Assembly: GCF_900166585.1 (NCBI RefSeq)
Contig: NZ_FVZC01000007.1
Location: 124,001-188,000, forward strand
Direction of reading: 5' to 3'
DNA: 64,000 nucleotides
From: Mesobacillus jeotgali
GTDB taxonomy: Bacteria > Bacillota > Bacilli > Bacillales > Cytobacillaceae
Part shown: in pieces, positions 1-64,000 of the stretch
Layout of the letters: each line of letters opens with the position of its first letter
Numbering within the stretch: the first letter of the stretch is position 1
Notes under the pieces: generated by a model
The model's database searches: none
Seen by the model: the letters and a program-made list of their open reading frames with translations, nothing else
What the model was told of the DNA's origin: nothing
Translations under genes and position numbers: made by a program

Positions 1-489
1 GCCTGTTTCCTGGTTATCTGCCTGCTTTGACGTTTCGCCTATTGTCTTGCTGTCCTGACTGCTTTTGCTTGAACCAGCGATCGACAGCATGGCGCCTTTT
101 TTGTCAGCAACTGCTGAGTCGAGAACCTTTGCCGGCAGCAGGAAGCCTGTCAGCAAAGGCAGGACAATGATTGAGTAGGACATTAATTTTTTTACTGTAA
201 AAGGTGTTGTTCCATGGTCATGATGATGATCGTGATCAGGGCCATCATGTGAGCAGCATTGGTTCCCGTGATTGCAGGAATCATGGTCTTGCGCACCTTT
301 TATGGTCCAGACTCGTGTGATCTGGATAAAAAACAGCACCAAGAAGAGGAAAGCGGCTGTCTGGCTTAATAATAAATATTTTGGGTTGATGAACAAATAA
401 ATCTTATCTGTAAAATGCAGCATATATAGCATAACTGAAAACCCCAGCAGTATGAGGGATCTTGCTGCCTGCTGTGCATGAAATTGCAT
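1..489 (-). CDS. TIGR03943/DUF1980 family membrane protein (YcgQ-like), 3' part beyond window
   Basis: The reading frame runs off the left edge, so 163 N-terminal codons are visible. It starts at an ATG with AGGAGG 6 bases upstream, 12 bases after the stop of the permease, so the two are cotranscribed. Two hydrophobic segments (about residues 8-28 and 36-56) are followed by a His/Cys-rich cytosolic or surface loop (CNHGNQCCSHDG, then DHDHHHDHG) and a third hydrophobic segment. YcgQ/DUF1980 proteins are regularly paired with YcgR/YraQ permeases and often sit near COG0523 GTPases in zinc regulons. The His-rich loop and the neighbouring ZnuA fit a role in zinc or another transition metal; the substrate is inferred, not seen. 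Confidence 0.8.
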   Translation of the reverse strand, partial: MQFHAQQAARSLILLGFSVMLYMLHFTDKIYLFINPKYLLLSQTAAFLFLVLFFIQITRVWTIKGAQDHDSCNHGNQCCSHDGPDHDHHHDHGTTPFTVKKLMSYSIIVLPLLTGFLLPAKVLDSAVADKKGAMLSIAGSSKSSQDSKTIGETSKQADNQETG

Positions 490-501
490 GAACAAGACCT
501 C

Positions 502-1497
502 CTATAGAACGCTGTTGAACAGCATCAGAATCGTAAATACAGTTCCGGCCACTAGTGCTAAAACAGTCATGACAAATTTAAAGCGAAACACGCTCATCAT
601 AATCAGCGTATTTTTCAAATCAATCATTGGCCCGAAAATCAAAAAGCCCAGAATCGAAGTGGAAGGGAAGATGCTGCTGAACGATGCACCGATAAAGGCA
701 TCAGCTTCTGAACAAAGTGAAAGGAAGTAGGCAAGCCCCATCATCACGGCAAGGGAAGAAGCTGTTCCGCTCCCGATTTCCAGAAGACTTTTCGCAGGCA
801 TATAGGTCTGAACAAGGGCGGCAAGGAAAGCACCAATGATTAAGTACTTGGCCATATCGAAAAACTCGTCAATCGAGTGCTGGAGCATGGCCCAAAATTT
901 CTCCAGAAAAGACTGATTTTTAAAATGACTGTGACTTTCAAAGGAAAGGGAAGATTTAAATTGTGTCCCTTTGAAAAGCATACCTACAAACAAGGCGACA
1001 ATGATCGCAATGCCAAAACCAATGACCATACGAAGGGCAGCGATCTTAAAGTTGTTCCCAAATGCCATATAGGTTGATGCTATGACAATTGGATTGATAA
1101 GCGGGCCTGTCAGCATGAAACCAATGGCAGCTGCGATCGGCACCCCTTTTCCCACGAGCCTGCGGATAATTGGCACTATCCCGCATTCGCATGCCGGAAA
1201 AAGAGCACCAATACTGCAGCTCATGACAATCGCCATATACTTGTTTTTCGGGATCCATTTGCTGATATGCTCTTCAGTAACAAAAATCTGAATCATACCG
1301 GCAATCAGCACCCCTATCAGCACAAAAGGGAAAGCCTCTATTAAAATACTTAAAAAAATCGTATTCAGGTTCAAGATGGACGAAGGGATTTCAAGTTCAT
1401 CCTGAAAACCCATTCCCATGGACAAAAGCAAGAGGAGCATAAGGATTACAGCGAAACCAGTGACATCCAGTATATTTGACCGGATTATTCGAATCAT
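502..1497 (-). CDS. Permease of the YraQ/YcgR (DUF318) family
   Basis: 331 residues with about eight to ten hydrophobic segments and the conserved family motif around PACECGIVPIIRRLVGKG (about residues 102-119), which contains the paired Cys residues of this family. The start is an ATG behind a clear AGGAGG. It lies between the zinc-binding lipoprotein gene and the YcgQ-like gene, all on the minus strand, separated from the former by about 90 bases. Family members are poorly characterised predicted two-TM-bundle permeases; metal export or import has been suggested from context. A coupled function with the YcgQ-like partner is likely because the pair is conserved across Bacilli. Confidence 0.85.
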   Translation of the reverse strand: MIRIIRSNILDVTGFAVILMLLLLLSMGMGFQDELEIPSSILNLNTIFLSILIEAFPFVLIGVLIAGMIQIFVTEEHISKWIPKNKYMAIVMSCSIGALFPACECGIVPIIRRLVGKGVPIAAAIGFMLTGPLINPIVIASTYMAFGNNFKIAALRMVIGFGIAIIVALFVGMLFKGTQFKSSLSFESHSHFKNQSFLEKFWAMLQHSIDEFFDMAKYLIIGAFLAALVQTYMPAKSLLEIGSGTASSLAVMMGLAYFLSLCSEADAFIGASFSSIFPSTSILGFLIFGPMIDLKNTLIMMSVFRFKFVMTVLALVAGTVFTILMLFNSVL

Positions 1498-1590
1498 ATT
1501 AGCCTCCTATTAAAATGCTAGTTTTTTTCCTAATGGTTCATTATATAAATTTCTATTAAAATTCATGATATTTTTTTCAAAATAATAGAA

Positions 1591-2817
1591 TCACTTCAGT
1601 ACTTTCTTTAAAGTCTGGAGGTTCTTCTGCATAAGGCTAAAATAATCTTCGTTGTTGTTTAGGTCCTCTTCAGAAATTGACTCCAGATTATATAGAGTAA
1701 CAGGTTCAGCACCAATCTCCTTCTGGATGATTTCAGCGACTCTTGAAGAAACGTTTTGTTCAAATGCTATGTGCTTCAAGTTATGTTCTTTTGCTTCTTC
1801 TATCAAAGAGGAGAGTTCTTTTTGAGAAGGTTCCTGGGTTGGAGAAAGTCCGTTAACAGCGATTTGGATAATGCCGTAACGGGTTGCCCAGTAGCCATAT
1901 GCTTCGTGGGCCACAAGTACATGTTTTTTATCAGCCTGGTCAATCACCTTTTTAAATTCACGATCCAGCTCCTTAAGCTCCTTTTCAACTTGAAGAAAAT
2001 TCTTTTCGAAATCTTTAGCATGCTCTGGCATCAGCTTGACGAAAGAATCTTTAATATTGGATGCGATTTTTATAGATAAAATTGGATCAAGCCAGACGTG
2101 TGGATCATAGTTTCCTTGCCCCCCATGATCTTCCTTGCCGGAGTGTGTCTCGTCCTCGTATTGTTCTTCATCAATGTGAACTTCGTCTTCATGATGTTTT
2201 TCATCAGAGTGAGCAGCTTCGTCTTTATTATGTAAATCTTCTTCTGAGTGGGGGGCTTCGTTTTCATGGTGTTTGTCTTCGCCAGAGTGGGCAGCTTCGT
2301 TTTCATGGTGTTTGTCTTCTCCAGAGTGGGCAGCTTCGTTTTTATTATGTAAATCTTCTTCTGAGTGGGAATCTTCGTTCCCATGGTGTTCGTCTTTTGA
2401 ATGTCCCTCTTCCTCTTCGTGAGAGTGAATGTGACCTGATTCGATGAGTTCAATATTTTCCAATGCCTTCACAATTGTTACCTTTTCATTTTTTAGTGCC
2501 TGTTCCGCTTTTTCTGTGAATCCTTCAACTCCTGTTCCTGTATAGAAAAATAAATCAGATTCTGCAAGCTTTATCATATCTTTTGTAGTCGGCTCATAGC
2601 TGTGTGCATCAACGTTTGGCGGATATATTGTATTTACTGCTACATGTTCTCCGCCAATTTTTTCAGCGAAATCTTTTAGAGGGGAGATAGTTGTATAGAC
2701 TGTGAGTTTTTCAGTCTCTGTACTTTCCTCATGGCTGGATTCTTTACTTGATGAGCATCCCGAAAGTGCAGTTGCGGTTATTAAGAATAGAACTAGTAAA
2801 GGGTTTTTGCTTTTCAT
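1591..2817 (-). CDS. znuA: Zinc ABC transporter substrate-binding lipoprotein (ZnuA/AdcA-like) with expanded His-rich loop
   Basis: 408 residues, cluster A-I metal-binding protein. A signal peptide ends in lipobox LSGC (Cys21). Metal ligands are visible as His72 in AHSYEP, His240 in DPHVWLDP and His in VAHEAYGYWATRYG. Between residues about 129 and 231 lies a very long His/Glu/Asp-rich loop built from a 13-residue tandem repeat (AHSGEDKHHENEA and variants, a 39-bp DNA repeat). Such loops capture Zn(II) in ZnuA/AdcA proteins, but this one is longer than usual. Start: ATG with AAGGAG upstream. At least two Zur-type palindromes lie just upstream, so it is probably repressed in zinc sufficiency. 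No znuB/znuC partner is visible here. Confidence 0.92.
   Translation of the reverse strand: MKSKNPLLVLFLITATALSGCSSSKESSHEESTETEKLTVYTTISPLKDFAEKIGGEHVAVNTIYPPNVDAHSYEPTTKDMIKLAESDLFFYTGTGVEGFTEKAEQALKNEKVTIVKALENIELIESGHIHSHEEEEGHSKDEHHGNEDSHSEEDLHNKNEAAHSGEDKHHENEAAHSGEDKHHENEAPHSEEDLHNKDEAAHSDEKHHEDEVHIDEEQYEDETHSGKEDHGGQGNYDPHVWLDPILSIKIASNIKDSFVKLMPEHAKDFEKNFLQVEKELKELDREFKKVIDQADKKHVLVAHEAYGYWATRYGIIQIAVNGLSPTQEPSQKELSSLIEEAKEHNLKHIAFEQNVSSRVAEIIQKEIGAEPVTLYNLESISEEDLNNNEDYFSLMQKNLQTLKKVLK
2188..2376 (-). repeat. 39-bp in-frame tandem repeat coding the His-rich loop of ZnuA
   Basis: About four to five units of 39 bp encode 13-residue units such as AHSGEDKHHENEA and PHSEEDLHNKDEA. Units 2 and 3 are nearly identical at DNA level, which points to recent slippage or unequal crossover. 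Confidence 0.8.
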
Positions 2818-2859
2818 ATTAACTCTCCTTTATTAAAGCGGGTCTGGATTATGGTCGTT

Positions 2860-2878
2860 AATCGAAATGATTACGATT
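2860..2878. promoter_or_regulatory. Zur-type operator 1 (znuA side)
   Basis: TCGAAATGATTACGA matches the Bacillus Zur box TCGTAATnATTACGA at all but one position. It lies about 45 bp upstream of the znuA start. Confidence 0.75.
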
Positions 2879-2914
2879 TATAGTGTAAAGCAGGTTACTA
2901 AATTTGTAAATGAT

Positions 2915-2933
2915 TTTAGTAATCATTACGATT
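2915..2933. promoter_or_regulatory. Zur-type operator 2 (znuA side)
   Basis: TAGTAATCATTACGA matches the Zur palindrome with one half-site deviation. It is 55 bp from operator 1 in the same intergenic region, and probably represses znuA. Confidence 0.7.
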
Positions 2934-3004
2934 TACTATTAGTGTAAAACCAATGAGTTTTAAATATTGGCAAGCAGGGGAGGAGCGATTACTATCTATT
3001 TTAA

Positions 3005-3022
3005 AACGTAACGATTACGATT
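3005..3022. promoter_or_regulatory. Zur-type operator 3 (upstream of GTPase remnant)
   Basis: CGTAACGATTACGAT is a slightly degenerate Zur box about 75 bp upstream of the remnant COG0523 reading frame, as expected for a former Zur-controlled zinc-chaperone gene. Confidence 0.65.
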
Positions 3023-3094
3023 AGTGATATATACCAGAATAATATGCCTTAAGGAAAGCGTATATGAAAAAAATAAAATCATTGGGGGGAGCAA

Positions 3095-3210
3095 ATGGAT
3101 TCCTTTATCCGTATTGAGTGGCTATCTTGGATCCGGATAGACCGCATTATTGAATCATCTATTGAACAATCGGGATAATAAACCGCCGGTTACCATATTA
3201 GTGTTAAGAC
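3095..3210 (+). pseudogene. Remnant of a COG0523 (ZagA/YciC-like) GTPase, 5' end only
   Basis: An ATG at 3095 follows a good GGGGGGAG ribosome site. After a one-base frame change, the codons from 3099 read IPLSVLSGYLGSG, a stop (TAG at 3138), then TALLNHLLNNRDNKP. This is the COG0523 Walker A region (SGYLGxGKTTLLN) with the Lys AAG codon turned into TAG and further decay after 3190. The rest of the gene (about 1 kb in relatives) is gone; the bases up to 3471 hold no open frame. COG0523 GTPases of Zur regulons deliver zinc to client enzymes such as FolE2/FolE. Recognition of the motif is direct; the former function is inferred from family and Zur box. Confidence 0.75.
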
Positions 3211-3425
3211 GAAGTTAAAACACGTGAATTATCAAAACATATTTTAAGGCTGATTTGAGGCGGAAGAGGAGTAGAGAATACTTAAGAGGACTAGGGGCTA
3301 TAGTAAATTTCAAAGAGAAAAACTTGTTGATAGAAAATCGTTTTTTTAAAGAGAAAAATTTTTTAGCTATCCAATGAAGTTGCAAAAGGGGAGTAAATGT
3401 GTTTAAATATCTCTATGTTATGTAT
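3211..3425. other. Gene-poor decayed region between GTPase remnant and rpsN
   Basis: No supported gene. The sequence is AT-rich with several stops in all plus frames and is probably the eroded body of the GTPase gene plus the promoter of the downstream ribosomal-protein operon. Confidence 0.5.
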
Positions 3426-3446
3426 AAATCGTAATGATTACGATTA
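3426..3446. promoter_or_regulatory. Perfect Zur box upstream of rpsN/rpmE
   Basis: TCGTAATGATTACGA, flanked by AAA and TTA, is a perfect match to the Bacillus Zur consensus. It lies 26 bp upstream of the rpsN start and should switch the operon on during zinc starvation. Confidence 0.9.
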
Positions 3447-3471
3447 TCTTTTAGAGAAAGGGGTAAGTAAA

Positions 3472-3741
3472 TTGGCTAAAAAATCTAAAGTAGTTAAAGA
3501 AAGAAAACGCCAGGTGCTAGTATTGAAATATGCTGAATTGCGCAGGGAATTGAAAGAAAAGGGCGATTACGAGGCGCTCAGGAAACTTCCTCGTGATTCT
3601 GCACCCACTCGTTTGAAAAATCGCTGTGAAGTGACAGGCCGTCCGCGTGGATATCTCCGTAAATTTAAAATGTCGCGTATTGCTTTCCGCGAATACGCCC
3701 ATAAAGGCCAGATTCCGGGCGTGACAAAATCAAGCTGGTAA
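3472..3741 (+). CDS. rpsN: Zinc-independent (C-minus) ribosomal protein S14
   Basis: 89 residues starting [14 protein letters not shown] at a TTG with AAAGGGG 8 bases upstream; an upstream ATG at 3397 in the same frame would overlap the Zur box and is unlikely. The long S14 form lacks the CxxC...CxxC zinc ribbon: only one Cys remains ([13 protein letters not shown]). Under zinc starvation this paralogue replaces zinc-containing S14 in the small ribosomal subunit, as RpsN2 (YhzA) does in Bacillus subtilis. First gene of a Zur-controlled operon with rpmE and a 123-aa unknown. Confidence 0.95.
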
Positions 3742-3761
3742 AAAGATTGGAGGAGTATGCT

Positions 3762-4013
3762 ATGAAGGAAAACATTCATCCCGATTATCATAAAGTAGTA
3801 TTCATGGATACAAACAGCGGCTTTAAGTTTTTAACAGGTTCGACCAAGTCATCGAATCAGACAATCGAATGGGAAGATGGCAGCACTTACCCGCTTATTA
3901 AAGTAGAGGTAAGCTCTGATACTCATCCATTTTATACTGGAGTCCAAAAGTTCTCCGACCGTGGCGGCCGGACTGAACGATTCATGAAGAGATATAATTT
4001 CAAGAACAAATAG
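3762..4013 (+). CDS. rpmE2: Type B (zinc-independent) ribosomal protein L31
   Basis: 83 residues, starting [16 protein letters not shown] at an ATG preceded by GGAGGAG. The sequence lacks the four Cys of zinc-binding L31 and has the typical C-terminal [17 protein letters not shown]. It is the YtiA-type L31 that displaces zinc-bearing RpmE from the large subunit and so frees zinc. It follows rpsN by 20 bp and shares its Zur box. Confidence 0.95.
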
Positions 4014-4039
4014 AATTTTAGCCAGGTGAGGTACAAGGT

Positions 4040-4411
4040 ATGAATTCACATTTGATGGAAATTCTGTCTAGAGAGATTATAAAAACACTTCCAAATGAAC
4101 AAAGAGATGTTTATGAATATGTTGTTAAGCTTGAGGACCAACTGGCAAATCAAGCTTCGACATCGGAAGAGTTCATGGGCCTCCTGGTAAAGCATTCTCC
4201 TCACAGGAAGGCAGCAAGGCAATTTAATTTATCATTTGGGCAGCTGATGGCATTAATGACAGAAGCAGAACATTTTATCAATCGGCAGCTGGAGAGAAAG
4301 CTTGAAAACGCAATATGGATTGATCTGACAGAAAAAGTCCATTCAAGAAACCATGGCAGTAATGACAATGTAAAGTACTTTTATTTCTCAGTAAATGAAG
4401 CTCATTCTTGA
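4040..4411 (+). CDS. Unknown 123-aa protein in the Zur-controlled rpsN-rpmE2 operon
   Basis: The ATG start has GCCAGGTGAGG upstream and lies 26 bp after rpmE2. The protein is soluble and mostly helical. Residues about 50-85 (HSPHRKAARQFNLSFGQLMA) look like a helix-turn-helix of the kind seen in small DNA-binding or sigma region 4-like folds; this is impression only. No Cys, so not a zinc ribbon. I do not recognise the family. Its place in the operon predicts production only in zinc limitation. Confidence 0.75.
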   Translation: MNSHLMEILSREIIKTLPNEQRDVYEYVVKLEDQLANQASTSEEFMGLLVKHSPHRKAARQFNLSFGQLMALMTEAEHFINRQLERKLENAIWIDLTEKVHSRNHGSNDNVKYFYFSVNEAHS

Positions 4412-4426
4412 TTTTTTTTGATTTAT

Positions 4427-4446
4427 AAATCGTAATGATTTCGTTT
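4427..4446. promoter_or_regulatory. Zur-type operator upstream of the flavoprotein gene
   Basis: TCGTAATGATTTCGT is a Zur box with changes confined to the right half-site, 31 bp upstream of the flavoprotein ATG and just after the end of the previous operon. Confidence 0.8.
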
Positions 4447-4476
4447 TATATCGCACTATTATTAGGAGGCACCGAA

Positions 4477-5640
4477 ATGTTTGAATGGATTGTGGTAGGA
4501 GGGGGGATACAAGGTTGTACGATAGCGGCCTTTTTGCTGAAAAACAATAAGGTTTTACCAGACAATCTCTGTATCATTGACCCGCATGAAAAACCTTTAA
4601 CCAATTGGACGAGAAATACTGGGTTAATTGATATGAAGTTTCTTCGTTCTCCATTCGTCCATCATCTAGATGCCGATCCTTTCAGCTTAATCAGTTTTAC
4701 AAAGAAAAAGAATTTAAAGGATAACGAGTTTTACGGTCCATACAAGCGTCCGTCGCTGAAGATATTTAACGAACACAGTCATCATCTCTTTCAAGAGACA
4801 GCTTTGGAAAAGTCCTGGCAGCAAGGCTTTGTGAGTGACATCGATAAAGAGAAGGATCACTGGCGTGTCCATACATTAGACGGTAAAAGCTTGGCTGGCA
4901 GGAATATCGTATTGGCCCTAAATGTAAATGACCAGTTGTTTATTCCTGAATGGGCAGACTCACTTCATGAAGAATCAAACCAGGTGTTTCATATCTTCGA
5001 TAAAACTGCCTGTATCGAGGAACTGAAGCCTCCTATTGCCGTAGTAGGAGGAGGAATCACCTCCGCGCATCTGACAATCAAGCTAGCTGCTATGTATCCG
5101 GGAGGGGTCACTTTAATCAAAAGGCATCCCTTCAGAGTTTTTGACTTTGACAGCGACCCGGGATGGCTAGGCCCAAATAAACAAACTGCCTTTCGTCAGA
5201 TCAGCGATTATGAAAGACGCAGGGATGTTATTACACGTGCCAGGAATAAAGGGACGCTGACTTCGGAATTGTTCCAGAAACTTAAGAAACATGAGAATGA
5301 ACAAAAGATTAAGGTAGTGGATGGTGAAGTTACATCAGCTACTAAAAGGGACGGGGAAGAGATCACCCTTATACTTGCGCAACAAGAGGTCAACGTAAAT
5401 TCCATCGTTTTTGCCACAGGATTCAAGCCCGGGCGTCCTGGCGGAGGATGGCTGGACAAGGTGATCGAAAAGTTGGACCTCTCATGTGCCTGGTGTGGCT
5501 ATCCAATTGTCAATCCAAAGCTAGAATGGTGCCCTCACTTATACGTGATCGGATCTCTTGCCGAACTGGAAATTGGCCCGATTGCCCGGAATATCTCCGG
5601 TGCGCGTCAGGCCGCAGAAAGAATCGTTCAGAGTTTATAA
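4477..5640 (+). CDS. FAD/NAD(P)-binding oxidoreductase under Zur control
   Basis: 387 residues. The ATG at 4477 follows TAGGAGGC; an in-frame upstream ATG at 4435 lies inside the Zur box and is rejected. It has an N-terminal dinucleotide fold (VVGGGIQGCTIAAFLL), a second GxGxxG (AVVGGGITSAHLTIKLA, about residue 191) and an ATGF motif near residue 323 (FATGFKPGRPGGGW). The layout resembles lysine N6-hydroxylase-like or SidA-like flavoproteins rather than classical reductases. The substrate cannot be told. It sits between zinc-free ribosomal protein genes and has its own Zur box, so a job in zinc-limited physiology, possibly metallophore-related or thiol redox, is inferred. Confidence 0.85.
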   Translation: MFEWIVVGGGIQGCTIAAFLLKNNKVLPDNLCIIDPHEKPLTNWTRNTGLIDMKFLRSPFVHHLDADPFSLISFTKKKNLKDNEFYGPYKRPSLKIFNEHSHHLFQETALEKSWQQGFVSDIDKEKDHWRVHTLDGKSLAGRNIVLALNVNDQLFIPEWADSLHEESNQVFHIFDKTACIEELKPPIAVVGGGITSAHLTIKLAAMYPGGVTLIKRHPFRVFDFDSDPGWLGPNKQTAFRQISDYERRRDVITRARNKGTLTSELFQKLKKHENEQKIKVVDGEVTSATKRDGEEITLILAQQEVNVNSIVFATGFKPGRPGGGWLDKVIEKLDLSCAWCGYPIVNPKLEWCPHLYVIGSLAELEIGPIARNISGARQAAERIVQSL

Positions 5641-5664
5641 GACTAAAATCAGGAGGAAAGAAAG

Positions 5665-5814
5665 ATGAGAGTCAAAATTACGCTTGCATGTACGGAAACG
5701 GGAGACAGGAATTACATTACAACTAAAAATAAAAGGAATAATCCGGACCGGATTGAATTAAAAAAATATTGCCCTCGCTTGAAGAGATATACGCTGCATA
5801 GAGAGACGAAATAG
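5665..5814 (+). CDS. rpmG: Zinc-independent (C-minus) ribosomal protein L33
   Basis: 49 residues, ATG with AGGAGGAAAG upstream, 24 bp after the flavoprotein gene, so probably in the same transcript. The sequence [20 protein letters not shown] is typical L33. Two of the four zinc-ribbon Cys are missing (ACTET instead of ACTxC, and [10 protein letters not shown]), which marks the zinc-free form like Bacillus RpmGC. With rpsN and rpmE2 it completes the zinc-sparing ribosomal set. Confidence 0.95.
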
Positions 5815-5852
5815 GCCGGCAGTTATTATTTAGTATGAAAAATAGCTTTTGT

Positions 5853-5882
5853 AAAGGAGGGCTTTTGGTAAGCTCTCCTTTT
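5853..5882. terminator. Bidirectional terminator after rpmG
   Basis: Inverted repeat AAAGGAGGGC / AGCTCTCCTTT with loop TTTTGGTA, flanked by A and T runs. It also serves the convergent gene ending at 5896. Confidence 0.65.
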
Positions 5883-5895
5883 ATAATGAACTGAT

Positions 5896-6099
5896 TCACT
5901 GTCCTTTTTCACTTTGTGCTGCGGCCCTATGGATGATATCGACAATGAAAGGATCTCTATTTTCCAATTCCTGCAGTGTGACAGAACCGCCCGCAAGACT
6001 GTCTGAAATTTCATTTATGTCTTCCTGGGCTGATACCGGCACCTGGTTAGCGGTCATCATTCTTTGCAATTCCTCCGCTACTCTTCTATCCTGGGTCAT
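5896..6099 (-). CDS. Small hypothetical protein, 67 aa
   Basis: The ATG has TAGGAGGT 7 bases upstream, so translation is likely. The protein is acidic and helical (MTQDRRVAEELQRMMTANQV...) without Cys, TM or signal peptide. I do not recognise it. It is isolated between the rpmG terminator and a glycosylase gene, both facing it or codirectional. Confidence 0.6.
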   Translation of the reverse strand: MTQDRRVAEELQRMMTANQVPVSAQEDINEISDSLAGGSVTLQELENRDPFIVDIIHRAAAQSEKGQ

Positions 6100-6209
6100 G
6101 AAAAATACCTCCTATGGAATTCAATTTACTTATATTAGTTTGAATCAAATTAGATTGTTTAAACCCGTGGATACGAACTGTCCCCCACATAAAGAGCAGC
6201 AAAAAAAGT

Positions 6210-6779
6210 TTATCTATGGAAATGTTCCGCTGCAAGCTTCATGTCTTCCAAAAACAATGGCCAAAGATTCGGACGCCTTCTTACGGCTAACGGATGATAG
6301 GCAACGACTGTTTTATGTCCCCGGACATCATGAACTTCTCCGCGAAGCGATTTGACTTCCTTTTCCGAATCCTGAAAGAAGGATTGGACCGCCACGTTGC
6401 CAAGGCAGATAATCAATTCAGGTTTTTTGGAATCGAGCTGTTCCTTGAGGTGCTTCATGCAAATATGCCTGGTTCGTTCTTTATCATAGGCGCGCAGTGG
6501 TTTCCTTTTTAAAATATAGGTTATATAAAGATCCTCCGCTTTTAATCCAGCGTCGTGTACTGCTAATTGCAACGTTTTCCTCGTTCCGCATACAAAAGGC
6601 TGATTTTCCCGATCCTCACGTGATCCCGGATTGTCCAGCAGAATCATGATTGGAGCTTCGGGATTCCCTTCCCCCCAGACCATTCGGGTCCCATGCTCAT
6701 TCAGACGACAGTCACCGCAATTGCGCTGCCCGATAGGGGTTGGTTCCTCTGGCCATAAGTATGCACAAAAATCAGTCAT
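6210..6779 (-). CDS. Uracil-DNA glycosylase superfamily protein (family 4/5-like)
   Basis: 189 residues. Motif A is GEGNPEAPIMILLDNPGSRED, corresponding to the GEGPG segment of family 4 enzymes; the conserved QPFVCGTRKTL follows, and motif B is YHPLAVRRRP. A CGDC pair (about residues 21-24) and later Cys residues could ligate a 4Fe-4S cluster. These enzymes excise uracil from deaminated DNA. The Asn in DNPGSRED where family 4 often has a Gly/Glu context means the exact activity is open. Start ATG with GTGAGGA upstream. Confidence 0.85.
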   Translation of the reverse strand: MTDFCAYLWPEEPTPIGQRNCGDCRLNEHGTRMVWGEGNPEAPIMILLDNPGSREDRENQPFVCGTRKTLQLAVHDAGLKAEDLYITYILKRKPLRAYDKERTRHICMKHLKEQLDSKKPELIICLGNVAVQSFFQDSEKEVKSLRGEVHDVRGHKTVVAYHPLAVRRRPNLWPLFLEDMKLAAEHFHR

Positions 6780-7005
6780 GTCCTCACTCCGTTTTCCTTT
6801 TGATTGTTAATAATATACCCAAATCCAGCGGGAGTGGTTTCCTGAATACGAATTACCCTTTATGAAATATTGCAGATAGGTCTCCAGAAAAAATCTTTCA
6901 GAAGAGACTCCTGTTTAAGATGATCACCGCCTTATTTTTATGCTGACTTTGCGTATGCTACAATAGAGTCTGGATAATTTTGTTTGGGTTATAGGAGGTT
7001 CTTTC

Positions 7006-7491
7006 ATGCTTAACAACGATATTTTGATCCGTTTGCGCTATGCCCTCGATATCAAGGATACCGATATGGTGGAAATGTTCGAGCTTGGCGGCATCGACTT
7101 GAAGAAGGAAGACGTACAGCAGATGCTGAAGAAGGTGGATGAAGATGAATACGATGATCTGCCTGAAGATTACATAAGGGTCAATAATGCAATGATGGAG
7201 CAGTTTTTAAATGGCCTGGTTACTTTTAAAAGAGGGAAGCGTCCTGGTGAGATGGGAACTCCCCCATTGACCGGGGAAAGTGTGAACAATCAGCTGTTGA
7301 AAAAGGTGAAAATCGCCCTGTCGCTCACGAGTGAGGACATGCTTGAGATTTTCGACCTTGCCGGAGTCCGTGTTTCCAAAGGGGAGCTCGGGGCGATTTT
7401 AAGGAAGGAAGGGCATAAAAACTACCGCGAATGCGGGGATAAATTCGCCCGGAATTTTTTGAAGGGCATGACGCTGAAATTCCGGGAATAG
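7006..7491 (+). CDS. DUF1456 family protein (YehS-like)
   Basis: 161 residues made of two DUF1456 repeats (about residues 1-67 and 88-155), each beginning NxxLxxxxxAL and containing DMxEMFxLxG (MVEMFELGG and MLEIFDLAG). The ATG follows ATAGGAGGTT. Function in the family is unknown; members are conserved small acidic cytosolic proteins. It is monocistronic and ends at a bidirectional terminator. Confidence 0.9.
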   Translation: MLNNDILIRLRYALDIKDTDMVEMFELGGIDLKKEDVQQMLKKVDEDEYDDLPEDYIRVNNAMMEQFLNGLVTFKRGKRPGEMGTPPLTGESVNNQLLKKVKIALSLTSEDMLEIFDLAGVRVSKGELGAILRKEGHKNYRECGDKFARNFLKGMTLKFRE

Positions 7492-7498
7492 AAATCTT

Positions 7499-7536
7499 AA
7501 GAGACGGTTCTCATGAAATATGAGAGCCGTCTTCTT
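7499..7536. terminator. Bidirectional terminator between DUF1456 gene and cysteine dioxygenase gene
   Basis: GAGACGGTTCTCAT / ATGAGAGCCGTCTT stem with a 5-base loop. It overlaps the last codons of the convergent dioxygenase gene. Confidence 0.8.
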
Positions 7537-8089
7537 GTTTGGCAAGCCGAATTTCTTTGACCTTCTGATAGGTTTCCTCTGGCCACCATGCTCCGCAGTC
7601 ATCGGAGACGATACAGGCGGCACACTTTTCAAAATCGTAGACCTTCATCCCGCTGATGGGCGGGGAATAAAGGTGGAGAGTGACGAGTCCCGCTTCGCCA
7701 TCTGCCTGCATTTTATGAATCCCTTTCCGTGGAGCGTAGAAGTCTTTTCCCTGATGGTGAAACTCCTTAAACAGCTCTTTGGGCAGGCTGTTGCCATTGA
7801 CTTCGTAAACTGAATTAACAGATGTCCCACCGAGAACCAGGATCCAGCCATGGGAATCACCATGATCGTGTGGAGCGCATTCTAAATCTGACCAGTTCAT
7901 CACCAGAAGCTCGACATCCTCGCTTTTGTACAAAAGTTTACGAAAATAAGGCTTTCCAGAAGCAGATTTAAGTTCTGGCTTTAAATTTGCAACGGTCATG
8001 TTGAGCTTGCCGAGGGCCTCTTTCATCTCGGTTTTTGATGGAGCTTTAAGCGAATCCAATATTCTTTTGGCCTGAGGATTTAAAGTCAT
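7511..8089 (-). CDS. Cysteine dioxygenase family protein
   Basis: 192 residues counted from the ATG at 8089, chosen because AGGAGGAAGG precedes it; an earlier in-frame ATG (8110) overlaps the stop of the upstream gene. The cupin fold carries APHDHGDSHGW (His74, His76) and His125 in APRKGIHKM, the 3-His iron site of thiol dioxygenases. The enzyme oxidises L-cysteine (or a related thiol) to the sulfinate with O2 in the cytosol. Cys171/174 near CAACIVSDDCG are unusual extra cysteines. It is coupled to an EamA exporter gene immediately upstream, which could export cysteine or its product; this link is inferred. Confidence 0.85.
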   Translation of the reverse strand: MTLNPQAKRILDSLKAPSKTEMKEALGKLNMTVANLKPELKSASGKPYFRKLLYKSEDVELLVMNWSDLECAPHDHGDSHGWILVLGGTSVNSVYEVNGNSLPKELFKEFHHQGKDFYAPRKGIHKMQADGEAGLVTLHLYSPPISGMKVYDFEKCAACIVSDDCGAWWPEETYQKVKEIRLAKQEDGSHIS

Positions 8090-8106
8090 ACAACCTTCCT
8101 CCTGAT

Positions 8107-9033
8107 TCATGGTGATTTTTTTAGGAAAAAGCGCAAAAGCATGGGAACTAGACCACCGTTTACAATTATCACTCCTATTATGATTATGATTCCGCCTATA
8201 GCACTTATGAGGATGAATTTTTCATGTAAAAGAATAATGGCGAAAATCAGGGTGACCAAAGGCTCGAGATATAAGAAAATGGATACCTTTGAAGCATCTA
8301 ATACTTCCAGTGCTTTTCCCCAATACCAATATCCAATTCCAGACACGAATATAGCAAGGAACAGAAGATTTGCCCATTCTGTTTGTGACAGTAAGGGCAG
8401 GGACTCCCAGCCTCTGTTCCGGATTAAAAAAGGGAGAGTGAGTACGAAGCCGGTTAAGCTCATGTAAAATGTTACGACAACAGCAGGGTAAGGAATGCGC
8501 ATTTTTTTTAAAAGGATGGAATAGACTGCCCAGTTCAGCGTACTCAGGATCATCAGAATGAAGCCGATGTTCATGGAGAACTCAAAGGAGTGGCCGCTTC
8601 GAGTGGTAGTGACCATAAAGACTCCGGTTACCGCAATAAGCATTCCGGCTGCTTTTTTCACATTCATCTTTTCATGCAAAAATAGACCTGAGAGGATGAC
8701 AGTGAAAATAGGAGAAAATGAAATCAGCCAGCCGGCAGAAGAGGCAGAAATCGTTAACAAGGCCGTCGCCTGCAGCACTTGATGGACGAAGATACCCAGT
8801 ATTCCGAGGACAACAAGATGAGGGATATACCCAATTGAAATACGGAGCCGTGAGCCCTGGAGCATTAATATCATCAATAAAAACAAAGCCCCTAAACCAA
8901 AGCGGAACACCAATATGGAATAGGGATCGAGCTTATCAAGCAGGGCTTTTGCAGAAACAAAGGAAACTCCCCAGAAGCTGATCGATAAAAGTGCGTAAAG
9001 CGAAGCGGTAAGCTTGGAACGAAACGGAACCAT
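8107..9033 (-). CDS. EamA/DMT family transporter
   Basis: 308 residues, ten predicted membrane segments arranged as two EamA repeats (about residues 10-140 and 153-293), starting at an ATG. Typical DMT signatures are FWGVSFVSAKALL at the N-terminus and a Glu in the second repeat (FLYLEPLVTLIFA). Such carriers export amino acids or metabolites. It overlaps or abuts the cysteine dioxygenase gene, so they form an operon; the substrate is unknown. Confidence 0.88.
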   Translation of the reverse strand: MVPFRSKLTASLYALLSISFWGVSFVSAKALLDKLDPYSILVFRFGLGALFLLMILMLQGSRLRISIGYIPHLVVLGILGIFVHQVLQATALLTISASSAGWLISFSPIFTVILSGLFLHEKMNVKKAAGMLIAVTGVFMVTTTRSGHSFEFSMNIGFILMILSTLNWAVYSILLKKMRIPYPAVVVTFYMSLTGFVLTLPFLIRNRGWESLPLLSQTEWANLLFLAIFVSGIGYWYWGKALEVLDASKVSIFLYLEPLVTLIFAIILLHEKFILISAIGGIIIIIGVIIVNGGLVPMLLRFFLKKSP

Positions 9034-9161
9034 TGCTTAAATCCTTTCTGCTGAACAGTTTTCTATCATTCTATGCTCGTCCTTCAAGAAGAAGAATAAA
9101 TGAAAAAACCCAAGATTATTTACAAAATTATGTAAATCGGAGATAATAAAGCAAATGGTTT

Positions 9162-9203
9162 AGGAGGGAAAGTAAGTTTATGGAACCAACATCTAATTGC
9201 TGA
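9162..9203 (+). CDS. Candidate 7-codon leader peptide of the ABC-F gene
   Basis: AGGAGG at 9162 is followed 12 bases later by ATG and a mini-ORF encoding MEPTSNC then TGA (9180-9203). The end of its ribosome site pairs with a segment 135 bp downstream, as expected for a translation-sensing leader. Whether it is translated is inferred only. Confidence 0.4.
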   Translation, partial: RRESKFMEPTSNC

Positions 9204-9314
9204 TTAATAATTTTATTAATAAGGGTTTTGTATTGAGTATAAAAAGCCTATCTGAATAGGTTTATTTCGTTATGCTCTTTATGGAATTGCAGCGATTAGA
9301 AGAAAACTTACTTT
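9169..9314 (+). promoter_or_regulatory. Long-range inverted repeat in ABC-F leader
   Basis: AAAGTAAGTTT (9169-9179), between the leader ribosome site and its ATG, is the exact complement of AAACTTACTTT (9304-9314). A smaller hairpin (AAGCCTAT/ATAGGTTT, about 9243-9262) lies between the arms. The arrangement suggests alternative RNA folds upstream of a terminator. Confidence 0.55.
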
Positions 9315-9378
9315 ACTGAATCGGGATAGTGATATTTTGGCATGGGCTTATTTGGGCTTGCTGAACATGTTGATTCAA

Positions 9379-9405
9379 GACTGTAGGGATTCCTGCAGTC
9401 TTTTT
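9379..9405 (+). terminator. Intrinsic terminator/attenuator in the leader of the ABC-F gene
   Basis: GACTGTAGG / CCTGCAGTC 9-bp stem (one G-U) with loop GATT and then TTTTT. It stands about 90 bp before the ABC-F start and after the leader ORF, with no full gene for it to terminate, so it is read as an attenuator. Confidence 0.7.
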
Positions 9406-9493
9406 ATATTGAAAAAAAGGAATAGTAAATGGGTTCTTCTTTGTGCTGTCCATAAAAAGCGTAGCTTCATTATGGATGAAAGAAGGGATTTGT

Positions 9494-11401
9494 ATGTTGG
9501 AACTGAAAGTGCATGGAATTAAAAAATATATGGAAGCGACGCTTGTCGTGAATAGTTTTACGTTGGAAGCTTTTGAAGGGGATAAGGTCGGGATTGTCGG
9601 GGCAAACGGAAGCGGCAAAAGCACGATTCTTAAAGTGATTGCTGGAATCGAGCCAATGCATTATTATCCTGGCTACCCACAGACCTCGAGCCCGGGCTAT
9701 GATGAAGGGTTGATTCATCGTCCGAGGGGAGCGTCGTTCGCTTACTTGGAACAGATGCCTTTGTATCCTGCCGGCCTGAAAGTAATTGATGTGCTGAAAC
9801 TGGCTTTTGAAGAGGTTCATGACGTTGAAAGACAGATGCGTGAAATCGAGGCAAAGATGCAGGTTTTAGAGGATGCGGCACTGGAAAAAGCGCTCAATAA
9901 ATATAGTGATTTGGTGAATCTATATGAAGCAAAGGGCGGTTATGAACAGGAGGAAAAGCTAAGCAGGGTTTGCACCGGGCTTAAGTTTACGGAAGACTTT
10001 TTGCAGAGGGATTTCGACTTGCTGAGCGGAGGGGAGAAAACATCGGTTGGTCTCGGAAAAATCCTGGTTCACCAGCCGGATATCCTGCTGCTCGATGAGC
10101 CGACTAACCATCTGGATATGGAATCGATTGAATGGCTCGAAGGCTTTTTGAAAAATTATAAAGGCATCGTGCTGATCGTCTCGCATGATCGTTACTTCCT
10201 GGATAACGTCGTGAACAAAATCGTCGAGATTGAGGACATGGAAACAATCAGCTACAAGGGAAACTACTCGGCTTTTATCAGTCAAAAGGAAGAAAATATG
10301 CGGGTGCAATATGAGCATTTCCGTGAGCAGCAAAAAAAGGTCAATAATATGGAGAAGCAGGTGACGAGCCTGCGTGACTGGGCGATGCGCGCAGACAATA
10401 ACAAGTTCTTTCGGCGCGCGGCGAGCATCCAGAAAAAGCTCGATAAACTAGACCGAATTGATAAACCAATTTTTGAGCGCAGGAATATGAGGCTGCATTT
10501 CAATGATGCCAATAGGTCGGGAAAAGAGACAATCAAGGCTGTGGGGTTGTCAAAGCGGTATGATGATAAGGTGATTTTTGACGGGGCTGATTTGATGGTC
10601 CATTATGGCGAGCGAGTCGGGATGGTTGGAGCCAATGGCAGCGGGAAAACGACCTTCCTGAAGATGCTTTTGGGCGAGGAAGATCCGGATGCTGGAGTGG
10701 TTGAGCTGGGGGCGAATGTAATGGCTGCTTACCTGCCCCAGAAGATTGTTTTTGAAAATGAAGAGCTTACGGTACTTGAGTGCTTCCGGGAGGGAATCTG
10801 GATTGTCGAAGGCAAGGCAAGAGAGTATCTGGCGAAGTTCATGTTTTACAAAAAGAGTGTCTTCAAAAAAGTGAAATTCCTGTCAGGCGGCGAGCGGATC
10901 CGTCTCAAACTGGCGATGCTGATGTTCGATGATATCAACTTGCTGATTCTCGATGAGCCGACGAATCATCTGGACATCGATTCCATTGAGACACTTGAGG
11001 CCGCTCTGGAAGATTTCAAAGGCACGATTTTCTTCATTTCCCACGACCGATATTTCATCAATAAAATCGGCGAGCGCGTGATTGCGATTGAGGACTGCGG
11101 GTTGAAAAGCTATCAGGGTAATTATGATGATTATAAAAGAGAGAGAGCAGCGATCGAGGCGGTGCCCGTTTTTAAGGAGAAGAAGGAAAAGGCGGGATTG
11201 CTTCAGCAGGTGCAGCAACCGGATCCTGGCGGGAAGCTTTTAAGAAGAATAGAAAGCCTCGAAAAGGAAATCTCGGAGCTTGATTTAGTGATGGGCGTTA
11301 AACAGGATTATGCAGAGCTTGATCAGCTGTATAGCAGGAAACTCGAATTGAACAGCGAGCTTGAGCAGGCGATGGAGATGTGGTTGAGCGCCGGGGAGTA
11401 A
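9494..11401 (+). CDS. ABC-F family ATPase (ribosome-acting, possible antibiotic resistance type)
   Basis: 635 residues from the ATG at 9494 (AGAAGGGATTTGT upstream); an in-frame ATG 51 bases earlier lacks a ribosome site. Two ABC domains: Walker A GANGSGKST and GANGSGKTT, signatures LSGGEKTSVG and LSGGERIRLK, Walker B LLLDEPTNHLD and LLILDEPTNHLD, and no membrane segment. The basic interdomain linker (about residues 265-350) is the part that reaches into the ribosome in this class. A C-terminal coiled extension follows. ABC-F proteins rescue or protect ribosomes. The attenuator-like leader resembles those of antibiotic-inducible members such as VmlR, so a drug-protection role is plausible but unproven. 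Confidence 0.9.
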   Translation: MLELKVHGIKKYMEATLVVNSFTLEAFEGDKVGIVGANGSGKSTILKVIAGIEPMHYYPGYPQTSSPGYDEGLIHRPRGASFAYLEQMPLYPAGLKVIDVLKLAFEEVHDVERQMREIEAKMQVLEDAALEKALNKYSDLVNLYEAKGGYEQEEKLSRVCTGLKFTEDFLQRDFDLLSGGEKTSVGLGKILVHQPDILLLDEPTNHLDMESIEWLEGFLKNYKGIVLIVSHDRYFLDNVVNKIVEIEDMETISYKGNYSAFISQKEENMRVQYEHFREQQKKVNNMEKQVTSLRDWAMRADNNKFFRRAASIQKKLDKLDRIDKPIFERRNMRLHFNDANRSGKETIKAVGLSKRYDDKVIFDGADLMVHYGERVGMVGANGSGKTTFLKMLLGEEDPDAGVVELGANVMAAYLPQKIVFENEELTVLECFREGIWIVEGKAREYLAKFMFYKKSVFKKVKFLSGGERIRLKLAMLMFDDINLLILDEPTNHLDIDSIETLEAALEDFKGTIFFISHDRYFINKIGERVIAIEDCGLKSYQGNYDDYKRERAAIEAVPVFKEKKEKAGLLQQVQQPDPGGKLLRRIESLEKEISELDLVMGVKQDYAELDQLYSRKLELNSELEQAMEMWLSAGE

Positions 11402-11407
11402 GAGAGG

Positions 11408-11439
11408 AGAAGCATGGATTCGTTCATGCTTCTTTTTTT
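11408..11439 (+). terminator. Terminator of ABC-F gene
   Basis: AGAAGCATG / CATGCTTCT stem with loop GATTCGTT and seven T residues. Confidence 0.85.
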
Positions 11440-11506
11440 GTTGCTGGCAAAGGATACTTGGGGGAGATGACAGCTATTTTAAAAGTCAGCCTTTTGGTTC
11501 TTTAGA

Positions 11507-11983
11507 CAGCTTCGGGGACGTTTGGTGGTGCTTGGGCAAAAGCTGTCAGAAGTAAGGAGAACTTTGGACAGGTTTGGTGGTGCTTGGGCAAAGGGCTGTC
11601 AGAAGTAAGGAGACCTTTGGACAGGTTTGGGGGTACTGGGCAAAAGCTGTCAGAAGTAAGGGGAACTTTGGACAGGTTTGGTGGTGCTTGGGCAAAAGCT
11701 GTCAGAAGTAAGGGGAACTTTGGACAGGTTTGGGGGTACTGGGGCAAAAGCTGTCAGAAGTAAGGGGAACTTTGGACAGGTTTGGTGGTGCTTGGGCAAA
11801 AGCTGTCAGAAGTAAGGAGAACTTTGGACAGGTTTGGTGGTGCTTGGGCAAAAGCTGTCAGAAGTAAGGGGAACTTTGGACAGGTTTGGTGGTGCTTGGG
11901 CAAAAGCTGTCAGAAGTGAGCTGAACTTTGGACAGGTTTGGTGGTGCTTGGGCAAAAGCTGTCAGAAGTAAGGGAACTTTGGA
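11507..11983 (+). repeat. Palindromic tandem array A (about 9 units of about 52 bp)
   Basis: Nine units of 51-53 bp. Each has CTGTCAGAAGT / ACTTTGGACAG arms around a 7-base loop, then a G-rich linker (GGTTTGGTGGTGCTTGGGCA). The arms are constant while the loop varies (AAGGAGA, AAGGGGA). Open frames inside are by-products of repetition. It lies between the ABC-F terminator and tspO, codirectional genes. The same palindrome builds array D at 41 kb with a different linker. Confidence 0.9.
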
Positions 11984-12017
11984 GAGGTTTGCGTTCGCAA
12001 CCTCAAAGGTTTTTTTC
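11984..12017 (+). terminator. Hairpin with T-run at the end of array A
   Basis: GAGGTTTGC / GCAACCTC stem (one bulge), loop GTTC, then AAAGGTTTTTTT. If array A is transcribed rightward, this would terminate it just before tspO. Confidence 0.55.
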
Positions 12018-12058
12018 ACAGATATTAGGTAAAAGTATGAAAAAGGCAGGTGAGAATC

Positions 12059-12547
12059 ATGAGTGTATTTGCGGTGAATGGGAAGGTCGACAAGGGGAAA
12101 TTGGTGAAGGAGTTATTGATTCCTGTTGTTGGCGGAATGGTGACGGGGATGATTGCGACGAGGAATGCGAAGGAGAAGTACAGGAAGCTGAAGCAACCGG
12201 AGTTTGCACCGCCTTCATGGGTGTTTCCGGTGGTGTGGACGGGTCTGTATGCGACGATGGGACTGGCGAATTATCGGGTTTCGATGAAAAAGAAGCCAAC
12301 TGCAGCGGCGGAGGCTCTTTATGATATCCAGCTTGGGTTAAACTTTCTCTGGTCGTTCTTATTTTTCAAATGGAACCTGCGGGGGACTGCTTTTGCGGAG
12401 ATCGGCCTGCTCCTGGGTATGATTACGTTAACAACTTATCAATATTATCAAAAAGATAAAGTTGCTGGCAGGCTGATGCTGCCTTATATCGCATGGGTGT
12501 CATATGCGCTCCGGCTCAATTACAGCATGTGGAAGTTAAATAACTGA
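12059..12547 (+). CDS. tspO: TspO/MBR family membrane protein
   Basis: 162 residues, five hydrophobic helices, with the family signatures KQPEFAPPSWVFPVVWTGLY and NFLWSFLFF. The ATG at 12059 has AGGTGAG upstream. TspO binds tetrapyrroles and in bacteria is tied to porphyrin or stress handling. The N-terminus (VNGKVDKGKLVKE) is slightly longer than in the shortest homologues. Codon use is GC-rich early, which produces a long shadow frame. No partner genes follow. Confidence 0.92.
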   Translation: MSVFAVNGKVDKGKLVKELLIPVVGGMVTGMIATRNAKEKYRKLKQPEFAPPSWVFPVVWTGLYATMGLANYRVSMKKKPTAAAEALYDIQLGLNFLWSFLFFKWNLRGTAFAEIGLLLGMITLTTYQYYQKDKVAGRLMLPYIAWVSYALRLNYSMWKLNN

Positions 12548-12703
12548 GAGGGTAGCTGATACTCTCTCTTTTTAAAAAAAATGTGAAACTTTTCCAAACT
12601 ACTGTCCGTCTAAATTAATAGACTTCCAATCATTGGTTGATTAAAAGTTTGATAGAGCGGGAATACTATTCCTAACAACATATTAAATCGGAGGTAGATT
12701 ACA

Positions 12704-12811
12704 ATGAAACAAATCACTGAATTTATGAATGAAGAAGGTTTTGAGCTGAAGGGTTATGTTTCTCAATTATTTGAACAAGCTTCTGAAAAAGAAGACAAGA
12801 AAAAACGCTGA
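12704..12811 (+). CDS. Small protein, 35 aa, unknown
   Basis: MKQITEFMNEEGFELKGYVS... ends in a Lys/Arg-rich tail. The ATG is preceded by CGGAGGTAG at good distance, and the stop lies in the stem of a strong terminator, so this is a genuine compact transcription unit. No relative recognised. Confidence 0.6.
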   Translation: MKQITEFMNEEGFELKGYVSQLFEQASEKEDKKKR

Positions 12812-12837
12812 TCGCAGCAGGCTGATCAGCGTTTTTT
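12800..12837. terminator. Strong bidirectional terminator
   Basis: AACGCTGATC / GATCAGCGTT perfect stem flanked by A and T runs; it serves the 35-aa gene and the convergent redoxin gene. Confidence 0.85.
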
Positions 12838-13374
12838 CATTTGCTCCAATACGTCATCAATTTTTGCGTGGTCCTCTGGTGATTCATCGATATGCTTCCA
12901 CAAGAGTTCTCCTTCGGCTGAATAGAGCCATGTTCCTCCCTGGATGTAAACGTCCTGTGTTTTCATCGATTTCAATACAAATTCTTTCTGCTTTTCCTCT
13001 TTAGGGATAAAGTCTTTGACCTGTCCAGTAATGAATCTAATTCCGGCTTTCGTTAGCAGCTTCCATTTAGGCATCGTTTTATGGCCCATGCCACGGTATG
13101 CTTCCCTTGAAGGATCGCCGAGGATCGGGAAAGGGAATGGCCCGAAATGGTCAATGAACTGCTTTATAAATGTTCCTTTGGACGGGGCCACAGCAATAAC
13201 CTGGTAGCCTGTCGCTTCTACTTCATTTATTCGCTCACGCAACTGCGTGAGATATGCCCGGCAAACGGGTCAGCCAAGGTGGCGGACGAAAACGGCCATT
13301 GTCGGCTTTCCCTGGATGGCTGTTTCCAAACTGATCGTTTTTTCTGGATCGGTTGTTTCCAATACAAAGTTCAT
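12826..13374 (-). CDS. Candidate selenoprotein: peroxiredoxin-like (AhpC-TSA_2/SelU-like) with in-frame UGA
   Basis: The frame from the ATG at 13374 (AGGAGGG 7 bases upstream) is open for 182 codons except one TGA at 13270-13272, codon 35. Readthrough gives FVRHLG-U-PVCRAYLTQL, i.e. UxxC exactly where thioredoxin-fold PRX-like proteins have their CxxC/UxxC site. The downstream part (IAVAPSKGTF, FPFPILGDPSREAYRGMG, YIQGGTWLYSAEGELLWKHI) is intact AhpC-TSA_2 sequence. A perfect 7-bp hairpin with loop AGUU begins 18 nt after the UGA, in the position of a bacterial SECIS. A standard gene finder would call only the active-site-free stump from 13242. Probably a cytosolic thiol oxidoreductase. Alternative: a Cys-to-stop mutation, judged less likely. 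Confidence 0.8.
13234..13251 (-). promoter_or_regulatory. SECIS-like hairpin downstream of in-frame UGA
   Basis: On the mRNA strand CUCACGCAGUUGCGUGAG forms a 7-bp stem with tetraloop AGUU containing the G (and GU) typical of SelB-binding bacterial SECIS loops. The loop is about 25 nt after the UGA. Confidence 0.65.
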
Positions 13375-13446
13375 CTTGAGCCCTCCTTTGTTCCACTATA
13401 TTAAACTCTGCTCTTTAAAGAAAGAGTTAATGTTCTTTAACAATCC

Positions 13447-13496
13447 TTTTCAATTAATTTACAACTCCTTAAAACACCGTTAATAACCTTCTAGTA
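13447..13496 (+). promoter_or_regulatory. PhoP box upstream of pstS
   Basis: Five hexamers spaced exactly 11 bp: TTTTCA, TTTACA, TTAAAA, TTAATA, CTAGTA. This matches the Bacillus PhoP pattern TT(A/T/C)A(C/T)A with 5-bp gaps, and lies about 50-95 bp upstream of the pstS start. Confidence 0.75.
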
Positions 13497-13542
13497 ATCT
13501 TGTACTTGTAGCAACGGACAAAATATTAGGGGGAATTAAGGG

Positions 13543-14514
13543 ATGAAGAGTTTTAAAAAGTTAGCGATGTTTACCATGCTTGCGTCTGTAATGGCCTTTG
13601 GGACTGCTTGTTCAGATGGAGAGAGCAATGCGGAAGCGAAGAATGGCTCTAATGGAAATGAAACTCAACTTGAAGGCAGCGTCGTGATTGACGGTTCTGG
13701 CACGGTCTACCCATTCATGGCAAAAATGGCTGAGAACTATATGGGCAAGCAGGAAGATGTATCTGTGGAAGTAAGCCGCTCAGGGACTTCTGCTGGTTTC
13801 AAGAAATTCCTTGTTGAAGACGGTACGGACTACAATGATGCTTCACGCCAGATCAAAGACGAAGAAAAGGCAAAAGCTGAAGAGCTTGGCATCGATGTGA
13901 AAGAAATGAAGGTCGCTTTGGATGGCTTGACGATCGTCATCAATAAAGAAAATGACTGGGCGAAGGACCTGACAAAAGAAGAAATCGTCGACATCTTCCT
14001 GGCTGAAGGCGGCAAGAAGAAATGGTCTGATGTACGCCCTGAATTCCCGGATGAGCCAATCAACACATATGGACCAAATGAAAACCATGGCACCTACGAA
14101 TTCATGTTTGAAAACATTTTAGAAGAAAAAGATCTGGTTGAAGGCATCAACCTGCAGCAGGACTACTCCACACTGGTTGACCTTGTTTCCAAGGATAAAA
14201 ACGGGATCGGCTTTTTCGGATATGGCTACTATGCGAACAACAAAGATAAATTGGCTGCAGTGAATGTGGATTTCGGAAATGGGCCTGTTGAACCGTCACT
14301 ATCAACAATTAAAGAAGATGGAGATTACGCACCGTTCACACGCCCTGTATTCACATACTTGAACGTAAACAAAGCCAAGGAGAAGGCAGAGGTACTTGAC
14401 TACGCAATGTATACGATGAAAAATGCACAGGAAGTTGCTGCTGAAACTGGCTTCGCTCCATTGACTGATGATGATATCCAGGCGACATTAGCTGAACTGG
14501 AAAAATTGAAATAG
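13543..14514 (+). CDS. pstS: Phosphate ABC transporter substrate-binding lipoprotein PstS
   Basis: 323 residues, ATG after TAGGGGGAATTAAGG. The signal peptide ends in FGTAC (lipid-modified Cys23). Phosphate-binding loops are visible: DGSGTVYPFMAKMAE (about 50-64) and SRSGTSAGFKKF (about 83-94). The mature protein scavenges inorganic phosphate at the outer face of the membrane for PstCAB. No pst permease genes follow; the gene ends at a terminator, so it is a single-gene unit here. Just after the stop, 27-30 bases of its own 3' end (GCTGAATTGGAAAAATTGAA) are repeated. Confidence 0.93.
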   Translation: MKSFKKLAMFTMLASVMAFGTACSDGESNAEAKNGSNGNETQLEGSVVIDGSGTVYPFMAKMAENYMGKQEDVSVEVSRSGTSAGFKKFLVEDGTDYNDASRQIKDEEKAKAEELGIDVKEMKVALDGLTIVINKENDWAKDLTKEEIVDIFLAEGGKKKWSDVRPEFPDEPINTYGPNENHGTYEFMFENILEEKDLVEGINLQQDYSTLVDLVSKDKNGIGFFGYGYYANNKDKLAAVNVDFGNGPVEPSLSTIKEDGDYAPFTRPVFTYLNVNKAKEKAEVLDYAMYTMKNAQEVAAETGFAPLTDDDIQATLAELEKLK

Positions 14515-14555
14515 GTCAAAAAGTGAATTAGCTGAATTGGAAAAATTGAATTAGA
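14488..14555 (+). repeat. Short direct repeat duplicating the pstS 3' end
   Basis: TTAGCTGAACTGGAAAAATT at the end of pstS recurs as TTAGCTGAATTGGAAAAATT 36 bp later, including a second in-phase-looking stop. Probably a local slippage duplication. Confidence 0.7.
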
Positions 14556-14587
14556 CATAAAGAAGAATTATTAGAACAGGTAAAAGT

Positions 14588-14618
14588 AGAGTAGGGGGAT
14601 CCCCTATTCTTTTTTTTG
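14588..14618 (+). terminator. Terminator of pstS
   Basis: AGAGTAGGGG / CCCCTATTCT stem and a run of eight T. Confidence 0.85.
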
Positions 14619-14621
14619 ACC

Positions 14622-14650
14622 AAAAAAAAGAACAGTGGAGGTCCACTGTT
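14622..14650 (-). terminator. Terminator of the small minus-strand gene
   Basis: AACAGTGGA / TCCACTGTT perfect stem; the T run is on the minus strand (A8 at 14622-14629). Confidence 0.8.
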
Positions 14651-14819
14651 ATTCCCGCTCCAATGTCGCCATGAATCTATGGCGCTTTTTGGCGGTATTA
14701 AGCAGCCGTTCAATGGCAGCGAGTAAAGTCCCGCTCTCCTCATCAGACTTTGAATTAAGCAAAGCGAGTTTAAGTTCCGCCAGTTTTTGTTTTTCCTCCG
14801 GGGTCATGCTCTCCCTCAT
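14649..14819 (-). CDS. Small hypothetical protein, 56 aa
   Basis: MRESMTPEEKQKLAELKLAL... is a charged, helical cytosolic peptide. The ATG follows AGGAGG at 8 bases, and a strong terminator overlaps the stop. No family recognised. Confidence 0.6.
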   Translation of the reverse strand: MRESMTPEEKQKLAELKLALLNSKSDEESGTLLAAIERLLNTAKKRHRFMATLERE

Positions 14820-14898
14820 TCATTCAGCCTCCTTCCTGGCTTTGTTTCAGTTTAGAGGATAAATGTTAAGGGAATCCCGGGGTTATATTAAATATGGT

Positions 14899-15381
14899 TC
14901 AATTTTCAACCTTATTGGAAAGTTTCCGTATTCCTCCCATGACAAATCTTACCGCGAGGAAGGTAGAGGCGATGGAAGAGAAACTATATATGGAAGTCCA
15001 ATTTTTCTTGTATTTGATCAGCTTTGTATTGCGTTCGAGCCATGACTCTGCCATGGCAGAAGGTGCACTGAATAAAAGGGATTTAAGCAAAATGGAGATA
15101 ATACCGGAATTCCTGGTGACTTGATTAAAGTAAACGCAGCAAACGGGAAAAATCAGATAGCTAAAGATGACGCTGATATCAAAGGTTTTAAATAAGGATA
15201 CAGGATATTTTAAATACCCTTTCTTGACAAGCAGAGTATCAAGGATGGAAGCCAAATAGCTTTTCAAAAAGAAAATGAGCAGCCAGTCTTTGACAGGCGG
15301 TTTTCGCACCAGCCTGTAAAATGCGAAAATGCCAATGGCGATCAGCATCCTTAGTATGTTTTGTTCCGTGGTTCTCTTCAT
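14899..15381 (-). CDS. CBO0543-like membrane protein, 160 aa
   Basis: ATG behind GGGAGG. Four hydrophobic segments (about residues 7-22, 33-50, 66-88, 133-150). The motif KDWLLIFFLKSYLASILD and the pattern of TM helices are like the CBO0543 family of sporeformers, whose function is unknown. It is divergent from a second family-like gene at 15527, and a third lies at 16096. Confidence 0.65.
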   Translation of the reverse strand: MKRTTEQNILRMLIAIGIFAFYRLVRKPPVKDWLLIFFLKSYLASILDTLLVKKGYLKYPVSLFKTFDISVIFSYLIFPVCCVYFNQVTRNSGIISILLKSLLFSAPSAMAESWLERNTKLIKYKKNWTSIYSFSSIASTFLAVRFVMGGIRKLSNKVEN

Positions 15382-15526
15382 AATGGCAACCTCCCTGATC
15401 CTCCCAATCGCTACAGCTTTTTGTAGGTTGCCTTTATTTGCGTTATTTATTCTCCAAGATTGTGAACTGAGATTATTGGCTATACTGAAAAATGATTTCC
15501 TTTATTTGTATAGAAGAGGCGGGATT

Positions 15527-16057
15527 ATGGTCAATACAATTTACGGGTTGATTTGGACAGGAATATTAGTGAAATGGGGAGACTGGAAGAATTGGAGGAA
15601 GTACTATCCAACACTGCTCTTTTTTGTGCTGGGGGATTTTCTCTATTTGTACTTATTATCAGATCATTATCCGATGTGGAGGTATATTCCTTCACAAGGG
15701 GACAAAGAAGCAGGAATCACAAACACTCATATTTCTTTTTCTATCATGGCGATCAAGTATACGGCCACATGCCTGGCGTATTTAGCTCACTTCCCCAGGC
15801 AAGGCAGTATAAAAAAATTATTATATTACCTGGCGTGGGTAGCTGTTTATTTTGTCAATGAGCTGGTAGATCTTCATTTTCATCTAATCAAATACTTCAA
15901 TGGCTGGAATATGTGGTGGTCTATGTTCTTCAATGCTGTTATGTTTCTTATTTTAAAGCTCCATTTCCATAACCCGGTGATTGCCTGGATAACTTCCGCG
16001 GTCTTTATTTTATTTCTATGGAATCAGTTTGATGTGCCGAAAAGTGTCTTTAGGTAA
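15527..16057 (+). CDS. CBO0543 family membrane protein, 176 aa
   Basis: The ATG at 15527 follows GAGGCGGG; the frame is open further upstream but without ribosome site. It has five or six TM segments and family-typical WGDWKNWRKYYPTLLFFVLGD and ending (WNQFDVPKSVFR). Function unknown. It shares a bidirectional terminator with the convergent membrane-protein gene. Confidence 0.75.
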   Translation: MVNTIYGLIWTGILVKWGDWKNWRKYYPTLLFFVLGDFLYLYLLSDHYPMWRYIPSQGDKEAGITNTHISFSIMAIKYTATCLAYLAHFPRQGSIKKLLYYLAWVAVYFVNELVDLHFHLIKYFNGWNMWWSMFFNAVMFLILKLHFHNPVIAWITSAVFILFLWNQFDVPKSVFR

Positions 16058-16066
16058 TGATAATAT

Positions 16067-16096
16067 AAGGCCAGATTCCCAAAGTGAATCTGGCCT
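16067..16096. terminator. Bidirectional terminator
   Basis: AAGGCCAGATTC / GAATCTGGCCTT perfect 12-bp stem, loop CCAAAG. Confidence 0.85.
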
Positions 16097-16734
16097 TAAT
16101 TTGGTTCCTTTTCGGAAAAAGTATGATGGGATTCGTAGTGATTCTTCATCCAAACAAATAGATTTGTCAGCAATTTAGCTAGAATGAGCACCGATAGATA
16201 ACTTATAAATAAATGGAAGTAGCTGACGTCCTCGTACATTTTAAAAAGACCTAAACCAACCAGTAATGGCTTGAACCCAAAAGAGAGAATGACTGCGGTT
16301 AGGATTGCATAAAGATAATAGTTCTTTTTATGGTTGATCGTCCATTGGTACACGAGCATAAAGGTAACGGGGATCAGACTTGAGTCGAGCGAGATTCCCG
16401 GCAATACCGGGATAACTGGGAAAGGATAATTCCAGTACCCCATATTTCTCCCAAAAAGATCTTGATACCCGAAAATCATGTGGATACTGTAACCAAAGAA
16501 CGCAATCCTGAAAATTTTCGTCCGATCGATTTTAAAAAATAATAAAATGAGAGGGCCGACAAGGAAGAGGACCATCATCAAATATTCAACGGAAGCATAT
16601 AGGGAGTAATCCAGCCAATATTGGTTCAAAGCCTTCTGACCTTGCTCCCCCAATTCAACGATTTTGTCAAACTCCTTTATTCTTTCTTTTTCCAAGGTTA
16701 CCATCCATTCGTTTTTCTTATTGGCTCTTCTCAA
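16096..16734 (-). CDS. CBO0543-like multipass membrane protein with uncertain 5' end
   Basis: Up to 212 residues, about six TM segments, with WLDYSLYASVEYLMMVLFLVG and YWNYPFPVIPVLPGISLDSS resembling the long CBO0543-type proteins. The frame opens at TTG 16734, but neither this nor the ATG at 16704 has a ribosome site, and the edge of an interspersed repeat lies at 16723. The element may have replaced the original start and promoter. Function unknown. Confidence 0.65.
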   Translation of the reverse strand: MRRANKKNEWMVTLEKERIKEFDKIVELGEQGQKALNQYWLDYSLYASVEYLMMVLFLVGPLILLFFKIDRTKIFRIAFFGYSIHMIFGYQDLFGRNMGYWNYPFPVIPVLPGISLDSSLIPVTFMLVYQWTINHKKNYYLYAILTAVILSFGFKPLLVGLGLFKMYEDVSYFHLFISYLSVLILAKLLTNLFVWMKNHYESHHTFSEKEPN

Positions 16735-16884
16735 ACTTTGTTGCTATTGATTACAAAATAGGATGGAATTACCTAAGTTTCTTCACAAGATTAACGCTTA
16801 TTAAGAGAAAAGAGCTTGCCAACTTAGTACCGACCTACAAAAAGGCTATTATCACGTTTAACAACAACCTTTATGAAAACAGCC
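16723..16884. repeat. Interspersed MITE-like element, copy 1 (about 162 bp)
   Basis: It shares long stretches with 23207-23377, for example TAGGATGGAATTACCTAAGT and GCTTGCCAACTTAGTACCGA. The ends are imperfect inverted repeats (GGCTCTTCTC... and ...GAAAACAGCC). No open frame, so it would be non-autonomous or a structured RNA. Confidence 0.75.
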
Positions 16885-16981
16885 TTCTTATTAGACTGCC
16901 AACATCAATCCCGTTGTATGCATGATTGTTGGTTTTAAGGGTATAATTAGATATCTTGAATGAATTTGCGGAGGTGTAAGG

Positions 16982-17263
16982 ATGACATTCCAATATTCCG
17001 AAGAAGATGGCCGTTTTGTCGCGAAGGATGCGAGCGGGCTCGAAGTTGGGGAAGTGACGTTTACGCGGGATGGCGATGAAGTCCTGGTCGTCAATCACAC
17101 GGGAGTAGATCCAGACTATCGAGGCCAGGGCATAGCTGAGGAGCTGGTCCGGCATGTTGCGGAAAAAGCCAAGAACGAAGGTTTGAAAATCGACCCTGTT
17201 TGCTCTTATGCTAAAAAAGAGCTGGAGAGAAAGCCGAAATACAGCGAGCTTTTAAAATCTTAA
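16982..17263 (+). CDS. Small GNAT acetyltransferase (YjdJ/Acetyltransf_CG type)
   Basis: 93 residues, ATG after GGAGGTGTAAGG. The acetyl-CoA loop is PDYRGQGIAEELVRHV (about residues 40-55). The C-terminal Cys (PVCSYAKKEL) is conserved in this short subfamily. These mini-GNATs have unknown substrates. Monocistronic with its own terminator. Confidence 0.85.
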   Translation: MTFQYSEEDGRFVAKDASGLEVGEVTFTRDGDEVLVVNHTGVDPDYRGQGIAEELVRHVAEKAKNEGLKIDPVCSYAKKELERKPKYSELLKS

Positions 17264-17290
17264 GCCTTTGGTGCCTCAAAGGCTTTTTTT
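17262..17290 (+). terminator. Terminator of mini-GNAT gene
   Basis: AAGCCTTTG / CAAAGGCTT stem with T7. Confidence 0.85.
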
Positions 17291-17309
17291 CTGGACTCAA
17301 ACTTCTGCC

Positions 17310-17338
17310 TTGCACAATTTTTGTTTGCATGATAAAAT
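17310..17338 (+). promoter_or_regulatory. Sigma-A promoter of the quinone-stress pair
   Basis: TTGCAC, 17-bp spacer, TAAAAT. The first MhqR-type operator begins directly at its 3' edge. Confidence 0.65.
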
Positions 17339-17356
17339 TATCTCGAATTCAAGATA
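17339..17356. promoter_or_regulatory. MhqR-type operator 1
   Basis: TATCTCGAATTCAAGATA is an 18-bp near-palindrome equal in form to the Bacillus MhqR box (TATCTCGAAnTCGAGATA-like), covering the transcription start. Confidence 0.75.
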
Positions 17357-17414
17357 GTTTGTTTTCCTTTTGGCAAAAAAGGATATAGTAATGATAGATA
17401 TTTTTTTGAGGTAA

Positions 17415-17432
17415 TATCTCGATTTCAAGATA
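17415..17432. promoter_or_regulatory. MhqR-type operator 2
   Basis: TATCTCGATTTCAAGATA, 76 bp after operator 1 and ending beside the ribosome site. Confidence 0.75.
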
Positions 17433-17445
17433 AAGGAGAGAGAAG

Positions 17446-18429
17446 ATGAACGAACTAAGAGGAATACACCATGTAACAGCTATTACAAGCAGCGCGGAAA
17501 AAAACTATGAGTTTTTTACCTATGTACTCGGAATGCGGCTTGTGAAAAAAACGGTCAATCAGGATGATATCCGGACGTATCACTTGTTTTTTGCGGATGA
17601 TAAGGGATCTGCAGGCACGGATATGACATTTTTTGATTTCCCTGGGATCCCAAAGGGTTCTCATGGTACGGACGAGATTTATAAAACAGGATTCCGGGTG
17701 CCGACGGATGCGGCGCTGGAGTACTGGGTAAAACGCTTTGATAAGTATGAAGTCAAGCACACGGGCATCAAGGAGTTGTTCGGCAAGAAAACAATATCCT
17801 TCGTCGATTTTGATGACCAGCAATATATGCTGGTTTCAGATGAAAACAATAAGGGAGTAGCTTCAGGGACACCATGGCAAAATGGGCCTGTTCCGCTTGA
17901 GTATGCGATTACTGGTCTTGGGCCGCTTCACATCCGGATATCACGTTTCGATTATTTTAAAGAGGTATTGGAAAAAGTGATGCACATGCGTGAGGTTGGA
18001 AAAGAAGGTTCGCTTCACTTATTCGAGATGGGTGAAGGCGGGAATGGGGCGGAGGTTATCGTCGAGGACAATAAGGTTCTTCCAGCAGGACGCCAGGGAT
18101 TTGGTACTGTGCACCACGCTGCATTCCGCGTTGCTGACACGTCGGTCCTTTATGAATGGATCGACCACATGAAAGCATCAGGTTTTGGCACGTCAGGATA
18201 TGTAGACCGATTCTTCTTTGAATCACTCTATGCACGTGTGGCGCCAGGAATTCTGTTCGAATGGGCAACTGATGGTCCGGGCTTCATGGGTGATGAGCCA
18301 TATGAAACACTCGGTGAAAAACTTTCCCTGCCACCGTTCCTTGAATCGAAGCGGGAGCAGATTGAGGACTTTGTGCGGCCGATTGATACAGTCCGGAGCA
18401 CGAGAAATATTGAAAAAGAGTATCTGTAA
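17446..18429 (+). CDS. Ring-cleaving dioxygenase, VOC superfamily (MhqO/MhqA-like)
   Basis: 327 residues, ATG after AAAGGAGAGAGAAG. Two vicinal-oxygen-chelate domains (about 5-125 and 150-275); metal ligands fit His9 in GIHHVTAI, His in GTVHHAAFRV (about residue 224) and Glu in LFEWATDGPG. Such enzymes open hydroquinone/catechol rings or act as glyoxalase-like detoxifiers. It is the first gene of an operon with a WrbA quinone reductase, and two MhqR-type boxes upstream support induction by quinones or methylhydroquinone. Confidence 0.88.
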   Translation: MNELRGIHHVTAITSSAEKNYEFFTYVLGMRLVKKTVNQDDIRTYHLFFADDKGSAGTDMTFFDFPGIPKGSHGTDEIYKTGFRVPTDAALEYWVKRFDKYEVKHTGIKELFGKKTISFVDFDDQQYMLVSDENNKGVASGTPWQNGPVPLEYAITGLGPLHIRISRFDYFKEVLEKVMHMREVGKEGSLHLFEMGEGGNGAEVIVEDNKVLPAGRQGFGTVHHAAFRVADTSVLYEWIDHMKASGFGTSGYVDRFFFESLYARVAPGILFEWATDGPGFMGDEPYETLGEKLSLPPFLESKREQIEDFVRPIDTVRSTRNIEKEYL

Positions 18430-18486
18430 ACAGGGTTTGCAGACCAGCTCTTTGTGGAACACATACAAATAAAGGAGGCGGATAAA

Positions 18487-19092
18487 ATGGTTAAATTAGC
18501 AGTCATCTTTTATAGTATGAGTGGAACGAATGTGCAGCTTTCGAAATGGGCCGAAGAAGGCGCGAAAGAGGCAGGAGCAGAGGTCAAAGTCTTTAAGGTA
18601 AAAGAATTGGCTCCTGAATCAGCAATCGAAGGCAATGAAGCATGGAAAGCAACCGTTGAAGCGACAAAGGACATTCCTGAAGTAACGCCAGACGATCTGG
18701 AGTGGGCAGATGCCATCATCTTCAGTGTCCCGACACGTTTCGGAAACATGCCATCTCAAATGAAGCAATTCCTTGATACGACAGGCGGTCTGTGGGCCCA
18801 GGGCAAGCTGGTCAACAAGGTAGTGAGCGCAATGTCCTCTGCACAGAACCCGCATGGCGGACAAGAGGCAACCATCCTCTCCCTTTACACAACGATGTAT
18901 CACTGGGGAGCGATTGTCGCTGCGCCAGGTTATACCGATCCAGTGACATTCGGAGCTGGCGGAAATCCTTATGGCACTAGCGTAACCGTCGACCAGGACG
19001 GCAATATGGTCGAGGATGTGGAAGCAGCGGTAAAACATCAGGCGAAGCGCACGGTGACCGTTGCCGGATGGGTGAAAAACGGAAATCAATAA
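18487..19092 (+). CDS. wrbA: NAD(P)H:quinone oxidoreductase, WrbA type
   Basis: 201 residues; the ATG at 18487 has AAAGGAGGCGG 5 bases upstream, and the longer frame lacks a site. Flavodoxin-like fold with the FMN phosphate loop SMSGTNVQLSKW (about residues 9-20) and SVPTRFGNMPSQMKQFLD plus SAQNPHGGQE around the isoalloxazine. It carries out two-electron reduction of quinones to hydroquinones, avoiding semiquinone radicals. It lies 57 bp after the dioxygenase, so the pair reduces and then cleaves quinones. Confidence 0.93.
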   Translation: MVKLAVIFYSMSGTNVQLSKWAEEGAKEAGAEVKVFKVKELAPESAIEGNEAWKATVEATKDIPEVTPDDLEWADAIIFSVPTRFGNMPSQMKQFLDTTGGLWAQGKLVNKVVSAMSSAQNPHGGQEATILSLYTTMYHWGAIVAAPGYTDPVTFGAGGNPYGTSVTVDQDGNMVEDVEAAVKHQAKRTVTVAGWVKNGNQ

Positions 19093-19106
19093 ATAAATAT
19101 AGGAAG

Positions 19107-19143
19107 CAGCCTAATTCCTTTTACGGGGTTAGGCTGTTTTTTT
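19107..19143 (+). terminator. Terminator of dioxygenase-wrbA operon
   Basis: CAGCCTAA / TTAGGCTG stem followed by T7. Confidence 0.85.
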
Positions 19144-19216
19144 AGGTGAACCAGGATTGTTAAAAAAGCCCTTGATAGCTGGATGGGAGATGTCTTGCAG
19201 GATTGATGGAGAAATT

Positions 19217-19245
19217 AAAAACAGCCCCATGGAATGAGGCTGCTT
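19217..19245 (-). terminator. Terminator of 3-hydroxyacyl-CoA dehydrogenase gene
   Basis: GCAGCC / GGGCTG-type stem on the minus strand followed by TTTTT (AAAAA at 19217). Confidence 0.65.
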
Positions 19246-19248
19246 CAG

Positions 19249-20145
19249 TCATGCTTTTAAAAACCCTGGCTGCTCATAACTCGGGTTCGGATATTTATAA
19301 AATCCTTCACCGGTTGCCGCTCCTAGTTTTCCTTTGTCGATGTACTCTGTTTTCAAAAGGTTTGCCAGCTCTTTGAACTGTGGGACGCCTGCTTCGCCTT
19401 TTGCATTGGCGATGTTGTAGGCAGTTGTGATTCCGACAATGTCGAGGATGGCGAAAGGCCCTTTTGGCGCTCCAGTGGCGATCATCCACGTTTTATCAAT
19501 TGTTTCAGGATCGGCTACTTCTTTCATCAGCAGCATTTGGCCAGCCTCAAGGAATGGAACCAGTAATGAGTTCAGGATGTAACCTGGCTGCTCTTTGTGC
19601 AATGGCAGGGCAACCATTCCGATGGCTTTTGCGAATTCCATCACTTCATCGAATACTTTCATGTCTGTACCAGGGTGCTTCATCACCTCAGCGGTATTAT
19701 TCTTCCAGATTTCGTTCGCGAAGTGCAGGGCGAGGAATTTTTCCGGCCGACCTGTTGCTTCCGCAAACTGGCTTGGCAGCAATGTCGAAGAATTTGTAGC
19801 AAACACCGTTTTCTCTGGTGCCACCTGTCCTAATTTTTTATAAAAGTCTGTTTTGATGTCAACCACTTCTGGCACTGCTTCAATAACCAAGTCGGCATCG
19901 GCTGCCGCCTGGGCAAGATCGCTGTAAAAAGAAAGACGGTTATAGGCTGAATCTAGCTCCTGCTCAGATGCTCCCAAATCCTCCTGGTAGCGAGGCTTGA
20001 GCTTCAAGATGCGTTCCTTTGCGCGACCGAGTGCCTCGTCGTTAATGTCATAGATGGAAACATTAAAACCGCTAAATGCAGTTTGAAAAGCAATTTGGCT
20101 TCCCAGAACGCCACTGCCGGCAATAGTGATATTCTTATAATTCAT
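19249..20145 (-). CDS. 3-hydroxyacyl-CoA dehydrogenase, NAD-dependent
   Basis: 298 residues; the ATG at 20145 follows AAAGGAGAATTGCC, preferred over an in-frame ATG 24 bases earlier. Rossmann GSGVLGSQIAFQTAFSG at the N-terminus, catalytic His in FLALHFANEIW (about residue 138), and the C-terminal helical domain with QPGYILNSLLVPFLEAG. It oxidises 3-hydroxyacyl-CoA (e.g. 3-hydroxybutyryl-CoA) in beta-oxidation or butanoate metabolism. It stands alone without thiolase or hydratase. A perfect 24-bp palindrome about 70 bp upstream suggests TetR-family control. Confidence 0.9.
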   Translation of the reverse strand: MNYKNITIAGSGVLGSQIAFQTAFSGFNVSIYDINDEALGRAKERILKLKPRYQEDLGASEQELDSAYNRLSFYSDLAQAAADADLVIEAVPEVVDIKTDFYKKLGQVAPEKTVFATNSSTLLPSQFAEATGRPEKFLALHFANEIWKNNTAEVMKHPGTDMKVFDEVMEFAKAIGMVALPLHKEQPGYILNSLLVPFLEAGQMLLMKEVADPETIDKTWMIATGAPKGPFAILDIVGITTAYNIANAKGEAGVPQFKELANLLKTEYIDKGKLGAATGEGFYKYPNPSYEQPGFLKA

Positions 20146-20213
20146 GGCAATTCTCCTTTCTATATTCATTTATATTTACCCTATTTTTGTTATTTTTAAA
20201 TAGTAAATCCAGG

Positions 20214-20237
20214 TTTTAATCAAACGTTTGATTAAAA
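20214..20237. promoter_or_regulatory. Perfect 24-bp palindrome, probable TetR-type operator
   Basis: The core is TTAATCAAACGTTTGATTAA, extended by two T/A pairs on each side. It is positioned between the divergent dehydrogenase and selO genes. A 22-bp version occurs at 63411. The binding protein is unknown. Confidence 0.7.
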
Positions 20238-20346
20238 ACCTATTACAGCTTTACCCTTCCATCGGGAGGGTATATTAACTAAAAGGAAGAATACATTAAT
20301 GGATATGGAATTGTACGAAGAAAATGTGTGAGAAGGAGGAAATTCA

Positions 20347-21807
20347 ATGACGGACAATCAGGCTGGCTGGAAAATGGACAACAGCTATTCACGACTCCCG
20401 AAAATATTCTATAGTCTGCAGAAACCGACGACAGTGAAAGCACCAGAAGTGGTGATTTTCAATGAGACACTTGCAGAAGAACTGGGACTGGACAGTGAGG
20501 CGCTCCAAAGTGACGACGGGGCTGCAATTTTTGGTGGGAACGAGATTCCTGAAGGAGGGAACCCGCTTGCACAGGCATATGCAGGGCATCAGTTCGGGCA
20601 TTTTACGATGCTGGGGGATGGCAGGGCTGTTCTTCTGGGCGAGCAGATCACCCCGGATGGACAAAGGTTTGACATCCAGTTAAAAGGCTCGGGCCGAACG
20701 CCATATTCACGTGGCGGAGATGGCCGTGCAGGTCTTGGTCCGATGCTTCGTGAGTTTATCATCAGCGAAGCGATGGTAGGTTTGGGTATTCCCACAACAA
20801 GAAGCCTTGCGGTGGCGACAACGGGAGAGGAAATCATCCGGGAAACGATGCAGACAGGTGCTGTCCTTACACGTGTCGCAGCCAGCCACCTAAGGGTTGG
20901 GACATTCCAATTTGCTGCTAACTGGGGAGACACAGAGGACCTTCGGGCACTCGCTGATTATGCAATCAACCGGCATTACCCCGAACTTGAAAAGGAAGAA
21001 AACCGTTATCTCGCATTCCTGAAAAATGTAATCAGGCGTCAGGCAGCTCTGATTGCGAAGTGGCAGCATGTAGGCTTTATCCATGGTGTCATGAACACAG
21101 ACAATATGACAATCAGCGGTGAGACAATTGATTATGGGCCTTGTGCCTTCATGGACACCTATGATCCGGCCACTGTGTTCAGTTCGATCGATCGCGATGG
21201 TCGCTATGCCTATGGGAATCAGCCTTATATTGGCGGCTGGAATCTTTCGAGGTTTGCCGAAGCTTTATTGCCGTTGCTTCATAAGGAAGAAGATGAGGCA
21301 GTAAAGCTGGCCGAGGAAGCACTCTCTGAATTCCCTGAGATATTCGAAAGTGAATTCCTGTCAGGAATGAGGTTGAAGCTGGGTCTTTTTAATGAGGAAA
21401 AAGAGGATAAAGCGCTAATTGCTGACCTTCTTAACCTGATGAATCAACATAAGGCTGACTATACGAACACTTTCAAGGCACTGACTTTTGGGAAGCTTAA
21501 TGAATCGGAAATGTTCAAGACTGAGGAATTCACACAATGGCATGAAAAGTGGCAGGGCCGACTGGGACGCCAGGAGCAGTCAAAAGAAGATGTCCAGGAT
21601 TTGATGAGTGACAATAATCCAGCCGTTATCCCGCGAAATCACAGGGTAGAAGAAGCCATTGAAGCAGCAAATAATGGGGATCTGAATGTGATGGTCAAAT
21701 TGCTTGAAATCATGGCGAATCCATATGAGCATTCCCCTGACCAGGAAGAATTTTGCAAACCGGCTCCGCCATCGGCCAGGCCATATCGGACGTTTTGCGG
21801 TACGTGA
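20347..21807 (+). CDS. selO: Protein adenylyltransferase SelO (YdiU family)
   Basis: 486 residues, ATG after AGAAGGAGGAAATT. Pseudokinase fold with [20 protein letters not shown] (about residues 109-128), [11 protein letters not shown] and [13 protein letters not shown]. The C-terminus PYRTFCGT carries the Cys that replaces Sec of vertebrate SELENOO. The enzyme transfers AMP to Ser/Thr/Tyr of proteins in oxidative stress. Full length for bacterial SelO. No other sel genes are in the window. Ends at a large terminator hairpin. Confidence 0.95.
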
Positions 21808-21826
21808 ATTAGCTGTGAAAGGATAG

Positions 21827-21895
21827 AAAAACGCTTGGTGCTGAATTGATACCCTTATTGTTAAAAGGGTGCCGTTCATTACCAGGCGTTTTTTT
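21827..21895 (+). terminator. Terminator of selO
   Basis: Long stem AACGCTTGGT / ACCAGGCGTT enclosing an inner hairpin ACCCTTA...AAAGGGT, followed by T7. Confidence 0.8.
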
Positions 21896-21962
21896 GAAAT
21901 TTCTCTTGTCCCATATAAAATCTATTTCTGGGTAGGGAAAATATGATTTGTCTCCTAAGTGA

Positions 21963-22835
21963 TCAGCGCATGAATGCTTCATACCATTCGTCCCAATCCG
22001 AACCAAGCGAGTAGGTGACGGACTTTGATTCGATTTTTGGACAATCTTTGATGCAACTGCCGCCAACGATGAATTTCAGGGACGGATCCATTTTTAGGGT
22101 TGTACGAATCCAATCCTCGACCTTTCCAACTGGATCCGGGTTGGTCAAGGAAATTGCGACAACGCTAATGTCCTTCATTTTAATTAAATCTGCCAGACCC
22201 TCCAGGGGAGTATTGGGACCCAAATAGATGACATCATGACCTTTCTTTTTCAAAAATAAACTAAAAATCATCAATCCGATTTGGTGGTGCTCACCCTCCG
22301 GACAAAATGCCAGGATCTTTGGGTGTAGTGGATTAACTGGAAGCACCCTTAAAAATTGGCTGCAGCGGTTGATGATGAACTGTGAAGAGAAATGTTCCTG
22401 GGCGACACTGATAGCACCTGTCTCCCATTCATCCCCGACCTTGTACAAAACCTTTACCATAATATGATGGAATACCTCCTCATAGTCATAGAGAGAGAAA
22501 GCAAGGTCGGCAAGCTGATTCGCTTTTTGGGAATCCAGGTTGATCAGTGCCGTGTAAAGTTGATCCTTCAATTCGCTGAATTTATCATTTTCGGATGGAG
22601 GTGTCACAGGTTCCTGGGCAGAGTCCTGTAAAAGCCGGACGGCATCACTGATTTTCATGTCTTTTTCATGAACCTGCTTTTTAATCCACTTGAGTGTTTC
22701 CACATCTTTTTCGCTATACAAGCGGTGGCCGCCCTCGGTCCTTTTGGGTGTAACGACGTTGTATCGGTTTTCCCATGCCCTGATGGTGACAGCAGGGATA
22801 TCCAGTCGTTCAGATACTTGCTTGATGCTATACAA
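21963..22835 (-). CDS. CarH/LitR-type MerR regulator with B12-binding light-sensor domain
   Basis: 290 residues starting at TTG 22835, preceded by the perfect site GGAGGTGA; the GTG further up would place this site inside the gene. The N-terminus MYSIKQVSERLDIPAVTIRA is a MerR winged helix (1-70). Residues 85-160 form the helical bundle with the photoreceptor motif W137-x9-E147-H148. The Rossmann B12 domain has E182-x-H184-x-x-G187. This set binds adenosylcobalamin as a tetrameric dark-state repressor that light disassembles in CarH. It is divergent from a DUF378 gene, with AT-rich repeats between them that look like its operators. Confidence 0.9.
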   Translation of the reverse strand: MYSIKQVSERLDIPAVTIRAWENRYNVVTPKRTEGGHRLYSEKDVETLKWIKKQVHEKDMKISDAVRLLQDSAQEPVTPPSENDKFSELKDQLYTALINLDSQKANQLADLAFSLYDYEEVFHHIMVKVLYKVGDEWETGAISVAQEHFSSQFIINRCSQFLRVLPVNPLHPKILAFCPEGEHHQIGLMIFSLFLKKKGHDVIYLGPNTPLEGLADLIKMKDISVVAISLTNPDPVGKVEDWIRTTLKMDPSLKFIVGGSCIKDCPKIESKSVTYSLGSDWDEWYEAFMR

Positions 22836-22866
22836 ACTGATCACCTCCACTCATTATTATAGAGAA

Positions 22867-22994
22867 GTTATACAAAAATTACACAGTAAAAAAGCTTTTA
22901 AATCAACTTCCTTAATTATATTATATAAAATGTTTGCTTAATTTGTATAGGTTTTGTATAATTAACTCAGAAAGGTTATACAAAAATTATACAA
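22867..22994. promoter_or_regulatory. Repeated operator-like sequences between carH-like gene and DUF378 gene
   Basis: GTTATACAAAAATTACACA (22867) and GTTATACAAAAATTATACAA (22975) are near-identical. TTGTATAGGTTTTGTATAAT (22943-22962) is the opposite-strand version. The TATACAA hexamers recur every 11 bp, the spacing of CarH operators. Confidence 0.65.
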
Positions 22995-23008
22995 TGGGCG
23001 GTGTATTT

Positions 23009-23206
23009 ATGAAAACTTTAAATTTGGTATCATTAGTATTACTTATTGTCGGCGGTTTAAATTGGCTTTTGGTTGGATTATTTGAATGGGATTTGGTTGG
23101 AGGCCTCTTCGGTGGAATGGACAGTCCAATCGCAAAGATCGTCTACATCCTTGTCGGCCTCGCAGCCATATACAGCCTCACACTATTATCAAAAGTAAAC
23201 AAATAA
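23009..23206 (+). CDS. DUF378 family small membrane protein, 65 aa
   Basis: Starts MKTLNLVSLVLLIVGGLNWL, with two TM helices and the family signature GGLNWLLVGLFEWDLVGGLFG. ATG chosen because it matches family N-termini; the ribosome site GGGCGGTG is modest. Function unknown. It is under the CarH-like operators, so probably light- or B12-responsive. A copy of the interspersed element begins at its stop codon. Confidence 0.9.
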   Translation: MKTLNLVSLVLLIVGGLNWLLVGLFEWDLVGGLFGGMDSPIAKIVYILVGLAAIYSLTLLSKVNK

Positions 23207-23377
23207 GGCTCTTTTCTCAAATTTTGTTGCTACAAAATAGGATGGAATTACCTAAGTTTCTTCACAAGATTAACTTAAAAGAAAAGCGCTTGCCAACTTA
23301 GTACCGACCGACAAAAAGGCTATTATCACGTTAAAATCAGATTTAGGATTTTAACAACAACCTTTACGAAAACAGCC
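23207..23377. repeat. Interspersed MITE-like element, copy 2 (about 171 bp)
   Basis: Second copy of the element at 16723, same orientation, with imperfect terminal repeats GGCTCTTTTCTCAAA and TTTACGAAAACAGCC (inverted). It differs by short indels (an insertion near 23336). It directly abuts the DUF378 stop codon. Confidence 0.75.
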
Positions 23378-23394
23378 ATAAATAAACATACAGG

Positions 23395-23424
23395 AAGGCG
23401 TACATAAATTGGTACGCCTTTTTA
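23395..23424 (+). terminator. Terminator downstream of element copy 2
   Basis: GGCGTAC / GTACGCC stem with T5. Confidence 0.75.
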
Positions 23425-23489
23425 TGTGCCCTGATGCATATGGAAATGCTATTCTTAAAGAAGAAACTGTCAAAGCAGGGGGAACAGAA

Positions 23490-23666
23490 ATGGACAAAAA
23501 AGAAATTGAATATAAAATCGTTGAACTAAAAGACGAGTACTTACAGCTCCAGCATAATCTCGAAAAACTCGAATCTGTAAAAGGCAATCTCCATCCGCTC
23601 GAAAACCGACTGGCCGCAATCGAAGAGGAATTAAGCTCCCTGAACCAGCGGCTCCGTGACATGTAA
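23490..23666 (+). CDS. SE1832-like small coiled-coil protein, 58 aa
   Basis: MDKKEIEYKIVELKDEYLQL..., heptad-rich, ATG with GCAGGGGGAAC upstream. Size and pattern fit the SE1832 family of Bacilli and staphylococci; function unknown. A terminator follows directly. Confidence 0.7.
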   Translation: MDKKEIEYKIVELKDEYLQLQHNLEKLESVKGNLHPLENRLAAIEEELSSLNQRLRDM

Positions 23667-23672
23667 AATCCC

Positions 23673-23708
23673 AAGCCCATTCTTTTATAAGGATAGGGCT
23701 TTTTTTTA
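23673..23708 (+). terminator. Terminator of SE1832-like gene
   Basis: AAGCCC / GGGCTT stem with T8. Confidence 0.8.
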
Positions 23709-23709
23709 T

Positions 23710-24055
23710 GGACAATAATTGATGCCCTTGATGGACATAAATCGGAGGGTCTGTAAAAAAAGTGTCCGTCATCGAACTCATGATGGAAAGAAATCGGCGG
23801 GGGAGAGGGGAAAGTGTCCGTCATCACGACTATGATGGACAGAAATTGGCGGGGGAGAGGAGAAAGTATCCGTCATCACGTCTGTAATGGACAGAAATCG
23901 GCGGGGCAGATGGAAAAGTGTCCGTCATCAAGTTCATGATGGACATAAATCGGCTTGGCAGAGTGAAAAGTGTCCTTCATCAAGTTTATGATGGACAGAA
24001 GTTGGCTGGGGAGACGAAAAAGTGTCCGTCATCAAAATCATGACGGACACAAGAA
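23710..24055 (+). repeat. Palindromic tandem array B (about 6 units of about 52-53 bp)
   Basis: Each unit has TGTCCGTCAT / ATGATGGACA arms (10 bp, one G-U on the plus strand), a 7-base loop (CAAGTTC, CACGACT, CAAAATC) and a linker such as AAATCGGCGGGG. A degenerate half unit starts the array. It lies between two convergent genes. Confidence 0.85.
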
Positions 24056-24063
24056 CTCGTTTA

Positions 24064-25137
24064 TTACACTTCTGTTTTCCTGCCTTCACGGGCGGATTTC
24101 CTTACTGCATCCAATACTCTTTGAGTTGAGGATCCATTTTCAAAATCAGCGAGGTATGGGTGCTTTTTTCCTGAAACAAGGGTTTCGTGAAGGGCGTCCA
24201 GGGCTCTTTGGAAGCCGTTATAATACCTCGCAGCTACCTCAGGCATTGTTGAAGGTGCTTCTAAATCCGGTAATAATTCTATTTGTTCAAGAGGCGCGTC
24301 ACCAAGAGAAAGCAATACCTTTTGGTCGTCCAGCATTACGAGGGTGCCTTCTGTGCCGAAGATTTCAAGATGCCATGTGTAATCGGTTTTTCGTGCTGCG
24401 GAAATGAGTTCCATTGTAACGGTTGCCCCGTTTTCCAGGGTGCCAATGATCTGGAACGCATCGTCAGCTGTCCTTTGTTCAGTCAATCCGTTATCATCGG
24501 TTTGGGTGGGAATGTGGATGGGAAGCTGGGCGAAAACTTCCTTAAAGGTGCTGCCCAGCCACCAGTGGAGAGCATCTGTCATATGGGAGCCAATGGCGCC
24601 AAGCATTCCGCCTCCCTTATCTTCCTGCCCCAGCCAGCCGCGGGGTTTTGAAATAAGGCCATTATAACTAGCAAAGGAGCATTGGTAACGGACATGCAAA
24701 ACCTGTCCAAGCTGTCCGCTATCCAGGATTTCTTTTATCTTTGTACGAGCCGGAAGGAAGCGGAATTCATGATTGATGAGCCCCAGTTTTCCTGCCTTGT
24801 CTTTCTCTGTAATCATAGCCTTAGTTTCGGCCGTATCCATGGCCATGGGCTTCTCGCATAATACGTGAACTCCCTTTTCGTAAGCCGCAGTGACCATTTC
24901 CTTATGCAAGTTTACTGCCGAAGCGACCACCACTACATCAAGTGCCTCCTGCTCAAGCATTTCACGCCAGTTTGTATAGACTTTTTCGATACCACTGACA
25001 TTACGTGCCTCCTCGGTATTGCCTCTTGATACACTTGATATCGCGACTACTTCGAAACCCTCATGGTGATCCATCATGGGTGCATGCACCTTGGCGCCAA
25101 AACCCGTCCCAATGATACCAACTCTAAACTTTTCCAT
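24064..25137 (-). CDS. Gfo/Idh/MocA family oxidoreductase
   Basis: 357 residues; the ATG at 25137 follows GGGGGTGGTAATT. N-terminal Rossmann fold (VGIIGTGFGAKVHAPMM), EKPMAMDTAE motif with the conserved Lys (about residue 95), and GGMLGAIGSHMTDALHWW with the catalytic-region His. Acts on a sugar or cyclitol with NAD(P). The substrate is not predictable and no sugar genes adjoin. Its 3' end abuts palindromic array B. Confidence 0.9.
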   Translation of the reverse strand: MEKFRVGIIGTGFGAKVHAPMMDHHEGFEVVAISSVSRGNTEEARNVSGIEKVYTNWREMLEQEALDVVVVASAVNLHKEMVTAAYEKGVHVLCEKPMAMDTAETKAMITEKDKAGKLGLINHEFRFLPARTKIKEILDSGQLGQVLHVRYQCSFASYNGLISKPRGWLGQEDKGGGMLGAIGSHMTDALHWWLGSTFKEVFAQLPIHIPTQTDDNGLTEQRTADDAFQIIGTLENGATVTMELISAARKTDYTWHLEIFGTEGTLVMLDDQKVLLSLGDAPLEQIELLPDLEAPSTMPEVAARYYNGFQRALDALHETLVSGKKHPYLADFENGSSTQRVLDAVRKSAREGRKTEV

Positions 25138-25267
25138 AATTACCACCCCCGTCCACTATTTAGTTTAATAGTAAATCCATGAGGTGAGTAATGTAAATCA
25201 ATTTACGAGGGTTTAACCTCAATTAATATAGTATAATTATTCAAATGATATATGAGGCGGGGTTAAT

Positions 25268-25444
25268 GTGAATATTGGGGATTTATTATTCCAATTAGTG
25301 TTTCTCGTATTATTAATTGGTCTATCTGCAGCTGTTTTCTTTGTTGTCACTTCCTTTTTAAAAAAGAAACCTGACAATCAGAAGAGCATCGAACAAAAAC
25401 TGGACAGAATAATTGAACTGCTGGAAAAGGACAATAAGAACTAA
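25268..25444 (+). CDS. DUF4083-like small membrane protein, 58 aa
   Basis: GTG start with GAGGCGGGG upstream (the overlapping ATG is in another frame and stops at once). MNIGDLLFQLVFLVLLIGLS then one TM helix, KKK and an amphipathic tail EQKLDRIIELLEK, as in DUF4083 proteins. Function unknown. Confidence 0.75.
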   Translation: MNIGDLLFQLVFLVLLIGLSAAVFFVVTSFLKKKPDNQKSIEQKLDRIIELLEKDNKN

Positions 25445-25499
25445 CTGTTCACTGACTACTGGTTATATAATTGTATGTCTTCAAATGTTATAATGAGGA

Positions 25500-25575
25500 A
25501 CTTAGGTCACTAAATTACTCTTAATTGCCGGATGCCTGAAAAGCCTCCGCCTGGCGATCATATATGGAGGAATAA
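25500..25575 (+). promoter_or_regulatory. GC-rich imperfect hairpin in the 5' leader of the next gene
   Basis: GCCGGATGCCTGAAAAGCCT CCGCCTGGC-type inverted segments stand between a TATAAT-like box (about 25489) and AGGAGG. Local structure is likely; no riboswitch class recognised. Confidence 0.3.
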
Positions 25576-25578
25576 AAA

Positions 25579-25788
25579 ATGAACAAGCGATGGACAATCG
25601 AAAAGATTAAAGAGTTTGTGGAGAAGAATTCAGAAAGTAGGCTGCTGACAACGGAGTACCACGGTTTTTCGCAAAAGTTACTATTTAAATGCGAGTGCGG
25701 CAACAATTTTGAAAAACCCTTTAAGAAATTCAAGGATAATCACCAGCGCAAATGCGAAGTGTGCCAACCGCCAAAACCTTCGCGCTGA
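25579..25788 (+). CDS. Small zinc-ribbon-like protein, 69 aa
   Basis: ATG with TATGGAGGAAT upstream. CECG at residues 38-41 and CEVC at about 59-62 make a four-Cys metal site in a basic protein (FEKPFKKFKDNHQRKC). It recalls DNA/RNA-binding treble-clef repeats found next to homing endonucleases, but no firm family. Cytosolic. Confidence 0.65.
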   Translation: MNKRWTIEKIKEFVEKNSESRLLTTEYHGFSQKLLFKCECGNNFEKPFKKFKDNHQRKCEVCQPPKPSR

Positions 25789-25953
25789 ATCTGAATCAGC
25801 TGAATACTGCTACGGAAATATGCTGCCAATTTGGGTGGCATTTTTCTTTTAAATAAAAGAAGTCAGAATAGGAGCAGAAGCATCAATCATAGCAGGATTC
25901 ACGCTTCTTTTTGTGGAAATAAACGAAGACAACTTTACAGGAGCAACTAGAGA

Positions 25954-26133
25954 ATGAAGAGATATATGCTGAAGAAGAATTTTAGGGGTCTGAAAAAAGG
26001 AACGCAATTCTATTTGATTGCTGAATCTGAATTCATTGGCGTCAAAGAGTATGTGCTGCGGACGAGGGATTTGACGACCAGAGTAGCGGTTAATGATCGT
26101 GAGCTGAGCGGAAATTTCCTTTTATTGAATTAG
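25954..26133 (+). CDS. Small basic hypothetical protein, 59 aa
   Basis: MKRYMLKKNFRGLKKGTQFY... appears beta-rich and ends in FLLLN. The AGGAGC site is 12 bases upstream of the ATG, slightly far. Unknown family; may be a small nucleic acid-binding or structural protein. Confidence 0.5.
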   Translation: MKRYMLKKNFRGLKKGTQFYLIAESEFIGVKEYVLRTRDLTTRVAVNDRELSGNFLLLN

Positions 26134-26381
26134 GATAGGGGAGAGCACTTTACTATTAAGTGCAGTTCTTGGTATTCCTTTTAAACATGGGACCGGTTGT
26201 TAGCGGGATTATTGCGGGTTGTTTATTCAGAGAGATATATTTGTTGGCGATTTTCGAAAAAGGCTTGTGGTGCTCTCGTCTGAAACCATAGAGAAGCAGC
26301 AGTGCTAGTAATTTTTCACATGCAAATGATAAGTCTGAATGCTTGAAAAATACCTGGAAGGCAAACGAAAGGGGGATCTGA
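26134..26381. other. Intergenic stretch with possible coding debris
   Basis: No supported gene. Plus-strand frames show short hydrophobic fragments (SAVLGIPF, VVSGIIAGCLF) broken by stops, suggesting a decayed membrane-protein gene, but this is weak. Confidence 0.3.
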
Positions 26382-26732
26382 ATGCAGTTCACAGCTTTAG
26401 TGGTATTCGCGATTGTCTGGGGAGGGCTGATGATCTTCTTCCTGACGCCAGTCAATGACAAAGGTGAAAGTTACACAACTGTGACGTGGAAAGTAAGTCT
26501 GACCAGGTTGATTTTACATAAAAAAGCGATTCTTGCCTTTGCGTTGCTATTAGCTACTTTATTTAGTTTTTGGTTCTATTTCGAATCAGCAGAAGATTAT
26601 AACCAGCTTCACGGAATAACCAAAGAATCGGCGGAGCCACAGGTAATCTTTTATATGGTGAGCGTAGTGATTTATACGATAATTATTTATCTTTTCTTAG
26701 CAGTCAGATGGGCCATTAAATCAGTAAAATGA
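26382..26732 (+). CDS. Hypothetical membrane protein, 116 aa
   Basis: ATG after AAAGGGGGATCTG. Three hydrophobic segments (about 3-22, 47-67, 90-110) with a basic loop. No family recognised. Stop codon overlaps the context of the next gene's ribosome site, so it may be the first gene of the nucleotidyltransferase group. Confidence 0.65.
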   Translation: MQFTALVVFAIVWGGLMIFFLTPVNDKGESYTTVTWKVSLTRLILHKKAILAFALLLATLFSFWFYFESAEDYNQLHGITKESAEPQVIFYMVSVVIYTIIIYLFLAVRWAIKSVK

Positions 26733-26747
26733 TTGGAGAGAGTAGTT

Positions 26748-27533
26748 TTGAAAGAGACCATTTTAAAGTCCCTGGCAAAAATAGAAGAAGACTTCGATGT
26801 GAAAATCCTTTATGCAGTCGAGTCCGGAAGCAGGGCCTGGGAATTTCCGTCTAAGGATAGTGACTATGATGTCCGTTTCATTTATGTCCATAAAAAAGAA
26901 GATTATCTGACGATTGACCAGATGGGAATTGGCAAGAGAAGAGATGTGATTGAATTGCCGATTAACGATTTGCTGGATGTTACCGGATGGGAATTGACGA
27001 AGGCACTAAAGTTGTTCAGAAAGTCGAATCCGCCGTTAATGGAATGGCTGCGTTCGGGGATTGTTTACTACCAGGCTTATTCGACCATTGACCAGATGAA
27101 GGAGCTCAGCAAAGAGATTTTCGCTCCAAACTCCTGCCTGCATCACTATTTGAATATGGCCAGTAACAATTTCAGGGAGTACTTGCAGGGTGATGAAGTG
27201 AAAATTAAAAAGTATTTTTATGTCCTGAGGCCGGTCCTTGCTGCCAGATGGATTGAAAAATACAACGAGTTTCCTCCGCTGGAATTCCCGAAACTATTGG
27301 AGAATCTCTTGCCTGAAGGGGAATTGAAAAGGGAGATACACACCCTGTTGAAAAGGAAAATAAGCGGAGATGAACTTGATTTCGAACCGAAAATTGAAGT
27401 CATCAACCAATTTCTCGACGAGGAAATAATACGACTGAGAGAATATGCATCTACCCTTCATATTGACTTGCAGGACTTCACACCTAAGCTTGACCAGCTA
27501 TTCAGGAACACACTGGGGGAAGTTTGGGATTAA
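26748..27533 (+). CDS. RlaP-like nucleotidyltransferase (DNA polymerase beta superfamily, YcgL-like)
   Basis: 261 residues from TTG 26748, which has GGAGAGAG at 6 bases; the frame opens 15 bases earlier. Pol-beta motif GSRAWEFPSKDSDYDVRFIY (about residues 27-46): GS plus DxD, followed by a long helical domain with FYVLRPVLAARWI. This family is linked to RNA repair or tRNA-type nucleotidyl transfer in other bacteria. It is followed by a deoxyribosyltransferase-like gene and an SF0329 gene in a tight run. Confidence 0.85.
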   Translation: MKETILKSLAKIEEDFDVKILYAVESGSRAWEFPSKDSDYDVRFIYVHKKEDYLTIDQMGIGKRRDVIELPINDLLDVTGWELTKALKLFRKSNPPLMEWLRSGIVYYQAYSTIDQMKELSKEIFAPNSCLHHYLNMASNNFREYLQGDEVKIKKYFYVLRPVLAARWIEKYNEFPPLEFPKLLENLLPEGELKREIHTLLKRKISGDELDFEPKIEVINQFLDEEIIRLREYASTLHIDLQDFTPKLDQLFRNTLGEVWD

Positions 27534-27584
27534 TTTTAAGAAATGGCTGCCTTTAGAGGCGGTCTTTTTCAAGGAGGAAGGTTA

Positions 27585-27998
27585 TTGAAAAAGTTTTACG
27601 TGGCATCGAGCTTTAAAAATATAGAAGCAGTTCGGTATATCAGTAGGCAGCTGGTCGAGAGAGGATATCTTCACACGTATGACTGGACGAGGAATGACAG
27701 AGCATCGACCTTCGAAGATTTAACAGAAATAGGGCAAAGGGAAAAGGCTGCTGTCATGGAAGCTGATTTCTTGCTTGTCCTTTTGCCAGCAGGAAAAGGC
27801 AGCCATATAGAATTAGGGATTGCCCTTGGACTCGGAAAAAGAATTTATCTCCATTCACCAGATGGAGAAGTGAATCATTTGGAAACAACCAGTACGTTCT
27901 ATCATTTGCCAGAAGTGCGAAAATGTATTGGGAGTATGGAGGAATTAATATTCGAAGTTATGGAGAGGGAAGTCATTGCGCAGTCAGTTATGGAGTAA
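27585..27998 (+). CDS. Nucleoside 2-deoxyribosyltransferase-like protein
   Basis: 137 residues from TTG 27585 with AAGGAGGAAGG upstream. KKFYVASSFKNIEAVRYIS at the start, YDWTRND, then ADFLLVLLPAGKGSHIELGI with the catalytic-type Glu (about residue 83) and GLGKRIYLHSP. Family members break or exchange N-glycosidic bonds of nucleosides or nucleotides. A small Rossmann-like cytosolic enzyme; substrate unknown. The next gene starts inside its 3' end. Confidence 0.85.
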   Translation: MKKFYVASSFKNIEAVRYISRQLVERGYLHTYDWTRNDRASTFEDLTEIGQREKAAVMEADFLLVLLPAGKGSHIELGIALGLGKRIYLHSPDGEVNHLETTSTFYHLPEVRKCIGSMEELIFEVMEREVIAQSVME

Positions 27999-28506
27999 GT
28001 TAAAAAGAAGATTAGACGATTTAATTTGTGATTCGCTTAAAGGAAGAGTGAACTTCACGATTACAAATTATCGCAGGGCACATGATCAGCTTGGCAGGGC
28101 CTTTATTACTGTCGATAAAAAGGAAGTTCTTAATATGTGCACCATCACCTCTGATATAAGAATTAATAGAAAGAATCGCGAATTGCATAGACTTAGGGAG
28201 CTTAGCTATGAGGATTATCAAGTCAATTATGAGATAAGTGTTATCGCACATGAACTGGTAAAACAAGAAGGCGTTTATGCGCAGTATGACTTTTATGACG
28301 CGGTGGAAGAGTTTGTGAATATGCCAATAGACCAGGCTTTAAAATCAGATGATATGGTCGTGAAAATTCTTGCGTTGATCGACCGCAGGGCAGGGAAACG
28401 AACATTAATGAAACTGAGGGAACCTATTCAAAACGAAATGGATATCATTCAGTATTTTTATAACCTGAGATGCGAGGCAGAACAAATAAATCCATTTGTA
28501 GAGTGA
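27976..28506 (+). CDS. SF0329 family protein
   Basis: 176 residues from TTG 27976 (GAGAGGGA upstream), overlapping the previous gene by 23 bp. LWSKLKRRLDDLICDSLKGR, FITVDKKEVLNM and KILALIDRRAGKRTL match the SF0329 pattern; function unknown. Translational coupling with the deoxyribosyltransferase-like gene suggests a joint task. Confidence 0.75.
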   Translation: MRSQLWSKLKRRLDDLICDSLKGRVNFTITNYRRAHDQLGRAFITVDKKEVLNMCTITSDIRINRKNRELHRLRELSYEDYQVNYEISVIAHELVKQEGVYAQYDFYDAVEEFVNMPIDQALKSDDMVVKILALIDRRAGKRTLMKLREPIQNEMDIIQYFYNLRCEAEQINPFVE

Positions 28507-28976
28507 TAGAACAGGAGGAGAAGAAGATAGGAGAATATGAGATTAGGCAAATAAAAAAACTGCTGGATCTTGAACTGGACGATTTGGTCACTCAAAGCAA
28601 GAAAGAGGGCTTTCGTTTTGTTGAAAGGTTGATAAATGATTATGAAAATGGCACTAATACATTCAGCAATTTTGGAGAAGCTTTATACGGCGTTTTCAGC
28701 GGGGATGGTGCACTCGTTGCCATTGGCGGGTTAAATAATGACCCATTTACTAGTAAACGGGGAATAGGCCGGCTGAGAAGGTTTTATGTTCTAAAGGAGT
28801 ATCGGCGAAACGGGATTGGAAGCCTCTTGGTTAAAAGAATGATGGAGGAAGCCAGAAACTATTATAGAATTCTTGTGCTTCGTACGGACACCCAACAGGG
28901 TGATGATTTCTATGCTTCTATTGGTTTTACAAAGGGCGAACTTTATCCCCATTCAAGTCACTATATTGTTTTATAG
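28503..28976 (+). CDS. GNAT family N-acetyltransferase
   Basis: 157 residues from GTG 28503, which overlaps the previous stop as GTGA; the frame is open from ATG 28470, and neither start has a strong ribosome site. Acetyl-CoA motif RFYVLKEYRRNGIGSLLVKR (about residues 96-115) and YASIGFTKGELYP at the end. Substrate unknown. Last gene of the group. Confidence 0.8.
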   Translation: MIEQEEKKIGEYEIRQIKKLLDLELDDLVTQSKKEGFRFVERLINDYENGTNTFSNFGEALYGVFSGDGALVAIGGLNNDPFTSKRGIGRLRRFYVLKEYRRNGIGSLLVKRMMEEARNYYRILVLRTDTQQGDDFYASIGFTKGELYPHSSHYIVL

Positions 28977-28994
28977 AATCGAAGGCTCAGTATA

Positions 28995-29033
28995 TAAAAA
29001 AACAGCCGAATCTGTCATCAGGATCCGGCTGTT
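28995..29033. terminator. Bidirectional terminator
   Basis: AACAGCCG / CGGCTGTT stem with A and T runs, between the GNAT gene and the convergent amidase gene. Confidence 0.75.
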
Positions 29034-29041
29034 GATACAGA

Positions 29042-29860
29042 TTAATCTGTCGTGATAAACGCTTCAATTCCCTGGCTTTCAATTTGCTGGAGGAGAGAAT
29101 CCGCATTTTCGCGGTTTGAAAATGCGCCAGCTTGTACACGATACCAGGTCTCACCAGATATCTGTGCAGTTGTAACAGCGCTGTCAATCCTTTTCGCGCC
29201 CAAATCTGCTGCTCGCTGCTCGGCATTCTTTCTGTCCCTAAAAGAGCCAGCGATCACTTTGTATAAAGATTGTCCGCCGTCAGTCATTGATTCATCTCGG
29301 TTAGTTGTTTCTTTTGATTTAAGATTGAACGCTCTTGCAATCCCATTCGCGTGTCCTCGCGCAATATCGCGCTGCCAGGATTCCTGCTTCATAAGGGCGG
29401 CGTCCTGTGTATTATCTATAAAACCATTCTCTGAAAGCATGGCATCCATATTTGATTCACGAAGGACATGGAAATCAGCTTTTTTCTTGCCGCGGTCATT
29501 GAGCTGGGTCAGCTTCATGACTTCTTCGTGGATGATGTCACGGTATCTCGCCGTTGCTGAATTATCCGAAAGGCCGATATAGATATAATCTTCGTATCCA
29601 CTGGCTGAACCGTTAAAGGAATTGATATGGATGGACAAATAAAAGTCAGCGCCCCACGCATTGGCCTCATTAGTCCGCTGATCCAAACTTTTCGTTATAT
29701 CACTTGTCCTGCTCATCCGGATATCTATACTTTCATATTCATTTTCCAGAATCGAGCGGATTTTAAGCGCAATATCCAGGGTTAAATTTTTCTCCTGAAG
29801 ACCATTACCCTGTGCGCCAGGATCCGAGCCGCCGTGGCCGGGATCTAAATAAAGTTTCAT
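29042..29860 (-). CDS. N-acetylmuramoyl-L-alanine amidase with SPOR domain (CwlC/CwlD-like)
   Basis: 272 residues, ATG with GAGGAGGTTTT upstream, no signal peptide. Amidase_3 zinc site: His9 (LDPGHGG), Glu23, His78 (YLSIHINSF); catalytic Glu144 in MLSENGFID. Two SPOR-type repeats (about residues 202-235 and 237-271) bind denuded glycan. The lack of a signal peptide and the SPOR tail match CwlC, the mother-cell wall hydrolase made late in sporulation. The promoter region holds no obvious sigma-A box; SigK control is likely by analogy. Confidence 0.9.
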   Translation of the reverse strand: MKLYLDPGHGGSDPGAQGNGLQEKNLTLDIALKIRSILENEYESIDIRMSRTSDITKSLDQRTNEANAWGADFYLSIHINSFNGSASGYEDYIYIGLSDNSATARYRDIIHEEVMKLTQLNDRGKKKADFHVLRESNMDAMLSENGFIDNTQDAALMKQESWQRDIARGHANGIARAFNLKSKETTNRDESMTDGGQSLYKVIAGSFRDRKNAEQRAADLGAKRIDSAVTTAQISGETWYRVQAGAFSNRENADSLLQQIESQGIEAFITTD

Positions 29861-30024
29861 AAAACCTCCTCCTCTTTAATCGGCTATCCCTATATGATAT
29901 GTAGGAGAAAAGTATTGGTAAGGGTGCATGTCTTGGGTGGTAAGGAGTTTTTCTTTTTTACTGAAACATTTTAGCCCTTGAAACGTAACCATTAACAATC
30001 AATTTATGAGGTGGTATGTTGGGA

Positions 30025-30324
30025 ATGAAGAAGATCGAGAAATCGGAGAGGGACCATGACGCAGATTTGAAAAAGGTATTGAATATAATCGGTCTATTCA
30101 TCTTTGGTGGACTAGCGCTGACAAGTATCACAAATCCAATGCCAGCGGATGATTTTAAAGAGTATTGGGTATTCATCGCTGGAAGTGCCATAATCTACTA
30201 CTTTTTGCTTAACCTATACTTCATAGGGGCACCTTGGAGAAAAGTTTTTAATGCTATTCTGATATTTTTGGGAATCGGCAGTCTGGTGATGGTAGTTTAT
30301 CTATTGGGACAGTCTTCGCATTAG
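30025..30324 (+). CDS. Hypothetical membrane protein, 99 aa
   Basis: ATG 30025 is 10 bases after GAGGTGG; the ATG at 30016 is too close to it. A charged N-terminus (MKKIEKSERDHDADLKK) precedes three TM segments. No family recognised. Confidence 0.65.
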   Translation: MKKIEKSERDHDADLKKVLNIIGLFIFGGLALTSITNPMPADDFKEYWVFIAGSAIIYYFLLNLYFIGAPWRKVFNAILIFLGIGSLVMVVYLLGQSSH

Positions 30325-30469
30325 AATTTAAAGTGTAATTTTTAAAAATTAATTGCGTTCTACAAAAAAGAATAAAGCATAACTTCCTACATAATTATGT
30401 AAAAAACTGCTTATTCAGTTGGTGAATCAGTACTTCTGAATTTTCGCAATATATTTACTTCAATAAAAT
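30325..30469. other. AT-rich intergenic upstream of the cre-like site
   Basis: No gene or clear hairpin. Contains AT-rich promoter-like stretches for putP only. Confidence 0.4.
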
Positions 30470-30484
30470 TTGTAAGCGCTATCA
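30470..30484 (+). promoter_or_regulatory. CcpA cre-like site upstream of putP
   Basis: TTGTAAGCGCTATCA fits the Bacillus cre consensus WTGNAANCGNWNNCW at every position; TAATATACT downstream is a possible -10. Confidence 0.65.
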
Positions 30485-30534
30485 TTATTAATATACTAGT
30501 AAGGGCGCTGGTTTTGCCTAATCATAATATCCTG

Positions 30535-30723
30535 AAACATCCTTGAAACCATTCTGGATGTTTGTTAGGTTAGATAACCGTAAGCCTCCTGAGGGCTAGA
30601 AAAACTTGGACGGCATAATTAACATAAAAAATTTTTTAGTGTGGTTTGGCCTGTTAGCCCAAAAAACCTTTAGGATATACCCTTCTGTGTTAGCCAATTT
30701 TTTAAAACCACTATGTTAATTAT
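30535..30723 (+). promoter_or_regulatory. Structured 5' leader of putP
   Basis: Hairpin AAACATCC / GGATGTTT (30535-30563), then a perfect 12-bp long-range pair ATAATTAACATA / TATGTTAATTAT (30615-30626 with 30712-30723) enclosing further complementary pieces (AGTGTGGTTT with AAACCACT, TTGGCC with AGCCCAA). The closing arm ends 19 bp before AAGGAG. No known riboswitch class recognised. Confidence 0.5.
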
Positions 30724-30755
30724 TTCGTTTAGGGAAAACGAAAAGGAGAGATTTG

Positions 30756-32225
30756 GTGACTTTTGAAGTATTCATATCTTTAGGAATTTATTTTATTGCA
30801 ATGATCCTCATCGGATTGTATGCATACCGCAAAACCTCTGATCTGACAGACTATATGCTTGGAGGCCGGGGTCTTGGACCGTCGGTAACAGCCCTTTCAG
30901 CTGGTGCTTCTGATATGAGCGGCTGGATGATGATGGGCTTGCCTGGCGCGATGTACACAACAGGTATTTCCAGTGCCTGGATCGCCATTGGATTATCGAT
31001 TGGTGCCTATTTGAACTACCTCATCTTAGCTCCAAGACTTCGAACATACACGGAGCTGGCAAACGATTCAATCACCATCCCCGATTTCCTTGAAAATCGC
31101 TTTTCAGATAACACAAAAATCCTTAGGTCTGTATCTGCAATTGTTATTATCATTTTCTTCACGCTTTACACGTCAGCAGGTATAGTTTCAGGCGGTACAT
31201 TGTTCGAGTCTGCTTTTGGGCTTGATTATCGCTGGGGATTGTTCCTGACAGCAGGTGTCGTAGTTGTTTATACACTATTCGGCGGTTTCCTTGCTGTTAG
31301 TCTGACTGACTTTGTTCAAGGTGTCATCATGTTCCTCGCGCTTGTCCTGGTACCTGTAGTTGCTTTCACAGAACTTGGAGGACCAACAAACGTCATGAAT
31401 ACAGTAAGTGCAATCGATCCTACCATGATGGATCTTTTCAAGGGAACGACCTTCCTTGGAATCATTTCACTATTGGCATGGGGTCTGGGTTACTTCGGCC
31501 AGCCACATATCATTGTTCGATTTATGGCAATAAGTTCTGTCGAAGAGCTTAAGCCAGCGCGCAGAATTGCCATGGGCTGGATGATCATATCCATAATTGG
31601 GGCTTTGGCTGTCGGTCTTGTCGGGATTGCTTATGTCCAAGTGAACAATATCGCGCTTGATAATCCGGAAACAGTATTCATCATGTTTGCAAATATCCTG
31701 TTCAACCCCTATATCACAGGTTTCCTTCTCGCCGCGATATTAGCTGCAATCATGAGCACGATTTCGTCACAGCTGCTTGTCACATCCAGTGCGTTGACTG
31801 AGGACTTTTACAAAGCGTTCTTCCGCCGCGAAGCAAGTGACAAAGAGTTAGTCTTTGTTGGCCGTGCTGCCGTTTTGCTTGTCGCATTAATCGGCATCGC
31901 ACTTTCTTATACTCCAAATGATACAATTCTATCATTGGTTGGTAACGCATGGGCCGGTTTCGGTGCTGCATTCGGACCCGTCATGATCCTTAGTCTGTAT
32001 TGGAAAAACATGAACCGTTGGGGTGCGCTTTCCGGAATCATTGTCGGTGCGCTCACCGTCATTATCTGGATCAGCATCGATGGACTATCTGAGTTCATGT
32101 ATGAAATGATCCCAGGATTCTTCCTGAGTCTAGTTGCTGTAATTGTTGTAAGTAAAATTACGACAGGACCAGGCAAAGCAGTTAAGGAAGAGTTTAAAGA
32201 AATGGAAAACATTATGTCTGAGTAA
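30756..32225 (+). CDS. putP: Sodium/proline symporter PutP
   Basis: 489 residues; the GTG at 30756 is 7 bases after AAGGAG and fits homologues better than TTG 30753. Thirteen TM helices of the SSS family; Na+-site region LSAGASDMSGWMMMGLPGAM (about 50-69), and FGQPHIIVRFMA and STISSQLLVTSSALTEDFY further on. It imports L-proline with Na+ for nutrition or osmoprotection. No putBC genes adjoin. A cre-like site and a long structured leader lie upstream. Confidence 0.93.
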   Translation: MTFEVFISLGIYFIAMILIGLYAYRKTSDLTDYMLGGRGLGPSVTALSAGASDMSGWMMMGLPGAMYTTGISSAWIAIGLSIGAYLNYLILAPRLRTYTELANDSITIPDFLENRFSDNTKILRSVSAIVIIIFFTLYTSAGIVSGGTLFESAFGLDYRWGLFLTAGVVVVYTLFGGFLAVSLTDFVQGVIMFLALVLVPVVAFTELGGPTNVMNTVSAIDPTMMDLFKGTTFLGIISLLAWGLGYFGQPHIIVRFMAISSVEELKPARRIAMGWMIISIIGALAVGLVGIAYVQVNNIALDNPETVFIMFANILFNPYITGFLLAAILAAIMSTISSQLLVTSSALTEDFYKAFFRREASDKELVFVGRAAVLLVALIGIALSYTPNDTILSLVGNAWAGFGAAFGPVMILSLYWKNMNRWGALSGIIVGALTVIIWISIDGLSEFMYEMIPGFFLSLVAVIVVSKITTGPGKAVKEEFKEMENIMSE

Positions 32226-32238
32226 TATAAAAGAAATG

Positions 32239-32268
32239 GGCTGCCAGAGATTGCTGGCAGCCTTTACT
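32239..32268 (+). terminator. Terminator of putP
   Basis: GGCTGCCAG / CTGGCAGCC perfect stem then TTTA. Confidence 0.75.
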
Positions 32269-32463
32269 AGAAGCTCAAACAGAGGGAATCCACATAAAAG
32301 GTCATATAGAAAAATTCATAAGCCTTAAAAAAGTTCCCCCTGTAAAAGGTAAAATAATTAGCTTTTTAATAGTATGGATAATATTGTTATAGTGGAGAAC
32401 ACTATCCTTTGTAAAATATCAGAGGTCATGAGTGCCTCTTTTTAAAAAGGAGTGATTCTTATC

Positions 32464-32955
32464 ATGAAGAAGTTTGCGGTGGTTATGTTTGCATTGGTGC
32501 TCGTCTTGTCATTGGGAAATCCTAGCTTTGCAGCGGGGAATCCAGGGAACAAAAAGGATATTGTTGATACGGCAGTAGCAGCAGGGAACTTTAAGATTCT
32601 CGCAGCTGCCCTTGAGAAGGCTGGCCTTGTTGAAACGTTGAAAGGTGAAGGTCCGTTCACGGTATTCGCGCCAACTGATGAAGCTTTCAATAAACTATTG
32701 AAGGACCTGGGGATTACGGCAGATGAGTTACTGGCAAGACAGGATCTTAAGGATATCCTGCTTTACCATGTACTGCCTGGTAAGGTGATGTCCAGCGACC
32801 TTAAGGAAGGAATGCAGGCACAGACACTTGCTAAGAAAAATATTACGATCTCACTTGAGCCTGTTCAAGTAAACGATGCCAATGTCGTAACGGCAGACGT
32901 TGAGGCGTCCAATGGCGTCATCCATGTGATTGACAAAGTATTGCTTCCAAAATAA
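32464..32955 (+). CDS. Secreted fasciclin (FAS1) domain protein
   Basis: 163 residues, ATG 32464 after AAAAGGAGTG. The signal peptide [17 protein letters not shown] ends at about SFAA (residue 24). A single FAS1 domain fills the rest: H1 motif [16 protein letters not shown], central YHVLPG, H2-like [16 protein letters not shown]1 domains mediate adhesion or matrix binding. It has no wall anchor, so it is probably released or loosely bound. Monocistronic with terminator. Confidence 0.92.
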
Positions 32956-32962
32956 TTTTTTG

Positions 32963-32996
32963 AAGGACTGAATCCCTTGTGTATTCAGTCCTTTTG
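32963..32996 (+). terminator. Terminator of FAS1 gene
   Basis: AAGGACTGAAT / ATTCAGTCCTT 11-bp stem, then TTTT. Confidence 0.8.
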
Positions 32997-33104
32997 ATTC
33001 TTAGCAAAGATCCAAGATGTTCACCTCCATAGACATTCAATCTGAAAAACGGTATAATTAATTCGGTTTTCGAAATATATCCTTACATCTTAGAAGGTGA
33101 ATAT

Positions 33105-34289
33105 ATGCAGAAAGAAAAATTGTGGACGAGAGATTTTATCTCGATTTCGCTTGTGAATTTTGTGGTTATGTTGTCTATGTATCTGCTGATCGTGACAATG
33201 GCCTCGTATGCGACAGATACATATGGTGCCTCAGGCAGCATGGCAGGATTAGCCTCGAGCATTTTTATTATTGGGGTTCTTTTTGCTAGATTATATGGGG
33301 GCAAAGAGATTGCGAGGATTGGCAGCAAGAAGATGCTGGTTGGAGGAATACTGTTTTTTGTTCTTATTACTGCTCTTTATCTAATTCCTTCTAATATTTA
33401 TGTACTGCTGATCATCCGTTTCCTGCATGGTATTGGAATCGGATTTGCGTCGACAGCGACTGGTACGATTGTGGCACAGGTGGTTCCTGCCAGCAGAAAA
33501 GGGGAAGGGATCAGTTACTTTAGCCTGAGTGTTATTTTATCGACAGCAATAGGTCCATTGATTGGGCTGGCAATGATCAATGAGTTTGGATATTTGAGCA
33601 TGTTTATATTTTCGCTGGTCGTTGGTGCAGCGTGTCTGCCGCTTGCTCTTACCATTAAAGAACCGGTTGTGGACTTTAAGGGAGACGAGACCAAAAGCAG
33701 GGGGTTCAGCCTGGGGAATTATTTCGAGCCAAATGCTCTGCCGGTATCGATTGTCATGTTTGTCATCGCGCTGGCCTATTCAGTAATACTGTCATTTATC
33801 GCCTCATTTGCGAAGGAGGCTGATTTGACAGAAGCGGGGAGCATGTATTTCTTTGTATACGCGCTGGCCGTTTTATTTTCCCGGCCATTCACGGGCAAGC
33901 TGATGGATGCAAGAGGTGCTAACAGCGTGGCTTATCCGTCATTGATTGCTTTTGCCGTTGGAATGTATTTACTAAGCCAGGCTAGTTCCGGATTTTCATT
34001 CCTTGCAGGTGCAGCGCTTATCGGGTTGGGATACGGAAACTTTCAATCGATAGCTCAGACAGTCGCAATCAAGATGACCCCGCCGCACCGCATGGGCCTT
34101 GCAACCTCCACCTTTTTCATCATGATGGATATGGGCATAGGTGTTGGGCCATTCCTGCTCGGTTTCATGATCCCGGATTTCGGATATAGCGGCTTATATC
34201 TAGCGATGGTTCCGCTTATCCTCTTTGGCATCATAATTTACTACGTTCTCCATGGTAAAAAAGAAAAAAACCTTACTCAGAATGCATAA
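33105..34289 (+). CDS. MFS transporter, 12 TM
   Basis: 394 residues, ATG with TAGAAGGTG upstream. Twelve hydrophobic helices with the loop 2-3 motif RLYGGKEIARIGSKKMLVGG and a symmetric RPFTGKLMDARGANSVAYPS in the second half, typical of the drug/efflux-type MFS (YfkF/YwoG-like). Substrate unknown. Terminator follows. Confidence 0.88.
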   Translation: MQKEKLWTRDFISISLVNFVVMLSMYLLIVTMASYATDTYGASGSMAGLASSIFIIGVLFARLYGGKEIARIGSKKMLVGGILFFVLITALYLIPSNIYVLLIIRFLHGIGIGFASTATGTIVAQVVPASRKGEGISYFSLSVILSTAIGPLIGLAMINEFGYLSMFIFSLVVGAACLPLALTIKEPVVDFKGDETKSRGFSLGNYFEPNALPVSIVMFVIALAYSVILSFIASFAKEADLTEAGSMYFFVYALAVLFSRPFTGKLMDARGANSVAYPSLIAFAVGMYLLSQASSGFSFLAGAALIGLGYGNFQSIAQTVAIKMTPPHRMGLATSTFFIMMDMGIGVGPFLLGFMIPDFGYSGLYLAMVPLILFGIIIYYVLHGKKEKNLTQNA

Positions 34290-34292
34290 AGA

Positions 34293-34325
34293 AACCTCGC
34301 CTAACATTGGCGAGGTTTTTTATTA
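34293..34325. terminator. Bidirectional terminator
   Basis: AACCTCGCC / GGCGAGGTT stem with T6. Confidence 0.85.
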
Positions 34326-34643
34326 CATAGGAGCATAGTTAGTATTATTTTCAACGTCAGTCTTCTCTGCCAATTCTTCCATTTCCATATGTGTCTGCGG
34401 GAAACCATTGGCCTGCCATTCCGCACGCATCGCAGAGTCAAGCTGGGTCAGTCCTCTTTCAGCAGGGTCAAGGCCGGCATCAACACTTTCCATTTGGTCA
34501 ATCTTCTCGCTGTTCCTCATGTCAGTATCTTCAAGAAAACGAATCGCATCCCTCTGGCTCTTTCGATAAGCGGCAGTCAGCAGCACTGCACCGCCTGCCG
34601 AGAGTAAAGAAGCCATAACAAAATTTTTGGTCGATTTTTTCAT
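34323..34643 (-). CDS. Hypothetical protein with N-terminal membrane anchor, 106 aa
   Basis: ATG with AAAGGGAG upstream. A hydrophobic segment (about residues 8-25) is followed by an acidic soluble tail (EDTDMRNSEKIDQMESVDAG...). The helix may be an anchor or uncleaved signal. Unknown family. Confidence 0.65.
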   Translation of the reverse strand: MKKSTKNFVMASLLSAGGAVLLTAAYRKSQRDAIRFLEDTDMRNSEKIDQMESVDAGLDPAERGLTQLDSAMRAEWQANGFPQTHMEMEELAEKTDVENNTNYAPM

Positions 34644-34839
34644 CGTCGTTTCACTCCCTTTGAAAATAACTCCTCTTGAAAACCTATATTCCCGTTTTAT
34701 GTGACTTTAAAGAGTCCAGTTATTTACAGTTTTGTTGCAGGATGGAATGAGTTTTCAGGCATTTACCTAAAAATGCTTGAGCTGTACTGGATTGGGGGCT
34801 TTTAAGCAGGAATGTGACACTTATATGGATGAGAAGTAT

Positions 34840-35660
34840 AAGATAAGGGTGCAATTAGATGGAACGGCAACCTTATGTGGCTGAGAAATCGGAGATAAGG
34901 GTGCAATTAGAGGGGAACGGGGCCCTTATGTGATGGGAAAGTCAAAGATAAGGGTGCGATTAGAGAGGAACCGGGTTCTTATGTGACTGGACTGGCAAGC
35001 ATAAGGGTGCAATTAGAGAGGAACGGGGTTCTTATGTGACTGGACTGGCAAGCATAAGGGTGCAATTAGAGAGGAACGGGGCCCTTATGTGGCGGGAAAG
35101 TCAGAGATAAGGGTGCGATTAGGGTGAAACGGGGTTCTTATGTGGCGGGAAAGTCAGAGATAAGGGTGCGATTAGAGAGGAACGGGATCCTTATGTGGCT
35201 AAGAAATCGGAGATAAGGGTGCAATTAGAGAGGAACGGGGCCCTTATGTGATGGGAAAGTCAAAGATAAGGGTGCGATTTTAGAGGAACGGGGTTCTTAT
35301 GTGACTGGACTGGCAAGCATAAGGGTGCAATTAGAGAGGAACGGGGTTCTTATGTGATGGGAAAGTCAAAGATAAGGGTGCAATTAGAGAGGAACGGGGT
35401 TCTTATGTGGCGGGAAAGTCAGAGATAAGGGTGCGATTAGGGTGAAACGGGGTTCTTATGTGGCGGGAAAGTCAGAGATAAGGGTGCGATTAGAGAGGAA
35501 CGGGGTTCTTATGTGACTGGACTGGCAAGCATAAGGGTGCAATTAGAGAGGAACGGGGTTCTTATGTGATGGGAAGTCAGAGATAAGGGTGCAATTAGAG
35601 AGGAACGGGATCCTTATGGGACTGGACTGGCAAGCATAAGGGTGCAAATATAGGTGAACA
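34840..35660 (+). repeat. Palindromic tandem array C (16 units of about 53 bp)
   Basis: Each unit has ATAAGGG...CCCTTAT or ...TTCTTAT arms around GTGCAATTAGAGAGGAACGG-type loops, with linkers TGACTGGACTGGCAAGC or TGGCGGGAAAGTCAGAG. The 3' arm varies CCC, TTC and TCC, which all pair with GGG as RNA on the plus strand. It lies between divergent genes. Confidence 0.9.
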
Positions 35661-35771
35661 GGGCTATTATAGGGTTTCAAAAGACAAGCATTACTTCCAT
35701 TTGGATTTGGATACTAGCGGCAACTAAAAGCGAAGGGCTGTCATATTTTGTTCAAAACATTTCAACAGAAT

Positions 35772-35787
35772 TGTGAATTGATTCACA
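35772..35787. promoter_or_regulatory. Fnr/Crp-type box upstream of doxX copy 1
   Basis: TGTGAATTGATTCACA fits TGTGA-N6-TCACA exactly, about 76 bp upstream of the ATG, placing a class II promoter near 35820. Confidence 0.7.
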
Positions 35788-35862
35788 TAAACCCCTATTT
35801 TCGAGATATGTTTGATATCTTATAAGTGTACTAATACTAATTAACTTATTGGAGTGAGGAAC

Positions 35863-36378
35863 ATGTTTGCAAAATGGTTAAGAGAAAACAATGTTGCTGC
35901 TGGTATATTGACTGTCATTAGGGTATGGCTTGGATACAACTGGATGACCGCTGGATGGGGTAAATTGACTGGCCCTGGATTCGATGCTTCCGGCTTTTTG
36001 AAAGGTGCCGTCGCGAATCCGGTAAAAGGTCCAGATGGACATATGGTATACGGCTGGTACGTAAACTTCCTTGAAAGCTTCGCGATCCCGAATGTAGATA
36101 TTTTCAACTTCATCGTTCCGCTAGGGGAATTCCTTGTTGGACTTGGATTGCTTCTAGGAACACTGACAACTGCCGCAATGTTTTTCGGACTTGTGATGAA
36201 CTTCAGTTTCTTCCTTGCAGGAACAGTATCTCATAACCCAACAGACATCTTCTTCGGATTCATCATCCTGTTTGCAGGCTTCAACGCAGGCAAATACGGC
36301 TTGGACCGCTGGGTTGTACCATTCATTCGCAAGACAGTATTGAAACGCGGTGAAGACGGAGTTCGGAACGTCGCTTAA
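35863..36378 (+). CDS. DoxX family membrane protein, copy 1
   Basis: 171 residues; ATG 35863 follows GGAGTGAGG, and the GTG nine bases earlier is less likely. Four TM helices of the DoxX/DoxD fold: RVWLGYNWMTAGWGKLTG (about 19-36), VPLGEFLVGLGLLLGTL, FSFFLAGTVSHNPTD, and a C-terminal RWVVPFIRK. DoxX proteins act with quinones or in thiol/redox complexes. The Fnr-type box suggests low-oxygen induction. The second copy at 38460 differs at only about five residues. Confidence 0.88.
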   Translation: MFAKWLRENNVAAGILTVIRVWLGYNWMTAGWGKLTGPGFDASGFLKGAVANPVKGPDGHMVYGWYVNFLESFAIPNVDIFNFIVPLGEFLVGLGLLLGTLTTAAMFFGLVMNFSFFLAGTVSHNPTDIFFGFIILFAGFNAGKYGLDRWVVPFIRKTVLKRGEDGVRNVA

Positions 36379-36413
36379 GCTTAGTTAACTCTCCCCCTTA
36401 AAAATAAATGCTG

Positions 36414-36442
36414 CTGCCGGGAATTCCCGGCAGTTATTTTTA
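36414..36442. terminator. Bidirectional terminator after doxX copy 1
   Basis: CTGCCGGGAATTCCCGGCAG is a perfect 20-bp palindrome followed by TTATTTTTAT, shared with the convergent kinase gene. Confidence 0.8.
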
Positions 36443-37411
36443 TATTGGTGAAAATAAATCCTCCAGAACATCCCAGTTTTCTGCTATCCACACATTTTCT
36501 TCACGGAACCTTTTGAGGGGAATGGAGTCTCCCGGCTTCTCAACCCTGATCCATTCAGCTTCTTTCCACCAGTTGATCTTTATAGAACGAACTAGTTTTT
36601 CTAGCGACAAAGGTTTGAATTCTCGATAACCCATGACAAATGCTGACACGCACTCAAGACGTATTTGATTTTCATGAATACAACAGGACAATATCGGCCT
36701 GGAAATGTCGAAGTCCGTATAAACAACATTCATTCTGTCAAAATCGAGAATCGAGGAGACCTCATTAGCGTAGAAAAGAATATTATCCGTAAACAAGTCC
36801 CAATGCGCCCAGCCTTTTTCACATTGCGCAAATAAATCGGTATCGTTTTCTTCTAGAATTCTTCTTTGAGCCTCTAAAATTTTTAGGGTTGAACTGCAAT
36901 CAAGAGTTATTGCCTCATCCCATCTCTCCTTCCAGTTTTCCAACATTTTTATTTTAGGTTGCAGGTCCCAGTGGAGGGGTTCCCTGGCTATATTTCTATC
37001 AAGGAGCACATGCATCCTTCCAATCGTCTTCCCAAGGCTGTACATTTGTGAAGAATTGGCACTGCCAGGCGGGAGGGTGAATCCCTTATTAAGCCCCATA
37101 ATGACAAAATGTTCACCGTTCTCACTATTGAAGATAAACTTACCTTCATGTGAAAAAAGTTCAGGACAGGGCAATCCTTCCTGAAACAATCTGTTTTGAA
37201 TCTGGAGTGCTTTTTCCAGACCGGCTAACCTATTCACGGGATAACGATGCTTGTTATATTGCTTTACAAACAAATCTCCGGCATCGGTTTTGATCTGCCA
37301 TTTTAAGTTCTTGTATCCTAAATGAATTTGAACCCAGTCATGGATTTCAATGCCAAATAAACGTGAGACCGTTTCGAATATTTCCTCTCTTATTTCAGTG
37401 TCAACGATCAT
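36440..37411 (-). CDS. Aminoglycoside phosphotransferase-like (APH) kinase family protein
   Basis: 323 residues, ATG with AAGGAGATCAAG upstream. Kinase fold: N-lobe WQIKTDAGDLFVKQY (Lys about 50), catalytic loop HWDLFTDNILF (Asp about 203) and metal-binding LDFDR (about 220). Closest in style to CotS/YutH spore-coat kinase-like or homoserine kinase-like proteins. Lies between the two doxX copies. Substrate unknown; a true aminoglycoside enzyme is not implied. Confidence 0.85.
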   Translation of the reverse strand: MIVDTEIREEIFETVSRLFGIEIHDWVQIHLGYKNLKWQIKTDAGDLFVKQYNKHRYPVNRLAGLEKALQIQNRLFQEGLPCPELFSHEGKFIFNSENGEHFVIMGLNKGFTLPPGSANSSQMYSLGKTIGRMHVLLDRNIAREPLHWDLQPKIKMLENWKERWDEAITLDCSSTLKILEAQRRILEENDTDLFAQCEKGWAHWDLFTDNILFYANEVSSILDFDRMNVVYTDFDISRPILSCCIHENQIRLECVSAFVMGYREFKPLSLEKLVRSIKINWWKEAEWIRVEKPGDSIPLKRFREENVWIAENWDVLEDLFSPI

Positions 37412-37489
37412 CTTGATCTCCTTGTTATGGAATTTCTATGGAAATCAATATTCTAGATAACATGGAGGAAATCCTGTTTGCCATGAAAA

Positions 37490-37520
37490 ACAAAAAAAGC
37501 ATAGGAATCGAATCCTATGC
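37490..37520 (-). terminator. Terminator of YhcN-like gene
   Basis: GCATAGGA / TCCTATGC stem; T run on the minus strand (AAAAAAA at 37492-37498). Confidence 0.8.
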
Positions 37521-37529
37521 CCTGAACTG

Positions 37530-38231
37530 TTATCTTCCGAAGAAATCGCCCATTGTACCGCGGAAATCATCGAAAAGGCCATCCCTGTTTCCGTTTGTGC
37601 GGAGATCGTCCGCGAATGTTCCCATTCTGTTATAGGCGTTACGATCAACAGAGACGTATACATTGTCGACACCTTTATTCGCCTGACGGACTCTTTGTTC
37701 AATCTGCTGTTCTAACGAAGTTAAGTTATCACCGTTATTGCCTGCAGTACCATTCATACCATTGTTGTTGTCATTACCTAAAGTATTGGCACCATTCCCA
37801 TTGCCAGCATTCTGGCGGTTTCCTTTTCCAGCATCGCCCTGGCCGTCAATAATGCCATCATTTCCGGCGCGATTGTCATCGTTGTCAACGCGGCCATTGT
37901 CAGCAAAGGTCCTGCCATTGCCATCCAATGCACCATTGATTTGTGCATTTCCGTTGTTGTCCATGTTATTGTCCGCAAGTCTTACAGCTACGTACGCATC
38001 ATTGCCCGAGATGATGACCCGAGCATCGTCTACTTCTGGCATCTGTTCGACTTGACGTTCTGCGCGATCAGCGAGCTGAAGTCTGTTACCCTCAGTTGCT
38101 GGTCCTCTTCTGACCTGGGAGATTTCTGCCTTCTGGTTACGATTATCATCCGCGGCATTGTTATTCGCTCCGCATCCTGCCAATCCTAATGTAAAAACAG
38201 CACAGCCTGCGATAATAATTGATTTATTCAT
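37530..38231 (-). CDS. YhcN/YlaJ family sporulation lipoprotein with Asn/Gly/Asp-rich insert
   Basis: 233 residues; ATG 38231 is 8 bases after AAGGAG. Lipobox GLAGC near Cys20. YhcN motifs flank a low-complexity insert: RAERQVEQMPEVDDARVIIS (about 56-75) and RQANKGVDNVYVSVDRN (about 186-202). The insert (about 88-165) is rich in Asn, Gly, Asp (e.g. GNGNGANTLGNDNNNGMNG). YhcN-type lipoproteins sit in the inner spore membrane and affect germination. Function of the insert unknown. Confidence 0.88.
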   Translation of the reverse strand: MNKSIIIAGCAVFTLGLAGCGANNNAADDNRNQKAEISQVRRGPATEGNRLQLADRAERQVEQMPEVDDARVIISGNDAYVAVRLADNNMDNNGNAQINGALDGNGRTFADNGRVDNDDNRAGNDGIIDGQGDAGKGNRQNAGNGNGANTLGNDNNNGMNGTAGNNGDNLTSLEQQIEQRVRQANKGVDNVYVSVDRNAYNRMGTFADDLRTNGNRDGLFDDFRGTMGDFFGR

Positions 38232-38368
38232 TCTGCTCACTCCTTGTTGGTGTACTTGTCCTTATGATGTCTAGAATTTCGAGTGATATGCAGGAGAGGA
38301 AGGATTTTTTTAAAAAAACTTCCTAGTTTTGACTATGTCACCATTCGTTCAAAACATTTCAACAGAAT

Positions 38369-38384
38369 TGTGAATTGAATCACA
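38369..38384. promoter_or_regulatory. Fnr/Crp-type box upstream of doxX copy 2
   Basis: TGTGAATTGAATCACA keeps TGTGA-N6-TCACA although the spacer base differs from copy 1. Confidence 0.7.
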
Positions 38385-38459
38385 AATAACCCTATTTTCA
38401 AGATAAATTTGATATCTTATAAGTGTACTAATACTAATTAACTTATTGGAGTGAGGAAC

Positions 38460-38975
38460 ATGTTTGCAAAATGGTTAAGGGAAAACAATGTTGCTGCTGG
38501 TATATTGACTGTCATTAGGGTATGGCTTGGATACAACTGGATGACTGCTGGATGGGGTAAATTGACTGGCCCTGGATTCGATGCTTCCGGCTTTTTGAAA
38601 GGTGCCGTCGCGAATCCGGTAAAAGGTCCAGATGGACATATGGTATACGGCTGGTACGTAAGCTTCCTTGAAAGCTTCGCGATCCCGAATGTAGATATTT
38701 TCAACTTCATCGTTCCGCTAGGGGAATTCCTTGTTGGACTTGGATTGCTGCTTGGAACACTGACAACTGCTGCAATGTTCTTCGGACTTGTGATGAACTT
38801 CAGTTTCTTCCTTGCAGGAACAGTATCTCATAATCCAACAGACATCTTCTTTGGCTTCATCATCCTGTTTGCTGGATTTAACGCAGGCAAATACGGCCTG
38901 GACCGCTGGGTTGTACCATTCATCCGCAAAACAGTTTTCAAACGCGGTGACGAAGGCGTTCGGAACGTCGCTTAA
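38460..38975 (+). CDS. DoxX family membrane protein, copy 2
   Basis: 171 residues, same start and topology as the gene at 35863. Differences seen: Ser for Asn (YVSFLES), Phe for Leu (KTVFKRG) and DE for ED near the end; many third-position changes in the last third. The pattern suggests duplication with partial gene conversion or selection on the protein. Same Fnr-type box and ribosome site. Confidence 0.88.
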   Translation: MFAKWLRENNVAAGILTVIRVWLGYNWMTAGWGKLTGPGFDASGFLKGAVANPVKGPDGHMVYGWYVSFLESFAIPNVDIFNFIVPLGEFLVGLGLLLGTLTTAAMFFGLVMNFSFFLAGTVSHNPTDIFFGFIILFAGFNAGKYGLDRWVVPFIRKTVFKRGDEGVRNVA

Positions 38976-39005
38976 CCTTAGAAAAATCCCCCTTTCATAT
39001 AAAAT

Positions 39006-39037
39006 GGCTGTCAGCAATGCTGGCAGCTGTTTTTTTA
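39006..39037 (+). terminator. Terminator of doxX copy 2
   Basis: GCTGTCAGC / GCTGGCAGC stem with T7. Confidence 0.8.
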
Positions 39038-39213
39038 TCCCCGAAAACCGCGAATCCTTCATAATCGAGTGAAATGAGTCCCAGTTTTATACCTTCTCAA
39101 TATCAGTGGCCGAGTATTACGTTTTTCGCTTCAGAAAGAGGAGTGAACATACAATCAAGCGAATAAAATATACGATCAGATTGATTTTATCGAGAATTAA
39201 AGGGGTGTCATGC

Positions 39214-40110
39214 ATGAAAAGAATCGAGAAACCTTGGATAAAGTTGAAGGAAACGATTGATGCGGAGGATTATGAACTAATCGGACAACTACAAGAGCGA
39301 TGCAAAGAACATGACCAAACTGCATTGAAGCTAGAGCTTGATTATAAACTAGCTGTTAATGGGAATGAGCAGGGTGTTCAGGAAGTGAATGAATTTATGT
39401 ACTTCGATGGGCAGCAGTTGATTGGCTATGCTGGGATTTGTGGTTTCGGAGGCCCGCTGGAAGTGAATGGCCTGGTTGATCCGGATTATCGGCGCCAGGG
39501 TGTCTTCACCAAGTTGTTTGAGCTGGTGGTCGCTGAATGGAAACGACGGAATTCAGGGAGCATGCTGCTTCTAAGTGACCGCCTGTCTGGAGCAGGACAG
39601 AACTTCATTGCTGGAACAGGAGCGGTATACAAGCATTCTGAATTTGAGATGTTTTTGAAAAAAGATGCTCCACCTGCAGCTCCTGACCAGCTTGCTGGCA
39701 TTACATTCAGGAAAGCGGCTAATGCGGATGCGAAGGAAATTGCCAGGCAGAATGCGATTTATTTTAACGAAGAGGTTAGTGAGGAAGCCGAGGATATGAT
39801 TTTGCCCGAGGAAGAGGAGAAGCGCGGGATGACTTCATACCTTGTGGAAAAAGACGGGCAAATCATCGGGAAAGTGAATCTGCAGCTGACCACAAAGCTG
39901 GGGGCTATTTTTGGCCTTGGAGTACTGCCGGAGCACCGCCGGAAAGGGTATGGGCGAGCGCTTCTATTGCTGGCCATCGAAAAACTTAGAGAAGAAAACG
40001 CGAAAGATATCATGCTTCAGGTTGCAGCTGAGAATTCAAATGCGCTTAACCTATATAAATCCTGCGGCTTTGAAGAAACGTCCACGATGGATTATTTTGA
40101 GTTGAAATAG
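39214..40110 (+). CDS. Tandem-domain GNAT acetyltransferase
   Basis: 298 residues; ATG 39214 follows AAAGGGGTG, while the longer frame has no site. Two GNAT domains: the first with NGLVDPDYRRQGVFTKLFEL (about 86-105), the second with LGVLPEHRRKGYGRALLLLA (about 231-250) and the C-terminal YKSCGFEETSTMDYFEL. The second has the canonical acetyl-CoA loop; the first is also well kept. Substrate unknown. Monocistronic. Confidence 0.85.
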   Translation: MKRIEKPWIKLKETIDAEDYELIGQLQERCKEHDQTALKLELDYKLAVNGNEQGVQEVNEFMYFDGQQLIGYAGICGFGGPLEVNGLVDPDYRRQGVFTKLFELVVAEWKRRNSGSMLLLSDRLSGAGQNFIAGTGAVYKHSEFEMFLKKDAPPAAPDQLAGITFRKAANADAKEIARQNAIYFNEEVSEEAEDMILPEEEEKRGMTSYLVEKDGQIIGKVNLQLTTKLGAIFGLGVLPEHRRKGYGRALLLLAIEKLREENAKDIMLQVAAENSNALNLYKSCGFEETSTMDYFELK

Positions 40111-40111
40111 G

Positions 40112-40140
40112 AGAGCATCCGCCTTGTGGGTGCTTCTTCT
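40112..40140 (+). terminator. Weak terminator-like hairpin after GNAT gene
   Basis: GAGAGCATCC / GGGTGCTTCT stem without a long T run. Confidence 0.45.
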
Positions 40141-40237
40141 TGTGTTCATAGCAAATTTTTAAAGATAGAGGAAAGTATGCGAGTAGAAAAGAAGAGCACT
40201 AATGCTTAGAATATGAAAATTTTTGAAAAATAAATTA

Positions 40238-40335
40238 TTGACAGCGAAGCTGATTGTATGATAAATTTATCTCGAATTAAAAATAATTAGTATCGAGATT
40301 TTATTTTTTTAGTGTCATATCTCGATTTCGAGATA
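40238..40335. promoter_or_regulatory. Promoter and MhqR-type operators of yceI
   Basis: TTGACA (40238) and ATAAAT (about 40261) form the promoter. TATCTCGAATTAAAAATA (40268) keeps one MhqR half-site; TATCTCGATTTCGAGATA (40318-40335) is a perfect palindrome. Same layout as the promoter at 17310. Confidence 0.75.
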
Positions 40336-40358
40336 ATAAAAAATTGGGGGAATTAAAA

Positions 40359-40886
40359 ATGGCTAAATTTGCAGTAGACCAGGCGCACTCAGCAGTAGGG
40401 TTTGAAGTAAAACACATGATGGTATCAAAGGTGAAAGGTCAGTTTAACTCTTATACAGCAGACGTGGAAGCAGCGGACCTGACAGATCTAACAACAGCTA
40501 CTATCGCTTTCAAGCTCGACACTGCTAGCATTGATACACGCAATGAAGACCGCGAGAACCACTTGAAATCAGCCGACTTCTTTGATGTTGAGCAATATCC
40601 GACAATCGATTTCAAATCTACAAGCATCACTCGTGATGGCGATGATTACAAAGTAACTGGTGACTTAACAATCAAGGGTGTAACAAAGCCGGTAACATTT
40701 GATGTGGAATTCGGCGGCAAAGGAACAAATCCTTGGGGCGTAGAAGTTTACGGTTTCGAAGCTGAAGCAAAAATCAACCGCGAAGATTTCGGTCTTACTT
40801 GGAATGCAGCTCTAGAAACTGGCGGCGTTCTAGTTGGAAAAGACATCAAAATCAAAGTTGAACTAGAAGTAAACCCAGCAGCATAA
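40359..40886 (+). CDS. yceI: YceI family protein (lipocalin-like, isoprenoid-binding fold)
   Basis: 175 residues, ATG 40359 after TTGGGGGAATT. Starts MAKFAVDQAHSAVGFEVKHM, with DTASIDTRNEDRENHLKSAD, FDVEQYPTIDFKST and LTIKGVTKPVTFDVEF, the standard YceI landmarks. No signal peptide, so cytosolic. YceI folds bind long polyisoprenoids such as quinone side chains. The MhqR-type operators put it in the quinone-stress regulon with the dioxygenase and WrbA. Confidence 0.93.
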   Translation: MAKFAVDQAHSAVGFEVKHMMVSKVKGQFNSYTADVEAADLTDLTTATIAFKLDTASIDTRNEDRENHLKSADFFDVEQYPTIDFKSTSITRDGDDYKVTGDLTIKGVTKPVTFDVEFGGKGTNPWGVEVYGFEAEAKINREDFGLTWNAALETGGVLVGKDIKIKVELEVNPAA

Positions 40887-40898
40887 ATCAGTTTTTTA

Positions 40899-40937
40899 AA
40901 ACCGTTCAGAGAGCTATTTCTTTGGGCGGTTTTTTTG
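40899..40937 (+). terminator. Terminator of yceI
   Basis: AAAACCG / CGGTTTT-type stem and T7. Confidence 0.7.
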
Positions 40938-40974
40938 TGTGTGGTAACTTAGGAAAAGGTTCATGAGAAAGAAG

Positions 40975-41930
40975 AAAAGCTGTCAGAGGTTTGAAGGCAA
41001 AGGGAGAAAAGCTGTCAGAAGTAAGGTGAACTTTGGACAGGTTTGGAGGCAATCGGAGAAAAGCTGTCAGAAGTAAGTGCAACTTTGGACAGGTTCAGGG
41101 GCAAAGGAAGGAAAGCTGTCAGAAGTAAGGTGAACTTTGGACAGGTTTGGAGGCAATCGGAGAAAAGCTGTCAGAAGTAAGGTGAACTTTGGACAGGTTT
41201 GGGGGCAAAGGGAGAAAAGCTGTCAGAAGTAAGGTGAACTTTGGACAGGTTTGGAGGCAAACGGAGAAAAGCTGTCAGAAGTAAGGTGAACTTTGGACAG
41301 GTTTGGAGGCAAAGGGAGAAAAGCTGTCAGAAGTAAGGTGAACTTTGGACAGGTTTGGGGGCAAAGGGAGAAAAGCTGTCAGAAGTAAGAGCAACTTTGG
41401 ACAGGTTTGGAGGCAAACGGAGAAAAGCTGTCAGAAGTAAGAGCAACTTTGGACAGGTTTGGAGGCAATCGGAGAAAAGCTGTCAGAAGTAAGGTGAACT
41501 TTGGACAGGTTCAGGGGCAAAGGAAGGAAAGCTGTCAGAAGTAAGGTGAACTTTGGACAGGTTTGGGGGCAATCGGAGAAAAGCTGTCAGAAGTAAGGTG
41601 AACTTTGGACAGGTTTGGAGGCAAACGGAGAAAAGCTGTCAGAAGTAAGGTGAACTTTGGACAGGTTTGGAGGCAAACGGAGAAAAGCTGTCAGAAGTAA
41701 GAGCAACTTTGGACAGGTTTGGGGGCAAAGGGAGAAAAGCTGTCAGAAGTAAGGTGAACTTTGGACAGGTTTGGAGGCAAAGGGAGAAAAGCTGTCAGAA
41801 GTAAGGTGAACTTTGGACAGGTTTGGAGGCAAAGGGAGAAAAGCTGTCAGAAGTAAGGTGAACTTTGGACAGGTTCAGGGACAAAGGAAGAAAGGCTGTC
41901 CGAAAAAACTTTATCTTCGGACAGGTTCCA
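40975..41930 (+). repeat. Palindromic tandem array D (about 18 units of about 52 bp)
   Basis: Same palindrome as array A (CTGTCAGAAGT / ACTTTGGACAG), but with linkers GGAGGCAAACGGAGAAAA, GGGGCAAAGGGAGAAAA or AGGGGCAAAGGAAGGAAA. The first (CTGTCAGAGG) and last (CTGTCCGAAAAAAC) units are degenerate. It fills nearly all the space between yceI and an MFS gene. Confidence 0.9.
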
Positions 41931-42069
41931 GAGAGAAATGCAAAAAATACTCAGAACCACGATTGTGATACCCAAAACAGTCGCTTTCTCTCACTCCAAA
42001 AAAGAAATTCACCTTGTTTAAATTCGGAAGATTCGGTATTTTAGTGATTAAGGGAGGGCGGTGGCTGCT

Positions 42070-43263
42070 ATGAATCGTCTGTTATGGACTTTATCGATTG
42101 CTCAATTTCTGGCGATGCAGGTGTGGTTTAATTTTTCTGCGGTGATGCCTGTTGTGGAGGAGGAGTGGGAATTGTCCTCGACGCAATCGGGGGTGATTGT
42201 TGCTTTTTTTCATATTGGATATGTGGCGGCGGTGTTTTTTTACAGCTTTTTAAGTGATCGTTATAATCCAAAATATTCGTTTATGTATGGAGCGCTGATC
42301 GCTGGGGTGTCGGGTGTTCTTTTTAGTGTTTTAGCGCAGGGGTTTTGGTCTGCTTTATTGTTGAGATTTATTTCAGGAATCGGGATTGCGGGGATTTATG
42401 TTCCGGGAATGAAGATTGTTGCACAGACTTCGAGCGATCGGGCACGTGGGGCGGCTATGGGATTGTTTGTTGGCTCGCTTGTGGTGGGCTCGGGATTTTC
42501 CCTGCTGGTTTCGGGCTTGTTCATTAATCTGGTGGGCTGGAAGGGTGTCATTTTCATTACTTCGTGTTCTGCCATCCTGGCGGCTGCCTTGATTTATTTT
42601 TCAAGGATTCCAGAAAATATACATATACATAGCCAGCGTTTAAGTATGGCTCTGTTAAAACGGGTCCTCACAAAGAGGAACCTGCTGGTGAATGTCAGCT
42701 ATACCGGGCATTGCTGGGAGCTTTACGCGATGTGGGCATGGATTGGCCCTTTTATGGTGTATTACTTCGAGAGTCATAGCGTCTCGAATTCGATATCAGT
42801 TGGTAATTTTATCGGAGCGTTTGTGGTGATGATTGGCGGGATTGCCAGCTTCATAGGCGGGAGGATGTCGGATTCGTTCGGCCGGCTAAAATCCATCAAG
42901 CTATTTATTTACATCAGTATTGCCTGTTCGCTGTCGATAGGCTGGCTTGCTGAAGCGAGTTTCTGGATTTTGCTTCCGCTTGTTTTCGTATATGGATTTA
43001 CGATCATTGCAGATTCACCTATTTATAATACGATGATTACGGAAATATCGGATCCGGAAATAACCGGTATTGCCTTGGGGATTCAATCTGTAATGGGTTT
43101 TAGCGCAACAATCTTTTCGCCGATGATTTTTGGTATCCTGCTCGATTATTTTAATTGGGGAATTGCCTTTACCGCAATTGGTGTGATGACAATCATAACC
43201 CCTGTTTGCATTACGCTTTTAAGGAAGAAATTAAGCGGGGATGTCGAGGTTAGGGTAAGTTGA
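42070..43263 (+). CDS. MFS transporter (CynX/NimT-like)
   Basis: 397 residues; ATG 42070 follows GGGAGGGCGG, preferred over GTG 42061. Twelve TM helices, with MQVWFNFSAVMPVVEEEWEL, loop 2-3 FLSDRYNPKYSFMYG, and IASFIGGRMSDSFGRLKSIK at loop 8-9. Resembles the nitrate/cyanate-type or generic MFS branch. Substrate unknown. High G/T use in the first 400 bases gives an overlapping spurious frame. Confidence 0.86.
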   Translation: MNRLLWTLSIAQFLAMQVWFNFSAVMPVVEEEWELSSTQSGVIVAFFHIGYVAAVFFYSFLSDRYNPKYSFMYGALIAGVSGVLFSVLAQGFWSALLLRFISGIGIAGIYVPGMKIVAQTSSDRARGAAMGLFVGSLVVGSGFSLLVSGLFINLVGWKGVIFITSCSAILAAALIYFSRIPENIHIHSQRLSMALLKRVLTKRNLLVNVSYTGHCWELYAMWAWIGPFMVYYFESHSVSNSISVGNFIGAFVVMIGGIASFIGGRMSDSFGRLKSIKLFIYISIACSLSIGWLAEASFWILLPLVFVYGFTIIADSPIYNTMITEISDPEITGIALGIQSVMGFSATIFSPMIFGILLDYFNWGIAFTAIGVMTIITPVCITLLRKKLSGDVEVRVS

Positions 43264-43333
43264 CTTTGATGTACTTTACCTCGGGGTTTTGGTATAATTT
43301 TACCAAAATAATCTAAGGCAAGAGGTACATAAA

Positions 43334-44437
43334 TTGACTAAATCGAAAGTGCAGTTTTGGCTGATTCAAATTTTGCTTATTTTGACAATCATTTATGTTT
43401 CAACAAAGATTTCCTTTATGTTTCAACCGATCGGGATATTTATTTCTACGATATTCTTTCCGATTCTGATCACTGGTTTCCTCTATTTCCTGCTGAATCC
43501 GGTGGTGAATTTTCTCGAGCGCAAAAAGCTTCCGCGGCCGATTGCGATTTTAATCATTTATGTGGTCTTCGGGGGACTTCTGGTTCTGGCCATTGGGAAT
43601 CTGGTTCCAGCGGTTTCCAAGCAGGCAACTGAGCTTGCTAATGACCTTCCTGAATTTGCGAACAAGACGACTGACTATTTTTATGATGTGGTCCGGTCAT
43701 CTGAGTTTAAAAGTTTCAGGAATGAGCAGCGCGAAATGATTGATACAGTGCAGGATCGTTTGATTGAGTATGCCAATACTTTGCCAAACAAGCTGACGAA
43801 TGGACTGAAGGGTTTCCTGGGGATCGTCACCAATATCGCAATCATCCTTGTGACGGTGCCGTTTTTATTATTTTACATGTTCAAGGATGGTCACCGGTTC
43901 CCGGAAGCTGTGTCAAAGTTCATCCCGAAGGATTATCGGGATGAAGGGCTTAAAATCCTGAAGGAAACAGGCGAAACCCTGTCTGCTTATATCCAGGGGC
44001 AGGTCACGGTCGCTTTGGCGGTTGGGACGCTGGCTTTTATCGGCTATCTATTCATTGATTTGCGCTATGCGCTGATCATGGCGCTGATCGTTGCTTTTAC
44101 CAACATCATCCCGTATGTTGGGCCGATTATCGGCGGAGCTCCGGCAGTATTGGTCGGTTTCTTTGATTCTCCGACAAAGGCGCTGCTGGTTGTGGTGGTT
44201 ATCCTTATTGCTCAGCAAATTGAAGGGAACCTGCTTTCTCCGCTAATCCTTGGTAAAACGCTGGATACTCATCCGGCAACAATCATCATTATTTTATTGG
44301 CTGCCGGAAACCTGGCCGGTGTGCTTGGAATGGTGCTGGCCGTGCCGACATATGCTGTCATAAAAACAATCATATTGAATCTCGTCAAATTTTTACGGGC
44401 GAGAAAAAGGGCAAGTATATCCGTAGACGTGAATTGA
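43334..44437 (+). CDS. AI-2E family transporter (TqsA/YueF/YtvI-like)
   Basis: 367 residues from TTG 43334 (AAGAGGTAC upstream). Eight TM helices, the middle periplasmic-like segment (about residues 105-190), and the family box TNIIPYVGPIIGGAPAVLVG (about 256-275), plus GNLLSPLILGKTLDTHPATI. Family members export autoinducer-2 or act as Na+/H+ antiporters; which applies here is unknown. Confidence 0.9.
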   Translation: MTKSKVQFWLIQILLILTIIYVSTKISFMFQPIGIFISTIFFPILITGFLYFLLNPVVNFLERKKLPRPIAILIIYVVFGGLLVLAIGNLVPAVSKQATELANDLPEFANKTTDYFYDVVRSSEFKSFRNEQREMIDTVQDRLIEYANTLPNKLTNGLKGFLGIVTNIAIILVTVPFLLFYMFKDGHRFPEAVSKFIPKDYRDEGLKILKETGETLSAYIQGQVTVALAVGTLAFIGYLFIDLRYALIMALIVAFTNIIPYVGPIIGGAPAVLVGFFDSPTKALLVVVVILIAQQIEGNLLSPLILGKTLDTHPATIIIILLAAGNLAGVLGMVLAVPTYAVIKTIILNLVKFLRARKRASISVDVN

Positions 44438-44451
44438 TGCTTTTTCATTGG

Positions 44452-44488
44452 GCGATAGAGCTGTATTTTGGCTTCTATCGCTTTTTTT
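44452..44488 (+). terminator. Terminator of AI-2E transporter gene
   Basis: GCGATAGA / TCTATCGC stem with T7. Confidence 0.85.
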
Positions 44489-44506
44489 ACAGACAGGGGG
44501 GGCGTT

Positions 44507-44689
44507 ATGTCAGAGGAAAATAGGGAGAGGTTGAAATCAAAGGAGCAGCAGAAAAATCCTGGTGCCGCACTAAATAACGCATGGGCCCGGGCAATTACAG
44601 GCAGTCCTGGAAATGGCTGTTTAGTGAATGTGATTTCGGTCCTGATTGTTTTGGGAATTGTCCTTATAATAAGAGCTTGTTCACAGTAG
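44507..44689 (+). CDS. DUF6366-like small membrane protein, 60 aa
   Basis: ATG after GGGGGGGCG. A charged N-terminal half (MSEENRERLKSKEQQKNPG) and the motif WARAITGSPGNGCLV before one TM helix. The gene at 58635 has the same WxRAxxGSPxxGCLV block, so these are paralogues. Function unknown. Confidence 0.7.
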   Translation: MSEENRERLKSKEQQKNPGAALNNAWARAITGSPGNGCLVNVISVLIVLGIVLIIRACSQ

Positions 44690-44707
44690 AGAAAAGGGGG
44701 ATTCATT

Positions 44708-44872
44708 TTGAGAGCCTTGGTCAGTTTTATTCTATTGATTATTGGAAGTCTCCTCATTGGCATCACAATTGATGATTCATTAATCGGAAACAGCGTCATA
44801 AAAGCAATCGCAGCTCTTTGTATGATCGGTTTTTTTAAAATGGTGCCGCGGAAGAAAGATAGCTTATCCTGA
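44708..44872 (+). CDS. Small two-TM membrane protein, 54 aa
   Basis: TTG start with AAAGGGGGATTC upstream. MRALVSFILLIIGSLLIGIT and a second helix (KAIAALCMIGFF), ending in a basic tail. Second in a run of four small membrane or exported protein genes; unknown family. Confidence 0.6.
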   Translation: MRALVSFILLIIGSLLIGITIDDSLIGNSVIKAIAALCMIGFFKMVPRKKDSLS

Positions 44873-44887
44873 AAGGCTGGGAAATGA

Positions 44888-45256
44888 ATGAGGTTCAAAT
44901 TATTGCTTGTTTTCTTATTTGTCTTGTCTGGCTGTGTTTCTTCACCACCAGAGGATTTTGTTTTCTCTTATGAAAGGAATTCGATTGAAGATGAACATCT
45001 GGATGACATTCAAAGCTGGCTGCAAAAACCTGATCAAACCAGGACAAGGACAATAGAGTTCAATGATGAGACCAAGGGCCATCATTTCTTGTACGCTCAT
45101 TCGGCTGTGTTCAGTGAAGTTGAAGTGAAACAAAAGGATGACGCCATTATCCTGATGTTTACAAACAAGAAAACAGAACACAAAGGGCCGGACGCATTGG
45201 TTAAAATCAAATTTAACCCTAAGAAAATTAAAAGCTTTGTTTTGAATTCCGAGTAA
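44888..45256 (+). CDS. Hypothetical lipoprotein, 122 aa
   Basis: ATG behind AAAGGCTGGGAAATG. Signal peptide with lipobox VLSGC (Cys16). The mature part resembles small DUF4362-type lipoproteins (FSYERNSIEDEHLDDIQSWL...), function unknown. Surface-anchored. Confidence 0.7.
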   Translation: MRFKLLLVFLFVLSGCVSSPPEDFVFSYERNSIEDEHLDDIQSWLQKPDQTRTRTIEFNDETKGHHFLYAHSAVFSEVEVKQKDDAIILMFTNKKTEHKGPDALVKIKFNPKKIKSFVLNSE

Positions 45257-45266
45257 GGGGGAAGGC

Positions 45267-45605
45267 ATGAAGAAACTGTTAAGGTTTTTACTAATAGTAG
45301 TGATTTTGGCTGCAGTGGCTATGATGAAACCAGAGGAAGAGGATTTTGCGGAGTGGATGGAGGATACTTACGAAATAAAGTGTCTTGATGAGATTTGCGA
45401 CACCTTCCAAGTAGAAACAGACGGCGAAGCAGTCACAATGCAAATGGTGCATGGCGGCTATTCACCCGGCATCTTTGTGGCACAGATGCATAAAACCTAC
45501 AAGAGTAATGAGGATCCTTCCTATTTTTTAGAGTTGGAAGTATCGGGATTCCTGGGAAATAGAACGATTGAAGAAGAAACGGTGAAGAAAATAGCTAAAA
45601 GGTAG
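45267..45605 (+). CDS. Hypothetical exported/anchored protein, 112 aa
   Basis: ATG after AAGGGGGAAGG, 10 bp after the lipoprotein stop. N-terminal hydrophobic segment (residues 5-21) as signal or anchor, then an acidic domain with two Cys (IKCLDEICDTF) that could form a disulfide outside the cell. Unknown. Confidence 0.65.
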   Translation: MKKLLRFLLIVVILAAVAMMKPEEEDFAEWMEDTYEIKCLDEICDTFQVETDGEAVTMQMVHGGYSPGIFVAQMHKTYKSNEDPSYFLELEVSGFLGNRTIEEETVKKIAKR

Positions 45606-45611
45606 AGTGAT

Positions 45612-45640
45612 GCTTTCTTAATTGGGAAGCGTTTTTTTGT
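45612..45640 (+). terminator. Terminator of the small exported-protein run
   Basis: GCTTTC / GGAAGC stem followed by T7. Confidence 0.65.
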
Positions 45641-45728
45641 GGTAGATATGTAAGGTTTACTTGACATTAAATGGAGTGAAAAGTAAATTAAATGTAATGT
45701 TAACCTGACATGAAGAGAGGTGCTCACT

Positions 45729-45935
45729 TTGAAAAATAAAGTCAAACAACTAAGGGAACAGGTAGGTTGGACACAGGCACAGCTGGGCCAGAAGGTAAAT
45801 GTATCACGCCAGGCCATCAATGCTATTGAAAAAGAAAAATTTGATCCATCGATCTGGCTTGCCTATGACTTAGCGAAACTTTTCAATATGAGTATTGAGG
45901 AATTATTCGAATTCGAGGAGAGTGTGAGAAAATGA
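45729..45935 (+). CDS. XRE family (YgzD-like) transcriptional regulator, 68 aa
   Basis: TTG 45729 follows AGAGAGGTG. HTH: LREQVGWTQAQLGQKVNVSRQAINAIEKEKFDPS, given here only as residues 8-41, typical of the short Cro/CI-like repressors. It overlaps the next membrane-protein gene by 4 bp. TTGACATTAAATG...ATTAAATGTAATG upstream includes inverted ATT/AAT motifs that could be its own operator. Confidence 0.88.
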   Translation: MKNKVKQLREQVGWTQAQLGQKVNVSRQAINAIEKEKFDPSIWLAYDLAKLFNMSIEELFEFEESVRK

Positions 45936-46384
45936 GGATTTTAAAACAGCCTTTGGTCAATATATTTTTTATTGGTTTTATGTCAGCCGTCTATGCATTT
46001 ATTTTTATTTTCACCGCAAGTCATGTCGAATTTATAGAATTGCTTTCTCACAGTAAAACCCTAGAATCCGCATTTTGGAACGGTTGGTCCGATTTTATTA
46101 AGTCTGGGAATATGAGATACATTGGCTACTTAATCATTGGTTTAGCAATTTTGATTGTACTTATTATCATTATAAAAAGGACGAAGGAATACGACGAATA
46201 TCAGGTGAGTATTTTAGCCAAAAGTCTGATGCTGGCAGGAATCTTATCGATACTGATGATTCCCTTTTTGATGATCATGCTCTTAAGCGATCCGAATTAC
46301 AGCGTAGAAACAATATTTTTATTTGCAGCTCTGCAGTGGTTCAGTGTCTTGGTTTCATATTTGGTGTCTGTTTTTAAGGTTTAG
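45932..46384 (+). CDS. Membrane protein coupled to XRE regulator, 150 aa
   Basis: ATG overlaps the regulator stop (ATGA). Four TM helices (about 10-30, 62-83, 97-117, 126-146). Such XRE plus four-TM pairs are common in Bacilli (DUF2178/DUF3796-like), where the membrane protein may modulate the regulator. Function unknown. Confidence 0.75.
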   Translation: MRILKQPLVNIFFIGFMSAVYAFIFIFTASHVEFIELLSHSKTLESAFWNGWSDFIKSGNMRYIGYLIIGLAILIVLIIIIKRTKEYDEYQVSILAKSLMLAGILSILMIPFLMIMLLSDPNYSVETIFLFAALQWFSVLVSYLVSVFKV

Positions 46385-46552
46385 GATGTAAAGTGTTTAG
46401 TTTTGAAAAACCCTAATTATCCTTACTAATTTTTTCAGTATTTCGCTCCTAATTATCCTTGAATAATTGTACACAATAAGGAAGGATTTCTCGGAAAGAG
46501 AGGATCTTTTTTCAATTGTAAGTAGATTTTTAACTGTGGGGGTCTGTGTGTA

Positions 46553-46687
46553 ATGAGTGAGAAGAAAGAGGATCTTAAACAGCAGCTGAGTGTGCTTACG
46601 GCTCGCAGGGATCGGATGCAGAAGAATCTTTATGAGGTTGAGAAAGAAATCTCTGAAATTAACAGTAAACTGGCTAAGCTGAAATAG
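46553..46687 (+). CDS. Small coiled-coil protein, 44 aa
   Basis: MSEKKEDLKQQLSVLTARRD... with heptads to the C-terminus. GTGGGGGTC is 12 bases upstream. Resembles the SE1832-like gene at 23490 in style. Followed by a hairpin. Confidence 0.55.
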   Translation: MSEKKEDLKQQLSVLTARRDRMQKNLYEVEKEISEINSKLAKLK

Positions 46688-46711
46688 TGAAAATGGACAT
46701 GAAGTAAAGGG

Positions 46712-46740
46712 GGAGCTGCCGTAAAAGGTGGCTCCTTTTC
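46712..46740 (+). terminator. Terminator-like hairpin
   Basis: GGAGCTGCC / GGTGGCTCC imperfect stem then TTTT. Confidence 0.55.
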
Positions 46741-46834
46741 ATTTGCGAGGTTCGAAGTGTGTACTTGTCTATGCCAATTTTCAAACAGTGAATAAACTAT
46801 GGAGAGCATTTTTTTACAAAGGAGGAAGAAGCAA

Positions 46835-47086
46835 ATGGATAGGGAGATAACGAACCAGACTTATTCCAACCGTGTGTTGAGGGCGGAATTCGATGAAAAC
46901 TGGAAGACGACGATTACGGAAACTGGGTATGTTAAATATATCGCGCTGAGAAACAAGGCTTCAGTCGAGCTGATCCTTTCTGATGGTTCAAAAAGACTGG
47001 CGCTTTTCCCGAAAAATGGTTACATCCTTGTAGGGGGCGGAGGAACGAGCCACTTCAGTAAGCCGCATGTAACGATAGAACGATAG
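46835..47086 (+). CDS. Hypothetical protein, 83 aa
   Basis: ATG 46835 after AAAGGAGGAAGAAG. Beta-rich soluble protein (RVLRAEFDENWKTTI...) with a GGGGTSHFSKP tail. No Cys, no TM. Unknown family. Confidence 0.65.
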   Translation: MDREITNQTYSNRVLRAEFDENWKTTITETGYVKYIALRNKASVELILSDGSKRLALFPKNGYILVGGGGTSHFSKPHVTIER

Positions 47087-47141
47087 AGGTCTGGGCAGGG
47101 TTTTCGAACTTCCCGCACATCTCAGCAAATTTAAGTGAATG

Positions 47142-47174
47142 AAAAAATGTCCACCCACATACGGAAGGACATTT
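47142..47174 (-). terminator. Terminator of DUF3231 gene
   Basis: AAATGTCC / GGACATTT stem, T run on the minus strand. Confidence 0.7.
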
Positions 47175-47179
47175 GATCG

Positions 47180-48184
47180 TTAGTTATCACCTGCGAGTTC
47201 TTTTCGATTTGGCGCAAGTGGGGGTTGTTCCAGCCATTTGTGCTTTTTCATGATATCAAACCACTTTTTTGTCACCAAAATATTTTTCAAAATGATGCTT
47301 TCGTACGTTGTAACTAAATCCGACCGCATGGCAGATGCCAATCCTGTTCCGTAGTAGACTTGCGAGGCTTGGAACAGGAATCCTGTGTGATACATCATGA
47401 GCTTGTCCGAAAATGGGGAATCAGTGGAAGTTGTCACTTCTGTTTCCCATGAACGGGGAACTGGCAAATTATCATGGTGCATAATGCTGGTAAACTTTTG
47501 GATGTGTTGGTCCGCCGTTTTCTCAGATTCCACTAGAAACTTTCTGACTTCCTTTGATTGAGCCACTTGGCTAAAGGCAATCGAAATTGTTTTGGCCATA
47601 ATATTTTTCTTGATGTTGAAAGAAATGCTGATCACTTCCGTAGCGGATAAATATCTTCCGTTTCCGAAGATTCCATCGGTAAAATCTTCACTCTCGATAA
47701 AGCTAGGGTTTTTATCAGGATAGAATAAGGGATCTCTCTGAAAATTGCCTTTTTCAAGCAATAGTTCAATTGTCTGGGTATACATTTTCTTGGCATCATT
47801 ATCACACGAATCATAGAAATCCCGTAAATCTTTTCTGACGGATACGCTTAGTGCTGTGATGTGCCCGATCAATCCGTGCAATGTCATGATATGTAAATAA
47901 TTCAAGCAGAAAATGTCGGAGAACAGCCTGGCAGCCCCGATATTGATATCATTTTCACCAAATCCAATTGGAACAGGAAAACCTTCATTCTCGATGAATT
48001 TAGCGAGCTGATTCTTTTGGCGGGCGAATGTACTAATCGCGTCCTCAAAGATGGCTTTTATTGCCCCGTCTTCAATGATGGTAACCATATATCTGTTTAC
48101 TGCATCGATCATTGTCCCGTTTACATATTCACCCCACAAGGAACCTATCTCAGACGAAGTAAGCCGTACGTTGTCCTTATCCAT
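47180..48184 (-). CDS. DUF3231 family protein, 334 aa
   Basis: ATG with CGAGGTGAGAATATG upstream. Two repeats of a ferritin-like helical domain (about 1-165 and 170-330), each starting with LTSSEIGSLWGEY- or ISATEVISISFN-like segments. DUF3231 occurs in Bacillus, often in several copies and linked to sporulation or stress; function unknown. A second member starts at 63695. Confidence 0.88.
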   Translation of the reverse strand: MDKDNVRLTSSEIGSLWGEYVNGTMIDAVNRYMVTIIEDGAIKAIFEDAISTFARQKNQLAKFIENEGFPVPIGFGENDINIGAARLFSDIFCLNYLHIMTLHGLIGHITALSVSVRKDLRDFYDSCDNDAKKMYTQTIELLLEKGNFQRDPLFYPDKNPSFIESEDFTDGIFGNGRYLSATEVISISFNIKKNIMAKTISIAFSQVAQSKEVRKFLVESEKTADQHIQKFTSIMHHDNLPVPRSWETEVTTSTDSPFSDKLMMYHTGFLFQASQVYYGTGLASAMRSDLVTTYESIILKNILVTKKWFDIMKKHKWLEQPPLAPNRKELAGDN

Positions 48185-48377
48185 ATTCTCACCTCGAAAG
48201 TATTATCCCCTCTCATGGAAAAAATATGATATCCCAAATTCAAATATTAGAACTGCATAGAGGATGTTTTAAAAATTACAAATTTAAGAATTTTAACTAT
48301 TATTTGTCATAAATTTCTATATAATAAATTTAGACATAAGCACTATTTTTATAGGAAAAAGAGGAGGAGAGCAACTA

Positions 48378-48848
48378 ATGCCTAATGAAAATGAGATTTT
48401 ATTGGATAAAGGCGAGCAAAGTAAGCCGAAGGTGAGAGTCGAAAGGAAAGAAGGAGAGCCTACTTCAGCGTTTAAAGGGGCTTCCTGGGCAGCGCTGTTA
48501 GTGGGGATTTCCGCTTATTTAATCGGACTGTTCAATGCAGCCATGCAGCTGAATGAAAAAGGCTATTATTTTGCTGTTTTGATCTTTGGACTTTACGCAT
48601 CCGTGTCATTGCAAAAAGCGGTCCGGGACAAGGAAGAGGGAGTACCTGTTACCGGCATTTATTACGGCATCAGCTGGTTTGCGCTGGTCGTATCCGTTTC
48701 ATTGATGGCCATCGGCTTGTATAATGCAGGCAGCATTGTTCTAAGCGAAAAAGGGTTCTATGGCATGTCATTTGTTCTTAGCCTTTTTGCAGCGATAACG
48801 GTTCAGAAGAATATCAGGGACACACAAAGGGCAAGGGAGAGAGACTGA
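48378..48848 (+). CDS. YiaA/YiaB two-helix domain inner membrane protein
   Basis: 156 residues, ATG with GAGGAGGAGAGCAAC upstream. A 32-residue charged N-terminus then two YiaAB repeats, each of two TM helices ([19 protein letters not shown] and [19 protein letters not shown]). Role unknown in the family. Next gene follows at 15 bp. Confidence 0.85.
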
Positions 48849-48863
48849 TTCAGGAGGGGCATT

Positions 48864-49319
48864 GTGAAGAAGAGAATTGATGAATACCAAATCCATGAAA
48901 ACCATTTCGAGCAAATTCTTGAGCAAGTAAAAAACGACCCTTATGCACAGTCATTAGGTATTCAGTTAACGAAATTTGAGGCAGGCTTTGCTGAAGCGGT
49001 GCTGGATGTGCAAGATCATATGGTGAATGCACACGGAACCGTCCATGGTGCGGTAATCTATGCTCTGGCTGATCACGCTTTTTCGGTAGCATGCAATGCC
49101 TATGGGAAAACTTCGGTGGGCTTATCAACCACCATCCAGTTTATTGAAGCAGTGAAACCGGGAGAGAAAATCGTGGCAAGGGCGACAGAAACAAGGCGGA
49201 ACTTCCGGACAGGATTTTACAGAATCGAAATTTTTCATGAAAATAACACCGTCGCCACAATGGAGGCTGTTTCTTACCGGAAGGACCATTATTTTGTTCA
49301 ACTTGAAGATCAGGAGTAA
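48864..49319 (+). CDS. PaaI-like hotdog-fold thioesterase
   Basis: 151 residues from GTG 48864 with CAGGAGGGGC upstream. Hotdog motif VNAHGTVHGAVIYALADHAF (about 51-70) contains the HGG-like catalytic helix with Asp. Expected to hydrolyse aryl- or acyl-CoA thioesters in the cytosol. Probably cotranscribed with the YiaAB gene. Confidence 0.9.
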   Translation: MKKRIDEYQIHENHFEQILEQVKNDPYAQSLGIQLTKFEAGFAEAVLDVQDHMVNAHGTVHGAVIYALADHAFSVACNAYGKTSVGLSTTIQFIEAVKPGEKIVARATETRRNFRTGFYRIEIFHENNTVATMEAVSYRKDHYFVQLEDQE

Positions 49320-49326
49320 GCTTTCG

Positions 49327-49353
49327 AAAGCTGTCATAGTGGCAGCTTTTTTT
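49327..49353 (+). terminator. Terminator of thioesterase gene
   Basis: AAAGCTGTCA / TGGCAGCTTT stem then T7. Its stem is almost the same as the palindrome of the adjacent array E. Confidence 0.8.
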
Positions 49354-49364
49354 ATTATTGGGAG

Positions 49365-49690
49365 GTTGCAATGAATCGTGACAGGTCTGATGGAGGAAGA
49401 AGAAAAGCTGCCAAGAAAAGCTAGGGATCATGGCAGGTCTGATGGAGGAAGGTGAAAAGCTGTCAAGAAAAGCTAGGGATCATGGCAGTTCTGATGGAGG
49501 AAGGAGAAAAGCTGTCAAGAAAAGCTCGGGATTCATGGCAGGTCTGTTGGAGGAAGGTGAAAAGCTGTCAAGAAAAGTTCGGGATTCATGGCAGGTCTGA
49601 TGGTGAAAGGAGAAAAGCTGTCAAGAAAAGCATGGAATCATGACAGGTCTGATGGTAAATGAGGAAAAGCTGGTCACAAAGGCTTGCAGA
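49365..49690 (+). repeat. Palindromic tandem array E (5-6 units of about 53 bp)
   Basis: Arms CTGTCA / TGGCAG or TGACAG around AGAAAAGCTAGGGATCA-type loops, with linkers GTCTGATGGAGGAAGGAGAA. Units 1 and 6 are degenerate. It sits between the thioesterase terminator and the pot promoter. Confidence 0.85.
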
Positions 49691-49741
49691 TTCAGCCAGG
49701 CTCCTTGAAGAAAACAAAGGCTGACAAAATAACAGCACTCA

Positions 49742-49769
49742 TTGTATTTTCACGCCCCTATTGTATAAT
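49742..49769 (+). promoter_or_regulatory. Promoter of potABCD
   Basis: TTGTAT, 16-bp spacer, TATAAT. Confidence 0.65.
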
Positions 49770-49802
49770 TATTTCGAATGGCAAAATAGTTATTTATTCA
49801 TC

Positions 49803-49823
49803 AAGGCTTCATGGCCTTTTTTT
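49803..49823 (+). terminator. Attenuator-like hairpin in the pot leader
   Basis: AAGGC / GCCTT stem, loop TTCATG, then TTTTTTT, about 30 nt after the expected start of transcription and before the potA ribosome site. Confidence 0.5.
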
Positions 49824-49859
49824 ATTGGGAAAAAGCAAAATGAAAAGGAGGTTGGATTA

Positions 49860-50963
49860 ATGAATCATTCTACGATTATTCATTTCAACAATGTAACGAA
49901 GCAATACGATAACGACCCGCCTGTTTTGGACAGTGTGAGTTTTGAGATTGAGCGGGGGAAATTCTATACGCTCCTGGGACCGTCTGGCTGTGGAAAAACG
50001 ACGATTCTTAGATTAATAGCTGGTTTCACGGAGGCGACGTCTGGTGATATCTTTTTCAATGGCACAAGGATTAATGACCTGCCTGCGAACAAGCGCCAGG
50101 TGAACACGGTTTTTCAGGATTACGCCCTATTCCCTCATTTGAATGTTTTTGAGAATGTCGCGTTCGGTTTGCGGATCAAGAAGATGAAGAATGCAGATAT
50201 TGAAGCGAAGGTAAGGGAAGCTTTGCAATTCGTGAATCTTTCAGGCTATGAGACTCGTGAAATTCGTGAGATGTCAGGCGGGCAGCGCCAGCGTGTGGCG
50301 ATTGCCCGGGCGATTGTCAACGAGCCGGAGGTCATTCTGCTGGATGAGCCATTGTCTGCACTTGACCTGAAGCTGCGTACTGAAATGCAGTATGAGCTTC
50401 GCGAGCTGCAGCAGCGTCTTGGCATCACGTTTATTTTTGTCACGCATGACCAGGAAGAAGCGCTGGCAATGTCGGATGAGATTTTCGTCATCAATCAGGG
50501 GAAGATCATGCAGAGCGGCAGCCCGACGGATATTTATGATGAGCCGATCAATCGATTTGTGGCTGATTTCATTGGTGAATCGAACATCGTGAAAGGCACG
50601 ATGATTGAAGACAATCTCGTTGAGTTTACGGGCAGGCGCTTTGAGTGTGTCGATAAGGGCTTCAACCCGAACGAGCCGGTTGAAATCGTCATCCGACCTG
50701 AGGATCTGGAAATCACCACAGTCGGGAACGGCAAACTTCAGGTAAAGGTGGATTCACAATTATTCCGCGGCGTGCACTATGAACTGAGCTGCTACGACAA
50801 TGAAGGCAATGAATGGCTTGTCCACTCCACGAAAAAGGCAGCAGTGGGAGAACAAATCGGGCTTTATTTTGATCCGGAAGCCATCCATGTCATGCGTCTT
50901 GGTGAAACGGAAGAGGAGTTTGATGCGCGTCTAGAAGCATATGAGGATGGAGAAGTGAAATGA
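49860..50963 (+). CDS. potA: Spermidine/putrescine ABC transporter ATP-binding protein PotA
   Basis: 367 residues; ATG 49860 after AAAAGGAGGTTGG. Walker [10 protein letters not shown] (about 47), Q-loop FQDYALFPH, signature [10 protein letters not shown], Walker [13 protein letters not shown], and a C-terminal TOBE domain ([11 protein letters not shown]). It energises import of polyamines with PotBC and PotD. First of four overlapping genes. Confidence 0.95.
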
Positions 50964-51763
50964 ACACGAAACTGACACGTTCATGGTACACACTGCCTTA
51001 TACGCTCTGGATGGTGTTCTTCGTCATCGCGCCGATTGTGCTGGTTGTCTACTATTCATTCCTGGACATCAACGGCCAGTTTTCGCTGGCCAACTACCAG
51101 AAGTTCTTCACTCCAGTCTATTTGACGATGACGCTGAGCTCTTTCTGGTACGCATTCCTGATTACCTTTTTCTCATTTTTGGTTGCTTACCCAACGGCTT
51201 ATCTTTTAACGAAAACAAAACATAAACAGCTCTGGCTATTGCTGATCATCGTTCCTTCATGGATCAATCTTTTGTTAAAAGCCTACGCATTCCTTGGGAT
51301 TTTTGGGACATACGGAGTCAGCAATCAATTGTTGGAAGCAATCGGGATTGGCACGCAGCAAATTCTGTTTACTGATTTCAGTTTTATTTTCGTATCGGTT
51401 TATATTTTCATCCCATTCATGATTTTACCGATTTTCAATTCGCTGAATGAATTGAATCCGACCTTGATTGATGCGGCCAATGATTTAGGAGCATCCAAAT
51501 GGACGACCTTCACGAGGGTTATTTTTCCGCTGACGATTGAAGGGGTCAAGTCAGGGGTTCAGGTGACGTTCATTCCGGCATTGTCGCTGTTCATGCTGAC
51601 TCGCCTTATTGCTGGAAACCGTGTCATCACGCTCGGTACGGCGATTGAGCAGCATTTCCTCGTGACGCAGGATTGGGGAATGGGTTCGACGATTGCGGTA
51701 TTTTTGATCATCATCATGTTCGCGATCATGGCTGTTACTGGTACAAGAAAGAGGGGTGTGTAG
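50960..51763 (+). CDS. potB: Polyamine ABC transporter permease PotB
   Basis: 267 residues, ATGA overlap with potA. Six TM helices; the EAA loop for the ATPase is [20 protein letters not shown] (about residues 172-191). Forms the channel with PotC. Confidence 0.94.
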
Positions 51764-51764
51764 A

Positions 51765-52568
51765 ATGGAGCGAAAAACTTCTAAGCTGGCGAATGTATTC
51801 TTAATGATCGTTTTCTTCATTTTATACGCGCCAATCTTTTTCCTCATTTTTTACTCGTTCAACAGCGGGGGGACGATGTACAATTTTGAAAGCTTCACGC
51901 TCGATTGGTACAAAGAATTGTTCAGCGATGTCCGATTGCTGATCATTGTATTGAACACGCTGGTCGTTGCCTTGCTGTCAGCGGTGATTGCAACCATCAT
52001 TGGTGTCATCGGGGCATTGGCAATTCATGCGGTAAAAAAACGCTCCACACGCAATGCGCTGCTGTCCTTGAACAATGTGCTGATTGTCAGTCCGGACGTC
52101 ATCATCGGGGCGTCATTCCTGATTCTGTTTACGATTTCCGGCTACAAGCTCGGATTCTATTCCGTTTTGCTCTCCCATATTGCTTTTAGCGTGCCGATTG
52201 TCGTTCTGATGGTGCTGCCGAAGCTGTCTGAAATGAGCTCTTCACTTGTTGATGCGGCAAGGGACCTTGGTGCGAACAGCTGGGATGTCCTGACAAAGGT
52301 CATCCTGCCATACCTATCGCCAGGGATCATGGCTGGCTTTTTCATGGCGCTGACTTACTCGCTCGATGATTTCGCAGTGACATTTTTCGTAACAGGTAAC
52401 GGCTTCAGCACCTTATCTGTGGAAATTTACTCCCTGGCACGCCGTGGCGTATCCTTAAATATTAATGCTTTATCGGCGTTATTATTCTTATTCACAATCG
52501 TTCTTGTCGTAGTCTATTACTTCATCACACAGCGCCAGAAGCTGAACGCAGTGGGGGTGAGGAAATGA
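51765..52568 (+). CDS. potC: Polyamine ABC transporter permease PotC
   Basis: 267 residues, ATG 51765 one base after the potB stop, with AGAGGGGTG upstream. Six TM helices; EAA loop DAARDLGANSWDVLTKVILP (about 162-181). Confidence 0.94.
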   Translation: MERKTSKLANVFLMIVFFILYAPIFFLIFYSFNSGGTMYNFESFTLDWYKELFSDVRLLIIVLNTLVVALLSAVIATIIGVIGALAIHAVKKRSTRNALLSLNNVLIVSPDVIIGASFLILFTISGYKLGFYSVLLSHIAFSVPIVVLMVLPKLSEMSSSLVDAARDLGANSWDVLTKVILPYLSPGIMAGFFMALTYSLDDFAVTFFVTGNGFSTLSVEIYSLARRGVSLNINALSALLFLFTIVLVVVYYFITQRQKLNAVGVRK

Positions 52569-53638
52569 AGCAATTAGTGCGTGTGTTCATCGTGATCTCC
52601 CTTGTTTCAGCGTTACTGCTGGTGATGATTTCAAAATTGAATGATACAAAGGGATACTCAGGCGATAACACTTTGACAATCTATAACTGGGGCGATTACA
52701 TTGATCCTGATCTGATCAAGCGCTTTGAAAAAGAAACCGGAATCAGTGTCGTGTACGAAACTTTCGATTCCAACGAGGCGATGATGACAAAGGTCAAGCA
52801 GGGCGGAACATCGTATGATATCGCCGTCCCGTCTGAATATATGATAGAAAAAATGAGGGAAGAGAATCTGCTCATTCCGATTGATCATTCGAAGTTGCCG
52901 AATTTGAAAAATATTGACAGTCGCTTCATGGACTTGCCATTCGATCCGGAAAATAAGTATTCAATTCCTTATTTCTGGGGTACGGTTGGGATTGTTTATA
53001 ACCCGGAATTGCTTGACGGGAAGGAATTTAAAAGCTGGAATGACCTATGGGACCCTAAGCTGAAAAATGAAATCCTGCTGGTCGATGGAGCCCGTGAAGT
53101 AATGGGAATGGGGCTGAATAGCCTCGGCTACTCGTTGAATGATACAAATAAAGCTCACCTGCGCGAAGCCAAGGAGAAGCTGGACACCCTGACACCGAAC
53201 ATCAAAGCCATCGTCGGCGATGAAATCAAAATTCTCCTCGCCAATGAAGAAGCGCCTATCGGCCTCGTGTGGTCAGGTGACGCTGCCGACATCATGTCAG
53301 AGAACGAAAACTTGGACTATGTCGTCCCGGAAGAAGGCTCCAATCTCTGGTTTGATAACATGGTCATTCCAAAAACTGCAAAGAATGTCGAGGGTGCGCA
53401 CCAGTTCATCAATTTCATGCTTGAAGCGGAAGTGGCAGCCCTCAATACAGAGTGGGTCAGCTACTCGACGCCCAACAAAGCAGCGCTGGAATTTATGCCT
53501 GAGGAGATGGTGACGGATGAAAGATTCTATCCATCCGCTAAGCTGACAGAGAAGCTGGAAGTTTATGAAAATCTCGGGCAGGAAAACCTGGCTTTTTATA
53601 ATGAATTATTTCTAGAATTTAAGATGCATAGGAAGTAA
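52565..53638 (+). CDS. potD: Polyamine ABC transporter substrate-binding protein PotD
   Basis: 357 residues, ATGA overlap with potC. Periplasmic-binding fold with LTIYNWGDYIDPDLIKRFEK near the start, VPSEYMIEKM and LWFDNMVIPKTA. The N-terminal hydrophobic segment (residues 7-22) has no lipobox Cys, so the protein is anchored by an uncleaved helix or is released; Gram-positive PotD is commonly a lipoprotein, making this slightly odd. Confidence 0.93.
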   Translation: MKQLVRVFIVISLVSALLLVMISKLNDTKGYSGDNTLTIYNWGDYIDPDLIKRFEKETGISVVYETFDSNEAMMTKVKQGGTSYDIAVPSEYMIEKMREENLLIPIDHSKLPNLKNIDSRFMDLPFDPENKYSIPYFWGTVGIVYNPELLDGKEFKSWNDLWDPKLKNEILLVDGAREVMGMGLNSLGYSLNDTNKAHLREAKEKLDTLTPNIKAIVGDEIKILLANEEAPIGLVWSGDAADIMSENENLDYVVPEEGSNLWFDNMVIPKTAKNVEGAHQFINFMLEAEVAALNTEWVSYSTPNKAALEFMPEEMVTDERFYPSAKLTEKLEVYENLGQENLAFYNELFLEFKMHRK

Positions 53639-53639
53639 T

Positions 53640-53674
53640 GAAGGGGCCCTGACGAATGTTGGGGCTTCTTTTTA
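53640..53674 (+). terminator. Terminator of potABCD
   Basis: Ten-pair stem with wobbles, GAAGGGGCCC / GGGCTTCTTT, then T-rich. Confidence 0.65.
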
Positions 53675-53769
53675 TAACACTGACATTGAGACTGTGCACA
53701 TGAGTCAAAGTACATTCTCTCATCCACTGCATAGGATATCTTAAAAAACTTTTGAGGGGAATGACCAAA

Positions 53770-54357
53770 ATGTATTATGGATATCCGCAACAAAATCCTT
53801 ACTATTCTAATGGACAGGTGAATAACACTTGGGGGAATTGGCAGTATCCCTATAATCATGCCTACCGGTATACGTACGGGGATGGAGGTTACAGGATAAC
53901 TGACCAGGGGCAAAAACCATTTGTCATTAATATCAATGAAGCAGCAAAGCAGAATAATACGTTTCGAACTGCTATATGGACAGGGAGTCATTTACAGGTG
54001 ACGTTGATGAGCATCAATGTTGGAGACGATATTGGATTGGAAATGCATCCGAATGTCGATCAATTTTTACGGGTTGAACAGGGCCAGGGGGTTGTCCAAA
54101 TGGGCAAGAGCAGAAATAACCTGACCTTCCAGAGAAATGTCGCCGATGATTCTGCCATCATGATTCCTGCGGGAACATGGCATAATGTGACCAACACGGG
54201 CAATACGCCGCTCAAACTGTATTCAATCTATGCTCCGCCAAATCATCCATTTGGTACTGTTCACGTGACCAAAGCCGATGCAGCCGCTGCAGAAGGCGGT
54301 CGTCCGCATGGCAATGGAAATATAGCTGTTTTTGGAAATACGCCATACGAATGGTAA
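53770..54357 (+). CDS. Cupin domain protein, 195 aa
   Basis: ATG 53770 lies 10 bases after GAGGGGAATG. Tyr/Asn/Gln-rich N-terminal tail (MYYGYPQQNPYYSNGQ) followed by a cupin: GLEMHPNVDQFLRVEQGQG (about 94-112) and PAGTWHNVTNTG (about 138-149) as the two His motifs. The tail recalls spore coat-type or surface proteins. Possibly a metal-dependent sugar isomerase-like fold; role unknown. Confidence 0.85.
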   Translation: MYYGYPQQNPYYSNGQVNNTWGNWQYPYNHAYRYTYGDGGYRITDQGQKPFVININEAAKQNNTFRTAIWTGSHLQVTLMSINVGDDIGLEMHPNVDQFLRVEQGQGVVQMGKSRNNLTFQRNVADDSAIMIPAGTWHNVTNTGNTPLKLYSIYAPPNHPFGTVHVTKADAAAAEGGRPHGNGNIAVFGNTPYEW

Positions 54358-54562
54358 GACACACCGAATTTTTGGTACAGAAAGACTGGAGGATGTCAAA
54401 AGAGGTATTAATGCTATGCACCTCCTTCAGGAATTCATCCTGATGGGTGTGCTCGCAGGAAAAGGATACACCCCTGAAAGGCATATCAGACAGTAGAAGA
54501 ATGGAAGCGTACCGGCCAGTCCAAACTCCTTCAGCAGAGCAAGAATATGTAGCGAAATAGAA
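54358..54562. other. Intergenic segment without supported gene
   Basis: Only short frames; none with a ribosome site. Nothing else evident. Confidence 0.4.
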
Positions 54563-54585
54563 AAAACCACTTAAAGTGGTTTTAA
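54563..54585. terminator. Terminator of the 48-aa minus-strand gene
   Basis: AAAACCACTT / AAGTGGTTTT stem flanked by A/T runs. Confidence 0.75.
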
Positions 54586-54728
54586 TCGCGCATGGCTCCT
54601 GCTTCTCGGGAAGTCATCTCGCCCTGTCCTGCGTTTACATCTTTCTGGATTTGCTGTTTTACTTGCTGCGCATCCGTGCCAGCGAACCCTGGTTTCATTT
54701 CAGCACCCATTTTGCCTTTGTTTTGCAT
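54582..54728 (-). CDS. Small spore-type protein candidate, 48 aa
   Basis: ATG with GGAGGGTTTTT upstream. MQNKGKMGAEMKPGFAGTDA then QQVKQQIQKDVNAGQGE, whose GTDAQQVKQQ segment recalls gamma-type small acid-soluble spore proteins. Relationship uncertain. Its stop lies in the terminator. Confidence 0.6.
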   Translation of the reverse strand: MQNKGKMGAEMKPGFAGTDAQQVKQQIQKDVNAGQGEMTSREAGAMRD

Positions 54729-54904
54729 AAAAACCCTCCTCAATTGTTGCTTTAACGGTAATATTATTTGCCAAAGGAGATTTAGTATGTGTGGGAATAT
54801 GAGAGGGTTCTCGGGCGCCCAATTTTTGCGGTCTATTTTAGGTAAAAAAAGAGAGTCAACGTGTTTTTGCTTCGAATAATGGGCTTTGGATCATTAGGTT
54901 ATGC

Positions 54905-54939
54905 AAAAAAAGGAGTTCAACCTAGTTGAGCTCCTTTTT
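54905..54939. terminator. Bidirectional terminator
   Basis: AAAGGAGTTCAA / TTGAGCTCCTTT stem with A and T runs. Confidence 0.8.
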
Positions 54940-54944
54940 GAACT

Positions 54945-55721
54945 TTAAATCTTATTTTGCTGCTTCTTTCTCTGGATAAAAAAGATAGTTATTGCAGCAG
55001 CGGCGGCTAATAAAAATGCCAGGAGAGTAATCGTGATGTACAATGGGTCATTGTTTGCTTTTTCCGGTATGAAGCGAGTTGCAATAGGACCCATTGATAT
55101 GAACAAAGGGATTATTATGGTTAACCAGGTTTTAGTGTAGAGAGCAGCACTGATGAAAATGGCTGCAGACAGGATAATGATCCAGTTGTTCTGTGCCGGA
55201 GAAGCGACAAAGACGGTTTCGAAATCCTGTGCTTGGTACCAAAGCAGAAATGATACCATTAAATTCGTTACAGCAATGAAAGTAGCAAGAAATAAAAGAT
55301 ATTTCCATTTAGACTGAAAGAGTTTTGGCAGCGCTTTGAATAAAAACAAGCCGTAGATCAGGATACCAATGACGCTGATGATGACCGCCGACCAGATGGT
55401 CCCTTGAGAAACGGAAAAAGTTCCCTCGATTGCAGGGCCAATGCTTAAATAGGCTGACAGCAGCAGGATCATCAATGGAACCAGGCCTGCTATTTGCCGG
55501 TAATCTGTCTTCATGGATTCGCCGATGCTTTTCATGTACTTCCTCGGACTTTCGCCGATGATATGGCTGACATCTTTGCCGGCTGCTTCGGCCTCCATTA
55601 AATGGACCTCAAGTTCTTCGGTAATTTCGTTGATTTCCTGGTCGTTTTTCCCCTTTGAAATCAAATACATCCGCAGTTCCACTAAAAACTGCTCCGCTTG
55701 TTTCGAAACCATCCCGTTCAT
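54945..55721 (-). CDS. HAAS-domain membrane protein, partner of PadR regulator
   Basis: 258 residues, ATG overlapping the PadR stop (ATGA); ATG 55712 is an alternative. The N-terminal HAAS helices (about 5-70: KQAEQFLVELRMYLISKGK...) precede about six TM segments and a basic tail. PadR/HAAS pairs are a frequent two-gene module in Bacilli; the HAAS domain is thought to sense or sequester. Function unknown. Confidence 0.82.
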   Translation of the reverse strand: MNGMVSKQAEQFLVELRMYLISKGKNDQEINEITEELEVHLMEAEAAGKDVSHIIGESPRKYMKSIGESMKTDYRQIAGLVPLMILLLSAYLSIGPAIEGTFSVSQGTIWSAVIISVIGILIYGLFLFKALPKLFQSKWKYLLFLATFIAVTNLMVSFLLWYQAQDFETVFVASPAQNNWIIILSAAIFISAALYTKTWLTIIIPLFISMGPIATRFIPEKANNDPLYITITLLAFLLAAAAAITIFFIQRKKQQNKI

Positions 55722-56047
55722 TTCCCCCTTTTAATCAATACATTGTTCACCGAGGAGCTTAGTTGCGTCCACCGGATGATGAATTGCTCCAATTCCTGCT
55801 CGCCTTTTTTGGTCAAAGAGTAATATTTCCGTTTCGGTCCGGCTGTAGATTTCCTTAGAGTGGTGGTCACCAGGCCTTCTTTTTGCATTCGCAGCAACAG
55901 GGGATAAATCGTCCCTTCGCTGAAAGAATGGAAGCCATAGGATTCTAACTTGGCAGCCAATTCATATCCGTAAATTTCGCCTTCTTTGATGATGGATAAA
56001 AGACAACCATCGAGTATTCCTTTTAGCATTTGCGTGGTATCAGCCAT
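55718..56047 (-). CDS. PadR family transcriptional regulator
   Basis: 109 residues; ATG 56047 follows AAAGGAGTCAGTTC. Winged helix with ILDGCLLSIIKEGEIYGYEL, FSEGTIYPLLLRMQKEGLV and the wing GPKRKYYSLTKKG. Represses its own operon, probably through three repeated palindromes upstream. Confidence 0.92.
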   Translation of the reverse strand: MADTTQMLKGILDGCLLSIIKEGEIYGYELAAKLESYGFHSFSEGTIYPLLLRMQKEGLVTTTLRKSTAGPKRKYYSLTKKGEQELEQFIIRWTQLSSSVNNVLIKRGK

Positions 56048-56067
56048 GAACTGACTCCTTTCGGTAA

Positions 56068-56156
56068 CTTGTATTGCAAGGTATTTGGTGTGAATATCAC
56101 TACCTTGTATTACAAGATATACCAATACTATACAAAATGGTATCTTGTAATGCAAG
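56068..56156. promoter_or_regulatory. Three PadR-type operators and promoter
   Basis: CTTGTATTGCAAG (56068), CTTGTATTACAAG (56104) and CTTGTAATGCAAG (56144). The minus-strand promoter TTGCAT-17-TATAGT (56155 to 56127) is embedded in sites 2-3. Confidence 0.75.
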
Positions 56157-56158
56157 GG

Positions 56159-56474
56159 TTAATTCGGTAAAAAATGTAAATACTATATTATTTTGCATAT
56201 AACTATATAGTTCCTATGTCTCTATCTTCCAATTTGTGGTATCTTTAAAGTTGAAGAATTGCCGTTTTACATAAAGGATCAGCAACTTAAAGAAACAATT
56301 TGCCTATTCAGTTGATAAATCTTGCGGCTTGAAAATTGGAAGTAGTCTAGGCCTAATGGATGAATGTAATTGTCAACAGCAACGGAATGTAGTGGAAATA
56401 GTGGATCCAAGTTTGAGAGAAGGAGATGAAGAGGATAGTGTCTTCTTGCTCCTAAAATTACATGACAGAAAAAA
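56159..56474. other. Intergenic region upstream of the sigma fusion gene
   Basis: No supported gene; AT-rich first half (promoters), then short open fragments without ribosome sites. Confidence 0.4.
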
Positions 56475-56512
56475 CGTTTGGGACAGCTGAACCGTCCCTT
56501 TGTCCCAAAGGG
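56475..56512 (+). repeat. REP-like palindrome before the sigma fusion gene
   Basis: TTTGGGAC / GTCCCAAA pair (56477-56509) with inner GGGACAGCTGAACCGTCCC. The 3' arm overlaps the ribosome site AAAGGGGGG, so folding could mask it. Confidence 0.55.
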
Positions 56513-56524
56513 GGGAATACATAG

Positions 56525-58579
56525 ATGATCCTGGAAAAAATAGAGCCGATTTCGACTGCAGTTGTTCAAGAAAAAGGAATTGAATCTGTCGTTGATTGGT
56601 TTGATCTGCATAAGGAATATTTCTATACGATGGGCTGGTTTTATTTGCCGAATCAACATCAGATTGAGGAGCTTTTTTACCGGTCAATCCTGCAGATGCA
56701 TAAGGAGTTGCCACGGTATAAAGGGAATCAATCATTCAAGAATTGGGTGATTTCTATTCTGATGCAAAACAGCCGAGAGCTTGCTCGAGATTCAAAGGGA
56801 GTGGAACCGCGCCCGGGTATTTTTAATGCCATTGATCAACTGTCTGGTGAGGAGAAGGAAGCGCTGATTCTTACATATGTCACAGGGTTTTCTCTGGAGG
56901 AGGCCGGTCAAATTCTCGGCATTTCAACAGGTAAAATCAGGGGCCTTTTGTTTTCAGGGGTCAAGTCTGTCAGAAATCAATTGTATGCTTCCGACTATAA
57001 TGGCTGTAAGGATTTTCAAAAGAATTATATCGATTACCTGGAAAAATCCATGGACCGGCCGGCGAAGATCGAGTTTGAGAAGCATCTCTATAACTGCCGG
57101 GAGTGCCAGGAAGATTTGGCCAGCTTTCAAGAAGTGGCCATGACCAGATTGAATTTTGCGGACGATGCAAATGACCTGAGAGTCCCGCCTCATTTTATGG
57201 AAAACATACGAAAGAGGCTGGCAGTTAAAGAGGAGCATCAACAGCAGATTAAGAAAAAACGCAGAAAACGGGCTCTCATTTTCTCCAGTGCATTTGCATT
57301 TATCATCATGATTGGTTTCATTACAGGTGCATTTCCGAAGGCCTACTATGCATGGACAGAAGATGATGTGCATTTGCGTGCCTTCCTTCAGGAGGGTTTT
57401 GGCCAAAGGCTGAATCTGGAGGCGGAAAGTAACGGGGTAGTGGTGAAAATTAAGGGTGTGGTTGCGGATGATTTCCAGACGCTCGTTTTCTATGAAATTC
57501 GCGACCTGAATGAAGACAAGCGATATGTCATGAATTTTGAGGATGGGGTCTTTGTAGAGAACCAGAATGATATTATGAAACGGGATTCATATCCACGGTA
57601 TTCTATACCGGATGTGGAAGCGGAAATGAACAAAAATCAGAAGAATGTGTTTTACGGAAAGGTGGCGCTGTGGCCGCTTGAAGAAAATCAAGGAGTAATC
57701 AAGCTGAGGATTACGAAGCTCCAGGAGTTGACTGGCGAACCGAATATGCTATATGGATTAAGAGGCGATGCTTATAAAACAGGGAATTGGACCTTCGAAT
57801 TCCCGGCAGCCAAGCAGCCTTCAACCGAATATGCATTGAATGAACAGAAGGAAATCGAGGGAATCCCGATTCGGTTCGAGAAATTGACGATCGCCCCTAC
57901 CGCCACAGTTTTACAATATGCCATTAATATGGAAAAGCAAGACAAGCGAATTGAAATGGCTAATTTTAAGACGCTGCGAGTGAATAAGAAGAAACTGAAG
58001 ACTGACCGTTATGGAAGCCTTTTTATGGATCACCAGCAGGATAGTGCCTGGACTGCCCTTCAATTGCATTTTGGTCCAATGTATGGTGAAAAACCAAAAG
58101 AAGTAAGTGCTCAACTAGATTCGGTTTATTTTTCGATTATAGATCCTAAGAGCATTGATATAGGGGGGAGTCAGACATTTCCCCAGACTATTGAATATGC
58201 AGGCAGTAAGCTCACCATCGACAAGGTTGAAAGCCGTCAGTCCACCGAAGTGACGATTATCGACAATGACCTTGAAAATCGGGAATATGAATCCCTTCAG
58301 GTCAATTTCACCGACGGAAGTGATAATGAACCAAGCATCATGCATATGGACTCTAAAGGAGTGATCATTGACAAACACGGTGTCAAATATGATGTCCATA
58401 AAGACCCTATCGATTATGAAAAATTAGAGCAGCCTCGCTATTTTGTCACGGAACAAAACATGAAGTTAGAGGGAATCAATCAAGCCGATTTAAAACTTGA
58501 GATCACAGGATATAACGGGATCAAGTATATCGATGAAGTGTGGAGCCTTGGCACGGTTTCGGAGTTCAAGGAAGAGTGA
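56525..58579 (+). CDS. Fused ECF-type sigma factor / zinc-finger anti-sigma / DUF4179-like membrane ectodomain
   Basis: 684 residues, ATG after AAAGGGGGGAATACATAG. Residues about 25-90 resemble sigma region 2 and 106-153 are sigma region 4 (LSGEEKEALILTYVTGFSLE, EAGQILGISTGKIRGLL). Then comes the anti-sigma zinc motif H187-LYN-C191-RE-C194, a basic stretch, one TM helix (about 249-270), and a 400-residue extracytoplasmic part as in DUF4179 anti-sigma proteins. Normally sigma and anti-sigma are two overlapping genes; here a single uninterrupted frame makes a membrane-tethered sigma factor. Release would need proteolysis or it may act tethered. Confidence 0.8.
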   Translation: MILEKIEPISTAVVQEKGIESVVDWFDLHKEYFYTMGWFYLPNQHQIEELFYRSILQMHKELPRYKGNQSFKNWVISILMQNSRELARDSKGVEPRPGIFNAIDQLSGEEKEALILTYVTGFSLEEAGQILGISTGKIRGLLFSGVKSVRNQLYASDYNGCKDFQKNYIDYLEKSMDRPAKIEFEKHLYNCRECQEDLASFQEVAMTRLNFADDANDLRVPPHFMENIRKRLAVKEEHQQQIKKKRRKRALIFSSAFAFIIMIGFITGAFPKAYYAWTEDDVHLRAFLQEGFGQRLNLEAESNGVVVKIKGVVADDFQTLVFYEIRDLNEDKRYVMNFEDGVFVENQNDIMKRDSYPRYSIPDVEAEMNKNQKNVFYGKVALWPLEENQGVIKLRITKLQELTGEPNMLYGLRGDAYKTGNWTFEFPAAKQPSTEYALNEQKEIEGIPIRFEKLTIAPTATVLQYAINMEKQDKRIEMANFKTLRVNKKKLKTDRYGSLFMDHQQDSAWTALQLHFGPMYGEKPKEVSAQLDSVYFSIIDPKSIDIGGSQTFPQTIEYAGSKLTIDKVESRQSTEVTIIDNDLENREYESLQVNFTDGSDNEPSIMHMDSKGVIIDKHGVKYDVHKDPIDYEKLEQPRYFVTEQNMKLEGINQADLKLEITGYNGIKYIDEVWSLGTVSEFKEE

Positions 58580-58634
58580 GTGTGCTCAATGAAACCAATT
58601 GCACTCTTAGAGTGAAGGTATTAGGGGTGATTAG

Positions 58635-58778
58635 ATGTCTGAGCGCAGCAAAAATAATCATGATAGTAAAATAGACTCTGATGATGGATGGAATAGAGCG
58701 TTGTACGGAAGCCCGACAAAGGGTGGCTGTCTTGTTTTTATACTGATCGTTGTATTGGTGTTTTGGTTAATGAAATAA
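58635..58778 (+). CDS. DUF6366-like small membrane protein, 47 aa
   Basis: ATG after TTAGGGGTGATTAG. MSERSKNNHDSKIDSDDGWN then RALYGSPTKGGCLV and one TM helix. Shares the GSP..GCLV block with the gene at 44507. Follows the sigma fusion by 55 bp and may be cotranscribed. Confidence 0.65.
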   Translation: MSERSKNNHDSKIDSDDGWNRALYGSPTKGGCLVFILIVVLVFWLMK

Positions 58779-58799
58779 CTTGATATAACATGATATACA

Positions 58800-58841
58800 G
58801 CAAAGAAGCAGCGAAGTCCCAGGGGCTTCACTGCTTCTTTG
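58800..58841. terminator. Bidirectional terminator
   Basis: GCAAAGAAGCAGCGAAGTCC pairs with GGGCTTCACTGCTTCTTTG; long stem, loop CAGG. Confidence 0.85.
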
Positions 58842-60725
58842 TTAAGAGGCCTGCTCTTTATCAGATTCAGAATAAATCATCGAACCTTCAATCTTTAGCA
58901 TACTTTTTCGCAAATCCTTTTTGTCATTGAGGATGATCACGCAAGTATCCTCGAACTCTCCCAGACCATTCATATATTTTTCATATAAGGTCTCTTCAGC
59001 TTCGTCGAGGTCCGTGCTTTTCGGAAGTGACAGGTCAAGACCGAGGACATATTGTTTACGCTCTGGAATCGACGTGAGCTGTTTTCTTACGAGATAAGCG
59101 TTTGAGATTTCTTTAAACTGTTCAAGTTGATTGATTCCTGCGAGGATTTCTTTGTTTTCTTTTTCATGAGCAATAAAGCGGTCGTTTGGATGGATAAAGT
59201 CGCACTCTTCATTGGAAGCCTCTACGAGTTGTTCCCACTCTTCCAGCTGATCTCTTGTTTTTTCAAATAACTCATTTTGTTCTGTTTCATAATAGTATCC
59301 GCATAACAGGTCAAGACCAGGCAAACGCAATTCCCAATCATATGACATAGCAAGATTGATCCATTGTATTCCTTTTTCCGCAGTGTCCCTGGATGCCAGA
59401 TAATGCTCTCCCAAAGTCATTAGTGCCCCCGCAGTCCGCTGGTCTTCATAATGCTTTTCAGCAATTTCCTTATACAACGGAATCGCAGCTTCCAAACTAT
59501 TAAACTCTACTGTCAAAAAAGCCTTTTCCAGCAGTTCTTCAAGAGAGTTTACTTGTTTTTGTGATAGCTCTTCATATCGCTGCTTTGCTTCATTGTAGTC
59601 TTCAATATCTTCCTTCCACTCATCCTGATTGTATTCAACCCACATTTTATTAAAGTCACTTAAAACCCGGCCAGGGAAAGCCAGGAAATAGTCAAGCGCC
59701 GATTCCTGTTGTCTCTCCGGTAATCCCGCTTCTGTGCCCAGGGCAGAAAGCCGATCCTTTAAACAAGGATGGGTATCTGTCACATAGCTTTCCGCTTCGA
59801 GTTTTTCAGTGAAATACTGTGCTGCTTTTTGGTCGCTAAGTTTCTGGTACTTCTCGGCAAAGTTGGAATATGGCTGTGGGACACTGTTTGTTTTGGCACA
59901 CTCTTCGAACAATTCGCTATAAAAATCACGGTAGTAATACGGTGCGGCTATAGAAGTAACAGCCAGTGCTTCTCCCATAGCCTGCGGGGAGGTTACCGAA
60001 GCTGCCGAATGGTCTGCACTGTATTCTTGCTGCCTTGCCATGGCAAATGTATAGGCGTCAAACCTTGGATAATACCACTGGAAAAATTTCCTGAAAATAA
60101 AAGTGCCGAATTGTTCGTTTTCCTCCAGGGAATGCATTAAACGCCCCCAGCTCATTCTCAAACGGTAGATTCTCGCACCCATGGCCGTGTCTGAATTAGA
60201 AATATGAGCAAGCTCATGCGCCAGGACTGCCGTAAATTGTTCCCGGGAAAGCGCCGTTAAAAGCGGGATTCCGATGACAAGGACGTTCCGCTTTTTCCCG
60301 ATGAATCCATAGGCAGAAATTTGTGCAACTGAAGCATTGAATTCGCTGTCGAGTACAATTTCATCAATAGGCGGCGTGTTCATTTTGACGCGCAAAGAGT
60401 CAATCATTTCAAATAATTTTGGAGCTTCCTCCCTTTGCAGATAATATCCTTCAGGCATTTCCATTTTTACAATCAGCGCTCTGATGATGAAGAATGACAG
60501 AGTTCCCGTCAAGAGCAAAACTTTTACATTCCCAAAGGTGAAATTCCCATCTGCGATCATGGCTACCGAAACGGCCATTAAAAATAAAAATAAGGACAAA
60601 AATAGTGCGACGTAACCAAAACCAAGTCCAGTGAGCAGGATGACTTTGAATCTGTACAGCTTCGGGTTGGCTGATGCCTGTTTTTCAAGCTTGTTCACCA
60701 GCGTTTCAAACTCTTGATTTGTCAT
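58842..60725 (-). CDS. M48 family metallopeptidase with TPR-like C-terminal region
   Basis: 627 residues; ATG 60725 is 7 bases after AAAGGGG. Two TM helices near the N-terminus (about 28-60 and 68-86), then the zinc protease domain with HELAHISNSD (about 170-179) and Glu in RQQEYSADHSAA as third ligand. The region after about 370 has helical repeats (ALMTLGEHYLASRDTAEKGI) like TPRs. HtpX/YugP-like membrane proteases take part in quality control; substrate unknown. Longer than HtpX. Confidence 0.9.
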   Translation of the reverse strand: MTNQEFETLVNKLEKQASANPKLYRFKVILLTGLGFGYVALFLSLFLFLMAVSVAMIADGNFTFGNVKVLLLTGTLSFFIIRALIVKMEMPEGYYLQREEAPKLFEMIDSLRVKMNTPPIDEIVLDSEFNASVAQISAYGFIGKKRNVLVIGIPLLTALSREQFTAVLAHELAHISNSDTAMGARIYRLRMSWGRLMHSLEENEQFGTFIFRKFFQWYYPRFDAYTFAMARQQEYSADHSAASVTSPQAMGEALAVTSIAAPYYYRDFYSELFEECAKTNSVPQPYSNFAEKYQKLSDQKAAQYFTEKLEAESYVTDTHPCLKDRLSALGTEAGLPERQQESALDYFLAFPGRVLSDFNKMWVEYNQDEWKEDIEDYNEAKQRYEELSQKQVNSLEELLEKAFLTVEFNSLEAAIPLYKEIAEKHYEDQRTAGALMTLGEHYLASRDTAEKGIQWINLAMSYDWELRLPGLDLLCGYYYETEQNELFEKTRDQLEEWEQLVEASNEECDFIHPNDRFIAHEKENKEILAGINQLEQFKEISNAYLVRKQLTSIPERKQYVLGLDLSLPKSTDLDEAEETLYEKYMNGLGEFEDTCVIILNDKKDLRKSMLKIEGSMIYSESDKEQAS

Positions 60726-60844
60726 TCTCATTCCCCTTTAATAAGTTATCGATAGTATTATATCAGGGAGGAAGTTCTTGCTAAAAGATGTTTTTTATTG
60801 GAAATTATTTAATTTTTAGTAAGTTTGGAAATGAATATACTGCT

Positions 60845-61300
60845 TTATAATTCTTTTGTCATAAAGACGCTATTAGGGTCTTCCACATAGTCAGCGAACG
60901 GCCCGCAGTAATCGAATCCGTATTTTCCATAAAGCCTTCTCGCCGGCAGGAACGCCTCCATTGATCCAGTCTCCAGGCTCAGCTTTTTATAGCCGCGAGA
61001 CTTGGCCTCTTTCATGATATGCTCAAGTAAGGCCTGTGCGACGCCTTTCCTAAGATGGGATTCTGCCGTCCTCATTGATTTCAATTCACCATGCTGGCTG
61101 TCCAGTTCCTTTAAAGCGCCGCAGCCCATCAGGTGGTCATTTTCCCATGCTGTCCAGAAGGTGATATCCGGTTTTTGCAAAGCCTCCAGCCCCAGTGCAT
61201 GGATGCTCTCAGGCGGGGAGTGCAGCGTCATCCCATGCAAATGCTCGCCAATTAAAGCAATAACTTCCGTACCTGTTAGATCGTCAACTCTAATATTCAT
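60845..61300 (-). CDS. GNAT family N-acetyltransferase (YsnE-like)
   Basis: 151 residues, ATG 61300 after TGAGGGTTAG. Acetyl-CoA motif SHLRKGVAQALLEHIMKEAK, LSLETGSMEAFLPARRLYGK and YGFDYCGPFADYVEDPNSVF match the YsnE/PhnO-like branch. Substrate unknown. Confidence 0.88.
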   Translation of the reverse strand: MNIRVDDLTGTEVIALIGEHLHGMTLHSPPESIHALGLEALQKPDITFWTAWENDHLMGCGALKELDSQHGELKSMRTAESHLRKGVAQALLEHIMKEAKSRGYKKLSLETGSMEAFLPARRLYGKYGFDYCGPFADYVEDPNSVFMTKEL

Positions 61301-61479
61301 CAACTAACCCTCAACCTTCCAAAAAGTGCTATTAAATTAGGAATATCATAACTTGTTAGTAAATTGGCAGGCAACTAGTTTTTATAAGGGCTTAGTATAG
61401 GCTTTACATGGGAAACAATAAACAGCTTGTCATCATTGGAAGCCACCGTTCATACACTCTCTCTAAAGGGGGTGTAGGG

Positions 61480-61698
61480 TTGGGTAACGTTCCTAACAGA
61501 GTAGATTATTATCTAAAAAACAAATGTCTCTTAAGTGCCAATGTAAAGCACTGGGAGAATTATATTGCAGCTTTAAGGGCGAGTAATACAGTAACGATCA
61601 ATCAAAAAGAGTATATGGTAGACAAAATAAATATGGTTCATGACCCTGGAACCATCGTTCTCAAAATCAACATTGAACCACTTAGAATATATGATTAA
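61480..61698 (+). CDS. Hypothetical protein, 72 aa
   Basis: TTG 61480 is 7 bases after AAAGGGGG and is preferred over ATG 61408, which has no site. MGNVPNRVDYYLKNKCLLSA... is a small soluble protein, no known motif. The stop overlaps the start of a terminator. Real but unrecognised. Confidence 0.55.
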   Translation: MGNVPNRVDYYLKNKCLLSANVKHWENYIAALRASNTVTINQKEYMVDKINMVHDPGTIVLKINIEPLRIYD

Positions 61699-61720
61699 GT
61701 ATCCTTCGGGATGCTTTTTA
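61697..61720 (+). terminator. Terminator before array F
   Basis: AAGTATCC / GGGATGCTT with loop TTC, then T5. A near copy stands after the array at 63531. Confidence 0.75.
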
Positions 61721-61814
61721 TTTATGTATAACTCTCGGTCACTTTCTATAGCTCTATTGTTACTTATAGTTATTTTATACGAGGTTTTCATGAGATAAAT
61801 TAGGAATCCAAGAG

Positions 61815-63295
61815 AATGGACCCTTATAAAAACCACCCTAGCCACATAAGGGTGCGGATCGAGTCAAAATGGACCCTTATGAAGTCACACTCAGCGACAT
61901 AAGGGTGCCGATGGAGCCGAAATGGATCCTTATGAAGGCAAACCCAGCAATATAAGGGTGCCGATCGAAGCTAAATGGACCCTTATGAAGGCACACCTAG
62001 CGACATAAGGGTGCCGATGGAGCCGAAATGGACCCTTATGAAGGCAACCCCAGCGACATAAGGGTGCCGATCGAAGCTAAATGGACCCTTATGAAGACAA
62101 ACCCAGCGACATAAGGGTGCCGATGGAGCCGAAATGGACCCTTATGAAGACAAACCCAGCGACATAAGGGTGCCGATGGAAGCTAAATGGACCCTTATGA
62201 GGTCACACTCAACGACATAAGGGTGCCGATGGAAGCTAAATGGACCCTTATGAGGTCACACTCAACGACATAAGGGTGCCGATGGAGCCGAAATGGACCC
62301 TTATGAAGACAAACCCAGCGACATAAGGGTGCCGTTGGAACCTAAATGGCCCCTTATGAAGACAAACCCAGCGACATAAGGGTGCCGATGGAGTCAAAAT
62401 GGACCCTTATGAAGGCAAACCCAGCAACATAAGGGTGTTGTTGGAGCCGAAATGGACCCTTATGAGGTCACACTCAACGACATAAGGGTGCCGATGGAGC
62501 CGAAATGGACCCTTATGAAAGCAACCCCAACGACATAAGGGTGCCGATGGAAGCTAAATGGACCCTTATGAAGACAAACCCAGCCACATAAGGGTGCCGA
62601 TCGAAGCTAAATGGACCCTTATGAAGGCAAACCCAGCAACATAAGGGTGCCGATAGAACCTGAATGGACCCTTATGAAGTCACACTCAGCGACATAAGGG
62701 TGCCGATGGAGCCGAAATGAACCCTTATGAAGGAAACCCCAGCGACATAAGGGTGCCGATGGAAGCTAAATGGACCCTTATGAAGTCACACTCAGCGACA
62801 TAAGGGTGCCGATCGAGCCGAAATGGACCCTTATGAAGGCAACCCTAGCGACATAAGGGTGCCGATGGAGCCGAAATGGACCCTTATGAAGACAAACCCA
62901 GCAACATAAGGGTGTTGTTGGAGCCTAAATGGAGCCTTATGAAGACAAACCAAGCTACATAAGGGTGCCGATCGAAGCTAAATGGATCCTTATGAGGTCA
63001 CACTCAACGACATAAGGGTGCCGATGGAGCCGAAATGGACCCTTATGAAGACAAACCCAGCGACATAAGGGTGCCGATGGAAGCTAAATGGACCCTTATG
63101 AAGGCAAACCCAGCGACATAAGGGTGCCGATGGAGCCGAAATGGATCCTTATGAAGGAAACCCAGCGACATAAGGGTGCCGATCGAAGCTAAATGGACCC
63201 TTATGAAGACAAACCCAGCAACATAAGGGTGCTGATGGAAGCTAAATGGACCCTTATGAAGGCAAACCCAGCAACATAAGGGTGCCGTTCGTGTG
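61815..63295 (+). repeat. Palindromic tandem array F (28 units of about 53 bp)
   Basis: 28 copies of ATAAGGGT counted, each followed by about 19 bases (GCCGATGGAGCCGAAATGG or GCCGATCGAAGCTAAATGG) and ACCCTTAT, then an 18-base linker such as GAAGACAAACCCAGCGAC. Variants ATCCTTAT keep G-U pairing on the plus strand. The arms match array C. This is the largest array; frames such as the minus-strand one at 63043-63315 are repetition artefacts. Confidence 0.92.
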
Positions 63296-63369
63296 CAAAA
63301 GCACCAAGAATGCAAAATTTTCGAGGCAGTGATAGAGTCGGGGCTATGGTGGATTTTTATGAATTATTT

Positions 63370-63399
63370 GGTTCACACAAAAAATGGGCGGTGTGAACC
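63370..63399. repeat. Isolated perfect hairpin
   Basis: GGTTCACAC / GTGTGAACC 9-bp stem with a 12-base loop; no T run directly after, so not a clear terminator. Confidence 0.5.
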
Positions 63400-63410
63400 C
63401 TGCATTTCTT

Positions 63411-63432
63411 TTTAATCAAACGTTTGATTAAA
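63411..63432. promoter_or_regulatory. Perfect 22-bp palindrome, second copy of TetR-type operator
   Basis: TTAATCAAACGTTTGATTAA core identical to 20216-20235. About 260 bp upstream of the DUF3231 gene. Confidence 0.6.
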
Positions 63433-63530
63433 GATAGGGAATTGGCATTTTCCTTGGGGAACTTTCGTTTTGATGTATTCCGCCTCTTTTGATTGAAAGG
63501 ACGTTAAACGAAAAATCGTCATATAGATTT

Positions 63531-63555
63531 AAGTGTCCTTCGGGATGCTTTTTTT
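63531..63555 (+). terminator. Orphan terminator after array F
   Basis: AAGTGTCC / GGGATGCTT stem with loop TTC and T7; no gene ends just upstream. Confidence 0.7.
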
Positions 63556-63694
63556 GTTCTTGGAACGGATTCCTGGATCCCGCCAGCTCAAGCATTCAAC
63601 TTTTTCTTGTAAATGGGATTCTTTTCTTTGGATGGGGGACTTTATAGAAAAAGGAGAATATCCGTGGACGGAATGGTGAAAGGAAGTTGATTTT

Positions 63695-64000
63695 ATGATC
63701 CTGACAAATCCAATTAGCTCATCTGAAATAGGGACACTGTGGCAGACGTACCAGGAGAAGACTTTAATCATGCGATTTTTGGAGTATTTCATCCAAAAGG
63801 CAGACGATCAGGAGTCGAGGAACCTGTTGGGAGGGCTGTGGCAGGAGCTTGATTTTTATGTGAAAGAAATGGAAAAGGTTTTTGACGAGCAAGGGATGGT
63901 AAAACCTGTGGGGTTCAAGTCCGATGATGTGAATATCGAAGCTCCTAAACTATATGACAATGGATTTGATATCATGTTCGTCCGTGTCTTAAAGCAGATT
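63695..64000 (+). CDS. DUF3231 family protein, N-terminal 102 codons (continues beyond window)
   Basis: ATG with AAAGGAAGTTG upstream. MILTNPISSSEIGTLWQTYQ parallels the start of the 47180-48184 protein, followed by EYFIQKADDQESRNLLGGLW and VKPVGFKSDDVNIEAP. Same helical family, unknown function. The right edge cuts the gene. Confidence 0.88.
   Translation, partial: MILTNPISSSEIGTLWQTYQEKTLIMRFLEYFIQKADDQESRNLLGGLWQELDFYVKEMEKVFDEQGMVKPVGFKSDDVNIEAPKLYDNGFDIMFVRVLKQI

Follow-up and report, generated by a model that had tools for sequence, protein, structure and literature searches.

How does the cell treat a TGA that stands 35 codons into an otherwise open gene? This is the question raised by a minus-strand frame in the window, that is, the whole stretch of 64,000 nucleotides of Mesobacillus jeotgali DNA that was analysed. 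The codon may end a short, broken gene, or it may be read as a residue. In our judgement, the gene almost certainly encodes a selenoprotein of the SelU/PRXL2 group, in which SelB and a hairpin would direct selenocysteine (Sec) to UGA35. The features concerned, with the basis of each call, are as follows.

12826..13374, minus strand: predicted complete selenoprotein gene, 182 aa with Sec35, PRXL2/SelU-like, AhpC-TSA_2 (sequence, relatives, dN/dS)
13375..13390, minus strand: ribosome-binding site region AAAGGAGGG / CAAAGGAGGGCTCAAG, ahead of ATG 13374 (sequence directly)
13270..13272, minus strand: UGA codon 35, predicted to be read as Sec, first position of UxxC (TGA in 86/86 sequences)
13261..13263, minus strand: codon of Cys38, the presumed resolving cysteine (TGC in 52 and TGT in 9 of 61 distinct genes)
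13240..13242, minus strand: TTG (Leu45), which a table-11 ORF caller takes as the start of a 138-aa fragment (ORF finding, sequence)
13234..13251, minus strand: bacterial SECIS hairpin, 7-bp stem, loop AGUU (codon invariance, covariation, consensus fold)
12800..12830, minus strand: intrinsic terminator-like site, overlapping the stop codon (terminator scan, sequence)

The interrupted frame and its conservation

From ATG 13374, the frame runs for 182 codons with TGA codon 35 as its sole interruption. The motif around it is RHLG-U-PVC, and 147 sense codons follow before the TGA stop at 12826-12828. The first-pass annotation had described this frame, the AGGAGG ahead of its ATG and a CxxC motif that begins with the UGA (U-P-V-C), and all of these are borne out by the sequence. 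It had also expected standard annotation to give an active-site-less fragment from 13242; a table-11 ORF finder run on the window indeed yields only the 138-aa fragment beginning at TTG 13242, ahead of which no ribosome-binding site is visible on inspection of the sequence. The terminator-like stem occupies 12819-12806, with two such sites found in the region against 0.8 expected. A simple scan of the region for sigma-70-like promoters found none against 1.5 expected.

The claim that both sides of the UGA are coding holds as well, given the open frames in 86/86 sequences and the purifying selection on either side. For codons 1-34, dN/dS is 0.06-0.25 in seven of eight pairs, the remaining pair being saturated; after the UGA, it is 0.05-0.10 in six of eight pairs, with two saturated. 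The stretch ahead of the UGA is protein-coding and under purifying selection.

The codon aligned to residue 35, which the same annotation had wished to see compared among homologues, is TGA in 86/86 sequences (the window gene plus 26, 30, 20 and 9 loci from overlapping sets). These represent 61 distinct genes with identity down to 37%, and each TGA is followed by 144-155 open codons. In the collection of named genomes, 26 of the 27 loci span the site, with TGA in 26/26, and L043 retains remnants only. Among 193 genomes of the same family, 89 have some match at E<=0.001. At E<=1e-58 there are 50 matches, each from a different genome, and a TGA lies inside every one of them; two also hold a TAA or TAG, located after 144-145 open codons. 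We read the weaker same-family matches as remnants and other redoxins. A search of 398 genomes of the class (Bacilli) gave 12 matches at E<=1e-10, three of them shared with the same-family set, with TGA in 12/12. No Cys occurs at the site among the same-family matches at E<=1e-58 or the class-wide matches at E<=1e-10.

A phylum-level profile search of 398 genomes, in which Cys homologues may have been missed because at most eight candidates were scored per genome, gave five matches at E<=1e-12: the own genome, one congener, two genomes outside the class in which TGA copies stand in tandem, and one genome whose motif has TGC. The Cys forms seen at the site are P0014 (a database protein of unknown host), L142 (the TGC, outside the class) and Cys44 of human prostamide/prostaglandin F (PGF) synthase. 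The tandem gene pairs of L140 and L141 (same phylum, outside the class) have a UGA in each gene, with a hairpin around CAGUUGCG. One L141 copy reads UxxG in place of UxxC, so the second Cys is not universal in these outside-class pairs.

The gene is dispensable, as a strong match is absent from 143 of the 193 same-family genomes and the gene is partly deleted in some. In L101 and L102 (genomes G075 and G074), about 43 C-terminal codons are left, at an unchanged position flanked by the TspO and PstS genes; L103, L104 and L043 are other remnants from which the UGA region is gone. None of these five partial-deletion loci has a residue-35 codon left to show Cys. The following window neighbours were considered, and none of them has a clear link to the selenoprotein.

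12050-12547: TspO/MBR
13543-14514: PstS-type phosphate-binding protein
7511-8110: weak cysteine dioxygenase match (28.7 bits, cut-off 23)
18454-19092: WrbA-type quinone oxidoreductase

In a comparison of 11 window neighbours against 46 loci, each with a flank of at most 2-3 kb, matches were found in L017-L024, along with a PstS fragment in L033. The genomic context offers no functional hint, since the remaining 37 of the 46 loci share no neighbour within this distance.

A search of 5.8 billion proteins returned 86 relatives with the single sequence and 142 with the profile. Among 120 of these 142, all but five full-length proteins cover 58-79% of the query, and the 10 short ones inspected all start past the UGA. 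Many database entries named ‘peroxiredoxin-like’ are therefore without their active-site end owing to annotation. A conserved selenium protein is easily overlooked in this way, because automatic annotation tends to remove precisely that end. Of the five full-length relatives, P0014, a metagenome protein of 53% identity, has Cys at the site, and P0007, P0009, P0013 and P0088 have Trp. The latter four are metagenome predictions on contigs of less than 2 kb, so the Trp is probably a code-4 gene call of TGA.

The hairpin and the selenocysteine apparatus

In PMC1088965, a bacterial SECIS is recognized as a hairpin just downstream of the UGA with a G in a small apical loop. The window hairpin agrees with this description in its placement and its loop AGUU, and it is also conserved and covarying. 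CTCACGC-AGTT-GCGTGAG pairs perfectly over 7 bp and begins 18 nt past TGA codon 35, just as the first-pass annotation had reported.

Evidence for selection on this hairpin comes from codon usage. In the 61 distinct genes, codon 44 is CAG and codon 45 is TTG without exception (61/61 each), codon 46 is only CGT or CGC, and codon 47 is GAG in 55 of the 56 genes with Glu. Most other conserved residues, including Leu, Gln and Arg, use several codons. Upon synonymous recoding of the window’s 20 codons, a stem of at least 7 bp with GT in the loop arose in 0.67% of 20,000 trials; among the real genes, 56/61 reach a stem of 7 with a GT loop, against a mean null of about 1.2%.

Covariation points the same way. 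Stem pairing holds in 98.8% of the cells of a 58-row alignment, and the covariation score exceeds 500/500 shuffles, which ignore kinship, in both this and a 27-row alignment; in the former, it is also above all slid versions. Within the 58 rows, two-sided change is seen in one of the seven stem pairs and four pairs are invariant, and 69/500 shuffles equal the real stem by number of two-sided pairs. In the 27-row alignment, which has four rows from outside the class, three of the seven pairs show two-sided changes (2/500 shuffles). By number of pair types, shuffles do as well in 495/500 (58 rows) and 228/500 (27 rows). As related sequences can exceed shuffles even without structure, it is codon invariance and covariation jointly that carry the case, and the consensus fold of the alignment supports the hairpin too. 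The hairpin is under RNA-level selection. Taken as a whole, the 91-nt region folds no better than its shuffles (z -0.46; 63/200 at least as stable); the case therefore relies on where the hairpin sits and on how well it is conserved, rather than on the stability of the region. No Rfam family matched. A covariance model of the hairpin, for which 150 of 1510 candidates in the genome were scored, revealed no second gene; its four next-best matches (E 0.157 to 8.5) were rejected, their frames being too short for genes.

Profile searches of the assembly (4.63 Mb, 9 contigs) found selB (363.6 bits, cut-off 242.25), selA (560.3, cut-off 267.9), selD (399.2, cut-off 125), which itself carries one in-frame TGA, and tRNA-Sec (56.1, gathering 47), which ARAGORN calls tRNA-SeC with anticodon tca. 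Among 14 control genomes, the same cut-offs are passed by selB in two, selA in one, selD in two and tRNA-Sec in five; the tRNA score alone would be weak for this last reason. The genome is equipped with the Sec apparatus. A lack of selB/selC, with TGC or TGT and further decay in close relatives, had been named beforehand as what would speak against a selenoprotein, and the searches found all four components above their curated cut-offs and TGA throughout the relatives.

The gene also follows the apparatus across the family. Of the 172 same-family genomes whose selA exceeds the cut-off, 50 carry it, against 0/21 of the others (Fisher p 0.0025, kinship ignored), two of these 21 being only 80-81% complete. 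The remark that selenoproteins are uncommon in Bacillaceae did not stand, as selA, a proxy for Sec use, is over its cut-off in 172/193 same-family genomes.

All five UGA genes examined in this genome, the window gene and four others, have GU in the apical loop of their hairpins, which in the others are placed differently from that of the window gene. Two of the others are formate dehydrogenase-like genes with an in-frame TGA (L138, at C8:149452-152256, and L139, at C9:1601721-1603742). One scores above the family cut-off and the other is matched in pieces below it; both have a loop GGUCU at bases 22-26, counted from the U of the UGA. A second selenoprotein candidate lies on contig C9 from about 787463 (L100:1964-3295, plus strand). 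Its UGA (L100:2096) falls in an AhpC-TSA redoxin domain (residues 8-134) with the motif U-P-N-C and is followed by the hairpin CAGCUG-GUC-CAGCUG, and the redoxin is fused to a methyl-accepting chemotaxis signalling domain (256-397; only this genome’s own copy was scanned for it). The redoxin part has matches in 15/193 same-family genomes at E<=1e-20: 12 with TGA, in two of which the frame is just 160-180 aa, one partial with TAG, and two without a stop. The candidate is possibly a selenium-based redox chemoreceptor.

How the UGA may be read

If the UGA were a plain stop in a nonsense-mutated pseudogene, a fragment would be made, if anything. Such a reading could draw on the database relatives, which are mostly fragments of the part past the UGA, and on the five loci that retain remnants only. 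However, the identical TGA with its long open continuation in every one of the 86 sequences, and the purifying selection on codons 1-34 wherever it could be computed, are not what a decaying gene would leave, and the conserved TTG ‘start’, devoid of a visible ribosome-binding site, is explained by the hairpin. We therefore consider a pseudogene next to impossible. The invariance of TTG45 (61/61) is also what would favour a truncation switch, wherein the full protein is made with selenium and, without it, a functional 34-aa peptide or the 138-aa form from TTG 13242. As the TTG sits in the loop and stem of the hairpin, this invariance is already explained; moreover, the missing ribosome-binding site tells against it, and the shorter form would be without the active site. 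Such a switch is very improbable.

The UGA might instead be read as another residue without any selenium, for example as Trp by a near-cognate or suppressor tRNA, and the four full-length proteins with Trp at the site could be cited in favour. Those, however, probably reflect the code-4 gene calls mentioned above, and the site aligns with the active-site Cys of PGF synthase and is Cys in P0014 and L142. Since the hairpin and the co-occurrence with selA fit Sec, readthrough with a different residue is highly unlikely.

For the selenoprotein, we infer Sec insertion in this strain and a redox cycle, together with its substrate and reductant, along the following lines. SelB carrying Sec-tRNA(UCA) would bind the hairpin at 13234-13251, whereby the ribosome would read UGA35 as selenocysteine and produce a protein of 182 aa with a peroxiredoxin fold, belonging to the SelU/PRXL2 (AhpC-TSA_2) group. 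The attack is most likely made by Sec35, which lies just ahead of helix 36-47. This residue would reduce a peroxide, endoperoxide or disulfide substrate, a Sec35-Cys38 selenylsulfide would form, and a thioredoxin-type reductant would reset the pair.

Fold, family and known selenoproteins

The protein matches Pfam PF13911 (AhpC-TSA_2; 56.5 bits, cut-off 27) over residues 44-165, after the UGA, and also PF00578 (51.4 bits, cut-off 26). In the predicted structure (pLDDT 90.4), U35 immediately precedes helix 36-47. Among solved structures, the top sequence-profile match is human PGF synthase (E 9.1e-9, profile 10-178), followed by a thiol peroxidase (3.3e-5). PGF synthase (PDB 9us9 and 9usa) is also at Foldseek rank 1 (E 1.8e-9), and its active-site Cys44/Cys47 align with U35/C38; the identity is only about 15-19%. 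Its VIA-align Z of 17.9 is matched by many peroxiredoxins (about 17-18), which means that similarity of fold by itself does not single it out.

Classical peroxiredoxins have the catalytic motif PxxxT/SxxC. This is absent here, the aligned positions being R31, U35 and C38 (against 2cx3). The predicted Sec stands at the first CxxC position, which differs from where classical peroxiredoxins carry the peroxidatic Cys, and judging from the alignment, a classical peroxidase activity would not be implied. What places the protein with SelU/PRXL2 is the peroxiredoxin-like fold, a (U/C)xxC that precedes the first long helix, and the sequence relation to a PRXL2 member. Animal SelU depends on a eukaryotic SECIS, and prostanoid substrates are, to our knowledge, not expected in Bacillaceae. 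PMC3473315 equates prostamide/PGF synthase with SelU3, and with that enzyme as the top profile match, the earlier label ‘SelU-like’ appears supported and fair as homology.

The strong matches in the same-family and class-wide searches all have the UGA, and P0014 is the only close Cys form seen. It is conceivable, though rather doubtful, that this is a bacterial SelU/PRXL2 branch with Sec nearly fixed, in which the selenol may serve a reaction for which thiols are poorly suited, such as the reduction of lipid (endo)peroxides. P0014 may well originate in the same class, which makes the near-fixed reading less likely. If true, such a branch would be easily missed by screens for Cys/TGA pairs and shortened in annotation. 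As Cys versions are so rare, the gene lends itself well to the question of why Sec has been retained.

SelL itself has UxxU. The SelL-related redox protein family NF040769 is the best NCBIfam match (22/22 members of alignment A2 at E<=0.001), with the window protein at 92.2 bits, under the curated cut-off of 120. A table in the 2022 review PMC9312934 holds an AhpC/TSA family selenoprotein of pfam13911 with UxxS; compared by description, it has the same Pfam domain and Sec at the first motif position, and the window gene differs in its UxxC. PMC9312934 and PMC2398784 describe Prx-like thiol:disulfide oxidoreductase selenoproteins of pfam00578, with which the gene shares UxxC in a peroxiredoxin-type protein. 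Unlike in those entries, PF13911 scores slightly above PF00578 here; as they are set apart by description only, the gene could belong among them. In PMC1794560, Bacillales are listed with three selenoproteins in three families. No description of a UxxC AhpC-TSA_2 selenoprotein in Bacillaceae was found in the open literature, supplements and most subscription papers being outside this scope. The present gene would extend the selenoproteins of spore-forming Bacillaceae by a UxxC AhpC-TSA_2 subfamily, and it could provide a bacterial model for the SelU family, of which SelU1 has a function called unclear in PMC3473315.
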